64,000 nt of DNA, from NCBI RefSeq assembly GCF_019285515.1, contig NZ_CP079095.1:1550001-1614000 (forward strand), read 5' to 3'. This document shows positions 1 to 64,000 of this stretch, piece after piece. Numbering within the stretch: the stretch's first letter is position 1; every line of letters begins with the position of its first letter. Source of the DNA: Methylococcus sp. Mc7. GTDB lineage: Bacteria; Pseudomonadota; Gammaproteobacteria; Methylococcales; Methylococcaceae. The notes below the pieces were generated by a model. It was given only the letters and a program-made list of their open reading frames with translations, was not told the DNA's origin and made no database searches. Made by a program: the position numbers and the translations under genes.

Positions 1-1430
1 CCGACGCTGAACTGGTCGAGGCGGTGGTCTGCCTGGCCAATGCCGAGGGCGGCGAGTTCTGGCTGGGGGTGGAAGACGACGGTACGCCCACCGGCCTGCA
101 CCCCGAGCATGCGCTGCTGACGGGGCTGCCGGGCCTCGTTGCCGCGCGCACCTCGCCCGCCGTGGCGGTGCAGGTGCAGGCGGTCGAGGTGGGCGGTGTG
201 CGGGTGGCGCGCGTTGCGGTACCCAAGGGGGCGACCGAGGTGGCCACGGCATCCGGCGTGTATTTGCGGCGTCGCATCCGGCATGATGGCCGGCCGGAAT
301 GCGTGCCCATGTTGCCGCACGACCGCGCCAGTCGGCTCGCGCATCTGGGCCTGGTGGACGCTTCGGCCCAGGCGGTGGCTGGCGCCACGCTGGCAGACTT
401 CGACCCATTGGAGCGCGAGCGGCTGCGCCAGACCGTGCAGCAATACGGCGGAGACCGGGTGCTGCTGGAGTTGGATGACGATGCGCTGGACGGCGCGCTG
501 GGTTTCACCGCGCGCCAGCCCGACGGCAGCCGCGTGCCCACGCTGTGCGGCTTGCTATTGGTGGGGCGCGAGTCGGCGCTGCGCGAGCTGGTGGCCATGC
601 ACGAGGTGGCTTTCCAGGTGCTGGAACGCGAAGCGGTGCGCTTCAACGAATTCAGGCGCTTTCCGCTGCTCAAGGCGCTGGACTGGCTGGAAACCAACTT
701 CCGCCCCTACAACCCCGAGGAGGAGTTGCAGGTGGGGCTGTTCCGCGTGCCGGTCCCGATGGTGGACATGGCGGCCTTCCGCGAGGCCGTGGCCAACGCG
801 CTGATCCACCGCGATTACCACCGCCTGGGCGCTGTGCATGTGCGGCTGGACGATCAGGGCCTGACCATCAGCAACCCCGGCGGTCTGGTGGAAGGCGTGA
901 CCCTGGCCAACTTGCTGACCACCGAGCCGCGCCCGCGCAACCGCGCGCTGGCCGATGCGATGAAGCGCATCGGCGTGGTCGAGCGCTCGGGCCGGGGTGT
1001 GGACACGATCTACCGCGGCATGCTCAAGTTCGGCCGCCCGGCGCCGGATTACTCGCGCACCGATGCGCACAACGTGGTGGTGCGCCTGCCCACCGAGCCG
1101 GCCGATCTGGATTTCCGCCGTCTGGTGGTGGAGGAGGAGGAGCGGCGGCGAGGCGGCGACCTGCCCATCGACAGCCTGATCGCACTGGCGGCGGTGCGGG
1201 AACTCAAGCGGGTGACGGCGGAAGAGCTGGCTGGGCGCATCCAGCGCGATGCCGCCAGCGCCAAGCGCACGCTGGAGGCGCTGACCGAGGCGGGCCTGGT
1301 GGAAGCCCACGGCAGCACGCGGGGACGCAGCTACACCCTTTCAGCGGCCGTCTACCGGGTGGCGGGTGACAAGGCGGGTACACCCGGCAGGCTGGCTTCG
1401 CGCCGATCCAGAACGAACAAATGGTGCTGA
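1..1430 (+). CDS. AlbA_2 / RecG-C-like ATP-binding protein, 5' partial and frameshifted near its C-terminus
   Basis: The gene runs in from the left edge: the frame is open from base 3 and reads an AlbA_2 (Schlafen-type) core with the typical motif CLANAEGGEFWLGVEDDG. The middle (about nt 720-1110) resembles the HATPase_c_4 domain of RecG-C-type regulators, with FREAVANALIHRDYH and ISNPGGLVEG. Such proteins often sit inside type I restriction operons and are thought to act as DNA-binding regulators. The frame stops at 1430, but the next frame continues a convincing winged-helix tail (NEQMVLSYVRQHG through to a stop at 1589-1591). One base therefore appears to be missing in the G-rich stretch around 1376-1379. 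It could be a real inactivating mutation or a sequence error. The following hsdR is also frameshifted, which favours real decay. Confidence 0.75.
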   Translation, partial: DAELVEAVVCLANAEGGEFWLGVEDDGTPTGLHPEHALLTGLPGLVAARTSPAVAVQVQAVEVGGVRVARVAVPKGATEVATASGVYLRRRIRHDGRPECVPMLPHDRASRLAHLGLVDASAQAVAGATLADFDPLERERLRQTVQQYGGDRVLLELDDDALDGALGFTARQPDGSRVPTLCGLLLVGRESALRELVAMHEVAFQVLEREAVRFNEFRRFPLLKALDWLETNFRPYNPEEELQVGLFRVPVPMVDMAAFREAVANALIHRDYHRLGAVHVRLDDQGLTISNPGGLVEGVTLANLLTTEPRPRNRALADAMKRIGVVERSGRGVDTIYRGMLKFGRPAPDYSRTDAHNVVVRLPTEPADLDFRRLVVEEEERRRGGDLPIDSLIALAAVRELKRVTAEELAGRIQRDAASAKRTLEALTEAGLVEAHGSTRGRSYTLSAAVYRVAGDKAGTPGRLASRRSRTNKWC

Positions 1431-1683
1431 GTTACGTCCGCCAGCACGGCCAGATCCGGCGCGCCGAGGTGATGGATCTTTGCCATTTGAGCGAGGGTCA
1501 AGCCAAGGAATTGATCCGTAAGCTGAAGGAGCGAGGCGCTTTGATCCAGCATGGCGAGCGGCGAGCTGCGTATTACACGGCTGGTTCTTGATCGAGGACA
1601 GGGGGCTGCGCTATGGCGGTTTTTGGATGGTTTTGGATGGTTTTGGATGCATTCCGCCAAATGCCCAGCCGGAGGGCGCTCTG

Positions 1684-3204
1684 ATGGGCTGGGAACTCGA
1701 AGACGTCGAAAAGCCTTTCGTCGCCCAGTTGCAGGCGCTGGGCTGGGCTCACACCGAAGGCAACCTCGACACCCCGGCGCTCACCGGCCGCAGCAGCTTC
1801 TCCGAGGTGATCCAGGAGGGCGTGCTGCGCGAGCGTCTGCGCGCCCTGAACCCCGGCCCCGATGGCCAGCCGTGGCTGGACGATGCGCGGCTGTCGGAAG
1901 CCGTGGCCGCCATCACCCGGCTGGGCACGCACAAGCTGATGGAGGCCAACCGGAAGGCCACCGAGACCTTGATCCGCGGCCTGACCGTCGAGGGCCTGCC
2001 CGGTTGGGATGGCGGGCGTGGCCAAACGATACGCTACATCGACTGGGACACGCCGGCGAACAACCGCTTCACGGTCGTCAACCAATACCGCGTGGATTGC
2101 CCGCCCGGCTTCAACAGCGCCAAGGCGTTCATCGTGCCCGATCTGGTGCTGCTGGTGAACGGCATCCCGCTGGTGGTGGCGGAATGTAAGAGCCCGTCCA
2201 TCCCCGAGCCGCTGGCCGAGGCCGTCGACCAACTGCGCCGCTACAGCAACCAGCGCAAGGCCGCCTTCGAAATCGACGACAACGAAGGCAACGAGGCGCT
2301 GTTCGCCACCAACCAGTTGCTGGTGGCCACCAGTTTCGACGAGGCGCGGGTGGGCAGCGTGGGCTCGGCTTTCGAGCACTTTGCCCAGTGGAAAACGGTG
2401 GTCGGCCCCGATGGCACCGGCAGCGAGATCGAGGTGGCCGAACGCTTAAGCAAGCCCAGCCTGTCGGAGCAGGAGCGCCTGATCGCCGGCATGCTGACGC
2501 CGGTGCACCTGCTGGATGTGGTGAAGCACTTCCTGCTGTTCATGCAGGTGGGCGGCCAGACCATCAAGTCGGTGTGCCGGTACCAGCAGTACCGGGCGGT
2601 GAACCGCGCCATCGCCCGCTCAAGACCGGCCAAACCCGCCTTCAGCACGGCGAGCACGATCAGCGCGGCGGCATCATCTGGCACACCCAGGGCTCGGGCA
2701 AATCACTCACGATGGTGTTCCTGGTGCGCAAGATGCGTGCGGAGGCGCAACTGCGGCGCTTCAAGGTCATCGTCGTCACCGATCGCAAGGACCTGCAGAC
2801 CCAGCTCTCCGTCACCGCCACGCTCACCGGCGAGGTGGTGGAAGTGGCGGACAGCACGGCCGGCGTGAAAGCGCTGGCTCGGCGCAAGGGGCCGGGGCTG
2901 ATCTTCGCCACCATCCAGAAATACCGCGACAGCGACACGGCGGGCGATGCGCCGCTGACGGTGGACGACTTGCCGAAAGCGAAAGAGCCGAAAGCCGGCT
3001 ACAAGGCCGGCGAGGCTACTTCCAATGGCGCGTTTGCCAAGGCAAACGCTTTCGAGGTGCTGAACGAGGACGACGGCATCCTCGTGCTGGTGGACGAGGC
3101 GCACCGCACCCAGGCGGGCGACCTGCACGCCAACCTGCTGGCCGGCTTGCCCAACTGCGCGCGCATCGGCTTCACCGGCACGCCGATCATCATGGCCGAG
3201 AAAG
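1684..3204 (+). pseudogene. hsdR: Type I restriction enzyme R subunit, frameshifted and truncated
   Basis: HsdR is the ATP-dependent translocase and nuclease subunit of type I restriction systems. The likely start is ATG 1684 (MGWELEDVEKPF), preceded by GGAG. The N-terminal nuclease domain reads PDLVLLVNGIPLVVAECKSP (the D...ECK nuclease core). The first frame goes out near 2619, and the +1-related frame resumes with the Walker A motif HTQGSGKS, the DEAH box (LVDEAHRTQ) and motif III (GFTGTPII). One base is therefore missing around 2618-2621. After motif III the protein switches abruptly to a metallopeptidase sequence at about 3205, so the remaining helicase and C-terminal domains (usually several hundred more residues) are absent. 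It cannot encode a working R subunit. Confidence 0.85.
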
Positions 3205-3710
3205 ACCGCCTGCAACGACAGGTGCCGCGCAAGGCGTTTGTCGGTGGCGAGGGCTTTCTTTACCTCGGGCGCAGCCACCGGCTGAAGCTGGTTGACGCGC
3301 AGGACGCGCCCCTCAAGCTGGCCGGCGGGCGCTTCTGCCTGCGCCATGATGCCTTGCCCGGTGCGCGCGAGCACTTCATCCGGTGGTACAGCGAGCGCGC
3401 CAAGGCTTGGCTGTCGAGCCGCGTGGCCGACTACCAGAGCCGGATGGAGGTGAGACCGGCCGGCGTGAAAGTGCAGGACCTGGGCTACCGCTGGGGCTCG
3501 TGTGGCAAGGGCGACTGGCTGTACTTCCACTGGAAGGCGATCTTGCTGCCGGCGCGTATCGCCGAGTACGTGGTGGTGCACGAGATCGCCCATCTGCACG
3601 AGCCGCACCACACCCCGGCGTTCTGGCGGAGAGTGGAGCGCACGATGCCGGATTACGCCCAGCGCAAGGCCTGGCTGGCCGAGCACGGAATCGACGTCGA
3701 AGGAATCTGA
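3205..3710 (+). pseudogene. YgjP/SprT-like zinc metallopeptidase C-terminal part, fused in frame to hsdR remnant
   Basis: From about codon 'RLQRQVPRKAF' the frame that encodes the HsdR helicase continues as a YgjP-family (DUF45) zinc metallopeptidase. It shows the family signature YRWGSC and the zinc motif VVVHEIAHL (HExxH) followed by HHTPAFW. Genes of this family commonly follow hsdR in type I loci. The simplest reading is a deletion that joined the first half of hsdR to the peptidase gene while preserving frame. The N-terminal residues of the peptidase are mostly replaced, but the catalytic region is intact to the stop at 3708-3710. Whether the peptidase part is expressed is unknown. Confidence 0.7.
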
Positions 3711-3789
3711 AACCGGTTTTGCCTCGCGATTTCCTTCCCCGGATAGAGGCCATCGATGCGCGCGCGCCGGAGATCGTTCGGTCCGGCCG

Positions 3790-4704
3790 TCAGAGCCATT
3801 GCCGCTCGGCTTCGGCGCGCAGCCGGCCCCACAACGCGCCCGGCGGCAGGTCGAACAGAGAGTAGGCGCGGGCCTTGAGTCCCGGCAGGGCGCGCGCAGC
3901 AGCCGCCATGCACTGCGCGCTGAGCGCCAGTTCCGAAACGCGGGCCTCGAACAGCAGCATCTGGTGGGCCGTGCGTGCCGCCGTGCCGTAACGCTTGAGC
4001 AGGATGCCCTGTCCCTCGTCCTCCAGGGCGGAAACGTCGTCCACCTGGAATACCAGCGTTTCCTCCCCCAGGAACAGCGGATCGCCGCGGAGCGCCGCTT
4101 CCACCCGCTCGAACCCGGCACCCTCGTCCAGCTCCACGTACAGATAGCGCTGCTGTTTGCCGCCGGGGACGTGCAGCTCGGTGCACAGCGCATCCTTCAC
4201 GCCCGGCACGGCTCGGGCCACCGTGGAATGGTGGAGGCTGGTTCCGGCCGGCCGGTGGGTCGTCTCGGTGTCCCCTTTCGGGGTGAGCAGGGCGAAGAGG
4301 CCGCGGAACAGCGACAGCGCGCCGGGTTCCCAGCCGGCGCCGACGATGGCCGGAGTTTCGTAAAGGGCGGCCATGCGCCCCATCTCTTCCTTGTGTTCCG
4401 CGAGTTCCCGGCCCTCGAAGCGCGCGCATTCCACCACCGGGATGCCTCGCTGCAGCAGTTCGCGGGACACCTCCCGCACCTGGGCGAGCGGCACGCAGAC
4501 CAGAGCGGCGTCGACCCTTCCGAGTTCGCTGACGTGGGTCACCGCCGGCCAGGCCGAGAAACGCGGGGGCAGCGGTACCGCCACCGTCTGCTGACGCCGG
4601 ACGAAACCGGCCGGCACGAAATGATCGTCCAGCGCCAGAACCTCGGCGCAGGCCCGCCCCAGCCGGCCGAACCCAACGACGGCCACCCGCATCGTCTGCG
4701 GCAT
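3790..4704 (-). CDS. meso-Diaminopimelate dehydrogenase-like NAD(P) oxidoreductase
   Basis: The 304-residue protein starts at MPQTMRVAVVGFGRLG (Rossmann GxGxxG at residues 11-16). It carries IVGAGWEPGALSL in the middle, which resembles the GWDPG motif of meso-diaminopimelate dehydrogenase. The overall plan (nucleotide-binding domain, then a C-terminal substrate/dimer domain) fits the DapDH / Gfo-Idh superfamily. DapDH reductively aminates tetrahydrodipicolinate to meso-DAP in one step, but substrate specificity cannot be read with certainty here. The start at 4704 or 4692 is preferred over longer in-frame extensions, which overlap the small gene 4716-4937. It is the last gene of a minus-strand run 6892 to 3790. 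Confidence 0.6.
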   Translation of the reverse strand: MPQTMRVAVVGFGRLGRACAEVLALDDHFVPAGFVRRQQTVAVPLPPRFSAWPAVTHVSELGRVDAALVCVPLAQVREVSRELLQRGIPVVECARFEGRELAEHKEEMGRMAALYETPAIVGAGWEPGALSLFRGLFALLTPKGDTETTHRPAGTSLHHSTVARAVPGVKDALCTELHVPGGKQQRYLYVELDEGAGFERVEAALRGDPLFLGEETLVFQVDDVSALEDEGQGILLKRYGTAARTAHQMLLFEARVSELALSAQCMAAAARALPGLKARAYSLFDLPPGALWGRLRAEAERQWL

Positions 4705-4715
4705 GGCGTGGCGGG

Positions 4716-4937
4716 TCACCAGCGGACCGCGTAGTTCATGACCTCGATATTCTTCTTGAAGATTTCGAGGGCGAAAGGCTGAGCGAGTTCGTAGAGATCC
4801 AGGATGGAATAGTCGATTCCCGGCCGCGCGCCTCCCTTCTTCAGGCTTTCTTCCACGTTCCTGGCCATGACCAGCAGCAGGTCGTCCAGATTTTCCGGGG
4901 CTACGGTTTCGATGTCTCGCAATAGCTGGTCGCTCAT
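4716..4937 (-). CDS. Small conserved hypothetical protein (73 aa)
   Basis: A 73-residue acidic protein beginning MSDQLLRDIETVAPENLDD, preceded on the minus strand by a purine-rich GAGGGGG sequence about 8 nt before the ATG. It has no membrane segment or recognisable motif. It lies 11 bp upstream of the DapDH-like gene and downstream of the HPF-cold-shock gene in the same direction, so it is probably co-transcribed with them. Function unknown. Confidence 0.6.
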   Translation of the reverse strand: MSDQLLRDIETVAPENLDDLLLVMARNVEESLKKGGARPGIDYSILDLYELAQPFALEIFKKNIEVMNYAVRW

Positions 4938-4986
4938 GGCGGTTCCCCCTCAAAACGGAGCGTCATCAGGATTCGCAGACCGGCGT

Positions 4987-5553
4987 TCATCCGATCAGGT
5001 GGTGCTTCCCTTCGACCAGCACCGAACTGGCCTGCGGTCCTTCGTCGCCCATTTCCTCGGCGAACCGTACCGGTTCGCCGATGGTCAGCCTGTCGAAGTC
5101 CGAATTCACCACGCTGTGCCGGTGAAAATAGATTTCCCGTCCATCCGGTGTCTCGATGATGCCGTAGTCCTCAGCCGGGATCAGCCGGGAAATCCGGCCG
5201 TGCGCCTGTACCTCGTGCGCCTTGACCTGGGAGCGCCGGCGCCGTCCCAGGTCTTCCAACTGCCTGCGCGCCGCATCGAAGGCATCGCGGATCGCGACGT
5301 AGGCGTCCTCGTGGGCATGATCGAGTCCCGGGTCCCGGCTGACGGCCAGTTCATGGCCGGGCACGGTGAGATCGATCCGCACGTGGTAGACATTGCCTTG
5401 ATGGTGGTGCCTGTGGGACGCCTCGACCATGACCCGGCAGCTCATGATCCCGTCGTAGAACGAATCCAGCTTCCCGACCCGCTCCAGGATGTTCCGCTCC
5501 ATCGCTTCGGACGGCGACATGTTTCGAAACGTGATCTGCGGCGAAAGTTTCAT
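4987..5553 (-). CDS. HPF/RaiA-like ribosome-associated domain fused to cold-shock domain
   Basis: The 188-residue protein (start MKLSPQITFRNM, ATG 5553 with a GGGGGAG ribosome-binding site just upstream) has two parts. Residues 1-110 resemble the HPF/RaiA (sigma-54 modulation) fold, which binds the 30S decoding region and silences ribosomes. Residues about 120-188 form a cold-shock domain, with GRISRLIPAEDYGII and EIYFHRHSVV (RNP-like motifs), which usually binds single-stranded nucleic acid. The fusion suggests a stress factor that hibernates ribosomes or binds their RNA. The family is known, but the role of the fused form is less studied. Confidence 0.82.
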   Translation of the reverse strand: MKLSPQITFRNMSPSEAMERNILERVGKLDSFYDGIMSCRVMVEASHRHHHQGNVYHVRIDLTVPGHELAVSRDPGLDHAHEDAYVAIRDAFDAARRQLEDLGRRRRSQVKAHEVQAHGRISRLIPAEDYGIIETPDGREIYFHRHSVVNSDFDRLTIGEPVRFAEEMGDEGPQASSVLVEGKHHLIG

Positions 5554-5626
5554 CTCTCCCCCCACTCATTTCGGTTTGATATCCAACGATAGACCTTTTC
5601 GGTCCGCGTCGATAGGGCCGGTATCC

Positions 5627-6268
5627 TCAAGTCCGGGTCGCGCTTCCCTGAGGTGCCTGGGGCTGTTTCATCAGGGCCAGCACGTATTCCACCGCACGCT
5701 GCGGCGCCTTGATTCCATGGCGGAGACGCAGTTGGCGGATTGCCTCTTCCGCCGTCTCCGGGAGGGGCTCCATGGCAGCGATGAAACCGCTCAGGTCTTC
5801 GGTGAGCGCCCAGGGATAGACGAGCCAGCGCCAGGAGACGATCCGCCGGCCGTAGTAGTCCGGCACGACAAGGGAAACCTTCTTGTGATGAAGCACCGCA
5901 ACCCTGACCTCCCGAGGTTTGCAGCATCGAAGCTGCTCCAGGGCCAGTTGGAGGGTGTCGCCGGTGTCGCTGCAATCGTCGGCCAGCAGCACCCTGAGGC
6001 CGTGAACGTTCACGGGAGGCGGCGAATAACAGCGCGCCTTTTCGGTTTTTCGTGCCCCCGCCTCGTAATGGCCGATACGGATGCTTTGCAGGTCGTACAG
6101 CCCCAAGGCATCGCACAGGAGCCGCGCCGGCACGTAGCCGCCTCTGGCGATGGCCACCACGGCGTCGGGCCGGTAGCCGGAGGCGCGGATGTCCTCGGCC
6201 ACGCGCAGGGACAGCCGGCTCACCTGGCTCCAGGTCACCAACTCGCAATGCATGGAGGGATCGCTCAT
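5627..6268 (-). CDS. Phosphoribosyltransferase (Gpt/HGPRT-type fold)
   Basis: The protein carries the PRPP-binding signature VLLADDCSDTGDTL and an N-terminal VVAIARGGYVPARLL, both typical of type I phosphoribosyltransferases that act on purine bases (xanthine-guanine type). The start at MSDPSMHCELVTW (6268) is chosen because the family usually begins a few residues before the W-x-x-V segment. A longer start at 6322 is possible. Base specificity cannot be deduced. It lies 74 bp upstream of the HPF-cold-shock gene on the same strand. Confidence 0.8.
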   Translation of the reverse strand: MSDPSMHCELVTWSQVSRLSLRVAEDIRASGYRPDAVVAIARGGYVPARLLCDALGLYDLQSIRIGHYEAGARKTEKARCYSPPPVNVHGLRVLLADDCSDTGDTLQLALEQLRCCKPREVRVAVLHHKKVSLVVPDYYGRRIVSWRWLVYPWALTEDLSGFIAAMEPLPETAEEAIRQLRLRHGIKAPQRAVEYVLALMKQPQAPQGSATRT

Positions 6269-6388
6269 GGCCGGTGAAGCTCGCTCGGCAGTTCCGGTCG
6301 CCGGAAGAGTCATCGAATGCAATCGGCCGGCCGGGCCGCTCGAAGCGGAGCGGATGCCGCGGGGCCGCTGTTTCCGGCCTGGCTGCCC

Positions 6389-6892
6389 TCAGCGGTTCCA
6401 GGACACCCGCAGGAGCGCATCCTCGTCGGTGTAGCGCGAATCCAGCTCGCCCTGGTAAGCATGCCGCAGCGCCTCCCCGACGCCATGCGCGAGATGCGTG
6501 TCCGTAAAGGTGATGACGGTGCGGTCTTCCCCTTCCTCGATGGCCATGATCCGCTCGAGCGGATGCTCCGCCCGGGCGGCGGCTTCGGTGTTGCGGACGA
6601 GGTTGAGAATTTCCGGACGGTGAGCGCCGAAGAAAGACCCGCTCAGCGTCAACTCGCCGGCCGGTACCTGATCGCGTATCCGCTGGCATGCGGGACAGAG
6701 ATGCCGTTCGGCGTCCCGCGCAGCCTCGCCCCACTGCCAGCGTCCCTGATGGAAGACGGCGCCGCATTCGGGACACACCGTCGGTTCCGGCCATTTGCCC
6801 CGGGCGCGGTAGGGATCGTGCACATGCTCTTCGAACATGCTGTCCCTGCGCGGCTGGTGGGCGGGGTCGAGTCGTTTGCCGGGTCCTGTCAT
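6389..6892 (-). CDS. BCAM0308-type zinc-ribbon protein
   Basis: The 167-residue protein has two CxxC pairs (CPECGAVFHQGRWQW and CPACQRIRD), forming a probable zinc ribbon. A conserved region follows: EILNLVRNTE, EHPLERIM, FTDTHLAHGVGEAL and a terminal VSWNR. This pattern matches the conserved family usually named BCAM0308, whose biochemical role is not established. It lies about 120 bp upstream of the phosphoribosyltransferase, on the same strand. Confidence 0.7.
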   Translation of the reverse strand: MTGPGKRLDPAHQPRRDSMFEEHVHDPYRARGKWPEPTVCPECGAVFHQGRWQWGEAARDAERHLCPACQRIRDQVPAGELTLSGSFFGAHRPEILNLVRNTEAAARAEHPLERIMAIEEGEDRTVITFTDTHLAHGVGEALRHAYQGELDSRYTDEDALLRVSWNR

Positions 6893-7011
6893 GGGTCACC
6901 TCGCATGGCTCAATGGGCATCGGTCCGGGGCTCATCATCGGCCCGCCTTGCCCGCCCGTCAAGCTTCGCCGTGCCGGAATGCGCGGCCGCACCCCGCCCG
7001 ACCGCCGCTCG

Positions 7012-7206
7012 CTAGCTTATCTCGTCGATCCAGGCCATCTGGATCGCTTCCAGGATTTTCTCGTTGCATTTGTCGGCGCTGTCGGCGAAGCCGTCCAGCG
7101 CCGTGATCCATGCCAGCAGATCGGTGAAGCGGACGTATCGCGGGTCGACGTCCGAGTGCTGGTCGGCGAGGGCGGCGGCAATGTCGTAGGTGTCGTTCCA
7201 TTTCAT
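7012..7206 (-). CDS. iscX: Fe-S cluster assembly protein IscX
   Basis: The 64-residue protein MKWNDTYDIAAALADQHSD... aligns from memory with E. coli IscX: W-[ST]-D near the start, DVDPRYVRFTDL, then CNEKILEAIQMAWIDE at the end. IscX is a small acidic iron-binding adaptor that interacts with the cysteine desulfurase IscS. The start is ATG 7206; longer in-frame extensions are unlike the family. It is outside an isc operon here and divergent from rnfA across a 285-bp intergenic region. Confidence 0.88.
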   Translation of the reverse strand: MKWNDTYDIAAALADQHSDVDPRYVRFTDLLAWITALDGFADSADKCNEKILEAIQMAWIDEIS

Positions 7207-7491
7207 GGGGCGGTCCCGAAGTTTCGGAAGAAGCGATGCCATTGATCGAGCAAATTCGCGGCCAAGCGCCGTTATCCCGCGAAAATCCGGGACGGCGGCC
7301 GACCGGATTTGTAGTAAAGGTGACAAAGCCCCACGAAACGGAGGGTCATGTGCAATTTCCGACAAGCCGGGGTTCGTCGGCCGGTGCTTACGGCGCCGCA
7401 ATTACCCACGGTTGGCGGGGTAAGGGCCGCCGTTCGCCATTGGCATGCGTTATGCCTCAGCCAAGCTGAAACCCTCGAGGAAGCCTTAAGA

Positions 7492-8073
7492 GTGAACGAC
7501 TACCTGATGCTGCTGCTCGGCACGGCCCTGGTCAACAACGTGGTGCTGGTCAAGTTCCTGGGGCTGTGCCCTTTCATGGGCGTGTCCAGGAAGCTCGATT
7601 CGGCCATCGGCATGGGCTTTGCGACGACCTTCGTGTTGACCCTGACCGCGGTGGCGAGCTGGCTCATCGAACATTTCATACTGATGCCCCTGGGCATCGG
7701 CTTCCTTCGCATCCTTTCGTTCATCCTGGTGATCGCGGCCGTGGTCCAGTTCACCGAGATGGTGGTGAAGAAGACCAGCCCGGTCCTGTACCAGGTGCTG
7801 GGCATCTTCCTGCCGCTGATCACCACCAACTGCGCGGTGCTGGGGGTTGCGCTGCTGAACATCCAGCAGGAATACGATTTTCTTCACAGCGCCCTGTTCG
7901 GTTTCGGCTCGGCGCTGGGATTCACCCTGGTCATGGTGATTTTCGCCGGCATCCGGGAGCGGCTGGCCCTGATGAGCGTGCCCGAGGCTTTCACCGGCCC
8001 GCCCATCGCCTTCATCACGGCGGGCATCCTGTCCCTGGCATTCATGGGTTTCGCGGGTTTGGCCACGCATTGA
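7492..8073 (+). CDS. rnfA: Electron transport complex subunit RnfA
   Basis: RnfA is an integral membrane subunit of the Rnf complex, which couples electron transfer between NADH and ferredoxin to ion movement. The 193-residue protein starts at a GTG ([19 protein letters not shown]) and has about six hydrophobic segments. It contains the family motifs [15 protein letters not shown] and [12 protein letters not shown], the half-membrane cysteine regions expected to hold a shared Fe-S cluster with RnfE. It is the first gene of the operon rnfABCDGE-rnfH, with the next ATG 24 bp after its stop. Upstream is a 285-bp divergent promoter region shared with iscX. Confidence 0.95.
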
Positions 8074-8096
8074 ACCAGATACCTGAAGGAGAGCAT

Positions 8097-8645
8097 ATGT
8101 ACATTCTGTTCGCCATCATCAGCCTGACCGGCATGGGGCTCGCGCTGGGGTTTCTGCTCGGTGCCGCGGCGCGTTATCTGAAAGTGGAAGAAAACCCGCT
8201 GATCGACGAGATCGAGGCGATGATGCCGGGGTCGCAGTGCGGCCAGTGCGGCTATCCCGGCTGCCGCCCGGCGGCCGAGGCGCTGGTGGCGGGCGAGGCG
8301 CCGGCGACCCTGTGTCCGCCGGGCGGGCGGGCGCTGGCCGAGCAACTGGCCAACAAGCTGTCGATCGATCTGGATCTGTCCGAGGTGGAGGATCAGGTGC
8401 CGATGGTGGCGCGGGTGGACGAATCCACCTGCATCGGCTGCGCCCGTTGCTACAAGGTGTGTCCGACCGATGCCCTGGTGGGCGCGCCCAAGCAGATCCA
8501 TGCCGTGATTTCCGACGCCTGCACCGCTTGCGGCAAGTGCGTGGACGTCTGCCCGACCGAATGCCTGCGGCTCCACCCCATCAAGGTGACGCTGCGCAAC
8601 TGGCGCTGGCCCAGTCCGGACACGGTCACGGCGAAGGCGGCTTGA
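8097..8645 (+). CDS. rnfB: Electron transport complex subunit RnfB (ferredoxin)
   Basis: The 182-residue protein has an N-terminal membrane helix (residues 1-25). A four-cysteine Fe-S domain follows, with SQCGQCGYPGC (C48, C51, C56) and a further cysteine at 73. Two bacterial-ferredoxin 4Fe-4S motifs complete it, at C112-C122 (CIGCARCYKVCP) and C142-C152 (CTACGKCVDVCP). It is the soluble-side electron entry or exit module of Rnf. A GAAGGAGAG ribosome-binding site precedes ATG 8097. It is two bases from rnfC. Confidence 0.96.
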   Translation: MYILFAIISLTGMGLALGFLLGAAARYLKVEENPLIDEIEAMMPGSQCGQCGYPGCRPAAEALVAGEAPATLCPPGGRALAEQLANKLSIDLDLSEVEDQVPMVARVDESTCIGCARCYKVCPTDALVGAPKQIHAVISDACTACGKCVDVCPTECLRLHPIKVTLRNWRWPSPDTVTAKAA

Positions 8646-8647
8646 CC

Positions 8648-10138
8648 ATGGCGGCCTTCAGCTTCCTCTCGTTCGGAGCCTCCGGCAAGATTCGCGGCGG
8701 CGTCCATCCCGAGCCGCGCAAGGAATCCACTTCCGACCGGCCCATCGAAACCGCGTTCCCGCTGCCGAAGCGGCTCTACCTGTCCCTGCAGCAGCATGCC
8801 GGCCAGCCCGCCGAACCCGTGGTCCGGGTGGGCGACGAGGTGCTCAAGGGCCAACTGCTGGCGGCGGGGCAGGGCACGATTTCGGCACCGGTGCATGCGC
8901 CGACTTCGGGTGTCGTGACGGACATTCTGGAGTATCCCGCGCCCCATCCGTCCGCCCTGCCGACGCCGACCCTGCTGCTCGAACCCGACGGGGAGGACCG
9001 CTGGATCGAGATACAAGGGGTCGCCGATCCGTTCAGTCTGTCGCCGGAGGAAATCAGCGCCCGCGTCGGTGCGGCCGGTGTGGTGGGCATGGGCGGGGCG
9101 GCATTCCCTTCCGCCGTCAAACTGAACCTGGGACGCAAGACCAAGATTCAGACCCTGCTGATCAACGGCGGCGAGTGCGAGCCTTATCTCACCTGCGATG
9201 ACCGGCTGATGCGCGAGCGCGCGGCGGACATCATCGACGGCATCCTCATCATGCTGCACGGGCTGGAGTGCAACAAGGCCATCGTGGGCATCGAGGACAA
9301 CAAGCCCGAAGCCTATGCCGCGATGTCGGCCGCGGCGGCGCCGCACGGCGGCAAGGTGGAGGTGCGGCAGGTGCCCTCGCTTTATCCGATGGGCTGGGAC
9401 AAGCAGCTCATCCGCTATTTCACCGGCAAGGAGGTGCCGGCCGGCGGCCGCTCCGCCGACGTCGGCGTCCTGATGCACAACGTCGCCACGGCCTATGCAG
9501 TGCAGCAGGCGGTGCGCCACGGCAGGCCGTTGGTCAGCCGCGTGGTCACGGTCAGCGGTTCGGCGGTGAGCGCGCCGCGCAACGTCGAAGCACCGATCGG
9601 CACCCTGCTGGCGGATCTGCTGGCCTTCTGCGGCCATCGTCCGGACGATACCGCGAGCTACGTCATGGGCGGCCCCATGATGGGCGATTCGCTGCCGCAC
9701 CCCAGGGTGCCTCTGGTCAAGGGCACCTGCGGCATCCTGGCGCTGTCGCCGCAGGAGGTGGCGGCATCCGACGCCAAGGCCTGCATCCGCTGCTCGCGCT
9801 GTGTGAGCGCCTGCCCCGCCGGCCTCCTGCCGCTGGAGATGATGACGCGGATCCGGGCCGGACAGTTGGAATCCGCGCTCGGCTACGGCCTGAAGGACTG
9901 CATCGGCTGCGGCTCCTGCTCCTATGTCTGTCCGTCGGAAATCCCGTTGGTGCACTATTTCAAGTACGCCAGCGGCGAACTCGTGGCGCGCGAACAGACG
10001 AAGCACCGGACCGAGCAGACCAAGCGCCTGGCGGAGGAACGGCAGGCGCGGTTCGATCGTCAGAAACGCGAACAGGCGGCGCTGGCCGCCCAGCGCAAGG
10101 CCCAGGCGCAGCAGCGCAAGGCGGAGGAGGCCGCATGA
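8648..10138 (+). CDS. rnfC: Electron transport complex subunit RnfC
   Basis: The 496-residue peripheral subunit binds NADH/FMN. It shows the N-terminal GGVHPEPRKE motif, a glycine-rich GMGGAAFPSAVKLN, INGGECEPYLTCDDRLMRE, and two 4Fe-4S motifs at C379-C389 (CIRCSRCVSACP) and C418-C428 (CIGCGSCSYVCP). The C-terminus is a lysine/glutamate/alanine-rich coiled tail, shorter than in many enterobacterial RnfC proteins. The stop overlaps the rnfD start (ATGA), implying translational coupling. Confidence 0.96.
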   Translation: MAAFSFLSFGASGKIRGGVHPEPRKESTSDRPIETAFPLPKRLYLSLQQHAGQPAEPVVRVGDEVLKGQLLAAGQGTISAPVHAPTSGVVTDILEYPAPHPSALPTPTLLLEPDGEDRWIEIQGVADPFSLSPEEISARVGAAGVVGMGGAAFPSAVKLNLGRKTKIQTLLINGGECEPYLTCDDRLMRERAADIIDGILIMLHGLECNKAIVGIEDNKPEAYAAMSAAAAPHGGKVEVRQVPSLYPMGWDKQLIRYFTGKEVPAGGRSADVGVLMHNVATAYAVQQAVRHGRPLVSRVVTVSGSAVSAPRNVEAPIGTLLADLLAFCGHRPDDTASYVMGGPMMGDSLPHPRVPLVKGTCGILALSPQEVAASDAKACIRCSRCVSACPAGLLPLEMMTRIRAGQLESALGYGLKDCIGCGSCSYVCPSEIPLVHYFKYASGELVAREQTKHRTEQTKRLAEERQARFDRQKREQAALAAQRKAQAQQRKAEEAA

Positions 10139-11214
10139 GCCTGTCGATATCGAGCGCGCCCTTCACCCGCTCGGACAGCCAGGTCCAGGGGATCATGGCG
10201 GCGGTGATGCTGGCCCTGGTGCCGGCCACCGTATTCGGTTTGGTGATCTTCGGCTGGCCGGCGTTTTTCCTGTGGGCGGTGACCCTGCTCTCGGCCCTGG
10301 TGTTCGAGGCGGGCTGTCTCGCGCTGGCGGGCAAACCGGTCAAGGCGGTCCTGCTGGACGGCTCCGCCCTGTTGAGCGGCTGGCTGCTGGCGATGACGCT
10401 GCCGCCCTGGGCGCCGTGGTGGATCGGCGTGGTCGGTGCCGGCTTGGGCGTCGTGGTCGGCAAGCAGGTGTTCGGCGGTCTCGGCCAGAACCCGTTCAAT
10501 CCGGCCATGCTGGCGCGGGTCGCCCTGCTGGTGGCGTTTCCGCTGGAAATGACCACCTGGGCGCTGCCTTCGCTGCCGTTTTCCTCGTCTGCGCCGGGGC
10601 TGTTCGACAGCCTGGCGATCACCTTCGCCGGCGCCCCGGCGGTGGATGGCATGACGGGGCCCACCCTGATCGGCAACTGGAAGACGGAACTTTCGCAGGG
10701 GCGGGGCTTGAGCGAATCGCTGGTTTCCGGCCATTACAACGTGGTGACGTCGATTCTCGGCTGGAAGGCGGGCAGCCTGGGCGAGACCTCGTCCCTGCTG
10801 GTGGCTTTGGGGGGACTCTGGCTGCTGAAAAAAAAGATCATCACTTGGCATATTCCCGTGTCCTTGCTGGCGACGCTGGCACTGCTGGCCAGCGTGTTCG
10901 CCTGGATCGACGGCGAACGCTATGCCGGTCCGGTCTTCCATCTCACTTCCGGCGCCGTGATGCTCGCGGCGTTCTTCATCGCCACCGACTACGTCACTTC
11001 GCCCAGCAGCCCCGCCGGGCAACTCGTATTCGGCGCGGGCTGCGGCCTGTTCATCTTCGTCATCCGCACCTGGGGGGCTTACCCGGAAGGCGCGGGGTTC
11101 TCGGTGCTGCTGATGAACGCGCTGACGCCCGTCATCGACCATTACGTGCGGCCGCGCATCTACGGCCGCGACCTCAAGGGCCGGCCGCTGGATCTGCCGG
11201 GAGGACGGCGATGA
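10135..11214 (+). CDS. rnfD: Electron transport complex subunit RnfD
   Basis: The 359-residue polytopic membrane protein resembles RnfD/NqrB. It has many hydrophobic segments and the family motif GGLGQNPFNPAMLARV. The segment V170-D-G-M-T-G-P-T177 lies where a covalently bound FMN threonine is expected. The C-terminal half reads FFIATDYVTSPSSPAGQL, which is typical of RnfD. The start overlaps the rnfC stop and the stop overlaps the rnfG start, so the three genes are tightly coupled. Confidence 0.95.
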   Translation: MSLSISSAPFTRSDSQVQGIMAAVMLALVPATVFGLVIFGWPAFFLWAVTLLSALVFEAGCLALAGKPVKAVLLDGSALLSGWLLAMTLPPWAPWWIGVVGAGLGVVVGKQVFGGLGQNPFNPAMLARVALLVAFPLEMTTWALPSLPFSSSAPGLFDSLAITFAGAPAVDGMTGPTLIGNWKTELSQGRGLSESLVSGHYNVVTSILGWKAGSLGETSSLLVALGGLWLLKKKIITWHIPVSLLATLALLASVFAWIDGERYAGPVFHLTSGAVMLAAFFIATDYVTSPSSPAGQLVFGAGCGLFIFVIRTWGAYPEGAGFSVLLMNALTPVIDHYVRPRIYGRDLKGRPLDLPGGRR

Positions 11215-11915
11215 GCAGCATGGCGCCTGAAAACCTGCAGGCGGAGGCCGCCGGCCGGTGGGAGCGGCTGCGGCGGCGGTTCGACGACCTGGAGACTCTG
11301 CGCCAGCGGCTGGACTACCAGACCTGGCTGCTGGCCGCCGCCGGCCTGGTGGCCAGCCTGTTGCTGGGCCTGGGCGATCTGGCGACTCGGGGGCCCATCG
11401 AGCAGCGCCAGGCCGAGGACATGCGGGCGACGCTGGAGCAGGTGCTGCCACCCGATCTGCATGACAACGACCTGCTGCGCGATGTGAAAACGGTGTCCGA
11501 CACCGGCTTGGGCGAGACTCGGGTGTATCTGGCGCGCAAGAACGGCGAGGTCACCGCGGTCGCCTTCAAGTTGTCCGCCACCGGCGGCTATTCCGGCCCG
11601 ATCGCCCTGGTGATAGGCCTGAAGGCCGACGGTACGGTGCTCGGGGTCCGGGTGGTGGCCCATGCCGAAACGCCGGGGCTGGGCGACAAGATCGAAACCG
11701 CCAAGTCGGAGTGGATTCTGTCCTTTTCAGGCCGTTCGCTGGACAACACCTCGGACGAACGCTGGCGGGTCAAGAAGGACGGCGGCGATTTCGACCAGTT
11801 CGCCGGCGCCACCATCACCCCGCGCGCCGTGGTGGGCGGGGTGTTCAAGGGCCTGCAGTTCTTCCGGCGGCACCGGACCGAACTGGTGCCGCCCGCAACA
11901 GGAGGTCAACGATGA
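11211..11915 (+). CDS. rnfG: Electron transport complex subunit RnfG
   Basis: The 234-residue protein has one N-terminal membrane helix (about residues 40-60) and a periplasmic FMN-binding domain. The covalent flavin motif is AGATITPRAVV, with the predicted flavinylated Thr201; most relatives have SGAT, so Ala replaces Ser at the first position. The motif AHAETPGLGDKI also marks RnfG. Relative to typical RnfG proteins there is an N-terminal extension of about 35 residues before the membrane helix. The stop overlaps the rnfE start. Confidence 0.95.
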   Translation: MSSMAPENLQAEAAGRWERLRRRFDDLETLRQRLDYQTWLLAAAGLVASLLLGLGDLATRGPIEQRQAEDMRATLEQVLPPDLHDNDLLRDVKTVSDTGLGETRVYLARKNGEVTAVAFKLSATGGYSGPIALVIGLKADGTVLGVRVVAHAETPGLGDKIETAKSEWILSFSGRSLDNTSDERWRVKKDGGDFDQFAGATITPRAVVGGVFKGLQFFRRHRTELVPPATGGQR

Positions 11916-12598
11916 ATCCGGAATTTCGCAAAATCACCCGCGACGGCCTGTGGGACAACAACATCGTCTTCAGCCAGAGCATCGGCCTGTGTCCGCTCCT
12001 GGCCGTCACCGGCACCGCGACCAACGGTCTCGGCATGGGACTGGCCACACTGGCGGTCATGGTCGTGTGCAACGTCCTGGTTTCCTGGGTACGCGTGCTG
12101 ATTCCCCCGGAGATACGCATCCCGGTGTTCGTGGCGCTGATCGCCATGGTGGTGACGCTGGTGGACATGATGATGAACGCCTGGCTGCACGAGATGCACA
12201 AGGTGCTGGGCCTGTTCATCCCGCTGATCGTGACCAACTGTGCCATCCTGGGCCGGGTCGAGGCCTATGCTTCCCGCCATCCGGTGGCGCATGCGGCGAT
12301 GGACGGGCTGATGATGGGACTGGGTTTCACCCTGGCCCTGGTGGTGCTGGGCGCGGCCCGCGAAGCGCTCGGCGCCGGTACCCTGTTCGCCAGCGCGCGT
12401 CTGCTGATGGGCGACTCCTTCGCCTGGCTGGAAACGACGTTCATCCACGACTACCGGGGATTCCTGCTGATGGCTCTGCCGCCGGGCGGATTCCTGATGC
12501 TCGGCTTCCTCCTGGCGGGAAAGAAACTGATCGACAAGCGTCTGGCCGCCCGCCAGCGCCGGTTGATCGCGGTGGGCGAAACGCTGGTGGAGACTTGA
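11912..12598 (+). CDS. rnfE: Electron transport complex subunit RnfE
   Basis: The 228-residue membrane protein is paralogous to RnfA, with VFSQSIGLCPLLAVT and FIPLIVTNCAILGRVE as the two half-membrane cysteine motifs. It also shows DGLMMGLGFTLALVVLG. It completes the six-subunit Rnf complex. A GGAGGT ribosome-binding site lies within the end of rnfG. It is followed 10 bp later by rnfH. Confidence 0.95.
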   Translation: MNPEFRKITRDGLWDNNIVFSQSIGLCPLLAVTGTATNGLGMGLATLAVMVVCNVLVSWVRVLIPPEIRIPVFVALIAMVVTLVDMMMNAWLHEMHKVLGLFIPLIVTNCAILGRVEAYASRHPVAHAAMDGLMMGLGFTLALVVLGAAREALGAGTLFASARLLMGDSFAWLETTFIHDYRGFLLMALPPGGFLMLGFLLAGKKLIDKRLAARQRRLIAVGETLVET

Positions 12599-12608
12599 GG
12601 GAGGCGGC

Positions 12609-12899
12609 ATGAACGTGGGGGTGTGCTATGCGGATTCCGACCGCCAGCTCTGGCTCCGGATGGAGATGCCGGATGAGAGCACGGTTGAACAGGCCATCCG
12701 CTACTCGGGCATTCTGGAACGGTTTCCGGAAATCGACCTGGGCGTCCAGAAAGTCGGCATCTTCGGCAAGCTGGTGAAACTGGACGCGCCGGTGAAGGAA
12801 GGCGACCGCATCGAGATCTATCGTGCGATCACCGCCGATCCCAAGACGGTGCGGCGCCGCAAGATCGCTTCCGACGACGATGATGACGACGACGATTGA
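12609..12899 (+). CDS. rnfH: RnfH family ubiquitin-like protein with poly-aspartate tail
   Basis: The 96-residue protein starts MNVGVCYADSDRQLWLRM and has the beta-grasp family pattern (VGIFGKLVKLDAPVKEGDRIEIYRAI). RnfH proteins are ubiquitin/ThiS-like but lack the terminal Gly-Gly; their role with Rnf is unclear. The last eight residues are all aspartate, encoded by a GAC/GAT run at about 12873-12896. The next gene starts inside that run in another frame. Confidence 0.9.
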   Translation: MNVGVCYADSDRQLWLRMEMPDESTVEQAIRYSGILERFPEIDLGVQKVGIFGKLVKLDAPVKEGDRIEIYRAITADPKTVRRRKIASDDDDDDDD

Positions 12900-13254
12900 T
12901 GCCGACACCCGGCGCCGGGGCGAAGCCGTCTGCGCAAGGCTCCTGGACGAAATCGAGAAGTTGGGCATCGCGCCCGGCCGGCTTGCGCGGCTGCCCGCCT
13001 ATGACCAGGCCGAGTTCGAATCCAGCAAAGACCCTTACAGCGGCGAGGAGACCCTCTGCGGCCATTGGCGCGACGCCCGCGGCCACAGCATCGGGCAGAT
13101 GAAATTCCATGGCGACGGCTCGTTTTATGCCGAGTTCGACGTGGTCCTTCCGCACCCCACCGATCCGCGCTGGTTCGTGGAGGGCGTAACGGCCTGGGGC
13201 CGGGGCGATGCGATCAAGAGCGAGGCGAAGCTGCTGGAGACTCTGGGGGAGTGA
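12883..13254 (+). CDS. Conserved hypothetical protein overlapping rnfH
   Basis: The protein of about 123 residues starts at ATG 12883 or 12880 inside the poly-aspartate codon run of rnfH, read in another frame as Met/Thr. It continues DADTRRRGEAVCARLLDEI and contains a likely beta-rich half (CGHWRDARGHSIGQMKFHGD, FYAEFDVVLPHP). No known domain is recognised. Overlap with rnfH suggests coupled translation and membership of the rnf operon. Downstream the REPIN-like repeats begin. Confidence 0.65.
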   Translation: MTTTIDADTRRRGEAVCARLLDEIEKLGIAPGRLARLPAYDQAEFESSKDPYSGEETLCGHWRDARGHSIGQMKFHGDGSFYAEFDVVLPHPTDPRWFVEGVTAWGRGDAIKSEAKLLETLGE

Positions 13255-13294
13255 AAAGCGTGCGAGTCATCGCACAAGAAGGGGGTCAAAGAAG

Positions 13295-13342
13295 GGGGTC
13301 AGGTCTTGCATATGAGCATGACGTTTTGCAAGACCTGACCCC
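13295..13342. repeat. REPIN-like 48-bp palindromic element, copy 1
   Basis: Two perfect 16-bp inverted arms, GGGGTCAGGTCTTGCA and its complement, enclose a 16-base loop (TATGAGCATGACGTTT). The same arms occur as single ends of the RAYT element at 33572-33587 and 36242-36256. This suggests a non-autonomous derivative mobilised by that transposase. Confidence 0.85.
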
Positions 13343-13375
13343 TTCGCGTGACCTGACCCCTTCGCGTGCGCGGGA

Positions 13376-13444
13376 GAGCCGTGTGCGGGAAAACCGCCCG
13401 CACGGTTCGGAGGGCGGGGAGGCGAAAGCCTTCCCAACCCCTAT
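13376..13444 (+). ncRNA. Group II intron 3' fragment (domains V and VI), copy A
   Basis: Bases 13376-13408 fold as a domain V hairpin: the GAGCCGTGT and GCACGGTTC arms, an upper stem GCGG/CCGC with a GAAAA loop, and a two-base CC bulge. The AGC catalytic-triad position is present. Bases 13409-13444 fold as domain VI (GGGGAGGC/GCCTTCCC with a GAAA loop) with bulged adenines before CCCC, and end CTAT like an intron 3' terminus. Upstream domains and any reverse transcriptase are absent, so this is a remnant. Confidence 0.7.
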
Positions 13445-13590
13445 CATCATCCAGGGCGGCTGGTCGGCATGAGCGGTTAGTCTGTTTTAGCCGAGAGTCG
13501 CTCGTCCTGCCATCCCCCTCCAAACGCCCGATACAGCGAAACCAGCGAAACCAGCGTTGCGGTCCGGGCTTTGACGTTTTTGTGAAGAAG

Positions 13591-13638
13591 GGGGTCAGGT
13601 CTTGCATATGAGCATGATGTTTTGCAAGACCTGACCCC
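13591..13638. repeat. REPIN-like 48-bp palindromic element, copy 2
   Basis: Same 16-bp arms as copy 1; the loop reads TATGAGCATGATGTTT, one base different. It starts about 10 bp after the end of direct-repeat copy A and lies upstream of the exported-protein gene. The tail that follows has related but different short repeats (CTGCGTGTTTGACCC). Confidence 0.85.
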
Positions 13639-13802
13639 TGCGTGTTTGACCCCTGCGTGTTCAGAAACGATCCTCACGGCGATTTGAAAGTCCCGTGAGG
13701 ACTTTGTGATCACGCGCCCGGCATAGTGGCTCCGCGTCCGCCAAACCTGTTTCGGCGAGGCGACGTATTTGCCCAAGCCACTTCAAATCAGGAGTATCTG
13801 TC

Positions 13803-14849
13803 ATGCGAAACACCCGTAACACCTCCCTTCCCTCAACCCCTTTCCACTCTCTGACCGGCGCGCTGTTGCTCGCCGGTTTGGGCCTCCTGTCTTCCAATGT
13901 CTATGCAACGGAGAACGAAGGGAGCCGCGACCTATTTATCCGCAGCGCCGTGGAAAACCCTACGGAAGATACCGTGAACCTGCCCCTTTATCGCGGCCGC
14001 AGCCAGGGGCAGACGGTCTGGTATGTGGTGCTGGACGCCTCCACCGGCACGGCGGCGGAAAAATACGGTGTCAACCGTGCCGACAAGCTGAAAAATGCCA
14101 GAGGCACGGCCGCGGTGCAGAAGGTCCGCCTCGTAGATGGCCTGATCGAGTTTCCGGCGACGGTGGATTTCAGACCGGAGCGCCTGGTGGTCCCCGGCCC
14201 ATCTGGTTTTCCTCCTCTAGCCGTGCAGCCGGGCGCGGTCGGTCAACCCGGTTACAGCCCTTTGATTGAATTGCCGGATGGCACCATTCTCAATGCGCCG
14301 CATCTGGCCAACGATTCAGGGCAAGCGGACAAGGTGGTCGCGCTCGACACCGGGGCTCGCAGCGTGACGTACAAAGAAACGGAAGGGTATGCGAACGGCA
14401 AGGAGGTCTATTACGTCTCCACCGATGCCTCGGGCTTTACCGCCGCGGCGCTGGAAGGGGTGACTTTCGCGCCGCAGCTGGACGCCGCACCGTTCTTGGG
14501 CGGCGACGGCAGCAAATCCGCCCGCGCCGCGCTGGCCGCCTTCGTCAACGGCCAGACCGGCGCCGACAACCCGGAACGTCAGGGGCTCAACTCGGCCCTG
14601 CTGGATGGTCTCGACCCGCTCAACGTGATCGCCTGGACGCCGAATCAGGGTCGTTACAGCCCGCTTTGGGACGTGCATCTCGCCAAGTGGAGCGATGCCG
14701 CCGTGACCGATGGGCTGAACGTGATGCAGGAGGACTTCGGCGACATCCTCGGGCTGGCCCGGAAGGGTCTGGTGACCGCACCCGGTGGCGCGAAGTTCGG
14801 TCCGGCGGGCTTCATCGTCAACTGCCCGGTGGTCAGCCGGGTCAGGTGA
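13803..14849 (+). CDS. Exported protein of unknown function
   Basis: The 348-residue protein has an N-terminal signal peptide (hydrophobic core GALLLAGLGLLSSN, probable cleavage after VYA). The mature part is rich in beta-type sequence, with two similar stretches (VWYVVLDASTGTAAEKYGV and EVYYVSTDASGFTAAALEG) that look like an internal duplication. The C-terminal part contains YSPLWDVHLAKWSD. I do not recognise the family. An AG-rich site (TCAGGAG) precedes the ATG, and a strong terminator follows 20 bp after the stop. It is a single-gene unit bracketed by REPIN elements and by the two direct-repeat copies, suggesting it arrived as a cassette. Confidence 0.8.
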   Translation: MRNTRNTSLPSTPFHSLTGALLLAGLGLLSSNVYATENEGSRDLFIRSAVENPTEDTVNLPLYRGRSQGQTVWYVVLDASTGTAAEKYGVNRADKLKNARGTAAVQKVRLVDGLIEFPATVDFRPERLVVPGPSGFPPLAVQPGAVGQPGYSPLIELPDGTILNAPHLANDSGQADKVVALDTGARSVTYKETEGYANGKEVYYVSTDASGFTAAALEGVTFAPQLDAAPFLGGDGSKSARAALAAFVNGQTGADNPERQGLNSALLDGLDPLNVIAWTPNQGRYSPLWDVHLAKWSDAAVTDGLNVMQEDFGDILGLARKGLVTAPGGAKFGPAGFIVNCPVVSRVR

Positions 14850-14870
14850 GGCTCGGCCGCCTCGTTCGAT

Positions 14871-14900
14871 CGCCGCCGGGCCGTCCGGCGGCGGTCTTTT
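14871..14900 (+). terminator. Rho-independent terminator of the exported-protein gene
   Basis: A nine-base perfect stem CGCCGCCGG/CCGGCGGCG with a five-base loop is followed by GTCTTTTCC. It lies about 20 bp after the stop codon. Confidence 0.75.
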
Positions 14901-14918
14901 CCTTCGCGGAGCAAGAAG

Positions 14919-14966
14919 GGGGTCAGGTCTTGCATATGAGTATGACGTTTTGCAAGACCTGACCCC
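14919..14966. repeat. REPIN-like 48-bp palindromic element, copy 3
   Basis: Same 16-bp arms as copies 1 and 2, loop TATGAGTATGACGTTT. It lies just after the terminator of the exported-protein gene. Confidence 0.85.
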
Positions 14967-15027
14967 TTCGCGTGTGACCCCTTCGCGTGACCCCTTCGCG
15001 TGACCTGACCCCTTCGCGTGCGCGGGA

Positions 15028-15096
15028 GAGCCGTGTGCGGGAAAACCGCCCGCACGGTTCGGAGGGCGGGGAGGCGAAAGCCTTCCCAACCCCTAT
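15028..15096 (+). ncRNA. Group II intron 3' fragment (domains V and VI), copy B
   Basis: Identical to 13376-13444. Domain V is at 15028-15060 and domain VI at 15061-15096. The intron end lies about 30-35 bp beyond the stop codon of the convergent efflux gene. Confidence 0.7.
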
Positions 15097-15128
15097 CATC
15101 ATCCAGGGCGGCTGGTCGGCATGAGCGG

Positions 15129-16577
15129 TTAGTCTGTTTTAGCCGAGAGTCGCTCGTCCTGCCATCCCCCTCCAAACGCCCGATACAGCGAAACCAGCGA
15201 AACCAGCGTTGCGGTCCGGGCTTTGACGTTTTGATCCAGGGCCGAGAGTCTGCCGCTTTTGGCATCGAGCACCGAAAGGTAGTCGCCGGCCCCCCGTTCA
15301 TACAGCGCCTCGGCCGAGCGCCGGGCCTGTTCCGCCGCGGCTTCCGCCTGCAGCAGGCGGGCGTGGCGTTCGCTGGCGGTGCGATGGGCTAGATAGGCGT
15401 TTTCGACGTCCTCCAGCGCGAGCAGGAAGGTCTTTTCGTAATTCGCCGCCACCTGGTCGAGCCTTGCATCGGCGGCCGCGATCTGCGAGCGGATGCGCCC
15501 CGCATTGAAGACCGGTGCGGTCAGGCCCGAGCCGAGCGCATAGACGCTTTCCGCGAGGCTGGGAAAACCGCCGACCGCCAGGGCGCCGAAGCCGCCGCTG
15601 GCCGACAGCACCAGTTTCGGCAGCAGGTCGGCGCGGGCCGCCCCCAGGCTGGCTGCGGCGGCGAGGACTTCGGCCTGGGCCTGGCGGAGGTCGGGCCGCT
15701 GCACGAGCAGGCTCGACGGCAGCAGTTGGGGAATGGAGGGGGCCGAGGCCGGCAACGGACGGGAGGCGGCCAGCCTGGCTTGCAGTGCCTGCGGTGGTTG
15801 GCCGGTCAGGATGCTCAGGCGGTGGATCAAACGGACGGCGGTTTCGTTCAGCGCCGGCAGGGCCGCCTCCGCGCTTTGCAACAGCGCTTCCTGGCCTGCG
15901 ACGCCCGCTTCGTTGGCGAGGCCGGCGCGGTAGAAGGCCTTCAAGGCTTTCAGCCGCTCGCGCTGCACCGCGAGATTGTCTTCGAATATGGCCGTCTGCC
16001 GCTGCACTCCGCGCAGTTCCAGGTAGTTCGTCGCCACCTGCGCCAGGAGGCCGACCTGGGCCGCGTGTAGCGTTTCTTCCACGCCCAGCGCCTGGGCCGC
16101 CGCCGCTTCGGCTTCCAGGTGGCGCTGGCCGAACAGGTCCAGCTCCCAGCGCGCGGAGAGGCCGCCGGTGACCATGTCGGCGGTGGGCGTGATCAGTTGG
16201 TATCCCTGCGAGCCGGGCACGGCGATGATGCGGTCGATCCGTTTTTCGCGTCCGCCGGAGGTGAAGAAATCGATGCTGGGATAAAGCGCGGATTCCGCGA
16301 CGACCACCATCGCCGCGGCCTCCCGGACCCGGGCCTGGGCACCCCGGAGGTCCTGGTTGGCGGCCAGCGCGCGGTCGATCAGGCCGTCCAGAACCGGGTC
16401 ATCGAATTTCTTCCACCAGTCTTTCAGGGCCGCAGGGTCGGATACCGGCGCCGCCGGCGCCTGAGCCCAGTTTTCGGGCACGGCCGGGGCCGGGGGGGGA
16501 TCGACCCGGGTCGGCGTGCAGCCGTACAGCAGGCTTGCGGCCAGCGCGCCGGCCAGCACCTTACGGAACGGTTTCAT
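15129..16577 (-). CDS. Outer-membrane efflux lipoprotein (NodT/OprM family)
   Basis: The 482-residue protein begins MKPFRKVLAGALAASLLYGC, a lipoprotein signal with a YGC lipobox. Two OEP repeats follow (SARWELDLFGQRHLEAEAA, then QAQAEVLAAAASLGAARADL), as in NodT/OprM channels. The start at 16577 is chosen over 16649 because AAGGAGGG sits 5 nt before it and the signal peptide then begins at residue 1. It forms the exit duct for the adjacent RND pump and periplasmic adaptor. Its last ~100 bp are duplicated at 13478-13580. Confidence 0.9.
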   Translation of the reverse strand: MKPFRKVLAGALAASLLYGCTPTRVDPPPAPAVPENWAQAPAAPVSDPAALKDWWKKFDDPVLDGLIDRALAANQDLRGAQARVREAAAMVVVAESALYPSIDFFTSGGREKRIDRIIAVPGSQGYQLITPTADMVTGGLSARWELDLFGQRHLEAEAAAAQALGVEETLHAAQVGLLAQVATNYLELRGVQRQTAIFEDNLAVQRERLKALKAFYRAGLANEAGVAGQEALLQSAEAALPALNETAVRLIHRLSILTGQPPQALQARLAASRPLPASAPSIPQLLPSSLLVQRPDLRQAQAEVLAAAASLGAARADLLPKLVLSASGGFGALAVGGFPSLAESVYALGSGLTAPVFNAGRIRSQIAAADARLDQVAANYEKTFLLALEDVENAYLAHRTASERHARLLQAEAAAEQARRSAEALYERGAGDYLSVLDAKSGRLSALDQNVKARTATLVSLVSLYRAFGGGWQDERLSAKTD

Positions 16578-16645
16578 GCGCGCCCTCCTTGGCGCGCCCC
16601 CTTCGGGCAGCCTCCGGCTGTCCAAATTCGCTCCCGACGAATTTG

Positions 16646-19600
16646 TCATGCGGCCTCCTCGCGCCGGCCGACCCTGAACCAGGCCGCGTAGAGCGCCGGC
16701 AGGAAGAACACCGTGAGCAGGGTGGCGACGGTGAGACCGCCCATGATGGCGATCGCCTGCGGAGCGAAGAAGTCGTTGGTGGACAGAGGGATCATGGCGA
16801 GGATCGCGGCCGCCGCCGTGAGCATGATCGGCCGGAAGCGGCGGACCGTGGACTCGATGATGGCGCGGCGGGTGTCGAGGCCGGCTTTTTCGTCCTGCTC
16901 GATCTGGTCCACCAGGATGACCGAATTGCGCATGATCATGCCGGCCAGGGCGATGATGCCGAGCAGCGCCACGAATCCGAACGGCGCCCGGAACAGCAGG
17001 AGGGCGAAGGCGGCGCCGATCACGCCCAGGGGCGCCGTGACGAAGACCAGGAAGGTCCGGGACAGATTCTGCAATTGCAGCATCAACAGCAGCAGCGTGG
17101 CAACGATAACCAAGGGAATCCAGACCAGAATGGATTTCTGCGCGGTCCAGGCGTCCTCCCTGGCGGCGCCGGTTTCGACGAAATAGCCGGGCGGCAGCTC
17201 GTCCAGGATGGGTTTGAGCGCCGGTTCTATCTCCGCCGCCACGTCGGGTGCCAGCATGCCGTCGGTCACGTCGGCGCGCACCGAGATCGCCGGGAAGCGG
17301 TTGCGTCGCCAGCGCACGCCGTCCTCGAACACGGTTTCGAACCGCACCAGTTGGGACAGCGGTACCGGGTTGCCGCTGCCGGCAGGCACGGCGAGGTCGG
17401 GCAGGCCGCCGGCGTCCGTCCGCAACCGGGGCTGGGCGCGCCAGACGATGTCGATGAGCTTGTCGTCTTCGCGGAGTTGTCCCACCGTCACGCCGCTGTA
17501 GTAAGCCTGCAGGGCTCGGGCGAGAGACGCGGTGCTGACGCCCAGCGTCCGTGCCTTGTCCTGGTCCAGCGCCAGGCGCAGCGAGGGAATGCGCTCGTGC
17601 CAGTCGTCGTTCACGTCCACGGTATGCGGATTGGCGCGCATGACCGCCGCCACCCGGTCGGCGACGCCGCGGACCACGGCGGGGTCTTCGCCGAACACCC
17701 GGAATACCACGGGATAGTCCATCGGCGGGCCGACGTTGAGCCGCATGGCGCGCCCGCGCACTTCCGGAAAATCGGCGGCCAGTGCCTCGCGGACCCGCCG
17801 CATCACCCGTTCACGGGCGCCGTTGTCGCCCGTCATCACCACGAATTCGGCCAGATTGGCATTGGCGAGCTGCTGCACGATGAGCAGGAAAAAGCGTGGG
17901 CTGCCGCCGCCGATATAGGTGGCGTAATTCAGCACATCCGGGTCTTTGGCCAGAACCGCCTCCATCCGCTTGGCCGCGGCTTCGGTCTGGGCGAAGCTGC
18001 TTCCCTCGGGCAGCCACAGGTCGATCACGACTTCCGGCCGGTTCGACAGCGGGAAAAACTGCTCCGGCACCCGGCTCAAGGCCGCGATGCCGACGGCGAA
18101 CAGCGTGGCCGTCGCCAGGATCACCTTGCCGCGGTGCTCGACGCAGGCCGACACCCATCCCCGCAGGCGGTTGTAGAAGGGTGTGTCGTAGAGTTCGTGG
18201 GCGAAGCCGGCTCCGGCGCCTTTCGGTCGGAGCGCCATGAATCCCAGGTAAGGCGTGAAAATCACCGCGCCGAACCAGGACAACAGCAGCGAGAGCCCCA
18301 CCACCTGGAAGATCGCTTGCGTGTATTCGCCGGCCTGTGAACGGGCCAGGCCCACCGGCAGGAAGCCGGCGATGGTGATCAGGGTGCCGGTGAGCATCGG
18401 AAAGGCGGTGGCGCGGTAGGCGAAGGTCGCGGCCCGCATCCGGTCCCAGCCTTCCTCGAGCTTCCGGGCCATCATCTCGATGGCGATCATGGCATCGTCC
18501 ACCAGCAGGCCCAGCGCCAGGATCAGCGCGCCCAGGGAGATGCGGTGCAGGGCGATGCCGGCCAGCAGCATGCCGAGCAGGGTGGCGGCCAGTACCAGGG
18601 GCACCGTCAGCGCGACGACCGCACCCGCCCGCAGCCCCAGACTTAGAAAGCTGACCAGGAGCACCGCCGCCAGGGCTTCGAAGAAAGTGCGCTTGAATTC
18701 GCCGATGGAGCGTCGGACGACCTGTGCCTGGTCGGCGATCTTTTCCACCTCGATGCCCACCGGCAGCTCGCTTTCGATGCGCTTCAGCGTGGCGTCCAGG
18801 GCTTTTCCCAGCGCCAGCACGTCGCCTTTCCTGTTCATGGCGATGCCCAGCCCGATCACGTCCTTGCCGTTGAAACGCATCCGGAATTCCGGCGGGTCGG
18901 CGTAACCGCGCTTGACTTCGGCGAAGTCACCGACCCGGAAGGTCCGGCCGCCGACGCGCACCGCGAGATTCGCCACGTTTTCCACCGAGTCGAAGGCCCC
19001 GCTGATCCGGATCGGTAGATCGCCCGCGGCGGTGTACACCGTTCCCGCGGGCGCCATGGCGTTCTGGGTCTGCAGGGCGGCGGCGACCTCCGTGGCGTCC
19101 AGTCCCAGCCGGGCCATCTTCTTGTCGGAAAACTCGATGTAGATCTTTTCGTCCTGGGCACCGATCAGGTCGGCCTTTTCCACGTCCTTGACCCGCAGTA
19201 TCTGCTGACGGGCGGCGTCGACCTGATCCTTGAGCCGGGCGTAATCGAAGCCTTCGCCGGAAAAGGCGTAAACCAGGCTGTAGGTGTCGCCGAATTCGTC
19301 GTTGAAGAAGGGGCCGATGACGCCCTGCGGCAGTGTCATCCGGATGTCGCCGATTTTCTTGCGGACCTGGTACCAGATGTCGGCGACCTCTTCCGGCGAG
19401 GTCTCCTCGCGCGGCACCACGAAGATCAGCGATTCTCCCGGCTTGGAATAACTCCGCAGGTGGTCGAGGTCCGGAAGCTCCTGGAGCTTTTTTTCCAGGC
19501 GGTCGGTGAGCTGCTGCTCCACCTCGCGTGCGGTCGCGCCCGGATACAGCGTCTTCACCACCATCAGGCGGAAGGTGAATTCCGGATCCTCCCGCTGTTC

Positions 19601-19705
19601 CAGGCGGAAATAGGCGAAAAGCCCGCCCAGCAGGATGAGGGCCATGAGGAAACCGGTAAAGGCGCGGTGTTCCAGCGCCCATTGGCTCAGGTTGAATCCT
19701 TTCAT
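16646..19705 (-). CDS. RND-family efflux pump inner-membrane subunit
   Basis: The protein of about 1,019 residues starts MKGFNLSQWALEHRAFTGF. It has the RND layout: one N-terminal helix, a large periplasmic loop, helices 2-6 (LSLGALILALGLLVDDAMIA, the GLLVDDA region with the proton-relay aspartates), a second loop, and a final helix bundle (GIIALAGMIMRNSVILVDQI). The sequence resembles HAE-type multidrug pumps. The start overlaps the stop of the adaptor gene and the stop overlaps the possible long start of the NodT gene, so all three are coupled. Substrates are unknown. Confidence 0.92.
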   Translation of the reverse strand: MKGFNLSQWALEHRAFTGFLMALILLGGLFAYFRLEQREDPEFTFRLMVVKTLYPGATAREVEQQLTDRLEKKLQELPDLDHLRSYSKPGESLIFVVPREETSPEEVADIWYQVRKKIGDIRMTLPQGVIGPFFNDEFGDTYSLVYAFSGEGFDYARLKDQVDAARQQILRVKDVEKADLIGAQDEKIYIEFSDKKMARLGLDATEVAAALQTQNAMAPAGTVYTAAGDLPIRISGAFDSVENVANLAVRVGGRTFRVGDFAEVKRGYADPPEFRMRFNGKDVIGLGIAMNRKGDVLALGKALDATLKRIESELPVGIEVEKIADQAQVVRRSIGEFKRTFFEALAAVLLVSFLSLGLRAGAVVALTVPLVLAATLLGMLLAGIALHRISLGALILALGLLVDDAMIAIEMMARKLEEGWDRMRAATFAYRATAFPMLTGTLITIAGFLPVGLARSQAGEYTQAIFQVVGLSLLLSWFGAVIFTPYLGFMALRPKGAGAGFAHELYDTPFYNRLRGWVSACVEHRGKVILATATLFAVGIAALSRVPEQFFPLSNRPEVVIDLWLPEGSSFAQTEAAAKRMEAVLAKDPDVLNYATYIGGGSPRFFLLIVQQLANANLAEFVVMTGDNGARERVMRRVREALAADFPEVRGRAMRLNVGPPMDYPVVFRVFGEDPAVVRGVADRVAAVMRANPHTVDVNDDWHERIPSLRLALDQDKARTLGVSTASLARALQAYYSGVTVGQLREDDKLIDIVWRAQPRLRTDAGGLPDLAVPAGSGNPVPLSQLVRFETVFEDGVRWRRNRFPAISVRADVTDGMLAPDVAAEIEPALKPILDELPPGYFVETGAAREDAWTAQKSILVWIPLVIVATLLLLMLQLQNLSRTFLVFVTAPLGVIGAAFALLLFRAPFGFVALLGIIALAGMIMRNSVILVDQIEQDEKAGLDTRRAIIESTVRRFRPIMLTAAAAILAMIPLSTNDFFAPQAIAIMGGLTVATLLTVFFLPALYAAWFRVGRREEAA

Positions 19706-20808
19706 GGCCGGCCGGCCGAGTCGGGGAGGATGCGCACTTTCTGGCCTTCGGCCAGGCGCTGCACGCCGGCGCTCACCACGAGCTGGCCGGGCACCAGTCC
19801 TTCGACGGCGACGCGCTCCGCGCTCAAGACCCCGCTCAGCCGGACGGGCACCGACCTGACCGTGAGCCGCGCCTCGTCCACCAGCCAGACGCGTGGGGGT
19901 TCGGGCTGTTGCTGGGGGCTGAACACGGCCGAGAGCGGGATCGCCGCTCCTTCCGGCCCGGCTGCGTCGATCCAGAGGGTCGCGGTCATGCCGAGGCGGG
20001 CGGTGTCCCGGCCTTCCAGCAGGGTCGCCCGGACCCGGTAGGTCCGGCTCGCCGGATCGGCCGCCGCGGCGATCTCGCGGATGCGCGCCTTGAGCCGCCG
20101 CCCGTCGGCCCAAAGCGTCACCGCCGCCTCCTGCCCCGGATGGATCCGTCCGACGCGATGCTCGGGAATGTCGACGCTGACCTCCTGTTCGTCGAGCCGG
20201 GCCAGCGTGAGCACCGGCTGGCCGGCGGCGAGCACCTGGCCGGTTTCCGCCGAGACCCCCGTCACCACTCCGTCCCGGTCGGCGCGCAGCTCGGTGTAGT
20301 CCACCTGGTTGGCCGCCTGGCCGAGCTGGGCTTCGAGCGCGGCCACGCGTTCCTTCGCGGCGGTGAAAGCGGTGCGGCGGCGATCGAATTCGGGAGGGCT
20401 GACGACGCGCTGGTCCAGAAGTTCACGGTATCGCTGAAGGTCTTCGCGGGTGAACTCCAGGTCCGCCCGGGCGGAGACCAACTGGGCCTTGACGGTTTGC
20501 ACGGCCAGCTTGTAGTCGGTGTCGTCGAGGCTGGCCAGCAACTGGCCTTTCCGGACCGTGTCGCCCAGCTCGACCGGGCGGGAAGCCAGCTTTCCGGCGA
20601 CCCGGAAGGACAAGGCGGTCTCGTGGCGGGCCTTGATTTCGCCGGCGAAGCTCATGGCGGCGGAACCGGTGTCTGCGGTGACCCGGAAGGTGACGACCGG
20701 CCGGGTCTGGTCCGGTCCCCCGCGGCTGTCGGAGCAGGCCGCGAGAGTCGACAGAATCGCGAGGAGGATGAAAGTTCCCGGTTTCCGCGGAATCGTGTCG
20801 TATGTCAT
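19702..20808 (-). CDS. RND efflux periplasmic adaptor (membrane fusion lipoprotein)
   Basis: The 368-residue protein starts MTYDTIPRKPGTFILL, with a lipobox ILSTLAACSD. The usual HlyD/MFP order follows: a biotinyl-lipoyl half (RVAGKLASRPVELGDTVRKG), an alpha-helical hairpin (about residues 95-160), the second lipoyl half (DRDGVVTGVSAETGQVL) and a beta-barrel domain. The start at 20808 is chosen because it gives a proper lipoprotein signal. It is the first gene of the efflux operon. The 144 bp upstream to 20952 hold its likely promoter. Confidence 0.9.
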   Translation of the reverse strand: MTYDTIPRKPGTFILLAILSTLAACSDSRGGPDQTRPVVTFRVTADTGSAAMSFAGEIKARHETALSFRVAGKLASRPVELGDTVRKGQLLASLDDTDYKLAVQTVKAQLVSARADLEFTREDLQRYRELLDQRVVSPPEFDRRRTAFTAAKERVAALEAQLGQAANQVDYTELRADRDGVVTGVSAETGQVLAAGQPVLTLARLDEQEVSVDIPEHRVGRIHPGQEAAVTLWADGRRLKARIREIAAAADPASRTYRVRATLLEGRDTARLGMTATLWIDAAGPEGAAIPLSAVFSPQQQPEPPRVWLVDEARLTVRSVPVRLSGVLSAERVAVEGLVPGQLVVSAGVQRLAEGQKVRILPDSAGRP

Positions 20809-20952
20809 GGAGGATTCCCTGGCCCGGGCAGCCGAGGCGGGGAAGCAGGGGCTTCCGCGGGCGTAAAGTCCTGAAGGTTGGGCGGCGGCGTGACTCGCAA
20901 GGCGGGCGATGCATTTCATAACGCTTTTTCCCTGTTCATGGCAAGGGGAAAA

Positions 20953-22305
20953 TCAAACGGGAAAACACCGGCCGAATGCCTGAAGCAGCCCCGGAGCGCC
21001 CCTGAAGCGTATTTTCCGGCGCAGCAGTGCCCCGACGAGGTTGACTTCGCCCGCGAGGAAGCCGAGCCAGGTCTTGCCGTCCGCCGTGAGCCGGAAATCG
21101 GGCCGGCCGTGGAGGCCCTCCCGGACCTCGAGCGTCCGGTCGCGGATCACGACGGTGGCGTCGAGCGTTTCCTCACCGGTGAACCTGAAATGGTAGGTCG
21201 CACGAAGGCCCGTGGCCCGGCCGCGCTGAAACACCAGCGGCAGTCCGCTCAGGAAGGTCCGTACCGAGGCGGGCCGGAGGGTGTTCCGCACCCGTTTGGC
21301 GGACTTATGCGGAAACCGGCGGCGGACGTGGTCTTCCGCGTCGGAACCGGCGATCACGTATACCGTTTCGGACTTGTCCTGCAGCGGGCGCATCACGTCG
21401 GCGATGAAGCGTTTCCGATCCTCCAGAAACGGGCGGACCACGTCTTCCCCCGCCGGGCACACCGACAGGCAATAGGCCGCCTTGTAGTTCGCCCCGAAGG
21501 AGAGGCTCTGCCACAGGGACACCGATTCGGCATCGGAGACCTTTTTCCGGTAACGCGCCGCGCTTGTGCTGGCGGCGACCGTTTCGGCCCAGTCGGCGAA
21601 GCCTCCCATGAATTCCCGGTAGTTGTGGGTGTAACAGGCGGAAAAATCGAAATGGCCGTCCGCCCCGATCGCTCCCGTCGGGCAGGCGCCGACGCAAAGT
21701 TTGCATTCGAGACAGGGATTGTAGTCGATGGGGCGGGATTCATGGTCGACCGTGGCATCCAGGACCACCGTGCCGAGCAGGATGAAGCTGCCGAAAACGG
21801 GATGAATGACGTTCCGGTGCAGGCCCATCCGGCCCAGTCCCGCGGCTTCGGCCACCGGCTTGTGGGAGATCAGCCACATCCTGGCTGGCCACCGGTCTGC
21901 TTCCATCGGGAATCCGACGGCGGTGTTGGCGGCGCGGACGCCGTGCCGCTCCAATGTCTGGACGATCCGTCGGCCGGTCTCGTTGACCGCATCCGCCGAC
22001 TGGTGGAATTCGAGATTGGCGACGGAACGGGCGGGCGCCCGGATGTTTTCGCGGTTCATGCGGCAGACGAAACTCAGCAGGGTTTTCGCATAGGGAAAGG
22101 CCCGCAGGATGTCGTCCCGCTGCGGCGCCATTTCGGCGCGTTCCATGCCGACGAATCCGACATCCTCGGCGCCGGCCTCCAGGGCAATCTTGCCGAGCCA
22201 GGCGGCCTCGAGCGCCGGTGTGTCCTTCGCCTGTACCGGAGGCGTATCCAACAGGCGTCTTACCGTGGGATGGTTTTGCAGACCTTTCGCAGGGGTGTGG
22301 TTCAT
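20953..22305 (-). CDS. QueG-like 4Fe-4S protein with C-terminal SCP2 lipid-binding domain
   Basis: The 450-residue protein resembles epoxyqueuosine-reductase-type iron-sulfur proteins. The middle part has GLGRMGLHRNVIHPVFGSF, and the cluster motif CLECKLCVGACPTGAIG (CxxCxxCxxxCP) is followed by a second cysteine group, YCLSVCPAGED. Residues about 340-450 resemble an SCP2 sterol-carrier domain (TYHFRFTGEETLDATVVI, LRLTADGKTWLGFLAGEVN-like). True QueG lacks the SCP2 domain, so this is not the tRNA enzyme but probably a reductase for a hydrophobic substrate; that is inference. A perfect 12-bp palindrome lies 36 bp upstream, and a MarR gene follows in the same direction upstream. Confidence 0.75.
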   Translation of the reverse strand: MNHTPAKGLQNHPTVRRLLDTPPVQAKDTPALEAAWLGKIALEAGAEDVGFVGMERAEMAPQRDDILRAFPYAKTLLSFVCRMNRENIRAPARSVANLEFHQSADAVNETGRRIVQTLERHGVRAANTAVGFPMEADRWPARMWLISHKPVAEAAGLGRMGLHRNVIHPVFGSFILLGTVVLDATVDHESRPIDYNPCLECKLCVGACPTGAIGADGHFDFSACYTHNYREFMGGFADWAETVAASTSAARYRKKVSDAESVSLWQSLSFGANYKAAYCLSVCPAGEDVVRPFLEDRKRFIADVMRPLQDKSETVYVIAGSDAEDHVRRRFPHKSAKRVRNTLRPASVRTFLSGLPLVFQRGRATGLRATYHFRFTGEETLDATVVIRDRTLEVREGLHGRPDFRLTADGKTWLGFLAGEVNLVGALLRRKIRFRGAPGLLQAFGRCFPV

Positions 22306-22340
22306 GGCTGTCGACCTCCGCCGTCGAGCCGGTGTAAAAA

Positions 22341-22352
22341 GTGTATATACAC
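22341..22352. promoter_or_regulatory. Palindromic operator, likely MarR target 1
   Basis: GTGTATATACAC is a perfect 12-bp palindrome in the 66-bp gap between the marR-type gene and the Fe-S/SCP2 gene it precedes. A 10/12 match lies in front of the marR gene itself (22866-22877). Confidence 0.55.
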
Positions 22353-22371
22353 ATAAATGGCGAAAAAAATT

Positions 22372-22836
22372 TCACCGCGCCAAGGCGGCTTCGACCAGCG
22401 TCGCCATGTTATCCCTCAAGGATTGCAACCGGTCGGGCCCGAGTTTCGCCATCAGCCGGGCCTGGGCTTGCTGCCAAAGCGGGTAGGCCTGCCGAAGGAC
22501 GGCGAGGCCTTGCTCCGTGATTGCGACCCGTCTGGTCCGGCGGTCCGCGCCCGGAGCCACGGCGACGAGTCCTTGCTTTTCCAGCACGTTCAGGTTGCGG
22601 GTCAGTGTCGTCCGGTCCATCACGGCCATTTCGGCCAGCCGGGTCACCGTCACCGGCCCGGCCATTCTCGCCGCCACCAGGAGGGAAAACTGCGTGCCCC
22701 GAATACCGGCGGGACGCAAGGCGTCGTCATAGTGCTGGCCGACCGCGCGCATGGCCTTGCGCAGGTTGAATCCCGTGCAATCCATGCACATCTGGTAATC
22801 CGGTTCGTGCTCGGCAGCGGTTTCGGGGGGAAGCAA
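22372..22836 (-). CDS. MarR-family transcriptional regulator
   Basis: The protein has a MarR winged-helix core: SLLVAARMAGPVTVTRLAEM, then the recognition region MDRTTLTRNLNVLEKQGLV and the wing DRRTRRVAITEQG. The N-terminus has C-x-x-x-M-C-M-D-C, a cysteine-rich start that might sense a metal or oxidant. The start is uncertain: TTG 22836 gives 154 residues, and ATG 22791 gives a shorter but plausible form beginning MCMDC. It reads toward the Fe-S/SCP2 gene, and similar palindromes precede both genes, so it probably represses itself and that gene. Confidence 0.85.
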   Translation of the reverse strand: MLPPETAAEHEPDYQMCMDCTGFNLRKAMRAVGQHYDDALRPAGIRGTQFSLLVAARMAGPVTVTRLAEMAVMDRTTLTRNLNVLEKQGLVAVAPGADRRTRRVAITEQGLAVLRQAYPLWQQAQARLMAKLGPDRLQSLRDNMATLVEAALAR

Positions 22837-22865
22837 GGTCGCACTCTTTCGTCATCGATGATAAG

Positions 22866-22877
22866 GAGTATATGCAC
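22866..22877. promoter_or_regulatory. Palindromic operator, likely MarR target 2
   Basis: GAGTATATGCAC lies 30 bp upstream of the longest marR start and matches the palindrome at 22341-22352 in 10 of 12 positions. Confidence 0.45.
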
Positions 22878-23036
22878 CTATTGTCTCATGTCAATGCCGA
22901 TGCGGAGCGAGGATGGCGGCGGGGCGCCGGCCGCAAGAAATATAGGACGGATGAGCCGTCCCGCCCAAAACGACGGGGATTGAGGAAGTCCATTCTTGAC
23001 CGGGGGACGCCACGTCCCTCGGTTTTGGCGGGAGGT

Positions 23037-23339
23037 TTATCTTCCGCAGTCGTATGCCTTGGCTGTCGCGATGCCGTTGAATGTTCCGGATGATTTGAGG
23101 TCGCCCCAGACGATGTGGCTCGCGCCGATTTGGGAGGCCTCCCTTTCGGCGGATGCCTTGGCCTGGGGCTGCCAACTCCCCAGGTTCTTGCCGTAGCCGG
23201 AGGATCCCATGACGGTTTTCAAGAACCGGCAGCTCTTGACGTCGTTTTCGGTGACGATATCGGGTTTGGCAGGGGCCTGCCCGGCCAGGAGGCCAATGGT
23301 CAGCGCGATGCCCAATGTGGTTGTCGTTTTGGTAAGCAT
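23037..23339 (-). CDS. Small exported conserved protein (100 aa)
   Basis: The protein begins MLTKTTTTLGIALTIGLLAG with cleavage probably after QAPA. The mature part reads VTENDVKSCRFLKTVMGSSGYG ... QIGASHIVWGD ... ATAKAYDC, with two cysteines at the ends. The pattern resembles the small DUF4156-type periplasmic/lipoprotein family, which has no established function; that assignment is tentative. A GAGGAACG purine stretch precedes the ATG. Confidence 0.65.
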   Translation of the reverse strand: MLTKTTTTLGIALTIGLLAGQAPAKPDIVTENDVKSCRFLKTVMGSSGYGKNLGSWQPQAKASAEREASQIGASHIVWGDLKSSGTFNGIATAKAYDCGR

Positions 23340-23639
23340 GGAGCGTTCCTCTTGGACGGGGTCTTGGCGTCACTGTCGAATGCATCAAAGAGGTGCATAA
23401 AATTGATTTGCACCAATGATGTGCGCAAGATCATATTACGTATCGTCTCAAAACGAAACCTCGGACTTATTCTTTTTTCGGTCAGTCGCGGGTTTCGTTA
23501 TGCTTTGGGCGGGCAAGCCTTTCTCTTCCGGATGGCCGCCGGGGGCTGGTTGGTAGGGTGTTCGGAGGATTCATTGCCCCATAATGGGGCTAGGCCCCGG
23601 GCTGGGGCGGCCGCGCCCTGGCGGGAGTGATTGAAAGTG
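23340..23639. other. 300-bp intergenic region without a convincing gene
   Basis: This AT-richer stretch lies between the small exported protein and the GST gene. It contains a GC-rich palindromic part near 23575-23610 (CCCCATAATGGGG followed by CTAGGCCCCGGGCTGGGG) that could form hairpins. No gene is supported on either strand. Confidence 0.5.
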
Positions 23640-24269
23640 TCAGCCCTGGGCCGCGGCGAGTTCCGCGTCCAGCGCTCGGACTTTCACTGTCGCCTCGCGG
23701 GCATTGGCCCGGTCGATGTAGGCCTGGATCGCGGGCAGTGCCGGCACGAGGCCGAATTTGACCGTCCAGTCTAGCGCCGTACCCCACAGCACATCGGCAG
23801 CGGAGAATTTTTCCCCCAGCAGATAAGGCCCTCGGGACAACTGATCGGTCAGCGTTTTCAACACCGTCTCGTAATCGCCGTAGGGCGACATCTGCCGCGG
23901 CGGGGCCTCGCGCTGCTGGGCGCGGTCGATGAGCGCGGGTTCGAAACTGCATCCGTAGAATGCCAACCAGCGCAGGTAGGGGCCGCGCAAGGCATCGCCG
24001 ATCGGCGGCCCGAGACCGGCTTCCGGGTAAAGGTCGGCGAGATAAAGATAAATCGCCACCTGTTCGGTGACGACGGCCTCGCCGTGCTTGAGCGCGGGCA
24101 CCTTGCCCATGGGGTTGACGGCGAGATACGCGGGTTCGTGCTGCTCCCCGGTTTTCAGATTGAGAATGCGCAGTTCGTAGTCGGCGCCGAGTTCTTCCAG
24201 CAGCATGAGCGTGCCGGTGGAGCGGCTGTGGGGCGCATGGAACAGTGTGAGGTGGCGGTCGGCGTTCAT
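23640..24269 (-). CDS. Glutathione S-transferase family protein
   Basis: The 209-residue protein has the thioredoxin-like N-domain of GSTs: LTLFHAPHSRSTGTLMLLEE with the candidate catalytic Ser/Thr near residue 16, VNPMGKVPALKHGEAVVTE with the cis-proline, and YLADLYPEAGL. The helical C-domain contains GPYLLGEKFSAADVLWGTAL. The start at 24269 follows the VOC gene by 8 bp on the same strand, so they are probably co-transcribed. The substrate is unknown; a detoxification role is plausible. Confidence 0.88.
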   Translation of the reverse strand: MNADRHLTLFHAPHSRSTGTLMLLEELGADYELRILNLKTGEQHEPAYLAVNPMGKVPALKHGEAVVTEQVAIYLYLADLYPEAGLGPPIGDALRGPYLRWLAFYGCSFEPALIDRAQQREAPPRQMSPYGDYETVLKTLTDQLSRGPYLLGEKFSAADVLWGTALDWTVKFGLVPALPAIQAYIDRANAREATVKVRALDAELAAAQG

Positions 24270-24277
24270 GGGAGCCT

Positions 24278-24715
24278 TCAGTGCTTGGAGAAGAAGACTT
24301 CGGCGCGCTGCTTGAGCTCCTCGGCCGGCACGTCCTCGATGTGGGTGGCGATCCACCAGATGTTGCCCGATGCATCGCGTACGCCGCCGTGGCGGTCGCC
24401 GTAGAACTGGTTGGCGGGCGGCGAGATCGAGGTCGCCCCGGCGTCGAGCGCGCGCCGGTAGGCGGCGTCGGAGTCCGGGACATAGAGATAGATCGCGCCG
24501 GGCATGGGTTGCCACTCGCCTCGCGCTTCGCTCAGCATGATCACGGAGTCGCCGACCCGCATTTCGGCATGGCCGACGGTGCCGTCCGGCCGCATGATCC
24601 GTTCCCATTCCTTCGCGTCGAAGGCTGCTTTCATGAACTCGATCAATTCGGCGGCGCCTCGTACCACCAGATAAGGGATGACGGTGTGATAACCGTCGGG
24701 GATTGCTTTGGCCAT
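24278..24715 (-). CDS. VOC (glyoxalase/bleomycin-resistance) family protein, PhnB-like
   Basis: The 145-residue protein MAKAIPDGYHTVIPYLVVRG ... GHAEMRVGDSVIMLSEAR ... IYLYVPDSDAAYRRALDAGA ... FYGDRHGGVRDASGNIWWIATH has the paired beta-alpha-beta-beta-beta modules of the VOC superfamily, closest to PhnB/YdcJ-like members. Metal ligands H, E and the terminal WWIATH are in place. Function is not defined for this subgroup. Confidence 0.85.
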   Translation of the reverse strand: MAKAIPDGYHTVIPYLVVRGAAELIEFMKAAFDAKEWERIMRPDGTVGHAEMRVGDSVIMLSEARGEWQPMPGAIYLYVPDSDAAYRRALDAGATSISPPANQFYGDRHGGVRDASGNIWWIATHIEDVPAEELKQRAEVFFSKH

Positions 24716-24789
24716 GTCTTGCCTCCTGTGCTCGCGACCTGGGACGGCGTTTCAGCCGGACGCTGCCTGACGGGCAGGCATACCGGATT

Positions 24790-25644
24790 CTAAGCGTAAT
24801 CGCAGTTTTGCATATAGGCCAACATCCCGGTCACGGTTGGATTCAGTCCCGCGCCCTCGCCCGCACCAGTGCGCCGTAGGAGCGGCTCCGCCGCGAACCG
24901 CAGCGGCTCCTGCGCCGTCGCCCGCACCAATGCGCCGCCCAGCCTTCCCTCGGCGAGCGTCTTCCCGAGCGTTCCGTACCAGCCGGTCACGTAGCCGTAC
25001 CAATCCGGGCCGTACGTCTCCACGATCCAGTCGCGCTCGCGTGCGAATCGCTCCAGGAGGTCCTCATACCAGCCTGCAAACCGGTGGCTCCAGTCCTCCC
25101 TGGTCTGCAGCTTCCAGCCGGCCGCGGCCAGGGTATCCGCCACGGTTTCGAATTCGATCGGATTCCCGATCTCGGGACCGAGTTCGGGGGGCGGAGGCCG
25201 GCCCGCGGGCCGGGTATAGTCGACCAGGAGCAGGATGCCCCCCGGTCGCGCGGCCATTCTCATCCGGCGCAGCGCCTCCGCCTGGTCGGGGAAGGCGTAC
25301 AGGGCCGTGAACAGATAGATCAGGTCGAATCCGTGGAACTGTGCCGGCTCCATAAGGCAGGCGTCCTGCTGCATGAACCGGACTTCGGGATAGCGATCCC
25401 TGGCGTACCCGATCGACGCGGCGTCGACGTCCACCCCGGTCACCTCTCCCCAGCCGTGGCGCTGGAACCAGTCGGCGGTACCGCCGCGACCGCAGCCGAC
25501 ATCCAGGAGGCGGTGGATCCCGTCGCGAGGGATGCCGTCGACCGCGGCGGCAATGGCGTCCTCTTCGCCGGGGTGGGCGTAGTCCCCGTTCCTGGCGCGC
25601 GCCAGGATGGCCTTGCCGGCGGGAGAGTTCATTCGGAAATCCAT
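24790..25644 (-). CDS. Class I SAM-dependent methyltransferase
   Basis: The 284-residue protein has motif I LLDVGCGRGGTADWF (residues 46-60), motif II VTGVDVDAASI, and a motif IV-like GFDLIYLFTALYAFPDQ. The C-terminal part (after ~170) is helical and contains repeated W/Y residues (YGPDWYGYVTGWYGTLG). The substrate is unknown. It stands alone between the VOC gene and the divergent decarboxylase. Confidence 0.85.
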   Translation of the reverse strand: MDFRMNSPAGKAILARARNGDYAHPGEEDAIAAAVDGIPRDGIHRLLDVGCGRGGTADWFQRHGWGEVTGVDVDAASIGYARDRYPEVRFMQQDACLMEPAQFHGFDLIYLFTALYAFPDQAEALRRMRMAARPGGILLLVDYTRPAGRPPPPELGPEIGNPIEFETVADTLAAAGWKLQTREDWSHRFAGWYEDLLERFARERDWIVETYGPDWYGYVTGWYGTLGKTLAEGRLGGALVRATAQEPLRFAAEPLLRRTGAGEGAGLNPTVTGMLAYMQNCDYA

Positions 25645-25741
25645 TCGTGTTCCTCGGCGGGGTAATGGCTGCGGCGATTATATCGCCCGTGCCCGAAGCT
25701 GGACCTCGGAGGGCGCTTGGTTTAGTTTGCTATGATCGAGC

Positions 25742-25757
25742 GCTCCCGAACGGGAGC
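25742..25757. promoter_or_regulatory. Hairpin in the decarboxylase 5' region
   Basis: The perfect stem GCTCCCG/CGGGAGC with a two-base spacer lies 22 bp before the GTG start. It could be an operator or an mRNA hairpin; there is no T-run. Confidence 0.4.
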
Positions 25758-25779
25758 AGGGCAATAGGAACGGACGAAC

Positions 25780-27447
25780 GTGAATACCTATCACCGTCAT
25801 TACACCGAGATCCTGGAGATCCTCAAGACCTGCTTCCCTGCGCCGGTGTCCAATCCGGTCATGGACGGTTACTTCGTGCATACGCTGTCCTGTTTCCTGG
25901 ACCGGGTGGACGATCTCAAGTCGGCCTCACCCATCCTGGGTTCGCCGCTGGACGGCGATTATTCCGCCCAGCGCGCCTTGCCGATGCCGGAGCGGATGAG
26001 CTCGATCGAGCAGATCACGGCAATGCTGGCGGACTATTGCCGCGGCATGGTGGTGTGGGCCCATCCGAACGCCCAGGCCAACGTGATACCGCCGCCCACC
26101 ATCGCCAGCATCACCGCCTTCATCGCCAGCGCCATCTACAACCCGAACATCATCTGGGACGAATATTCGGCACGTTTCGCCGAAGCCGAAATCGAGGCGG
26201 TGGCCATGCTGGCGGATCTGGTGGGCTACGAGCGGGAGCATGCCGGCGGGGTGTTCACCTTCGGCGGCACCGGCACGATACTCTATGGCCTGAAGCTGGC
26301 CCTGGAGAAGATTTCCGGCGGCAGCGCGATGCGTGAAGGCATCCGTAAGCCCTACAAAATACTGGCCTCGGGTGTGTCGCACTATTCCCGGGTGAACGCC
26401 GCCGGCTGGCTGGGACTCGGGAGCGAAAACCTCGTCACCGTGCCCACCACGCTGCAGAACGAGATGTCGCTGACGCATCTGGAAAGCGAGCTGCGGCGGC
26501 GGTTCGACGCCGGCGAGGAAGTGGCGGCGATCATCGCCACCCTCGGCACCACCGACGCCTTCGGCGTCGACGATCTCGCCGCCATCGCCGATATCCGGGA
26601 TGCCCTGGCGGAGGAATACCGCCTGCCGTATCGGCCGCACCTCCATGCGGACGCGGTGATCGGCTGGCCATGGTCGGTGTTCAAGGACTACGACTTCGAG
26701 CTGAATCCCTTGGGATTCCATGCCCGCACCTTGCGCTCGCTGCAGGATTCGGTGGATCGCATCGGCTTCCTGCACCGCGCCGACAGCATCGGGCTGGATT
26801 TCCACAAGACCGGCTACGCGCCCTACGTGTCCAGCGCCGTGCTGGTGAAAAACCGCGACGATCTGGCGCTCTTGAGCCGCGACCCGGCGCAGATGCCTTA
26901 CCTCTACCAGTTCGGCCATTACCATCCGGGGCTGTTCACGCTGGAATGCTCGCGCTCCGGCGCCGGTGCGCTCGCGGCGCTGGCCAATCTCCGGTTGCTC
27001 GGCAAGGAGGGCTACCGGGTCATCCTCGGCCACAGCGTGGAAATGTCGGAGCGCCTGCGCGAATTGTTGGAGGAGCTGGACTTCGTCCATATTCTCAACG
27101 GTGGGAATTTCGGGCCGGTGACCCTGTTCCGGCTCTATCCGCCGGGCACCGAAGCGGCTGCGGCCTATCAGAGGGAGCTGACCGATCCGGCGTACGCGGA
27201 CATGCTGGAGCGCCACAACCGCTTCAACCGCGATATCTTCGACCGGATGCATGCCAAGGCGGTGAAAGGCGAGGGCGTGCTGTTGTCCTGGACCGACGCC
27301 TATCGCGACGCGGGGCGCGGCAACGGCCGCATCGCCGCCATCAAATCCTTCATCATGAGCCCCTGGACCGATCGACGGGCGATCGACCGGGTGGTCGATC
27401 AGGTATGGCGGGCCTGGGAGGCCTGTGGGCCCGGTTTTTCGGCCTGA
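25780..27447 (+). CDS. PLP-dependent group II decarboxylase family protein
   Basis: The 555-residue protein shows the group II decarboxylase signature. [20 protein letters not shown] and [18 protein letters not shown] are the cofactor-phosphate region, [12 protein letters not shown] carries D291 for the pyridine nitrogen, and [11 protein letters not shown] has the Schiff-base lysine K343. The family includes glutamate, tyrosine and diaminobutyrate decarboxylases; the substrate cannot be chosen from sequence alone. The start is GTG 25780 ([12 protein letters not shown]). It precedes hisB by 95 bp on the same strand. Confidence 0.85.
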
Positions 27448-27542
27448 ATGGCCGGACGGCCGGCAGGGGCTTATGCTCGTTCCGTGCGCGGTATATCATA
27501 GGCGCTCCAACGGCCAGAACACGATTCATTCTTCCTTCCTTC

Positions 27543-28136
27543 ATGAACAGGCGAACCGCTGAGGTCGAGCGCTATACCCTGGAAACGCAGATACGGGTCC
27601 AGATCGACCTGGACGGTACCGGCAAGGGCAAATTCCGTAGCGGCGTGCCTTTTCTCGACCACATGCTCGACCAGGTGGCACGGCACGGCTGCATGGACCT
27701 GGAGGTCGAAGCGAAGGGCGACCTGCACATCGACGCCCACCACACCGTGGAAGACATCGGCATCGCGCTCGGCCAGGCTTTCGCCGAGGCGCTGGGCGAC
27801 AAGCGCGGCATCCACCGCTATGGCCATGCCTACGTCCCATTGGATGAGGCGCTGTCGCGGGTGGTGATCGATTTTTCCGGGCGGCCCGGCCTGTTCTACG
27901 AGGTCGATTTTCCCCGCGACCGTATCGGCGACTTCGAGGTGGATCTCTTCGTCGAGTTCTTCCGCGGATTCGTGAACCACGCCCAGGCGACGCTGCACGT
28001 CGACAACCTCAAAGGGCAGAACGCTCACCATGTCGCCGAGACGATCTTCAAGGCGTTCGGGCGCGCGGTGCGCGCGGCCGTCGAACGCGATGCGAGGACC
28101 GCCGGTGTCCTCCCCTCGACCAAAGGCCTGCTCTAA
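27543..28136 (+). CDS. hisB: Imidazoleglycerol-phosphate dehydratase
   Basis: The 197-residue monofunctional HisB catalyses step six of histidine synthesis. It contains [13 protein letters not shown], the manganese-binding [11 protein letters not shown] and the symmetric [13 protein letters not shown]. It is the first of six consecutive his genes (hisB-H-A-F-I-E). There is no fused phosphatase domain, so histidinol phosphatase must be encoded elsewhere. Confidence 0.96.
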
Positions 28137-28181
28137 GCCCGATCTTCGATCTATCCTTCTTTCCTGACAGAACCTGAGTTT

Positions 28182-28823
28182 ATGTCTTCGGTGGCGGTCA
28201 TCGATTACGGCATGGGGAATCTCCACTCCATCGCCAAGGCGCTCCAGCATGCGGACGCAAACGCCGAAGTGGTGGTCACTTCCGATCCGGCCGCGATACT
28301 CGCGAGCGATCGCGTGGTGTTCCCCGGCGTGGGAGCCATGCGCGACTGCATGGCGCACATCGCCGAACGCGGACTGGAGGCGGTGATCCGGAGCGCGGCG
28401 GCCGGGAAGCCCTTCCTGGGGATATGTCTCGGCATGCAGGCGCTGCTGGAAGAGAGCGAGGAGAACGGCGGCACCCGCAGTCTCGGCCTCATTCCCGGCC
28501 GGGTGCTGCGGTTCCCGGAAGGGCTCACCGATGCCCGCGGCGAACCGCTCAAGATTCCGCACATGGGCTGGAACCGGGTACATTTCAGCGACCCTTCCCA
28601 TCCGCTCTGGGCCGGCATCCCTGCGGAGAGCTGGTTCTATTTCGTGCACAGCTATTATGCGGCGCCCGCCGATCCGGCCGACGTCGCCGCGACCAGCGAC
28701 TATCCCGGCCCGTTCGCGGCCGCCGTGGCGCGGGGCAATGTTTTCGCGGTGCAGTTCCATCCCGAAAAAAGCCAGGCCGCCGGCTTGCGCCTGCTGGCCA
28801 ATTTCCTCCGGTGGGAACCTTAG
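28182..28823 (+). CDS. hisH: Imidazole glycerol phosphate synthase, glutamine amidotransferase subunit
   Basis: The 213-residue class I amidotransferase has the nucleophile cysteine in [11 protein letters not shown] and the histidine-glutamate pair in [11 protein letters not shown]. It starts [16 protein letters not shown]. It delivers ammonia to HisF to make IGP and AICAR. It lies 45 bp after hisB. Confidence 0.96.
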
Positions 28824-28873
28824 GACATCCCGTTGAAAAACCCGTTACTGAGGGCGTTGAGGGCCTTACGTTT

Positions 28874-29605
28874 ATGCTGCTGATACCGGCTATCGACTTG
28901 AAAGACGGCAAATGCGTCCGCCTCCGGCAGGGCCGCATGGAAGACGATACGGTGTTTTCCGACGATCCGGTGGCGGTGGCCGGCCGCTGGGTCGCGGCCG
29001 GCGCCAGGCGCCTCCATCTGGTGGACCTGGACGGCGCTTTCGCCGGCAAGCCGCGCAATGCCGAGACCATCCATGCCATCCGCGAGGCCTATCCCGACGT
29101 GGAAATCCAGGTCGGCGGCGGCATCCGCGACGAGGAGACCATCCAGGGCTATCTGAACGCCGGCGTCGATTTCGTCATCATCGGCACCAAGGCGGTCAGC
29201 GCGCCCCATTTCGTGAGCGACGTCACCGCCGAATTCCCCAACCACATCATCATCGGGCTGGACGCCCGCGACGGCAAAGTCGCCATCGACGGCTGGTCCA
29301 AACTCTCGCACCACGACGTGATCGATCTGGCGCAGAAGTTCGAGGCGGATGGGGTGGAGGCGATCATCTACACCGACATCAGCCGCGACGGCATGATGGG
29401 CGGCGTGAACATCGAGGCCACCTCCCGGCTGGCGCGCGCCATCCACATCCCCGTGATCGCCTCCGGCGGCATCACCACCATCGACGACATCAAGGCGCTG
29501 GGCGAGATCGTCGGCGACGGCGTGATCGGCGCCATCACCGGCCGGGCGATCTACGAAGGCACGCTGGATTTCGCCGAAGGCCTCAAGCTGGCAGAAAGCT
29601 TCTAG
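28874..29605 (+). CDS. hisA: Phosphoribosyl-ProFAR isomerase
   Basis: The 243-residue (beta/alpha)8 barrel starts [17 protein letters not shown], with the catalytic Asp in PAIDL and the second Asp in [12 protein letters not shown]. Phosphate-binding motifs are [10 protein letters not shown] and [12 protein letters not shown]. It is followed one base later by hisF. Confidence 0.96.
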
Positions 29606-29606
29606 G

Positions 29607-30394
<788 letters not shown>

Positions 30395-30398
<4 letters not shown>

Positions 30399-30781
30399 GC
30401 GTCTGGCTCGACGAGATACGCTGGACCGCCGACGGCCTGGTGCCGGTGGTGGCGCAGGAGGCCGGGACCGGCCAGGTGCTGATGGTGGCCTGGATGAACC
30501 GCGAGGCTCTGGCCCTGACCGCGGAGGAAGGCTATGCGGTGTACTGGTCACGCTCGCGCGGCCGGCTGTGGCGCAAGGGCGAGGAGTCCGGCCACCGCCA
30601 GAAGGTGCTGGAAATCCGCCTGGACTGCGACGAGGACGTGGTGCTGCTCAAGGTCGAACAGGCCGGCGGCATCGCCTGCCATACCGGCCGCCACCATTGC
30701 TTCTACCGGGTGCTGAAGGACGGCCGCTGGGAGACGGTCGAGCCGGTGCTGAAGTCGCCCGATTCGATCTACGGAGCTTGA
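30395..30781 (+). CDS. hisI: Phosphoribosyl-AMP cyclohydrolase
   Basis: The 128-residue monofunctional enzyme opens the PR-AMP ring. It carries [36 protein letters not shown], the metal-binding aspartates in [11 protein letters not shown], and [11 protein letters not shown] with the zinc cysteine and histidines. It overlaps the end of hisF by four bases and is followed by separate hisE. Confidence 0.96.
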
Positions 30782-30784
30782 GCG

Positions 30785-31102
30785 GTGGACGTCCTGAACC
30801 AGTTGGCGGAAATCCTCGAGCAGCGCAAGACCGAAGCGCCGGACAAGAGCTATGCCGCGAGCCTGTACGCCAAGGGGCTCGACACCATCCTCAAGAAGAT
30901 CGGCGAAGAAGCCACCGAGACCGTGATCGCCGCCAAGGACGGGGAACGCGACAAGATCGTCTATGAAATGGCCGACCTGTGGTTCCACTGCTGCGTGCTG
31001 CTCGCCCAGCAGGGACTCGCACCGGACGACGTGCTGCGGGAGCTGGCCCGGCGCTTCGGCATGTCGGGGCTGGAAGAGAAGGCTTCGCGCAAACCCGGCT
31101 AA
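30785..31102 (+). CDS. hisE: Phosphoribosyl-ATP pyrophosphatase
   Basis: The 105-residue all-alpha MazG-like enzyme has [20 protein letters not shown] and [16 protein letters not shown], the metal-binding EExxE and ExxD helices. The start is GTG ([15 protein letters not shown]). It is the last gene of the his cluster, and its stop overlaps the convergent GIDE-like gene by four bases. Confidence 0.95.
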
Positions 31103-32025
31103 CCGGCCCACAGCCTGGCCGACACGGCGCCGCCCACGCCCGCGGCGAGCAGGAAACCCGTCAGCCAGGCCAGCCCCTGCCACAAATGGCGCCGGGCCAG
31201 GTGATCCTGGGACAGCGCCGAGATCAGGAACCTCGATCCATTGCGCGGCTTCCGCAGCACGTTGAGCTCGATCGGGTGCGCCGCGGTGCCGCGCCGCTGC
31301 AAGACCTCGTTGCGGGCCGCTTCCCTCGCCGTCTCCCATTCCTCCAGGTCGATGTCGCCGTCCTTGTTCGCGTCGAAACGCCGCAGCAAAGCCGCTTTGT
31401 CCCGTTTCCAGGCCGCCAGCAGGTCTCGCGTCTCCTCCTCCGGGGAGCAATCGCCGCCGCCGATGCCGGCGAACTGGCCGGAAACGAAAAGCCATTCGCC
31501 TTCGGGGATGCGGGACTCGGTATAGCGGTACGGACCGGCCGGGAGCAGGACGTCCCAGAGACTTCGGCGCCCGCGCGGCAGGCTGCCGGGCCGAGGGTAG
31601 AGGCCGCGCCAGCTCAGGCGGATGGGCGGCAGCACCTCGGCGTCCTCCGGATCGACGACGCAGCGGCCGGTTTCATCCTCGATTTCGAAGATGGCGGTGC
31701 TGGTGCCCTCGTCGATCGTTTGCCAGTCCGAGTCACCGTTTTCCCGGTCTTTGCGTTCCAGCGTGTAGCGGTACCAGACGCAGCGCTTTCCGCTCAGCGG
31801 CGCGACGATGGGTTCACCCGGCATCATTCGGGCACGCCCTTCCAGTTCGACGTAGCCCTGGGCCGCCGAACGTATGCGCGAAGTCGGACGGTCGGCAATC
31901 GCCCGGCCATGGCTCAGATGGCCGAAACCCCGCCACAGGCACAAGGCCGCTGCGGCGGCGCTCAGCCACGTCAGCAGCCAGATTTCGCGCTCCCCGGCCG
32001 CCGCGAGCCAGTCGGACGTCCCCAT
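31099..32025 (-). CDS. GIDE-like membrane protein with an EF-hand
   Basis: The 308-residue protein has an N-terminal membrane helix (about 15-35) and a C-terminal one (about 283-303). The middle resembles the GIDE/E3-ligase-like domain found beside bacterial lem[43 protein letters not shown]. Near residue 213 it holds a canonical EF-hand loop [13 protein letters not shown], which should bind calcium. The start overlaps the lemA stop (TGATG), so the pair is coupled. Function unknown; membrane stress or vesicle roles have been suggested for such operons. Confidence 0.75.
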
Positions 32026-32597
32026 CAGCCGAACAGGGCGCGCAGGTCCGGGTTACTGATGTCGGTATCCGAGAATTCCAGCAGCTCGAATGGCTTGAAG
32101 CCGAATAGCCGGGCAACGATGACGTCGGGGAACTGGTCGAGCCGGACGTTGTTGGCGTTGACGTGGTCGTTGTAGAACTCGCGGCGGTCGGCGATCGAAC
32201 TTTCCAGTTCGGTGATGCGCCGCTCCAGCGCCCGGAACGACTGGTCCGCCTTGAGCTCCGGGTAGTTCTCCGCCACGGCGAAAAGGCTCATGAGCCCCTG
32301 CCGCAGTTCGCCTTCGGCGGAGCCCAGGGCGCGGACGTCGTGATGTTCGCGCGCCGCGGACACACCGCTGCGGGCCTGGATCACCCGTTCCAGCGTCTCC
32401 TTCTCGTGCTTCATGTACTGCTTGCAGGTTTCCACCAGCTTCGGCAGTTCGTCGTGGCGCTGCGCCAGGAGCACGTCGATGTTGGACCAGGCTTTTACGG
32501 TATCATGCTTGAGTTGAACGAGACGGTTGTAGATCAGGATCACGTACAGGGCGATCAGGATCAGCACCCCGAAAAGTATGAAACCGGCGATGGGCAT
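32025..32597 (-). CDS. lemA: LemA family protein
   Basis: The 190-residue protein has a single N-terminal membrane helix (residues 4-24) followed by a cytoplasmic helical domain with the LemA signature AWSNIDVLLAQRHDELPKLVE and ENYPELKADQSF, ending IVARLFGFKPFELLEF. Exact function is unknown. It forms a two-gene unit with the GIDE-like protein. Confidence 0.93.
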   Translation of the reverse strand: MPIAGFILFGVLILIALYVILIYNRLVQLKHDTVKAWSNIDVLLAQRHDELPKLVETCKQYMKHEKETLERVIQARSGVSAAREHHDVRALGSAEGELRQGLMSLFAVAENYPELKADQSFRALERRITELESSIADRREFYNDHVNANNVRLDQFPDVIVARLFGFKPFELLEFSDTDISNPDLRALFG

Positions 32598-32673
32598 GGC
32601 GACTCTCCTCCTGCGTGGGCCTAGTATAGCGGCCGGCGGCCATCGCCAGAACGCCGACCGGCAGAGAGGAAAG

Positions 32674-33216
32674 ATGGCGATCCAGACCTACAATGGCATC
32701 CACCCCACACTGGGCCGCGACGTGTTCGTGGCGGAAAGCGCCTTCGTCGCGGGCGACGTGAGGCTGGGAGACGACGTGTCGATCTGGCCCTGTGTGGTTG
32801 CCCGCGGCGACGTCCACCGCATCGAAATCGGCCCCGCCACCAACATCCAGGACGGCAGCGTGCTGCACGTCACCCAGCCCAGCGCCTTCAACGCAGCCGG
32901 ATTCCCCTTGATCGTCGGCGCCGGCGTCACCGTGGGCCATCGCGCCGTGTTGCACGGCTGCACCATCGGCGACCTGTGCCTGATCGGCATCGGCGCCATC
33001 GTCATGGACGGCGCGGTCATCGAAGACCATGTCATGGTCGGCGCCGGCACCCTGGTCCCGCCGGGCAAGCGTTTGGAAAGCGGCTACCTCTACGTCGGAT
33101 CGCCCGCCAAACAGGCCCGGCCCCTCAAGGACTCCGAGCTCGAATTCCTCGTCCATTCCCGCGACGGTTACGTCAGGTTGAAGGACCAATATTTGCGCGA
33201 TCTCGGAGCCGGCTGA
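32674..33216 (+). CDS. Gamma-class carbonic anhydrase family protein (left-handed beta helix)
   Basis: The 180-residue hexapeptide-repeat protein has SIWPCVVARGDVHRIEIG, NIQDGSVLHVT and VTVGHRAVLHGCTIGD, with the three metal-ligand histidines expected for gamma-carbonic anhydrases (YrdA/CaiE type). Activity as a carbonic anhydrase is not certain in this subgroup. It starts ATG 32674 after GAGAGGAAAG and is divergent from lemA. Confidence 0.88.
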   Translation: MAIQTYNGIHPTLGRDVFVAESAFVAGDVRLGDDVSIWPCVVARGDVHRIEIGPATNIQDGSVLHVTQPSAFNAAGFPLIVGAGVTVGHRAVLHGCTIGDLCLIGIGAIVMDGAVIEDHVMVGAGTLVPPGKRLESGYLYVGSPAKQARPLKDSELEFLVHSRDGYVRLKDQYLRDLGAG

Positions 33217-33253
33217 CGCGGTGCCGCGTGACGGGCCGGTGCGAGGCTATCGT

Positions 33254-33538
33254 TCAGGCAGCGACGCGCTGAACCTTGGGGGCGGGCCGCTGGCGAGCTT
33301 GCCATAGATCGTAATCCGCCTGCATACGCACCCAGGTTTCCGCCGTGGGACCGTTGATCCAGGCTTCCAGCCGCAACGCCATGTCGGCGGAGATCGCGGC
33401 TTTGCCGTGCAGTACGCGGGACAGCGCCACTCGCGAAACGCCGAGCTGGCGCGCGGCCTCAGTCACGCTCAAGCCCAGTTCCGGGAGAACGTCTTCTTTC
33501 AGAATTGCCCCTGGGTGGGGCGGGTTGTGCATCGCCAT
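33254..33538 (-). CDS. higA: HigA-family antitoxin, orphan
   Basis: The 94-residue protein [25 protein letters not shown] has the HigA XRE helix-turn-helix ([21 protein letters not shown]). HigA normally follows a higB toxin gene and represses the pair. Here the left end of the RAYT element begins 33 bp upstream of the start, and no higB coding sequence is seen, so the toxin has probably been lost or displaced. Confidence 0.85.
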
Positions 33539-33595
33539 GGTGGCGCCTCTTTCAGAGTGTATAGGTGTGTAGGGGTCAGGTCTTGCAAAGAGATA

Positions 33596-35357
33596 CCTGA
33601 ATCCGTGTTCCCCTCGGCTTACACCTTCCCATCGGGCCTGAACGCATGAATTTCGAGCGCTCTCCCTTGGGATTTGCCCTCGCTACCGGCGATCCGGGGA
33701 ACGTTCGACCGGGGTTTCGGGGCCAATCTGCTTGGCGTGCGCTTATCGTCAGCTCATTTTCCGCTCCATGCGCGAGACTGTCCCTTCCGGGGTTCCGGAA
33801 TCAGGGATTCGAGGCGTGCGGCAGGCATTTCCCGTCATCCGGACGCCGCCGCCCACAGCCGATTCTGAAGCATCACGAACACGGCTACGTTTGCCGCCAC
33901 GCCACGGCCGAAATCGAGGATCAGCCGGCGGGCATGGGCGACGAACTTCGCCGCCCGGTACATGATCTCCTGTAGCACGGTCCGGATGCGGCGGCGCTTG
34001 GCCGGATGACGGATCGGCGCAATCTCGCCGGTCAGGCCGATCTGTCCCAAGAGACGCAGGCAGTTGTAGGCGAAGGCCGCCAGATGCAGGATCACGTCGT
34101 TGGTGTCGAACTTGCCCGAGGGCAGCCGCTCCAGATCGAGGTCGGTCTTGACAAGCCCGAAGGGCGCAGGACGCCACGCAGTGGCGGTCCTGAGCGAAGC
34201 GAAGGATTCGGCGGAGCCGAACAACTCGGAGTGGAACTGCTCATGCATGCCGTGGTGCTGGTAGAGTTCGATCACTTCCTCGGCGGAACAGGAGAGCGTC
34301 GTCCACCAGCCTTCCAGTTCGACCTCCGGGGCCAGCAGGTGTTGGCCCTTCTTGTCGATGGTGCGCTCGGTCACCTGGGCGACCAGGCGGAAGGAGCGCT
34401 TCTCCTTGTGCCAGGCGCGTTCCACTTCCAACGACAGCAACGCAACCCGCTTGCCTGGACGAGCCTCGGCAAAGGCGCCCGCCTCCTCGGCGCGCTTGAC
34501 CCAGTCCCCCTTGTCCTGCTTGCGGGGGTTCCACTTGCAGATGAAGTCGAGGCTTCGCCCCAGCGCGGCTTGCCGGTCTCGCTCCGCGGCCTTGGCGAAC
34601 AGAAGCTGTGCGCCGTCGAAACCGCTGTCCTCGCGCAGCAGCACGGGCTGATCCGGTTTGACCAGGCGTTCGATGCGCGGAAACAGCCGCTCGTAGAAGT
34701 AGTGCGTCTCGAACGCCGAGTGGCGGGACCCTGGCCTCAGTTCCAGCCCGGTGTTCCAGCCTTCGTTGCCGAGATAGGCGGCAATCGGCGTGTAACCGTC
34801 GAAGCCCTGATAGGTGCGCGACACCGCTTCCTTCTTCGTGCCACTATTGTCCATGGCGAAGGTATCGATGTCGCAGCAGACATAGCCCTTGTGCGGCGTG
34901 ATCGGCGCCTCGGTTCGCTCCAGCAGCCTCAGGGAAAGCTCATCGGCCAGATCGCGGATGGCTTCCGCCTTGGCATTCAGACGCTGGCGCAGCCACACGG
35001 CTCCGGGCACCTTCGTCAGCCCCAGCGACTCCTTGAAGAAGCGATCATTCCGGAATGGCTCGATGGCTTCGAAGTCGCTCTTGCCCAGACTCAACAGCCC
35101 GACCACGCTCTTGACGATGTCCGAGGTACGCATGCCTTGCGACACCGGGATCTTCGGGTCAATGACCGCCTCCACCTGCGCCGCCTGGCAGCACTGGCCA
35201 ATCAGCGCCAGGCCGGAATACGAGGTCAGTTGCAGCTTGCTGGATTGCTTGACTTCAAAGCGCGGCATGATCAAATGGGTGACATCGAAAATGGGCTAAT
35301 TATACAATGGATTCAATATGTTATGAATTATTTAGAGGGTGGGAGCACGGATTCAGG
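33596..35357 (-). mobile_element. IS1380-family insertion sequence, copy 1 (1762 bp)
   Basis: The element is bounded by inverted ends CCTGAATCCGTGTTCCC and (complement of) GGGAGCACGGATTCAGG, which differ at one of 17 bases. It is flanked by a 5-bp target duplication AGATA (33591-33595 and 35358-35362). It encodes one 479-residue transposase. A copy in the opposite orientation, apparently identical, lies at 38921-40682. Confidence 0.92.
33835..35274 (-). CDS. IS1380-family transposase, copy 1
   Basis: The 479-residue DDE transposase starts MIMPRFEVKQSSKLQL. It contains YVCCDIDTFAMDNSGTKKEA (first catalytic Asp region), VLLREDSGFDGAQLLFAKA (second Asp) and a C-terminal YQHHGMHEQFHSEL (Glu region), the IS1380/IS4-like order. 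The translation matches the copy at 39004-40443 along its length, indicating recent transposition. Confidence 0.93.
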   Translation of the reverse strand: MIMPRFEVKQSSKLQLTSYSGLALIGQCCQAAQVEAVIDPKIPVSQGMRTSDIVKSVVGLLSLGKSDFEAIEPFRNDRFFKESLGLTKVPGAVWLRQRLNAKAEAIRDLADELSLRLLERTEAPITPHKGYVCCDIDTFAMDNSGTKKEAVSRTYQGFDGYTPIAAYLGNEGWNTGLELRPGSRHSAFETHYFYERLFPRIERLVKPDQPVLLREDSGFDGAQLLFAKAAERDRQAALGRSLDFICKWNPRKQDKGDWVKRAEEAGAFAEARPGKRVALLSLEVERAWHKEKRSFRLVAQVTERTIDKKGQHLLAPEVELEGWWTTLSCSAEEVIELYQHHGMHEQFHSELFGSAESFASLRTATAWRPAPFGLVKTDLDLERLPSGKFDTNDVILHLAAFAYNCLRLLGQIGLTGEIAPIRHPAKRRRIRTVLQEIMYRAAKFVAHARRLILDFGRGVAANVAVFVMLQNRLWAAASG

Positions 35358-35384
35358 AGATACATTCCAATATACTCTGCCCCA

Positions 35385-36263
35385 ATGGCAAGACCATTAC
35401 GTATAGAACTGTCCGGCGGTCTGTATCACGTCACGTCACGCGGCGACCGGCGCGAGGATATCTATCTGTCCGATGATGACAGGAAAGCATGGCTGGCGTT
35501 GTTAGGTGAGGTCTGCCGACGCTTTAACTGGGTCTGCCATGCATATTGCCAGATGACCAATCATTATCATCTGCTGGTCGAGACCCTGGAGGGCAATCTT
35601 GCCCAAGGTATGCGGCAACTCAATGGGGTTTATACGCAGTTTGTGAACCGGACACATGGGCGTGTTGGTCATGTATTCCAGGGACGCTACAAGTCGATCA
35701 TGGTAGAAAAAGATAGTTATCTGCTGGAGCTGGCGCGCTACGTGGTACTCAACCCGGTGCGGGCCGGTATGGTAGGCGATGCCGGGGATTGGGCCTGGAG
35801 CAGTTACCCGGCAACGATAGGTGGGGCTCCGTCGCCATCCTGGTTGCAAACGGATTGGATTCTTGGGCGGTTTGGCCAGCAACGGGATAGGGCGCGCGCC
35901 GGATATGTGGATTTCGTTCGTGCAGGCGTCGGGTTGCCCAGCGTTTGGGATAATTTGCAAGGCCAGATTTATCTCGGCAGCGCAGCATTTGTTTCCCGCA
36001 TGCAATCGCTGCTGCCATCGGATGAGGTTTTGAATGAGATTCCACGCATACAGCAGCGGCCCATTGCAAAGCCACTGGCACATTATCGCGAAGAATTTTC
36101 TGATGATCCTCGTACGGGCATGGCCTTAGCTTATCTTTCCGGCAATTACTCAATGAAAGCTATCGCCGAGATATTCGGCGTGCATTACACTACAGTCAGT
36201 CGAGCGGTCAAAGCGTATGAAACTAAGGGGTTATGCGGTTATGCAAGACCTGACCCTGCTTGA
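35385..36263 (+). CDS. REP-associated tyrosine transposase (RAYT, Y1 HUH nuclease) with C-terminal HTH
   Basis: The 292-residue protein starts MARPLRIELSGGLYHVTSRG. The HUH metal motif is QMTNHYHLLVET, and a conserved tyrosine lies in the helix YLLELARYVVLNPVRAGMV. The C-terminus has a helix-turn-helix (MKAIAEIFGVHYTTVSRAVKA). Y1/HUH enzymes of this type nick single-stranded DNA at REP-like hairpins. The start ATG 35385 lies just outside the IS; longer frames run into IS sequence. The last codons (YARPDPA) are written by the element's terminal repeat. The IS insertion separates it from its left end and probably from its promoter. Confidence 0.9.
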   Translation: MARPLRIELSGGLYHVTSRGDRREDIYLSDDDRKAWLALLGEVCRRFNWVCHAYCQMTNHYHLLVETLEGNLAQGMRQLNGVYTQFVNRTHGRVGHVFQGRYKSIMVEKDSYLLELARYVVLNPVRAGMVGDAGDWAWSSYPATIGGAPSPSWLQTDWILGRFGQQRDRARAGYVDFVRAGVGLPSVWDNLQGQIYLGSAAFVSRMQSLLPSDEVLNEIPRIQQRPIAKPLAHYREEFSDDPRTGMALAYLSGNYSMKAIAEIFGVHYTTVSRAVKAYETKGLCGYARPDPA

Positions 36264-36427
36264 CTCTGCTTGACTCCGGAATCCTCCGGCGTCGTGGCCC
36301 AATCCCATGCGGCGGAACCCCTCCATGGTTCCGCCTTGGGCGGGTTGCGTCGGGGTTCCTTACGTTACCCCAAGCTACCGGGCTGGTAGCCGCCCGGAAA
36401 GAAACCCGGCACGGGGGCAGGGAAGAA

Positions 36428-36459
36428 GAGGCGCCCGTTCGTGCCGGAACCGGCGCCTC
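36428..36459 (-). terminator. Likely terminator of the PhoX-like gene
   Basis: On the minus strand, GAGGCGCC and GGCGCCTC form an eight-base stem followed by TTCTTCC, just after the phoX-like stop codon. Confidence 0.5.
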
Positions 36460-36465
36460 CGGCCG

Positions 36466-38013
36466 CTAGCGGGGAACCTTGAAGCCGGTGATCCTGACGA
36501 TATCGTCGGTGCGGTAATCGTCGAGGCTGGCACAATCGGTGCCGACGGGGCAGAGCGCGTCGTCCGAATGCTGGATGGAAAGATAGGCGCTGCGACCATC
36601 GCCGCTGAACCGGAAGCCGGTCGGCTCCGCGGAACGGTCCTTCACCGACAGCATTTTCACGCAACCGTCGGACTTGACGTCGCGATCCTCCCCGTCCTGC
36701 AGGCAGGCGAAGATATCGCCGTAGTCATGGTCCTCGACGACGTACATATTGTTCGTCTTGGGCTGGAAGTCCAGGTTGTCGAACGAATTGAAATCCTGAT
36801 CGCCTTCCAGGACGCGGTTGGCCACGGCCACGGCAAGCCCCCGCGTTTGGGTGTTGTCGGCGAGGTAGGTGTAGGTCGCGCCGCCGATGGTCTTGTCTTT
36901 GTCGCCGCCCGAGCCCAGCGGCTTTTCATCGGTGAGGCACAGCACCTCGGCGTAGTTTTTGGCCGCCTCGTTGCCGGTGTTGGTCCAGCAGAATTGGACC
37001 CCGGGGCCGGTATACGCCGGATTAAAATGGCCGTCCTCGGGGCGGTAATAGCCGGTGGCGCCCTTGGCGTTGGCCTCGCTGCGGGCCGTGAGCGCGTCCA
37101 CTTTCACCCAGGCGCCTTCGCCGATCTCGCAGCCCTGGCCGAATTGCGGGAAACTCGCGCTGCTCCGGTCCCGGCAGGAGGCCGTATAGGCGTAGACGCT
37201 GCCGCTGATCAGGGGCGATTGGCTCAGGTCGGAGAGTGGGGTGCTCGACGCCAGCGGAGTGGCGGGCACGAACTTGTAAAGCGCGCCTCCGTCGGTATCG
37301 CCCGGCCCCGGCCGCAGTTCGTCGCCGCCATAGACCACGCCTTCCGGGGTGATGTCGAAGCCTTCCCAGGACATCGCCGGCAAGGCCGGACGCTTGGCGA
37401 TCTCGTCGCTATCGGAATTGCCCGCGGCATCGACGATTTCACCGGTGGCGCGATTCTTTACCGTGTAATTGGTGGTGGCCAGAGGGTTGAGGATTTCATA
37501 GGCGCCGCCCCCAGTGGTTTCCTCGGTCACCAGAATCGTGCCCCACGGTGTCCGCCGGATGCCGTCGGTGGAAGTCATGCCGCGGAGTATGGTCTCCACC
37601 GAGCCGTCGGTCAGGCTGACCCGCTGCACGGACGGGTTGAACTTGTCGCCGGCCACGTAATCCGCGGTGCCCCCATCGCCCGTCAACTTCTGGCGCCCAC
37701 CTTCAATGGCAAAAATGAGATGGGTGGGATGGAGATCATTCGGCCAGAACGCAAACATGTCGGCGGCGTGGGCGACCCGGCGAGTCAGGATTTCCGCCTT
37801 CAGTCCCTTGGCGACCATGACCAGGTCGCTGGCCTTTTGACCAGGTGTGCGGGGGTTGTCCCCGCTGGCGGAGGTGCTCAAGGGTTTGGGGAATCCGAAA
37901 TACAGGTAGCTCAGCGAACTCAGCCGATCGTCCCGGAGCTGACCGAAATCCCCGGCCATGGTCAGGCCGGGAACGGCAGCGCCGATCATCAACGCAAGCA
38001 GGGTCTTCTTCAT
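36466..38013 (-). CDS. PhoX-like (DUF839) secreted protein
   Basis: The 515-residue protein has an N-terminal signal peptide (MKKTLLALMIGAAVPGLTMA). The body matches the DUF839/PhoX beta-propeller family: RTPWGTILVTEET, PALPAMSWEGFDITPEGVVY, GALYKFVPATP and NNMYVVEDHDYGDI. PhoX enzymes are calcium/iron-dependent phosphatases; the phosphatase ligands cannot be confirmed by eye, so substrate and activity are open. The C-terminal region has several cysteines (FACLQDG, DGCVK, ALCPVGTDCA) that may form disulfides. It sits between a RAYT and a dead RAYT, inside the segment bracketed by the two IS1380 copies. Confidence 0.75.
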   Translation of the reverse strand: MKKTLLALMIGAAVPGLTMAGDFGQLRDDRLSSLSYLYFGFPKPLSTSASGDNPRTPGQKASDLVMVAKGLKAEILTRRVAHAADMFAFWPNDLHPTHLIFAIEGGRQKLTGDGGTADYVAGDKFNPSVQRVSLTDGSVETILRGMTSTDGIRRTPWGTILVTEETTGGGAYEILNPLATTNYTVKNRATGEIVDAAGNSDSDEIAKRPALPAMSWEGFDITPEGVVYGGDELRPGPGDTDGGALYKFVPATPLASSTPLSDLSQSPLISGSVYAYTASCRDRSSASFPQFGQGCEIGEGAWVKVDALTARSEANAKGATGYYRPEDGHFNPAYTGPGVQFCWTNTGNEAAKNYAEVLCLTDEKPLGSGGDKDKTIGGATYTYLADNTQTRGLAVAVANRVLEGDQDFNSFDNLDFQPKTNNMYVVEDHDYGDIFACLQDGEDRDVKSDGCVKMLSVKDRSAEPTGFRFSGDGRSAYLSIQHSDDALCPVGTDCASLDDYRTDDIVRITGFKVPR

Positions 38014-38400
38014 AACAAAACTCTCCCGTCAAATTTTAAGATGGAGCCGGTACCCCTACCAAGTCAGGATTTCTAGTACCGCGTGGAAGGTTAAGGATTC
38101 GCTGTGACGGGCGAGTGGCTGAAACATGACTTTTGCGTTAAGCGGTCCCGGCGCCGGCCCGCAAGCCGCCGGGATAGCGGCCCGCGTATTGCGCCGCATG
38201 AAGTGGCGGTGGGCATCCCGATCGGGAAAAGGCCGTTCGGCCCGCCTTCGCCGAGCGGCCTCTCGCGGACTTCATCCCTTCACCGTTCCGTCATGGGCTC
38301 GCCGCCCGGTCCCAACACCCCTCCGGCGGGCCCCTGCCCTCTGACGGCCTGCCCGCCCACGGAGGGTGCGGCATCCCCTGCGCCATTCTTCAAGGTCCAA
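38014..38400. other. Intergenic region upstream of the PhoX-like gene
   Basis: A 387-bp stretch with no convincing gene. It must hold the minus-strand promoter of the PhoX-like gene. I see no clear Pho box. The GC-rich half next to 38400 contains imperfect hairpins and borders the dead RAYT element. Confidence 0.5.
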
Positions 38401-38898
38401 TAGGATGCCCTGAGGCACGAAGCGCATCATTCGGGCTACGGGCGGCTTTTTATTATGCCAAGCACCGTAAGCCTTTCCGTATTGAGGCAATCGTTATCCT
38501 GCCCGACCATCTGCATTGCATCTGGACGCTGCCCCCCCGAGGATGCGGACTTTTCGAGACGCTGGAGCCTGCTCAAAAGCCATTTTTCCCGCGCCATGCC
38601 CGCGGGCGAGCGAATTTCGCAAAGCCGTTCGAAGCGTAGAGAACGCGGGCTATGGCAACGGCGATTCTGGGCGCACTTATTGACTGGGCAAGACGATTTC
38701 AACACCCATTTCGACTATATCCATTGGAACCCCGTAAAACATGGGCGCGTGCGGCGGGGTGGCCGATTGGCCCCATTCGAGTTTCCATCGATTCGTGGCG
38801 TTGGGCGTTTACCCCATGGGCTGGGGACATTCGGGGGGTTTCGACATTCCAGCGACAGCATGTCTCGAGTGATGCGCTTCGTGCCTCAGCGCATCCTA
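38401..38898. mobile_element. Degenerate second RAYT element with 29-bp inverted ends
   Basis: The ends TAGGATGCCCTGAGGCACGA... (38401-38429) and its complement at 38870-38898 match in 28 of 29 bases. Between them is a broken RAYT transposase gene. The ends are unrelated to those of the 33572-36256 element, so this belongs to a different RAYT lineage. IS1380 copy 2 starts 22 bp after its right end. Confidence 0.75.
38453..38872 (+). pseudogene. RAYT transposase remnant, N-terminally truncated with two frameshifts
   Basis: Three frames together spell a RAYT C-terminal half. FRIEAIVILPDHLHCIWTLP carries the HUH motif DHLHCIW. EDADFSRRWSLLKSHFSR follows and continues to WQRRFWAHLL ... FDYIHWNPVKHGRV. 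WPHSSFHRFVALGVYPMGWG then runs to a stop at 38872. The first shift lies in a C7 run near 38529-38536, the second near 38755-38762. The first part of the protein is missing. It cannot be active. Confidence 0.8.
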
Positions 38899-38920
38899 TA
38901 ATAGCCCTTGAACTCAAGTA

Positions 38921-40682
38921 CCTGAATCCGTGCTCCCACCCTCTAAATAATTCATAACATATTGAATCCATTGTATAATTAGCCCATTTTCGATGTCACC
39001 CATTTGATCATGCCGCGCTTTGAAGTCAAGCAATCCAGCAAGCTGCAACTGACCTCGTATTCCGGCCTGGCGCTGATTGGCCAGTGCTGCCAGGCGGCGC
39101 AGGTGGAGGCGGTCATTGACCCGAAGATCCCGGTGTCGCAAGGCATGCGTACCTCGGACATCGTCAAGAGCGTGGTCGGGCTGTTGAGTCTGGGCAAGAG
39201 CGACTTCGAAGCCATCGAGCCATTCCGGAATGATCGCTTCTTCAAGGAGTCGCTGGGGCTGACGAAGGTGCCCGGAGCCGTGTGGCTGCGCCAGCGTCTG
39301 AATGCCAAGGCGGAAGCCATCCGCGATCTGGCCGATGAGCTTTCCCTGAGGCTGCTGGAGCGAACCGAGGCGCCGATCACGCCGCACAAGGGCTATGTCT
39401 GCTGCGACATCGATACCTTCGCCATGGACAATAGTGGCACGAAGAAGGAAGCGGTGTCGCGCACCTATCAGGGCTTCGACGGTTACACGCCGATTGCCGC
39501 CTATCTCGGCAACGAAGGCTGGAACACCGGGCTGGAACTGAGGCCAGGGTCCCGCCACTCGGCGTTCGAGACGCACTACTTCTACGAGCGGCTGTTTCCG
39601 CGCATCGAACGCCTGGTCAAACCGGATCAGCCCGTGCTGCTGCGCGAGGACAGCGGTTTCGACGGCGCACAGCTTCTGTTCGCCAAGGCCGCGGAGCGAG
39701 ACCGGCAAGCCGCGCTGGGGCGAAGCCTCGACTTCATCTGCAAGTGGAACCCCCGCAAGCAGGACAAGGGGGACTGGGTCAAGCGCGCCGAGGAGGCGGG
39801 CGCCTTTGCCGAGGCTCGTCCAGGCAAGCGGGTTGCGTTGCTGTCGTTGGAAGTGGAACGCGCCTGGCACAAGGAGAAGCGCTCCTTCCGCCTGGTCGCC
39901 CAGGTGACCGAGCGCACCATCGACAAGAAGGGCCAACACCTGCTGGCCCCGGAGGTCGAACTGGAAGGCTGGTGGACGACGCTCTCCTGTTCCGCCGAGG
40001 AAGTGATCGAACTCTACCAGCACCACGGCATGCATGAGCAGTTCCACTCCGAGTTGTTCGGCTCCGCCGAATCCTTCGCTTCGCTCAGGACCGCCACTGC
40101 GTGGCGTCCTGCGCCCTTCGGGCTTGTCAAGACCGACCTCGATCTGGAGCGGCTGCCCTCGGGCAAGTTCGACACCAACGACGTGATCCTGCATCTGGCG
40201 GCCTTCGCCTACAACTGCCTGCGTCTCTTGGGACAGATCGGCCTGACCGGCGAGATTGCGCCGATCCGTCATCCGGCCAAGCGCCGCCGCATCCGGACCG
40301 TGCTACAGGAGATCATGTACCGGGCGGCGAAGTTCGTCGCCCATGCCCGCCGGCTGATCCTCGATTTCGGCCGTGGCGTGGCGGCAAACGTAGCCGTGTT
40401 CGTGATGCTTCAGAATCGGCTGTGGGCGGCGGCGTCCGGATGACGGGAAATGCCTGCCGCACGCCTCGAATCCCTGATTCCGGAACCCCGGAAGGGACAG
40501 TCTCGCGCATGGAGCGGAAAATGAGCTGACGATAAGCGCACGCCAAGCAGATTGGCCCCGAAACCCCGGTCGAACGTTCCCCGGATCGCCGGTAGCGAGG
40601 GCAAATCCCAAGGGAGAGCGCTCGAAATTCATGCGTTCAGGCCCGATGGGAAGGTGTAAGCCGAGGGGAACACGGATTCAGG
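38921..40682 (+). mobile_element. IS1380-family insertion sequence, copy 2 (1762 bp)
   Basis: Same length and ends as copy 1, in inverse orientation, with its own target duplication AAGTA (38916-38920 and 40683-40687). The different duplications show two independent insertions rather than a composite transposon moved as one unit. It lies 6 bp from the stop codon of the RES toxin gene. Confidence 0.92.
39004..40443 (+). CDS. IS1380-family transposase, copy 2
   Basis: The 479-residue translation is the same as the copy at 33835-35274, with the same start MIMPRFEVKQS and end RLWAAASG. It is read on the opposite strand. No frameshift or stop is seen, so it is probably functional. Confidence 0.93.
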   Translation: MIMPRFEVKQSSKLQLTSYSGLALIGQCCQAAQVEAVIDPKIPVSQGMRTSDIVKSVVGLLSLGKSDFEAIEPFRNDRFFKESLGLTKVPGAVWLRQRLNAKAEAIRDLADELSLRLLERTEAPITPHKGYVCCDIDTFAMDNSGTKKEAVSRTYQGFDGYTPIAAYLGNEGWNTGLELRPGSRHSAFETHYFYERLFPRIERLVKPDQPVLLREDSGFDGAQLLFAKAAERDRQAALGRSLDFICKWNPRKQDKGDWVKRAEEAGAFAEARPGKRVALLSLEVERAWHKEKRSFRLVAQVTERTIDKKGQHLLAPEVELEGWWTTLSCSAEEVIELYQHHGMHEQFHSELFGSAESFASLRTATAWRPAPFGLVKTDLDLERLPSGKFDTNDVILHLAAFAYNCLRLLGQIGLTGEIAPIRHPAKRRRIRTVLQEIMYRAAKFVAHARRLILDFGRGVAANVAVFVMLQNRLWAAASG

Positions 40683-40688
40683 AAGTAC

Positions 40689-41441
40689 TCAGCAAACGGC
40701 TGGCGCAGGCAACATACCCTCGACCAGGAAGGTTTCAAGCTCGAAACCTCGAATCTGCCTCGCTTCCCCCAGGAACGCCACGTGTTCCCCCGAGGTTTCC
40801 GCGAGCCAGTTCTGGCATTCGATCGGCCGTTGGCTGGCCAGCGCAGCGGGCTCAAACAAGGCGACGTTGATTCCCGCTGCCGGATCGCGTGCCGACAGGT
40901 ACTCGAACGCCTGAACACCGGCTTCTCTCATCGCGCTTCCCAGGTCCTGGGTGGGCGCATAGTGCCTGGGGTCGGTCAACGTCGCGCGCCAGGCGTCGAA
41001 CGGCGGATCTTGCAGTTTCAGCCCCCTGCCGCACGCATAGCGTGCGCTGAATACGGTGTGCTGGGTGACGATGGGTGTTTGAGGCGGCGTTTCCATGCCT
41101 TGCCAAAACACGAAGCGGTAGTAGGCAACTTCCGCCAGCATCGTGTCGACGGTGGCCGAACCATAGAACAGGCCGGGTTCGTGCCGCCGGCCAAAGCGAG
41201 AGCCATGGCGGAGGGGCGGGTAGCGGAAGGGGGTCGTGAGCAGGTAATGGAAATCCCCGGCGGTTTCCGGCGGCGGGGGCTTGGACGTCTCCAGGAGTTC
41301 TTCCAGCAAGGCCTGTTCTTCCAGGGAGGACACGATCCGATAGGTCGCCACCTGTTCCTGGCTTTCGACCATCCGGTAGAGGTGACCGTGCAGCGGGCCA
41401 AGGGGCGCCTGGTCGCGGCAGGCGGCCCATATCGCGCTCAA
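40689..41441 (-). CDS. RES-domain toxin (NAD+-degrading type)
   Basis: The 250-residue protein has the RES family layout: LYRMVESQEQVATYRIVSS near the start, then FRYPPLRHGSRFGRRHEPGLFYGS with the R-x(n)-E/Y-type catalytic positions, and a late WLAETSGEHVAFLGEARQIRG. Known RES toxins (for example MbcT) degrade NAD+. The start overlaps the end of the antitoxin gene by four bases. IS1380 copy 2 is inserted just beyond its stop codon, so the coding region seems intact. Confidence 0.85.
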   Translation of the reverse strand: MSAIWAACRDQAPLGPLHGHLYRMVESQEQVATYRIVSSLEEQALLEELLETSKPPPPETAGDFHYLLTTPFRYPPLRHGSRFGRRHEPGLFYGSATVDTMLAEVAYYRFVFWQGMETPPQTPIVTQHTVFSARYACGRGLKLQDPPFDAWRATLTDPRHYAPTQDLGSAMREAGVQAFEYLSARDPAAGINVALFEPAALASQRPIECQNWLAETSGEHVAFLGEARQIRGFELETFLVEGMLPAPAVC

Positions 41442-41797
41442 ATTTTCCCTCGCATGGCGTCGAGGTATTCCACAACGCCCACCAGGCCTTGAACGCTGCG
41501 GATCTGTTCCGCCGGAATGCCGCCGGTGTGCCGATTGCGGGTCTTCATCCAGTGCGCCATCTGCGCTTCATCGCCCCCCATCAGCGCAAACAGGGACCGG
41601 TAAATCCGGATCAGCAGCAGCGCCAATTCCCCGGATTTGCTGTCCGGGTCGATGCCGTTGCGGCTGATCGAACTCCGGTTGCGAGCAATCGTGACCTCCA
41701 GTACCGACTGGCTCAGCCCGAGTTTCCTGCCAGCCTCCAGAAAGGCGTGTCCCAAAACGGATGAGGGCTCCGGCTTGGCCTTGGCTACGGTATTCAT
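41438..41797 (-). CDS. Xre/MbcA/ParS-type antitoxin
   Basis: The 119-residue protein has an N-terminal Xre-like part (GRKLGLSQSVLEVTIARNRSSISRNG) and the C-terminal DUF2384 region (RIYRSLFALMGGDEAQMAHWMKT ... EQIRSVQGLVGVVEYLDAM) that blocks the RES active site. The start at ATG 41797 is preferred over 41803 because GGAGG lies 7 nt before it but only 1 nt before the other. Two copies of TGCGTATGCA upstream are probable autoregulatory operators. Confidence 0.88.
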   Translation of the reverse strand: MNTVAKAKPEPSSVLGHAFLEAGRKLGLSQSVLEVTIARNRSSISRNGIDPDSKSGELALLLIRIYRSLFALMGGDEAQMAHWMKTRNRHTGGIPAEQIRSVQGLVGVVEYLDAMRGKI

Positions 41798-41818
41798 GCT
41801 CATTCCTCCGCGTTATCG

Positions 41819-41857
41819 TGCGTATGCAACGAATATATCATATGAATTGCGTATGCA
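41819..41857. promoter_or_regulatory. Paired operator repeats of the Xre-RES module
   Basis: TGCGTATGCA occurs at 41819-41828 and 41848-41857 (29 bp apart). Each is an imperfect palindrome of the TGC-n4-GCA type, with an AT-rich -10-like stretch (ATATATCATAT) between them. Confidence 0.55.
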
Positions 41858-41999
41858 GCGATCGGAGTGGGTCATTGAGGTAAGCCCCTGGCTTTGCCGG
41901 TGGATCAGCACGCAAAATGAGGGCGCGCCAGGCTTTCGGATGTGACGCGACCGTTCATGTCCGACGCCCGAGGCGGAAGCCAACTACAAGGAGAACACC

Positions 42000-42344
42000 A
42001 TGCCATACCTGAAAATCCAGATGAGCCGTGAGCTCGAACCCGGGAAGTCGAAAGCGCTGCTGGCCGCGGCTTCCCAAAGAATAGCCAGCGAACTGGGCAA
42101 GCCGGAGCGTTATGTGATGGTGGAGCTCACCTCGAATCCGGCCATGCTTTTCGCCGGCACGGACGAGCCGGCGGCTTTCGTGGAACTGAAGAGCATCGGC
42201 CTCCCCGCCGGCAAGACCAAGGCCTTGTCCCAGGTCTTGTGCTCGCTGCTGCAGGATTCCGCCGGGATATCTCCGGCGCGCGTCTACATCGAGTTCACCG
42301 ATGCCGCCGGGGGTTTCTGGGGGTGGAACAGCTCCACCTTTTGA
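42000..42344 (+). CDS. MIF / phenylpyruvate tautomerase family protein
   Basis: The 114-residue protein starts MPYLKIQMSRELEPGKSKALL; Pro2 becomes the N-terminal catalytic proline once Met is removed. It keeps the MIF-like SNPAMLFAGTDEPAAFVELKSIG and C-terminal RVYIEFTDAAGGFWGWNSSTF regions. A strong AAGGAGAA ribosome-binding site precedes it. The physiological substrate in bacteria is unclear. Confidence 0.9.
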   Translation: MPYLKIQMSRELEPGKSKALLAAASQRIASELGKPERYVMVELTSNPAMLFAGTDEPAAFVELKSIGLPAGKTKALSQVLCSLLQDSAGISPARVYIEFTDAAGGFWGWNSSTF

Positions 42345-42397
42345 TGGGGTAGTAGGCGTTCCCGGGCGGGTTTTTCTTCGAGTGTTGCGCCGCTAGA

Positions 42398-44295
<1,898 letters not shown>

Positions 44296-44351
44296 CTATG
44301 ATACCGCGTGCTTCTCGCCTCCGTTTTCCCTAATTCCCTCAGGAGTCTTTC

Positions 44352-46984
<2,633 letters not shown>

Positions 46985-47065
46985 GTCCGGCCGGGCAGCG
47001 CACTTCCTCCCGCAGTGGAATCTCCGGATAATGGCAGCCCGTGACTTAGAACGCTTCATCCGCCG

Positions 47066-47602
47066 ATGGCCGTGGTTCCCCTGACGCGCTTCGTCCTGTT
47101 GCTGTTCCCTGTGCTGCTGTCGGGCTGCGCGAGCACGCCCGAGGTGAAGCAGAGCGCGCCGGCTGCTGCCAATGGCCATGTCGTTCCCTATGCGCTGAGT
47201 CTGCAAGGGGCACCGTATGTGTGGGGCGGAGCCTCGCCGGCGCGTGGATTCGACTGCAGCGGTTTCGTCCAGCACGTCTACCAGCGGCATGGCGTCGACC
47301 TGCCGCGCACCGCCCGCGAGATGGCGAGCAAGCTGCCGGAGGTGCCCAAGCATTGCCGCCTGCCCGGCGACCTCCTGTTTTTCCGGACCGACGGACGCTC
47401 GTATTCCCACGTCGGCATCTACATCGGCAATGAATCCTTCGTCCATGCCTCCAGCAGCCATTCCGGCGTCAAGATTTCCAGCCTGAACAAGCCGTACTGG
47501 CTGAGCCGCTTCCTGGGCGTGCGGCGGCCGCATTCCCGATACCGGTTGCCGGACGATACCGTGGCCGCCGCCAATCACCGCCATCGAACCCAACGGAGAT
47601 GA
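47066..47602 (+). CDS. NlpC/P60-family peptidoglycan hydrolase lipoprotein
   Basis: The 178-residue protein begins with a lipoprotein signal (LLLFPVLLSGCAS). It has the cysteine peptidase fold with catalytic Cys in RGFDCSGFVQHVY, His in SYSHVGIYIG and the third polar residue in ESFVHASS. Such enzymes cleave stem peptides of peptidoglycan, as Spr/MepS does. It overlaps the next gene by four bases. Confidence 0.92.
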   Translation: MAVVPLTRFVLLLFPVLLSGCASTPEVKQSAPAAANGHVVPYALSLQGAPYVWGGASPARGFDCSGFVQHVYQRHGVDLPRTAREMASKLPEVPKHCRLPGDLLFFRTDGRSYSHVGIYIGNESFVHASSSHSGVKISSLNKPYWLSRFLGVRRPHSRYRLPDDTVAAANHRHRTQRR

Positions 47603-48606
47603 CATCCATGAAAGCCATCGTCATGACCAAGCCCGGCACGGCTGCCGAAGCGCTGGAACTGCGCGATCTGCCCGAGCCGGCGCTGGCGGCGCCGACCCAG
47701 ATCAAGGTCCGGCTCAGGGCGGCCGGGGTCAATCCCATCGACACCAAGGTCCGCCGCCGCGGGCTGTTCTACGACGATGCCCTGCCGGCGGTACTCGGCT
47801 GCGACGGCGCCGGCGAAGTCGTCGAAATGGGGGCCGAGGTCGACCGCTTCCGGATCGGCGACCGGGTCTGGTTCTGCCATGGCGGACTCGGCGCGGAGCA
47901 GGGCAACTATGCCGAATACACCGTGCTGGACCAGCGCTGGGCGGCGCCCATACCGGCATCGCTCGATTTCATCCGTGCGGCGGCCGGTCCCCTGGTGCTG
48001 ATCACGGCCTGGGGCGCTTTGTACGACCGGGGACGGCTGCAGCCCGGCCAGACCGCGCTGGTCCATGCCGCCGCCGGCGGCGTCGGCCACGTCGCGGTGC
48101 AACTGGCAAAGCTGCGGGGGGCGCGGGTGATCGCCACCGTGGGATCTCCCGAGAAGGCTGCACTGGCCAAGCGCTGGGGAGCCGATGAAACCATCGATTA
48201 CCGGACTCAGGATTTCGTCGCCGAGGTCAACGCCTCGACCGGCGGCCGGGGCGCCGATCTGGTGCTGGACACGGTCGGTCCCGAGGTGTTCCGCCGCAGC
48301 ATCGAATGTACCGCCCACTTCGGCGATCTGGTGACCCTGCTCGATACCGGCGATACGTCCCTCGCCGAAGCGCGGATGCGCAACCTCAGGATCGGCTTCG
48401 AACTGATGCTGGTGCCGATGCTGCGCAAGCTGGACGCGGCGCGGGACCATCACGTGGAAATCCTCCGCGCCTGCGGCGAATGGATCGATGCCGGCAAGCT
48501 CGAGCTGTATGTCGGTGGCGTCCATCCGCTGGAACAGGCCGCCCGAGTGCACGAAATCATCGAGGCAGGACACGCCACCGGCAAGCTGGTGCTGCGTATC
48601 GACTGA
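47599..48606 (+). CDS. Zinc-type alcohol dehydrogenase / quinone oxidoreductase family protein
   Basis: The 335-residue MDR-family protein (or 332 residues from the second Met, MKAIVMTKPG) has AAGVNPIDTKVRRRG, LGCDGAGEVVEMG, the nucleotide motif VHAAAGGVGHVAVQLAKL, and a late KLELYVGGVHPLEQA. Zinc ligands of true alcohol dehydrogenases are not evident, so it is probably a quinone-oxidoreductase-type reductase. The substrate is unknown. Confidence 0.88.
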   Translation: MTSMKAIVMTKPGTAAEALELRDLPEPALAAPTQIKVRLRAAGVNPIDTKVRRRGLFYDDALPAVLGCDGAGEVVEMGAEVDRFRIGDRVWFCHGGLGAEQGNYAEYTVLDQRWAAPIPASLDFIRAAAGPLVLITAWGALYDRGRLQPGQTALVHAAAGGVGHVAVQLAKLRGARVIATVGSPEKAALAKRWGADETIDYRTQDFVAEVNASTGGRGADLVLDTVGPEVFRRSIECTAHFGDLVTLLDTGDTSLAEARMRNLRIGFELMLVPMLRKLDAARDHHVEILRACGEWIDAGKLELYVGGVHPLEQAARVHEIIEAGHATGKLVLRID

Positions 48607-48613
48607 GCGGCGA

Positions 48614-49240
48614 ATGCGGCTTCGACACGGATGGCGACGCTGGCCAGCGCGGCGTGGGCGGAGGCGCCTGCCGACGTCGAAGTCTTCGTACGGCCGGGGT
48701 GCCCGCATTGCGAGGAAGCCGAAGCCTTTCTGGATGCGCTCGCCCGCGAGCGTCCCGCCCTGCGTGTCCTGATCCGCGACGTCGTCCAGGACCGGCGCGC
48801 CCTGGCCCGGCTGCAGGCGCCGGCAGCCGAACACCATGAACCTCCCCGGTTCCCTCGTTTCTGGTGCGGGGACACTGGTTCGTCGGCTATTCCGGTGAAT
48901 CCGGCGATGGGCAGCGGATCGCTGCACTGCGGGGTGGTGCCGGGCCGGCCGGTAGCTGCGCAGCCGAAGCAGACCTACGGCCGCGGGGTGTCGCTCTCCC
49001 TTCCCGCCTCCGCCAAGCCGGGCTTCTATGCCTGCATGCGGAAAACCTCTGGGACGCCATTGTCGGCGCCGTCGTGCTCGCCGTCCTGGTTCAGTGGCTC
49101 GAACTCCTTTGCACCTCCGGGTTCCCGGCCCCGTACACCCGGATCCTGACCCTGCGGCAGTTGGGTGGCGCCGAATACTATGCCTATCTCCTGGGTAGGG
49201 CTGGGGCTGTACTTGATCGGCATGCCGCGGTAACGATGGG
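48614..49240 (+). pseudogene. Broken thioredoxin-domain / DsbD-like membrane protein
   Basis: One frame (from 48631) gives a thioredoxin/glutaredoxin module, VEVFVRPGCPHCEEAEAFLD (CPHC active site). The next frame continues FLVRGHWFVGYSGESGDGQR (shift near 48855). A third jump gives LPASAKPGFYACMRK, and another gives LLCLHAENLWDAIVGAVVLA, VQWLELLCTSGFPAPYTRIL and YYAYLLGR, the last transmembrane part of such proteins. The central membrane segments are missing. The gene has an internal deletion and several frameshifts, so it is dead. Confidence 0.72.
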
Positions 49241-49277
49241 CCGTCTGGTCGCAAGGGTTTGGCACGCGGGAAAATCC

Positions 49278-49478
49278 ATGTCCAAGATGCAAACCGAAAC
49301 CTGTGTCGGCGACCGCCTCATCGCCAGGCAAGCTGGGGACACGTTGGTGCTGGAGCGGCGCGAAGCCGTCGAACGACGCCTGCTTGCGCGTTTCGCCCGG
49401 ATCCCTCGCGAAGAAGACCTCGCCGCTGAATTGATTGCCGATCGGCGGGTCGAGACCGGGCGGGAAGAACCGCCGTGA
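49278..49478 (+). CDS. VapB-like small antitoxin (66 aa)
   Basis: A 66-residue protein MSKMQTETCVGDRLIARQAG ... ERREAVERRLLARFARIPREEDLAAELIADRR looks like an antitoxin paired with a PIN-domain toxin: the following GTG overlaps its stop and begins VVLDASA, the hallmark start of VapC. The toxin is cut off after 16 codons. A shorter start (MQTETCVGD, 49287) is possible. Confidence 0.6.
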   Translation: MSKMQTETCVGDRLIARQAGDTLVLERREAVERRLLARFARIPREEDLAAELIADRRVETGREEPP

Positions 49479-49525
49479 GCGTGGTGCTCGACGCCTCGGC
49501 CCCTACGCCGTGCAGCAATGCTTGA
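49475..49525 (+). pseudogene. Truncated vapC (PIN toxin) 5' remnant
   Basis: GTG 49475 reads MSVVLDASAPTPCSNA then stop. VVLDASA is the first strand of PIN-domain toxins with the first catalytic Asp. Everything downstream is gone; the sequence continues as the end of the SEC-C ORF on the other strand. Confidence 0.6.
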
Positions 49526-49571
49526 ATTTCCTCCCGCTGCCGCAGGGGCAGCTCGATGTCGTGCCGGTCAT
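49503..49571 (-). CDS. 22-residue SEC-C metal-binding peptide ORF
   Basis: ATG 49571 reads MTGTTSSCPCGSGRKFKHCC plus TA and a TAG. CPCGSGRKFKHCC is a complete SEC-C zinc motif, as found at the C-terminus of SecA and some other proteins. It starts 5 bp after the radC stop, on the same strand. It may be a real micro-protein expressed with radC or the leftover tail of a longer gene; I see no ribosome-binding site strong enough to decide. Confidence 0.45.
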   Translation of the reverse strand: MTGTTSSCPCGSGRKFKHCCTA

Positions 49572-49575
49572 GGGC

Positions 49576-50250
49576 TCAGAGCAATCCCCGCTCGGCAAAG
49601 GAATAAGGTAGGCCGTCGCCGATGATGAAATGGTCGAGCACGCGGATGTCGACCAGTCCCAGCGCCTGCTTCAGCCTTTGCGTGAGCATGCGGTCGGCCT
49701 CGCTGGGTTCGCAGATGCCGGAGGGGTGGTTGTGGGCGAAGATCATGGCCGCGGCGTTCTCGGCGAGCGCCTGTTTGACCACTTCGCGAGGGTACACCGA
49801 GGCCCCGTCGATGGTGCCGCGGAACAGCTCCTCCGCGCGGATCACCCGGTGCTGGTTGTCCAGGAACAGCCCGACGAACACCTCGTAAGGTTTGCCCTTC
49901 AGCCAGTTGGAGAGGTATTGCCGCGTCAGCTCGGGGCTGGTGAGCGCATCCTCGCGCTTCAGGCATTCTTCGAAATGGCGCCGCGCGAGTTCGAGCACGG
50001 CTTGAATCTGTGTGTATTTCGCGGTGCCCAGGCCGGCCGATTTGACGAAACGCTGGTGGTCCGCCTTGAGCAGGGCGGACAGCGAGCCGAATTCCTGGAG
50101 CAGTTCGCGCGCGAGGTCGACCGCGCTTTTGCCGGCGATGCCGGTACGCAGAAAAATGGCCAGCAATTCGGCGTCGGACAGCGCGGCGGGGCCGAGCTTC
50201 AGCAGCCGTTCGCGCGGGCGTTCGTCGGCGGGCCAGTCGGTGATGGGCAT
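49576..50250 (-). CDS. radC: RadC family protein (JAB/MPN domain)
   Basis: The 224-residue protein has an N-terminal HhH-like part ([34 protein letters not shown]) and a C-terminal JAB metalloprotease-like domain with the zinc motif [16 protein letters not shown] and a later DHFIIGDG. Despite the name, its role in DNA repair is not established. It is divergent from coaBC. Confidence 0.95.
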
Positions 50251-50350
50251 GATCTTAGCGTCCTTCCGTGTCGGGTCGTTTCAAGCATAGAAGGGCTGGA
50301 CTAAACTTGCCATAATGTCGCCCCGTGTGACCCTTCCTTAGATTCCATCC

Positions 50351-51574
50351 TTGGCTGACCTCCACCACAAGCGCATTGTTCTCGGCGTGACCGGCGGCAT
50401 TGCGGCCTATAAGGCCGCAGAGGTCACCCGTCGCCTGCGCCAGGCCGGTGCCGAGGTGCGGGTGGCGATGACGCCGGCGGCCTGCCGGTTCGTCCAGCCT
50501 TTGACCTTCGAGGCCCTGTCCGGCCATCCGGTCGCCCACGACATGTTCATGCCCGGTGCCGAGTCGGCGATGGGGCACATCCAGTTGTCCCGCTGGGCGG
50601 ACGCCATCCTGGTCGCGCCGGCTTCGGCGGATTTCATGGCCCGGATCAGCCTGGGGCTGGCCGACGACCTGCTGGCCACCCTGTGCCTGGCCGCGGAAGT
50701 GCCGCTGTTTCTGGCGCCGGCGATGAACCGCGCGATGTGGCTGCATCCGGCGACCCGCTCCCACGCCGCCGCCTTGGCCGGGCGGGGAGTTGCCCTGTTG
50801 GGGCCGGACGAAGGCGATCAGGCGTGCGGCGAGACGGGGCCGGGCCGGATGCGGGAGCCGGCGCGGCTCGTCCCCGACCTTGCCGACGCGCTGGCGGCGG
50901 AGGGCCTTCTTTCGGGCCTCAGGGTGTTGGTCAGCGCGGGTCCTACCCGCGAGCCCATCGACCCGGTACGTTTCATCGGCAACCGCAGCTCGGGAAAAAT
51001 GGGCTACGCCCTGGCCGCCGCGGCGCGGAATGCCGGCGCGGACGTCACGCTGGTCAGCGGGCCGGTGGCGCTCGATGCGCCGGCCGGCGTGGAAACCGTG
51101 CGGGTGGAAACCGCCGCCGAGATGTACGCGGCGGTAATGGCCCGGACCGGCGGCGCGGACATCTACATCGGCACCGCCGCCGTGGCGGATTACACGCCCG
51201 CGCGGGTGGCGGACGCCAAGATCAAGAAACACGGCGAGCAGTTGGAGCTGACCCTGAACCGGACCCCGGACATCCTCCGTTCCGTCGCGGCTTTGCCGGA
51301 CAAGCCGTTCGTCGTGGGATTCGCCGCCGAGACCGGCGAGGTCGAGGCCCACGCCCGCGCCAAGCTGGAGGCCAAGGGCGCCGATCTGGTGGCCGCCAAC
51401 GAGGTCGGCCGTGGGGCGCCGGGCGGTTTCGAGCGGGACGAAAATGCCCTGTTCGTGTGCTGGCGCGGCGGCGAGTGCCATTTGCCGCTGGCCGGCAAGA
51501 CCGAGATTGCCCGCCGACTGATTCGATTGATAGCCGAACGCTACTATGCCGAAAATACAGATCAGGATCCTTGA
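50351..51574 (+). CDS. coaBC: Bifunctional phosphopantothenoylcysteine decarboxylase / phosphopantothenate-cysteine ligase
   Basis: The 407-residue Dfp protein makes 4'-phosphopantetheine in two steps of CoA synthesis. The flavin-dependent CoaC part has [25 protein letters not shown] and the flap [11 protein letters not shown] with the reactive cysteine. CoaB follows with [20 protein letters not shown] and [19 protein letters not shown]. The start is a TTG. It overlaps dut by 29 bp. Confidence 0.96.
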
Positions 51575-52001
51575 TCCCCGCCTCGGCAACGAAATCCCAT
51601 TGCCGCACTACGCCACGCCGGGCGCCGCCGGGCTCGACCTCCGGGCCTGCCTCGACGCACCGTTGGTGCTGCGGCCGGGCGAGACGGAGTTGATCCCGAC
51701 CGGCTTCGCCATCCATATCGGCGACCCGGACTTGGCGGCCGTGCTGTTGCCGCGCTCGGGACTGGGCCACAAGCACGGCATCGTGCTGGGCAATCTGGTG
51801 GGCCTGATCGATTCCGATTACCAGGGCCAGGTGCTGGTGTCCTGCTGGAACCGGGGCTCGGAAGCCTTCGAAATCGCCGTCGGCGAGCGCATCGCCCAGA
51901 TGGTGTTCGTGCCGGTGGCCCAGGTCGCCTTCGAGCAGGTCGAAGCGTTCGCCGAAAGCCGGCGGGCCGAGGGCGGATTCGGCCATACCGGCCGGCATTA
52001 G
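51546..52001 (+). CDS. dut: dUTP diphosphatase
   Basis: The 151-residue trimeric dUTPase has the five motifs: [43 protein letters not shown] and the C-terminal EGGFGHTG. It hydrolyses dUTP to dUMP. The coaBC-dut order is widespread in gammaproteobacteria. Confidence 0.97.
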
Positions 52002-52003
52002 CC

Positions 52004-54418
52004 GTGCCCTCGCTGAGTCTCCGCCGGCTCCTTTGGTCGGTCGGCCTGGCGTCGATGCTGGCGGTCGCCGCGACCGCTGCCGGTCTCGTGGGGGCCGAGC
52101 GGCACCGCACCGAAGTTTCCAGCCGGCAGGCGATGGCGGCCGCGGCGGATGCCGCGGCATTCAATGTGCGCGACCGTCTGGGCTGGTCCTTCCGCGCCCT
52201 GAGCGGCATGGCGGGCGACGCGCGGCTGGCCGAGGCGCTGGCGTCCGGCGATCCGGCCGGCATCGCGGCGGAGGAGGGCAGGCTCACCGGCGCCCTGCCG
52301 GGTTCGCTCCTCGTGCGCCTGATACCGAATCACAGCGACCTGCTGGATACCGCCCGCGCGCCGGCGATGGGATACGCCGACCTCGAGGCGATCCGCGATG
52401 CCCGGCATGGCCAGTCCTTGCCCGCCATGCACGCGGCCAACAGCCCGAATGTCCATATTGCGCTTGCCGTTCCGCTTGCCGAAGGGCGAGGGGTGCTGCT
52501 GGCCAGTTTGTCCCCGGATATCCTGCTCGATGCCATGCGCTCGGTTCCGATGCCTTTCGGCGCCGCGCTGGAGCTCCGGCAGGGCGAGCTTCCCCTGGTT
52601 TTCACCGGCGACCGCGCCCGCCGGGCCGAGCCGCCGGACGGAGACGCATCGGTGCTGGGCAGCCGCGGCTGGCGGATCGTCTACTGGCGTCCGGCGCAGG
52701 ACCAGTCCCCTGCGTGGTGGGCTTTCGCGGCCGGCGGACCGGCGCTGCTGCTGATCCTGGCGGTGCTGCTCTGGACGGGCTTTGTGCTGGCGAAGGCGAT
52801 GAATCACGATACGGCGCTGGTGTTGGCGCTGGTCCCCGCGGTGCCGTCGGGGATCCCGCGCATCACCGGCCGCGCGCGGCTCAGGGAGATGCAGGACTTG
52901 CTCGAAGGACTGAGGGCGCTTGGCACGCCGGTGCCGGAGGAAATCGAGGTACGGCCCCCCTCGCCGGAAGAAGCCCCTTTGCTCCGGCCGGCGCTCACCG
53001 ATGATCAGAACGAGGAGAAGATTCACATGCACACCCAACCGGTTCCGCCCATTGCCTCCACCCTGTTCCGGGCCTACGACATCCGCGGGATCGTCGGCGA
53101 CACGCTGACACCGGAAGCGGCCCAGGCGATAGGCCGGGCCATCGGCAGCGAAGCGCTCGACCGTGGCGAACGGCGGGTCGTCGTCGCCCGCGACGGGCGG
53201 CTGAGCAGTCCCGCGCTCTGCGCCGCCCTGGCGGAGGGGCTACGCGAGGCCGGCTGCCAAGTCACCGATCTGGGGTTGGCGCCCACGCCTGTGCTGTACT
53301 TCGGCACCCAGGTGCTGGCGGGTCGTTCCGGCGTCATGGTGACCGGCAGCCACAATCCCGCGAATTACAACGGCTTCAAGATCGTATTGGGGGGGCAGAC
53401 GCTGGCCGGCGAAGACATCCAGGCGCTGCGGTGCCGCATCGAATCGGGGAATTTTCATAGCGGGGAAGGGCGGATCGAGCGCCGCGATCTGCTGCCCGAC
53501 TACCACTTGGCGATCGTGGAAGACATGCAGGTCGGCAGGCAATTCAAGGTCGTGGTCGATTGCGGCAACGGCGTGGCGGCGGTGGCGGCGCCGCAGATCC
53601 TCCGGGCGCTGGATTGCGAGGTGATCGAATTGTTCTGCACGGTCGACGGCAATTTTCCCAATCATCACCCCGATCCAAGCAAGCCGGAGAACCTGGCGCT
53701 GCTGATCGAAACGGTGAAGCGGGAAGGCGCGGACATTGGCGTCGCCTTCGACGGCGACGGCGACCGGCTCGGCGTGGTCGACTCGGCCGGCAACATCATC
53801 TGGCCGGACCGGCAGATGATGCTGTTCGCCGCCGACGTGCTGTCCCGCGAGCCCGGCGCCGACATCATCTACGACGTCAAATGCACCCGCCACCTCGCCG
53901 GCTACATTTTGCGCCACGGCGGCCGCCCGCTGATGTGGAAGACCGGCCATTCCCTGATCAAGGCCAAGATGAAGGAAACCGGTGCCCTGCTGGCGGGGGA
54001 GATGAGCGGCCACTTCTTCTTCAAGGAGCGCTGGTACGGTTTCGACGACGGTATCTACGCCTGCGCCCGGATGGTGGAGATCCTGTCCGCCGATTCCCGC
54101 CCCACCGCCGAAGTGTTCGCGGAGCTGCCGGACAGTGTGAACACGCCCGAACTCGGCGTGCGGCTGCAGGAGGGCGAGAACCTCGCCTTCGTGGAAAAAA
54201 TGCGCGCCCTGGCCGATTTCGACGATGGCCGTATCACCGACATCGACGGCCTGCGGGTCGATTTCGCCGACGGCTGGGGGCTGGTGCGCGCCTCCAACAC
54301 CACGCCCTCCCTGGTGATCCGCTTCGAAGCCGATACCGCCGAAGGGCTCGCCCGAATCCAGCAGCGCTTCCGGGAGCTGCTGCTGAAGGTGCGGCCCGGT
54401 CTCGAGCTGCCTTTCTAG
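52004..54418 (+). CDS. algC: Phosphomannomutase/phosphoglucomutase with N-terminal membrane extension
   Basis: The 804-residue protein (GTG start) has two parts. Residues 1-340 hold membrane helices at about 8-28 and 246-266 around a sensor-like periplasmic domain of roughly 215 residues. From residue 342 it is a standard PMM/PGM: LFRAYDIRGIVGDTL, catalytic serine in VMVTGSHNPANYNGFK, metal loop FDGDGDRLG, and EMSGHFFFKERWY. A second ATG at 53027 with GAGGAG upstream would yield a soluble 463-residue enzyme, the usual size, so two products are possible. A similar long form is known for some pseudomonad AlgC. Confidence 0.9.
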   Translation: MPSLSLRRLLWSVGLASMLAVAATAAGLVGAERHRTEVSSRQAMAAAADAAAFNVRDRLGWSFRALSGMAGDARLAEALASGDPAGIAAEEGRLTGALPGSLLVRLIPNHSDLLDTARAPAMGYADLEAIRDARHGQSLPAMHAANSPNVHIALAVPLAEGRGVLLASLSPDILLDAMRSVPMPFGAALELRQGELPLVFTGDRARRAEPPDGDASVLGSRGWRIVYWRPAQDQSPAWWAFAAGGPALLLILAVLLWTGFVLAKAMNHDTALVLALVPAVPSGIPRITGRARLREMQDLLEGLRALGTPVPEEIEVRPPSPEEAPLLRPALTDDQNEEKIHMHTQPVPPIASTLFRAYDIRGIVGDTLTPEAAQAIGRAIGSEALDRGERRVVVARDGRLSSPALCAALAEGLREAGCQVTDLGLAPTPVLYFGTQVLAGRSGVMVTGSHNPANYNGFKIVLGGQTLAGEDIQALRCRIESGNFHSGEGRIERRDLLPDYHLAIVEDMQVGRQFKVVVDCGNGVAAVAAPQILRALDCEVIELFCTVDGNFPNHHPDPSKPENLALLIETVKREGADIGVAFDGDGDRLGVVDSAGNIIWPDRQMMLFAADVLSREPGADIIYDVKCTRHLAGYILRHGGRPLMWKTGHSLIKAKMKETGALLAGEMSGHFFFKERWYGFDDGIYACARMVEILSADSRPTAEVFAELPDSVNTPELGVRLQEGENLAFVEKMRALADFDDGRITDIDGLRVDFADGWGLVRASNTTPSLVIRFEADTAEGLARIQQRFRELLLKVRPGLELPF

Positions 54419-54427
54419 ACACACTGA

Positions 54428-55345
<918 letters not shown>

Positions 55346-55434
55346 GCAGCCGGACGGGCTTCGTCCGCGCAGATGCAGTTCCGGCGGGATCGCGCCGGGC
55401 GTTTTACGTGACCTTTGACTCAAGGAGTCGTGTC

Positions 55435-55839
55435 ATGACAATCGGCCGTTCGCGCCACGACAAATCCTCTCTCGGCCTCATGCTGTTAGCGGGGGTCCTG
55501 GCGGTGTCTCACGTTCCCGCATCCTTTGCGGCTCCCGACCCGGCCCAGGCAAGGACGGCGCTGCATCGGATGGGTGTGGAGTATTCCGAACAGCAGTTCG
55601 CCAAATCCGCCGGCGCCGGCGACAAGACGGCCGTCGAGCTCTTCCTTGACGCGGGCATGGATGTGAACGCCGGCGGCGGTGCGGCGATCGGTCTGGCCGC
55701 GGGCCGGGGACAGCTCGAAATCGTCAAGCTGTTGCTTGCAAGAGGCGCGAAGCCGACATCCAACGCCTTGCAGTTCGCCCGCACGCGGGGCCACGCCGAG
55801 ATCGCAAAGCTCCTGACGGACGCCGGCGCCATGGAATGA
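55435..55839 (+). CDS. Small secreted ankyrin-repeat protein
   Basis: The 134-residue protein has a signal peptide (SSLGLMLLAGVLAVSHVPASFA). About three ankyrin-type units follow (AVELFLDAGMDVNAGGG, GRGQLEIVKLLLARGA, GHAEIAKLLTDAGA). CAAGGAG lies 8 nt before the ATG. A periplasmic binding role is likely, but the partner is unknown. Confidence 0.8.
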   Translation: MTIGRSRHDKSSLGLMLLAGVLAVSHVPASFAAPDPAQARTALHRMGVEYSEQQFAKSAGAGDKTAVELFLDAGMDVNAGGGAAIGLAAGRGQLEIVKLLLARGAKPTSNALQFARTRGHAEIAKLLTDAGAME

Positions 55840-55888
55840 ACCTCGTCCCCGGACGCGCCTTCGGTTTCGGCGCACCGCTCGCCGCCGG

Positions 55889-56221
55889 TCATCCGTGGGT
55901 GGCCGACTTCGACCACAGCGTGCAGACCAGCACCCCGGCGATGATGAGCCCCATGCCGGCGATGGCGGGGCGATCCAGCGCCTGGCCGTGGAGAATCCAG
56001 GCGATGAGCGAGACCAGCACGATGCCCAGTGCCGACCAGATCGCGTAGGAGATGCCCACCGGAATCTTGTCGACGGTGAGCGAGAGGAAATAGAAGGCGA
56101 CCGCATACCCCACGATGACGGTCGCCGAGGGCCAGAATCGGGTGAAGCCCTCCGCGGACTTCAGCGCCGAGGTGCCGATGACCTCGCCGATTATCGCGAT
56201 CATCAGATAGATCCATGGCAT
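55889..56221 (-). CDS. Small multidrug resistance (SMR) family transporter
   Basis: The 110-residue protein has four transmembrane helices and the essential membrane-buried glutamate in helix 1 ([17 protein letters not shown]), then [20 protein letters not shown] and [17 protein letters not shown], as in EmrE-type exporters. It works as a proton-coupled dimer for cationic drugs. The gene stands alone, with no guanidine riboswitch recognised upstream. Confidence 0.92.
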
Positions 56222-56590
56222 AGCTGTCCCCCAGAGCGGATGGAAAAGGCCGCAATGATACTCGCCCCCTCCCGAGCCGGTCTGCGGATCCCGGCAATTT
56301 GCCCGATGCGGCCTTCACCCTGGCGGTAAGGCAATACGGCAAGACCGGCGGGTGTCCAGGCCGCGGTCAACTGAGGTTCAATCGCACCGCCCCCCTCGTG
56401 CCCGCCGGGATATCCGGGATTGAACCTTCGCCATTCAGTGCTCCCACCATACGTAGATCTACTTAGGTAGCGGTTCGTATTGGCGCCGGGGCGGTGCCGG
56501 TATTAAAAGACCTGAGAGGATGGACAGGTGATCCTTCTGTTCGTCGGACCAGCGGTCCGTCCCCCCGGCAGACATACAGGAGAAACCGAG
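56222..56590. promoter_or_regulatory. fae upstream region with palindrome and hairpin
   Basis: This 369-bp non-coding region separates the SMR gene and fae. It contains a perfect 10-bp palindrome GTAGATCTAC (56453-56462) and a hairpin CGGACC-AGC-GGTCCG (56545-56559) 32 bp before the fae start. An AGGAG ribosome-binding site lies before ATG 56591. No promoter could be fixed with confidence. Confidence 0.5.
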
Positions 56591-57109
56591 ATGAACGGTT
56601 TGAAGATCGATCGGGTTCTGGTGGGCGAGGCTCTGGTCGGCGAAGGCAACGAACTGGCGCATATCGATCTCATCATGGGACCCCGCGGGAGCGCCGCGGA
56701 GCTGGCCTTCTGTACCACCCTCACCAATCAGAAGCGCGGCGACAACGCCTTGCTCGCGCTGGTCGCGCCCAACCTGATGGCGAAGCCGGCCACGGTGATG
56801 TTCAACAAGGTGGAAATCAAGAACGAAAAGCAGGCGACCCAGATGTTCGGACCTGCGGAACGCGGCGTTGCCAAGGCGGTCGTGGATTCGGTCAAGGACG
56901 GTATCATCCCGAAGGCGGAGGCCGAGCAGATATTCATTTGCGTCGGCGTGTTCATCCACTGGGACGCCCAGGACAACGCAAAGATCCAGGACTGGAACTA
57001 CCAGGCGACCAAGCTGGCGATCGCCCGAGCGGTGGGAGGCAAGCCGGGCATCGAAGAAGTCATCGCGCAGGAGGACGTCGTACACCATCCCCTTGCAGCA
57101 CATGACTAA
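56591..57109 (+). CDS. fae: Formaldehyde-activating enzyme
   Basis: The 172-residue enzyme condenses formaldehyde with tetrahydromethanopterin, the entry to the C1 oxidation pathway of methylotrophs. It has [20 protein letters not shown] with the conserved catalytic histidine, [18 protein letters not shown], and [21 protein letters not shown]. The length is typical. It is a single-gene unit with its own leader, which suits high expression. It is the clearest lifestyle marker in the window. Confidence 0.97.
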
Positions 57110-57165
57110 CGATCATGGCGACCAGCCGCCCTGGATGATGAAAGTAACTGCCCGCCATGATCGTT
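57108..57165. repeat. 13-bp perfect inverted repeat downstream of fae
   Basis: AACGATCATGGCG (57108-57120) and its exact complement (57153-57165) are separated by 32 bases. The first arm includes the last bases of the fae stop codon. It may be an mRNA 3'-end stem loop or the end of a small mobile repeat. There is no T-run, so it is not a classic terminator. The 204 bp that follow (57166-57369) hold no convincing gene. Confidence 0.6.
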
Positions 57166-57369
57166 CCCCCCACCGCGGCCCAGTCATGCCAGGCTGTCCT
57201 GCCCGGCGCCCTTCGGGTCAATGCCCAAATCGGCAGGAAAGCCGATTTGCACGCGGAGCGCCCGAAGAGGCGGATAGGGATGTGCCGCATAAAATCTGCT
57301 CCTGGCGGATTTGTCCCAGAGGGAGGGGTGAGCAAGGTTGCTGCCGCTTTCACGTCAAGGGGGGGCGCG

Positions 57370-57706
57370 GTGAAGCGCATCTACTTCCCGTCCCTTCCGT
57401 CGAGCTGGCGCATAAGCTCGTCGACGAGCGGCTCCTCGCGCGCATCGAGGAACGGCATATTCATACGGAGGCATCGCCGGCACCCTGGCGGGTCGGGTGG
57501 CGCCCGCCCTGCCGACCGGCATGATAGGGCTGGACGTGGAGCATTCCCGGCTCAAGAATTATCAGGGCGCGGTCGAAAAAGGCGGGCTCCTGCTGATGGT
57601 GGACGTGCCGCGCGATCGGGTGGAAGAGATTCATCAACGGGTCCAGAAGCATCATCCGGAAGCCGAATTCGAGGGCGCCGAGCCAACGATTCCGGCGTTT
57701 CCCTGA
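57370..57706 (+). pseudogene. DUF1269-family protein remnant
   Basis: The start GTG AAG CGC ATC TAC TTC fits the family (MKRIYF). One base is lost after it, and the next frame gives VELAHKLVDERLLARIEERHIH. After a gap of roughly 50 residues a third frame gives GIAGTLAGRVAPALPTGMIG, DVEHSRLKNYQGAVEKGGLL and the family ending HHPEAEFEGAEPTIPAFP. The gene is thus frameshifted and internally deleted. The last 69 codons remain as an open frame (57497-57706). Confidence 0.68.
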
Positions 57707-57742
57707 CACGGCCGGCCGGGTTTCCGGCGGCAAGGAGGACGT

Positions 57743-58183
57743 ATGAAAATGACATCGGCCATTCATGTCTGGCTGGCAGTGATCGCGTGGGTGGTGAGCG
57801 GTTCCGCGGCGTCGGCGGCTCCCCGTTCCGGCAGTTGCTGGGTGGACATTTACAAGGGGCCGGACTATACGGGTACCAAGATCAGGGTATTCGGTCCGGC
57901 GGAGTTGGCGAACCTGAAAAATCTCGAGGGTGCCGACTGGAACGATGCGATCGAAAGCCTGGAAGTCGGGCCGGGCGCGGAGGTCAGCGTCTACGGCAAC
58001 GAGAACTTCGTCCTTCCCTCCGGGCCGGTTTACCACGAGCAGGAAATCCGGAGCTGGGGAGGCGAGGACGAGAATTACCGCAGCCAGGTTGCGACTTTTA
58101 CCGCCGGGCACAAGGTGCATCACCTCGGTGAATACGGTCTCCACGACCAGGTCAGCGCCCTGAAAGTCCGCTGCACGAACTAA
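57743..58183 (+). CDS. Secreted beta/gamma-crystallin-like protein
   Basis: The 146-residue protein has a signal peptide (AIHVWLAVIAWVVSGSAASA). The mature part has a Greek-key crystallin-type pattern: CWVDIYKGPDYTGTKIRVFG, DWNDAIESLEVGPGAEVSVYG and HHLGEYGLHDQVSALKV. Such domains are compact, often calcium-binding and stress-related. AAGGAGG lies before the ATG. Function unknown. Confidence 0.7.
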   Translation: MKMTSAIHVWLAVIAWVVSGSAASAAPRSGSCWVDIYKGPDYTGTKIRVFGPAELANLKNLEGADWNDAIESLEVGPGAEVSVYGNENFVLPSGPVYHEQEIRSWGGEDENYRSQVATFTAGHKVHHLGEYGLHDQVSALKVRCTN

Positions 58184-58204
58184 CGCTTCCAGGCTGCCGA
58201 TGAA

Positions 58205-58609
58205 ATGAGCACCAAGCCTGTCGCTTCAACCGATTGGGTCGGGTTCTGCGAGGAGTTCAGCCGCCAGCACCGGGGATGGCTGGTGACGACCAGCATCAGG
58301 GACAAACCGCTGGCGGCTGAGAACAATGTGGCCGATGCCGCGGAAGAGCGTTGCGTCGTGCGCGACGTGCGATTCCGGGGCCTGTCCTTCGAGCCGAAGG
58401 ACGGCAGCCTGTCGGTGTCGCTGGGGGAAGGGGCGCTGCAGATCACTCAATCGATCGCGGAGGTGGCCGCGATCGGATTGCTGGAGGCGGGACAAGGCGT
58501 CCATGCGGGCCTGCGCATTGACAGCGCCGGCCATGGTGCCATGATACTGAGGTTCCGTGCACCGGCCTCGCCGGATAGCCTGGACGGACCTTTTGCACCT
58601 TGGCTCTGA
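58205..58609 (+). CDS. DUF5335 family protein
   Basis: The 134-residue protein MSTKPVASTDWVGFCEEFSR has the pattern of DUF5335: W-x-x-F near the start, then HRGWLVTTSI, and a central DVRFRGLSFEPKDGSLSVSL. No catalytic motif is seen. It starts 21 bp after the crystallin-like gene and ends 29 bp before the flavoprotein gene, so the three probably form one transcription unit. Confidence 0.65.
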   Translation: MSTKPVASTDWVGFCEEFSRQHRGWLVTTSIRDKPLAAENNVADAAEERCVVRDVRFRGLSFEPKDGSLSVSLGEGALQITQSIAEVAAIGLLEAGQGVHAGLRIDSAGHGAMILRFRAPASPDSLDGPFAPWL

Positions 58610-58638
58610 TCAAGTTTTTTCAGATGCGGAGAGCGATC

Positions 58639-59817
58639 ATGCACAGCTACAAATACCTGGTGGTCGGCGGCGGCATGACGGCGGATGCGGCGATCCAGGG
58701 CATACGCGAGCTCGATCCGCAGGGCTCGATCGGCCTCATCGGCGCGGAACCGCATCTTCCGTATAAGCGGCCGCTGCTGTCCAAGGGACTCTGGCTGGGC
58801 AAGTCCTTCGACCAGATATGGTACGGCACCGAAACCCGGGGAATCAGCGCATTTCTGGGGCGGACCGCGACCCGTCTCGACTTGGCGGAAAAGTCCGTCG
58901 CCGACGATGAAGGTACCCTCTACGGATTCGAGAAGCTGCTTCTGGCCACGGGCGGCCGGCCGCGCCGTTTTCCGTTCGGGGGCGACGATATCCTGTATTT
59001 CCGCACCGTCGACGACTACCTCCGGCTGCGGACGCTGACCGAGACGGGGCGGAAGTTCGCCGTCATCGGCGGCGGCTTCATCGGTTCGGAGATCGCCGCC
59101 GCCCTGGCGTCGATCGGCAAGGAAGTCGTGATGATCTTCCCGGAAGACTGCATCGGCGGCCGGGTGTTTCCGGGAAACCTTTGCCGGTTTCTCAACGGGT
59201 ATTACCGGGACCAGGGCGTCGAACTGGTGAGCGGCCGGACAGTCACCGGCCTGGTTCGGGAGGGCGATAAGATCCGCCTCGCGCTCGGCGAGACCGGTGA
59301 AGAAGCCATCGTGGTGGACGGCGTCGTCGCCGGGATCGGGATCGAACCCGAGACACGGCTTGCCGAGGCGGCCGGGCTCCCGGTGGAGCGTGGCATCGTC
59401 GTCAACGAGTTTCTGCAGGCCGGCCACACGGACGTCTATGCCGCCGGCGATGCCGTCTCCTTTTACAGCCCGGCCCTGGGCCGCCGGATGCACGTGGAGC
59501 ACGAGGATAACGCCCGAACCATGGGGCGGCTGGCCGGGCGCAACATGGCCGGCGAAGCGAAACCCTACCGGCATCTGCCCTACTTCTACTCCGATCTGTT
59601 CGAGCTGGGTTATGAAGCGGTGGGGGAACTGGATTCGAGGCTGGAGACCGTGGAGGACTGGTCCGAGCCTTACCGCAAGGGAGTGGTCTACTATCTGGTC
59701 CAGGGGCGCGTGCGCGGCGTGCTGTTGTGGAACGTCTGGGACCGGGTGGAAGCCGCCCGCGCGCTGATCGAGGAGCCCGGCCCTTTTGGGGCGGGAGAAC
59801 TGGCAGGAAGGCTGTGA
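58639..59817 (+). CDS. FAD-dependent pyridine nucleotide-disulfide family oxidoreductase (ferredoxin reductase-like)
   Basis: The 392-residue protein has the FAD motif YLVVGGGMTADAAIQGIREL, then PYKRPLLSKGLW, the second nucleotide motif AVIGGGFIGSEIAAAL, and the late FAD site DVYAAGDAVSFY. The layout is that of ferredoxin or rubredoxin reductases and AIF-like enzymes. The start at MHSYKYLVV (58639) is preferred over 58624 because GGAGAG lies at the right distance. The electron acceptor is unknown. Confidence 0.88.
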   Translation: MHSYKYLVVGGGMTADAAIQGIRELDPQGSIGLIGAEPHLPYKRPLLSKGLWLGKSFDQIWYGTETRGISAFLGRTATRLDLAEKSVADDEGTLYGFEKLLLATGGRPRRFPFGGDDILYFRTVDDYLRLRTLTETGRKFAVIGGGFIGSEIAAALASIGKEVVMIFPEDCIGGRVFPGNLCRFLNGYYRDQGVELVSGRTVTGLVREGDKIRLALGETGEEAIVVDGVVAGIGIEPETRLAEAAGLPVERGIVVNEFLQAGHTDVYAAGDAVSFYSPALGRRMHVEHEDNARTMGRLAGRNMAGEAKPYRHLPYFYSDLFELGYEAVGELDSRLETVEDWSEPYRKGVVYYLVQGRVRGVLLWNVWDRVEAARALIEEPGPFGAGELAGRL

Positions 59818-59872
59818 CAAGGAGGACGCGTGGAGTAGGGAGTTTTTTGACCTGACGAAGAGGTGAGGCATC

Positions 59873-60103
59873 ATGGCAGCAACCGTATTGTCCCGAACCA
59901 CCAAACCCGTTCGCTACGAGGAGGCGGAGACCGTGCCACCGCCGCCCGACCCCGACATGCTGCGCGCGCTGATCGCGGAAGCGGCGTATTTGAGGGCCGA
60001 AAAGCGCGGTTTCGTAGGAGGCAGCGAGCTGGAAGACTGGCTGGAGGCGGAGAAGGAAGTGCTGGAAATGCAGGAGAGGCTTTCGATCCCGACGCCCGAT
60101 TGA
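59873..60103 (+). CDS. DUF2934 family small protein
   Basis: The 76-residue protein has the DUF2934 signature IAEAAYLRAEKRGFVGGSEL followed by EDWLEAEKEVLE. This short domain is common in proteobacterial stress-related clusters and has no known biochemical role. It is 55 bp after the flavoprotein gene in the same direction and convergent with the response regulator. Confidence 0.85.
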   Translation: MAATVLSRTTKPVRYEEAETVPPPPDPDMLRALIAEAAYLRAEKRGFVGGSELEDWLEAEKEVLEMQERLSIPTPD

Positions 60104-60107
60104 GGGC

Positions 60108-60758
60108 TCAATCGGTTTCGAGCAGGAGGGCTATCCGTACCAGTTCCGCCAAAGTTTCGGCGCGCATTTTCCTCATCACGTTGGCACGGTAGATTTCGAC
60201 GGTCCGATGGCTGATGCCGAGGGATTTCGCCGTGTCCTTGGACGAATAGCCCTTGACGGTGCAATGCAGCACCTGCTTCTCCCGCTTGCTGAGGCGGGCA
60301 TACTGCGATGCGGCTTCCGCTTGCCTGCGCCGGTGCTCGCAGGTCCTCAAATCCAGCGCAATGGCTTCCCGCAGCCGGTTCATGAAACCCGCATTCTCGA
60401 ACGGCTTTTCGATGAAGTCGAAGGCACCGCTCCGGAAGGCCTCCGCCACGGCCGGTACGTCGCCTTTCCCGCTGATGAAAATGATCGGTGTCCGTATGCC
60501 TTTGTCTGTCAATGTCTTCTGCAGTTCCAGGCCGGAGATTTCCGGGAGCCGCAGGTCGAGGAGGATACAGCCGTGGGTATCGGGCGTGCAGTAATCCAGA
60601 AAGTCCTTCTCGGTGGCGAAGCAGCGCGCCGGCAGGCCCTCGGATTCGACCAGGATTTTCAGCGCGTCGCGCACCGCCGGCTGGCCGTCGACGATATGGA
60701 CCAGGGGTTCGGTCCTGCCGTGCAGCGGGTTGTTGCGGATGTTTAGGCTCGTTGGCAT
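60108..60758 (-). CDS. FixJ-type response regulator with altered acidic pocket
   Basis: The 216-residue protein has a receiver domain with phospho-acceptor Asp68 (CILLDLRLPE), Ser95 and Lys117 (FIEKPF). A LuxR-type HTH follows (ARLSKREKQVLHCTVKGYSS ... SHRTVEIYRANVMRKM). The usual acidic pair before the acceptor reads D24-G25-Q26 instead of D-D-D, which may weaken Mg binding. No histidine kinase is adjacent. The start MPTSLNIRN (60758) is preferred over longer forms. Confidence 0.88.
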   Translation of the reverse strand: MPTSLNIRNNPLHGRTEPLVHIVDGQPAVRDALKILVESEGLPARCFATEKDFLDYCTPDTHGCILLDLRLPEISGLELQKTLTDKGIRTPIIFISGKGDVPAVAEAFRSGAFDFIEKPFENAGFMNRLREAIALDLRTCEHRRRQAEAASQYARLSKREKQVLHCTVKGYSSKDTAKSLGISHRTVEIYRANVMRKMRAETLAELVRIALLLETD

Positions 60759-60845
60759 AAACAAGACTCCGTGCTGGCAGGTAACGGTTGTTTGACCTGC
60801 CGCAAGAGGAAAATACTCCGTCTTCCGGCAATTATCCAGCACGGA

Positions 60846-61448
60846 TCAGGCTGAACGGGGTGGCCGGTCTGGAAAGCGGTAAACGCTTGCCTCGGTGACC
60901 ACGGCGTCCAGCGGGACGTCCCACGGTTGGGCATCCAGCCGCTCGAGCTTCTGGCCTTCGAAAGCGAGGCCGATCAGACGGGGTTTTATGGACGCAGGTT
61001 CATCGCGCCGGAATGCGAAGGTGCGGTCGTAATAGCCGCCGCCCATGCCGAGGCGGTTACCCTGCGGATCGAACGCCACCAGGGGCACGAATACGAGATC
61101 GAGTTCCCTGGCGTCGGCGATCGTCCCTTCGTCGACAGCGGGTTCGGGAATGCCGTAGCGGTTCGGATGCAATGTGGCCGGGCCGGCATACGGTCCGAAC
61201 CAGAGCATGCGTTGCCGCAGAATGGGGATGAAGGCGGTGCGGCCGCGTTCGCGGAGGTAATCGAACAGCGCCGTCGTATCGACCTCGCCGTCATTGGAAA
61301 GATAGGCCGCTATCCGGCCATCGGCGTCGAGCCAGCCCGAGCCGATGCAATGGCCGGCTATCAGCAGGCTGTTCCGGTGGATGTCGAAAGGAGACTGGGC
61401 GTGCCGCCACTCGCGGATTCGGGTCCGGATCTCGGCAGGTGTGGTCAT
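60846..61448 (-). CDS. fau: 5-Formyltetrahydrofolate cyclo-ligase
   Basis: The 200-residue enzyme (ygfA/fau type) converts 5-formyl-THF to 5,10-methenyl-THF. It has RIAAYLSNDGEVDTTALFDY, DLVFVPLVAFDPQGNRLGMG and GGYYDRTFAF. The start at MTTPAEI (61448) is chosen because the upstream sequence is the 6S RNA gene. The order zapA-6S RNA-fau is the usual gammaproteobacterial one. Confidence 0.93.
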   Translation of the reverse strand: MTTPAEIRTRIREWRHAQSPFDIHRNSLLIAGHCIGSGWLDADGRIAAYLSNDGEVDTTALFDYLRERGRTAFIPILRQRMLWFGPYAGPATLHPNRYGIPEPAVDEGTIADARELDLVFVPLVAFDPQGNRLGMGGGYYDRTFAFRRDEPASIKPRLIGLAFEGQKLERLDAQPWDVPLDAVVTEASVYRFPDRPPRSA

Positions 61449-61467
61449 GGAAACCGCGCGAGAAAGA

Positions 61468-61652
61468 GTATTCCCCGTTTGCGCCGTAGCATGCTTTCGC
61501 CCTTGAACCAAACGGTTCAGGTGGGACCAGAGGATGCCGAATCAGGCTTTCCGCCCGGAGCGGACTTGCGCACATCGAGCATCCGGAAGTCCCGGGGTTT
61601 TAGATTAGGCTCAAAGAGTAACCCAGCACGCTTCGAGCGTTACAGGGAATAC
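61468..61652 (-). ncRNA. ssrS: 6S RNA
   Basis: The minus-strand transcript of about 185 nt (E. coli 6S is 184) lies exactly between zapA and fau, the conserved position. Its ends pair (GTATTCCC at 5' and GGGAATAC at 3'). The 3' half contains CACCTGAACCGTTTGGTTCA followed by AGGG, as in 6S RNA. 6S RNA binds sigma-70 RNA polymerase by mimicking an open promoter. Exact ends are estimated from the closing stem. Confidence 0.88.
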
Positions 61653-61724
61653 TGGCGGCTATCTTACCCGATAAATGGCGCAGGTGAGAGACTTGACGCG
61701 CCCGAAAAATCCCGTTCCCGGCCC

Positions 61725-62018
61725 TCAGCCGTTCCAGCCGCCGCCGGAGCCGAGCGAACTCATGGCATGCTGACTGGCGAGGCTCTGGTTCAGCAGCCGG
61801 ATTTCGTGCTGGGCCTGGACCAGTTCGTGGGCGATGTTCAAGGCCGCCATGATCGCGATGCGCTCGGTGCCGATCACCCGGCCGGTTTCGCGGATCTTGC
61901 GCATTCTCTCGTCGAGGAAACGGGCGGCGATCAGCAGATCGTGCTGCTCATCTTCGGCGCAGCCGATGGGATATTCCTTGCCGAGAAGCTGCACTTTGAT
62001 GGGGCGATGTTCGCTCAT
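61725..62018 (-). CDS. zapA: Cell division protein ZapA
   Basis: The 97-residue protein starts MSEHRPIKVQLLGKEYPIGC and has the ZapA pattern LLIAARFLDERMRKIRETGR followed by a helical tail with IAHELVQAQHEIRLLNQSL. ZapA bundles FtsZ filaments. It is upstream of the 6S RNA on the same strand and divergent from the ygfB-like gene. Confidence 0.94.
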   Translation of the reverse strand: MSEHRPIKVQLLGKEYPIGCAEDEQHDLLIAARFLDERMRKIRETGRVIGTERIAIMAALNIAHELVQAQHEIRLLNQSLASQHAMSSLGSGGGWNG

Positions 62019-62113
62019 GGCGGGTATTTCCTGGAGATGGGGAAGAATCAGAGGGTTGCGGGACGGCCGGCCAGAGTTTGGGTACCGGCCTTGCCTCGAG
62101 GGGTGGTAGCATA

Positions 62114-62683
62114 ATGAAATATCCGCAAGTTCGACAAGTCACCTCCATGCACGAGAGTCCCTCCTACGAGGACATCCAGGCGATATTCCTCAACCACCAC
62201 GTTCCTGGCAGCGCCGCCGAAGCCCACGGCACGCTGGCGGGCCTCTTGTGCGTCGACGGGCGGCTGGATTGCGGGCAATGGCTGAGCACCGTGTTCGGCA
62301 AAGACAAGGCGGGGCTGGATCCGGACGAGCGGGCGTCCTGCGAAAACCTGTGCAACCGGACGCGCGAGCAACTGGATGCCTTCGACTTCAGCTTCGAATT
62401 GTGCCTGCCGGACGACGCCCACCCGATGACCGACCGCGCCCGCGCCCTGGGCGAATGGTGCCAGGGATTCCTCTACGGTCTGGGTTACAAACTCGGCGGC
62501 AGCGACTGGCCCGGCGAATGCACCGAGGTGCTCGACGACATCCTCCAGCTATCCCGTCTCGACGCCGAGCATGCGGATGAAACCGACGAAGAGGCCTATG
62601 CCGAACTGACCGAATTCGTACGGGCCGGCGTACAGCTCGTCCGCAGCGAATTCGAGCAGAACGCCGCTCCCCAGCTTCACTGA
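62114..62683 (+). CDS. UPF0149 (YgfB) family protein
   Basis: The protein (189 residues from ATG 62114, 178 from ATG 62147) has GTLAGLLCVDGRLDCGQWLS, GEWCQGFLYGLGYKL, and an acidic C-terminal half ending YAELTEFVRAGVQLVRSEF, as in YgfB/YecA proteins. It sits 8 bp before pepP, as in many gammaproteobacteria. Function is not settled. Confidence 0.93.
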   Translation: MKYPQVRQVTSMHESPSYEDIQAIFLNHHVPGSAAEAHGTLAGLLCVDGRLDCGQWLSTVFGKDKAGLDPDERASCENLCNRTREQLDAFDFSFELCLPDDAHPMTDRARALGEWCQGFLYGLGYKLGGSDWPGECTEVLDDILQLSRLDAEHADETDEEAYAELTEFVRAGVQLVRSEFEQNAAPQLH

Positions 62684-62691
62684 GTCCTTCC

Positions 62692-64000
62692 ATGTTGCCT
62701 CTGTCCGAATTCCAGCAGCGGCGCCGCCGCCTGCTCAAGCGCATGAAGAAACGGAGCGTCGCCCTGATCGCCGGCGCGCCCGCCGCGGTGCGCAACCGCG
62801 ACGTGGAGTTCCCCTACCGCCAGGACAGCGACTTCGCCTATCTCACCGGCTTCGCCGAGCCCGAGTCGCTGGCGGTATTCATTCCGGGCCGGAAAGAGGG
62901 CGAGTTCGTGCTGTTCTGCCGTGAATTCGACGCCAAGATGGCCGTCTGGGTGGGGCGCAGCGCCGGGCTCGAGGGCGCCCGCGAGGTATTCGGAGCGGAT
63001 GAGGCCCATCCGATCACCGAGCTCGACGCGGTGCTGCCGGGCCTTTTGGAAAACCACGAAACCGTGTACTACCCGATCGGGCATCAGTCCGAATTCGACG
63101 CCCAGGTGATGCGGGCGATCAACAACATCCGCAGCCGGGCGCGCAGCGGGGTTGGCGTGCCGGAACAGTTCGTCTCGCTCGACAAGCTCCTGCACGAGCT
63201 GCGGCTGTTCAAGTCGGAGCACGAGATCGCCCTGATGCGGCGGGCCGCCGAAGTCTCCGCCGAGGCGCACAAGCGGGCCATGCAGGCCTGCCGTCCCGGC
63301 CTGTGCGAGTACCAGATCGAGGCGGAAATCCTGCACGAATTCACCCGCCACGGCATGCGTTCGCCCGCCTATCCCAGCATCGTCGCCGGCGGCAACAACG
63401 CCTGCACGCTGCACTACACCGCCAACGACGCGGTGCTGCGCGACGGCGATCTGCTGCTGATCGACGCCGGCGCCGAGCATGATCATTACGCCGCCGACAT
63501 CACCCGGACCTTCCCGGTCAACGGCCGATTCAGCGAAGCCCAGCGTGTCCTGTACGAACTGGTGCTGGAGGCGCAGTTGGCGGCGATAGCCGAGGTCAGG
63601 CCGGGCAAGCGCTGGAGCGACCCGCACGCCGCCGCGGTGCGGGTGCTGACGAAAGGCCTCATCGACCTCGGGCTGCTCGACGGCAAGCCGGCCAGGCTCA
63701 TCAAGAGCGAGGCCTACAAGAAGTTCTACATGCACCGGACCGGCCATTGGCTCGGCATGGACGTCCACGACGTGGGCGACTACAAGGCCGGCGGCGACTG
63801 GCGCAAGCTGGAGCCCGGCATGGTGCTCACGGTCGAGCCGGGACTCTACGTGCCGGCGGATTGCGAGGAGGCCGATCCGCGGTTCCGGGGCATCGGCATC
63901 CGCATCGAGGACGATGTCGTCGTCACCGAAGCGGGCTGCGAAATCCTCTCTTCCGGCGTGCCCAAGACGGTCGCCGAGATCGAAGCGCTGATGCGGTCAT
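62692..64000 (+). CDS. pepP: Xaa-Pro aminopeptidase, 3' end cut by the window
   Basis: The reading frame starts MLPLSEFQQRRRRLLKRM and stays open to the last base, so the stop lies just outside. It has an N-terminal creatinase-like domain (DSDFAYLTGFAEPESLAVFI). The pita-bread catalytic domain contains the metal ligands in LLIDAGAEHDHYAADITRTF (two Asp), HRTGHWLGMDVHD (His), LTVEPGLYV (Glu) and RIEDDVVV (Glu). It removes N-terminal residues followed by proline. The 436 residues seen are nearly the full length for the family. Confidence 0.95.
   Translation, partial: MLPLSEFQQRRRRLLKRMKKRSVALIAGAPAAVRNRDVEFPYRQDSDFAYLTGFAEPESLAVFIPGRKEGEFVLFCREFDAKMAVWVGRSAGLEGAREVFGADEAHPITELDAVLPGLLENHETVYYPIGHQSEFDAQVMRAINNIRSRARSGVGVPEQFVSLDKLLHELRLFKSEHEIALMRRAAEVSAEAHKRAMQACRPGLCEYQIEAEILHEFTRHGMRSPAYPSIVAGGNNACTLHYTANDAVLRDGDLLLIDAGAEHDHYAADITRTFPVNGRFSEAQRVLYELVLEAQLAAIAEVRPGKRWSDPHAAAVRVLTKGLIDLGLLDGKPARLIKSEAYKKFYMHRTGHWLGMDVHDVGDYKAGGDWRKLEPGMVLTVEPGLYVPADCEEADPRFRGIGIRIEDDVVVTEAGCEILSSGVPKTVAEIEALMRS

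Follow-up and report, generated by a model that had tools for sequence, protein, structure and literature searches.

Palindromes of a Methylococcus sp. Mc7 locus as probable miniature TIRYT elements with partial-TIR boundary ladders

Three near-identical palindromes of 48 bp (P1-P3), each followed or preceded by short tandem repeats, lie close together in a 64,000-nucleotide stretch of the Methylococcus sp. Mc7 chromosome (the window, to which positions refer unless stated otherwise), and their arms recur at the ends of a transposase element some 20 kb away. This raises the question of what the palindromes are, where they came from, and how the repeats at their boundaries and a 245-bp duplication beside them arose. 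The reading that we favour, with a probability of about two in three, is that P1-P3 are miniature non-autonomous elements of the TIRYT kind, and that the boundary repeats (ladders) and the duplication result from cleavage at a C|T step followed by strand transfer.

The palindromes and their relation to TIRYT ends

The palindromes and the transposase element comprise the following features:
13295-13342, no strand assigned: P1, 48-bp palindrome, probable left-end/right-end fusion of a TIRYT element
13591-13638, no strand assigned: P2, 48-bp palindrome
14919-14966, no strand assigned: P3, 48-bp palindrome
33572-33587, plus strand: TIRYT element left end (terminal inverted repeat, TIR), exact arm
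33835-35274, minus strand: IS1380 transposase ORF, between the TIRYT left end and its gene
35385-36263, plus strand: TIRYT Y1/HUH transposase of 292 aa with H60-Y-H62, Tyr119 and a C-terminal HTH_28
36242-36257, minus strand: TIRYT element right end (TIR), one mismatch, outermost A for G

Each palindrome has two exact arms, GGGGTCAGGTCTTGCA and its complement, located at 13295-13310 and 13327-13342 in P1, 13591-13606 and 13623-13638 in P2, and 14919-14934 and 14951-14966 in P3, and each folds into a perfect 16-bp stem with a 16-nt loop at -18.2 kcal/mol, which none of 200 shuffles equalled. Ten matches to the arm with at most three mismatches are found in the window, a number reached by 0/100 dinucleotide shuffles. 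An earlier sequence-only reading of this DNA had placed the palindromes, their 16-bp arms and their 16-base loops correctly to the base, and had described the loops as one base apart between copies, which holds for P1/P2 and P1/P3 but not for P2/P3, which differ at two. Its claim that the ends of the distant element carry the same arm is borne out, exactly at 33572-33587 and with the one mismatch at 36242-36257.

The protein encoded at 35385-36263 contains a Y1_Tnp domain (Pfam, 40.4 bits) and, at residues 246-283, an HTH_28 domain (31.5 bits), thus possessing the C-terminal HTH that characterizes subclass 2.1 of the TnpA-Y1 transposases, and its HUH motif and catalytic tyrosine (H60, H62 and Y119) are present in 51/51 aligned homologues. 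An ATG at 35307, upstream of the start at 35385, is open in the same frame. TIRs of the GGGGWSAS type lie on both sides of the gene: the left end at 33572 starts with GGGGTCAG and fits the motif, and the right end, which reads AGGGTCAG from 36257 on the minus strand, is one base off. Judged by these sequence features, the Y1/HUH element of the window is better filed as a TIRYT (or "TIRtron") than as a RAYT of the GTAG-REP type. It is interrupted by the IS1380 copy, which is flanked by GAGATAC on both sides; neither this interruption nor the 245-bp duplication had been recorded in the sequence-only reading.

P1-P3 belong to a kind that is known but has been little studied. TIRYTs were described by Di Nocera et al. 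2013 (PMC3733652) as Y1 genes between long terminal inverted repeats with GGGGWSAS, copies of which are dispersed and also found as dimers or clusters, and both the TIRs around the Y1 gene and the dispersed and dimeric TIR copies are found here. Compared with the TIRYTs as presented in the relevant passages of that paper, the dimers in our data are left-end/right-end fusions occurring across phyla and are accompanied by a candidate cut site, a target preference and ladders, whereas in those passages neither cleavage nor target sites are given and no ladders of partial TIRs at the boundaries are described.

The view that the palindromes are fusions rests on other genomes. A scan of species genomes for the pattern GGGGTCAGGTCTTG-N8..38-complement yielded at least 120 stretches with at least 127 distinct palindromes, the prevalence so obtained being a lower bound. 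The titles of the records include, among the matches listed, Bacillota/Peptococcaceae, Chlorobi, Nitrospirae, Elusimicrobia, Acidobacteria, Rokubacteria, Synergistaceae, Actinobacteria, Aminicenantes, Omnitrophota, Verrucomicrobia and many proteobacteria; three stretches with the pattern were also found in viral contigs. Nineteen genomes or records were searched whole, with up to 51 palindromes in a single one. Palindromes and resident TIRYTs were compared in 19 genomes, and in nine of them the inner bases of the palindromes (about 8-12 next to the core) clearly equal, as compared by eye, the ends of the resident TIRYT, e.g., TATTTTAGCATTTT, ACCCGTGCCTTC and CATTTTCGCAT. The other ten show a partial or unclear inner-base match to the resident element, or none, one genome (G322) having been left out of the clear matches since its gene ends are indistinguishable from neighbouring derivatives. 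Because of the inner-base match in 9/19, the palindromes are best read as fusions of a left and a right end from which the gene has been deleted.

Among 40 palindrome-bearing genomes chosen by hand from the scan stretches, a homologue of the window protein is present in 32 at E<=1e-8 and in 24 at E<=1e-30. At the stricter threshold the figure is 87/274 among sampled genomes of the window's class, a set not taxon-matched to the 40. Wide occurrence of the arms in genomes lacking this transposase family, which the sequence-only reading had named as a finding that would speak against it, is thus mostly not what is seen; the remaining eight of the 40 lack a homologue at E<=1e-8 and are all titled MAG.

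Boundary ladders, their break point and the slippage alternative

The repeats beside P1-P3 and the duplication, none with an assigned strand, are as follows:
13276-13294: P1 left boundary ladder, AAGAAG + GGGGTCA + AAGAAG
13343-13367: P1 right boundary ladder, TTCGCGT + GACCTGACCCC + TTCGCGT
13639-13661: P2 right boundary ladder, TGCGTGTT + TGACCCC + TGCGTGTT
14967-15020: P3 right boundary ladder, four TTCGCGTG units with 5-10 TIR bases between them
13336-13580: 245-bp exact duplication, first copy, starting in the P1 right arm at C|TGACCCC
14988-15232: 245-bp duplication, second copy, running into an intact NodT/OEP gene

A ladder unit consists of 5-13 flank bases and an outer part of the TIR, repeated in tandem beside the element, and the tails of short repeats mentioned in the sequence-only reading are both real and element-specific. 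The search for ladders asked whether the six flank bases nearest the element are repeated, whatever the TIR sequence between the copies. Such repeats were found at 50/290 palindrome sides, and at 15/284 when the same flanks were tested 25 nt further out. Among 519 distinct TIR edges, some of them nested within one array and some belonging to loci from the same genome, the flank 6-mer is repeated at 89, the corresponding figures for controls shifted 100, 150, 200, 300 and 400 nt outward being 10/513, 19/411, 12/404, 11/401 and 13/491. Repeats which include at least 5 TIR bases occur at 48/519 edges, compared with 1, 2, 1, 0 and 0 in the shifted controls (100-400 nt).

The TIR part is exactly 7 nt long in 23 of these 48 ladders, the 23 being spread over 15 genomes or records. 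Read on the 3' arm, a joint of this length is GACC|TGACCCC, and no other C|T exists in the core arm CAAGACCTGACCCC; it is also the base at which the 245-bp duplication starts. The other 25 ladders break elsewhere in the TIR (lengths of 6-30 nt), including six at 14 nt, where there is no C|T. As for the joints, overlap is absent from 22 of the 48 and amounts to 1-13 nt in 13, while additional or altered bases are seen in the remaining 13; among the 23 seven-base joints the respective numbers are 14, 5 and 4; an overlap of at least one base is expected by chance in about a quarter of cases. Ladders are also distributed unevenly, with only one (L276) of 61 palindromes from four multi-copy families scoring with at least 5 TIR bases, and they are therefore not an obligate product.

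The main rival to reading these joints as C|T cleavage also takes the palindromes to be TIRYT miniatures, but has the ladders form passively, the polymerase stalling in the long hairpin and slipping backwards between short repeats, and it explains the 245-bp duplication as an ordinary unequal exchange. In its favour are the 13 joints with overlap and the 13 with extra or changed bases, together with the occurrence of TIR parts from 1 to 30 nt long; since some joints do overlap and the constant stem may stall the polymerase at a constant place, slippage has to be taken seriously. Against it stand the sharp peak at 7 nt, the absence of overlap in 22/48 joints, including 14/23 of those at 7 nt, and the duplication edge falling on the same base as the ladder break. 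A hairpin control also speaks against it: a boundary repeat with at least 4 arm bases is found at 55/519 TIR edges, as opposed to 0/94 sides of 47 other perfect inverted repeats from the same loci, a control limited by this number and by arms starting from 12 bp. We regard slippage as somewhat unlikely.

A break which is fixed on the TGACCCC side and arbitrary on the other is what cut-and-transfer chemistry would leave. According to the cleavage reading, two TIRs of a Y1/HUH element would become directly joined upon deletion of the gene, and the resulting miniature, when single-stranded, would fold into the 16-bp hairpin and be recognised by the Y1/HUH enzyme, tending to insert within short palindromes centred on a pyrimidine-purine step and with exact TIR edges. 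A recurrent cut on the 3' arm at GACC|TGACCCC would then produce a 5'-tyrosine-linked TGACCCC end, which would be joined to whichever 3'-OH is nearby, and this strand transfer would leave tandem ladders of flank + TGACCCC. The 245-bp duplication, which divides P1 from P3 and brackets P2, a DUF7482 gene and P3, may represent the same transfer on a larger scale, in which a single event would have extended over 238 nt of flank.

The chemistry has a counterpart among related enzymes: TnpA-REP transposases cut in vitro at C|T beside hairpins, one of them also at C|A, and when an oligonucleotide with a 3'-OH is supplied, it resolves the 5'-tyrosine link (PMC8266576). C|T cleavage is likely to be shared by TnpA-REP and TIRYT. 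A more specific version, which we put forward as a tentative proposal, is that the transposase always cuts its TIR at one C|T, seven bases in from the edge, and passes the 5' end to a nearby 3'-OH, probably that of the nascent strand at a replication fork, thereby amplifying flanks of 5-13 bases up to hundreds, and that palindromic YR insertion reflects a symmetric, dimer-driven target step unlike that of IS608.

If this is true, TIRYT miniatures are devices for local duplication and gene capture, and a distinct Y1 reaction has left its fossil traces in the ladders. Both the cut site, GACC|TGACCCC, and the target rule, a YR-centred palindrome, that the sequence record suggests are specific and falsifiable, the compact hairpins are testable substrates for the TIRYT reaction, and hairpins this small offer a possible route to duplication and rearrangement of neighbouring genes. 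In the main texts of the literature searched, which was mainly open, we found no description of the partial-TIR ladders, of the point at which they break or of the preference for palindromic targets, and no occurrence of the string GGGGTCAGGTCTTG. The nearest earlier remark concerns large REP clusters that are repeated in tandem along with stretches of flanking DNA differing in length (PMC3733652). Among the matches listed for palindromic targets and boundary duplications, only PMC6006769 and PMC3116915 touch the TIRYT/RAYT family.

History of the locus and source of P1-P3

The region around the palindromes contains these further features:
13255-15127, no strand assigned: lineage-specific block, between the ORF at 12823-13254 and a NodT-type efflux gene (15129-16649, minus strand)
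13374-13444, plus strand: group II intron domain V/VI remnant (RF00029), inside the duplication
15026-15096, plus strand: second copy of the intron remnant
13803-14849, plus strand: DUF7482 gene inside the block, for which five congeners gave no homologue (E<=1e-10)

Comparison of orthologous sites in relatives, which had been suggested in the sequence-only reading, shows that in 4/5 congeners 30-58 bp separate the match to the ORF ending at 13254 from the match to the NodT-type gene ending at 15129, and that the fifth, an 87%-complete genome, has no match at the orthologous place. Since the block is missing from 4/5 congeners, its 1.87 kb, holding P1, P2, the DUF7482 gene, P3 and the two group II intron remnants, is an addition in this lineage, and such lineage-specific presence opposite an empty orthologous site is a property expected of a MITE. 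The nearest relative of the DUF7482 gene product (70% aa) belongs to another genus of the family, and GGGGTCA/TGACCCC is absent from the relative's locus.

The sequence-only reading had explained the locus by three recent independent insertions due to a RAYT 20 kb away, which we now consider improbable. The same 16-bp arms, the intact transposase ORF and the empty site in congeners agree with it, but 13336-13580 and 14988-15232 are exactly identical over 245 bp, and P1 and P3, sharing this right flank, are thus linked by a segmental duplication and are not independent insertions; one of the two copies continues into the intact efflux gene and is therefore probably the original. Further points against it are the sharing of the core arms across phyla, the inner bases of the palindromes, which differ from those of the window element, and the IS1380 that interrupts this element.

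The exact arm occurs 12 times in the 4.0-Mb chromosome: six times in P1-P3, once at the left end of the window TIRYT, once in an imperfect fourth palindrome (2239390-2239437 of the chromosome) and four times in transposase-deletion derivatives (2658213-2658548, near 2662769, and 2723217-2723522). Ends of the GGGGTCAGGTCTTGTC type are found on further elements with transposase remnants at 819402 and 1990448, so that dispersed TIR repeats, including dimers, are present here as in other TIRYTs. The proposal that a transposase element and its non-autonomous derivatives are visible together in one window is supported by the common core arms. That this very element was the source of P1-P3 agrees with the core arms but not with the inner bases, which match only partly, and as the arm core is common to many phyla (among the matches listed), arm identity alone cannot show that the window TIRYT made them. 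Going by the inner bases, another or a lost TIRYT may have been the source. For mobilisation of P1-P3, the intact 292-aa ORF at 35385 would be the best local candidate.

Comparison with known systems and insertion sites

Two further explanations were considered. Immobile hairpins with a host role, as terminator, mRNA stabiliser or protein-binding site, would fit the strong stem and the location of the copies between likely genes (12823-13254, 13803-14849 and 15129-16649), but are very improbable given that no T-run follows the stem of P1-P3, that the same arms bound transposase genes in other genomes, that presence is lineage-specific, and that the palindromes of multi-copy genomes have exact edges and unrelated flanks (61 palindromes, four genomes). 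Hardly any more credible is a GTAG-type REP/REPIN family moved by a group 2/3 RAYT: the inverted, dimer-like layout and a distant kinship of the transposase, which scores 73.2 bits with the NCBIfam REP-transposase model NF047646 (below its cut-off of 80), speak for it, but no GT[AG]G tetranucleotide is present at the hairpin foot of P1-P3 in the flanks inspected, copies in this genome are few, and a TIR motif and an HTH domain are found instead. A REP/REPIN identity of P1-P3 was rejected on account of the hairpin foot, and the label "RAYT" of the sequence-only reading gives way, on this and the NF047646 score, to TIRYT.

The closest protein class is subclass 2.1 of TnpA-Y1, defined by a long Y1 protein with a C-terminal HTH and without association with GTAG REPs, and tentatively equated with TIRYTs (Quentin et al. 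2018, PMC6006769); the window element shares its HTH_28 and its lack of GTAG REPs. No REP-like sequences were found beside subclass 2.1 in the analysis reported there, whereas palindromic derivatives are numerous in our data. The passages of PMC3733652 and PMC6006769 dealing with these elements do not state where TIRYTs cut or insert. With REPs/REPINs and their RAYTs (PMC8266576) P1-P3 have the HUH-Tyr chemistry of the presumed enzyme and the palindromic non-autonomous partners in common, but differ, as far as those systems are described there, in the absence of a GTAG foot, TIRs at both gene ends, low copy number and exact TIR edges. The IS200/IS605 family (IS608, ISDra2) is likewise one of single-strand Y1 transposases without clear target duplication; its accessible descriptions give short subterminal hairpins and a conserved tetranucleotide beside the left end, in contrast with the true inverted repeats and the palindromic YR preference seen here. 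A conserved one-sided tetranucleotide was not found at our insertions, the flanks differing between copies.

The insertions tend to centre on short palindromes with a pyrimidine-purine step in the middle, with no clear target duplication, as judged from the flanking sequences. In 126 palindromes, complementarity between the two flanks at positions 1-3 is 0.62, 0.52 and 0.41, against null means of 0.33, 0.28 and 0.28, values reached by 0/2000 permutations (position 4 by 19/2000), and it is also seen at positions 1-3 in the 99 palindromes without ladders. Perfect 3+3 flank palindromes surround 39/177 insertions (null mean 6.0, maximum 15), leaving 138 without one. A pyrimidine|purine step spans the insertion in 65% of 175 (background 23.5%) and T|A in 60/175 (background 3.3%).

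Three other ideas were considered and set aside. Insertion into long pre-existing hairpins shows a weak excess only (14 pairs with at least 7 matching bases; null mean 5.9, maximum 12), and was set aside given the strength of the signal at positions 1-3. As to target duplication, no direct repeats of 5 nt or longer were seen in the flanks; 2-nt direct repeats are in excess (31 vs 14.2), partly owing to the self-complementary AT|AT (16/175). Carriage of flanks along with the element was suggested by AAGAAG at all three left edges of P1-P3 (with TTCGCG/TGCGTG on the other side) and by GGAGT in L238, but was dropped as a general rule in view of the 61 palindromes with unrelated flanks; it may nevertheless apply to the window copies or to L238.

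Empty sites were located for L002 (G010), L001 (G014), and L101 and L106 (G396), all with junctions too diverged for base-level alignment, and a plasmid search for near-identical empty sites returned 10 records. The flank palindrome may accordingly either precede insertion or be made afterwards. In P1-P3 themselves the flank palindrome is not in register, P1 and P3 giving GAA/TTC if the fifth G is skipped.

Group II intron remnants and a second dispersed repeat

The window contains two remnants of a group II intron, whose sequences are identical to each other, and two sites of a second dispersed repeat, as follows:

13374-13444, group II intron domain V/VI remnant, copy 1
15026-15096, group II intron domain V/VI remnant, copy 2
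13441-13480 and 57104-57144, second dispersed repeat, with ends resembling AACGATCATGGCGACCAGCC and its complement

3' ends nearly identical to those of the intron remnants are found in the chromosome at 3560432 and 3605253, and the second dispersed repeat recurs at about 12 further places in it. Part of this repeat comes after the intron remnant, an arrangement that would fit insertion of the intron into it.

Other features of the window

33595-35370, IS1380-family insertion between the left end and the gene of the TIRYT element, with GAGATAC at each side
61468-61651, minus strand, 6S RNA (RF00013)

Expression of the TIRYT transposase may be changed by the IS1380-family insertion.

Flanks of palindromes and derivatives elsewhere

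Three copies of one palindrome are present in genome G005 (loci L055, L057 and L058), two of which have a left flank of at least 36 nt in common and differing right flanks, a pair resembling a one-ended duplication at the element. On IMGVR_UViG_3300029286_003067, a contig of 7.4 kb catalogued as viral, there are five palindromes, four of them with GGAGT on the right irrespective of loop direction. Immediately right of the chromosomal element end at 2723522 (locus L003), about four tandem CTGATTAC units form a ladder consisting of flank bases only, without TIR bases.
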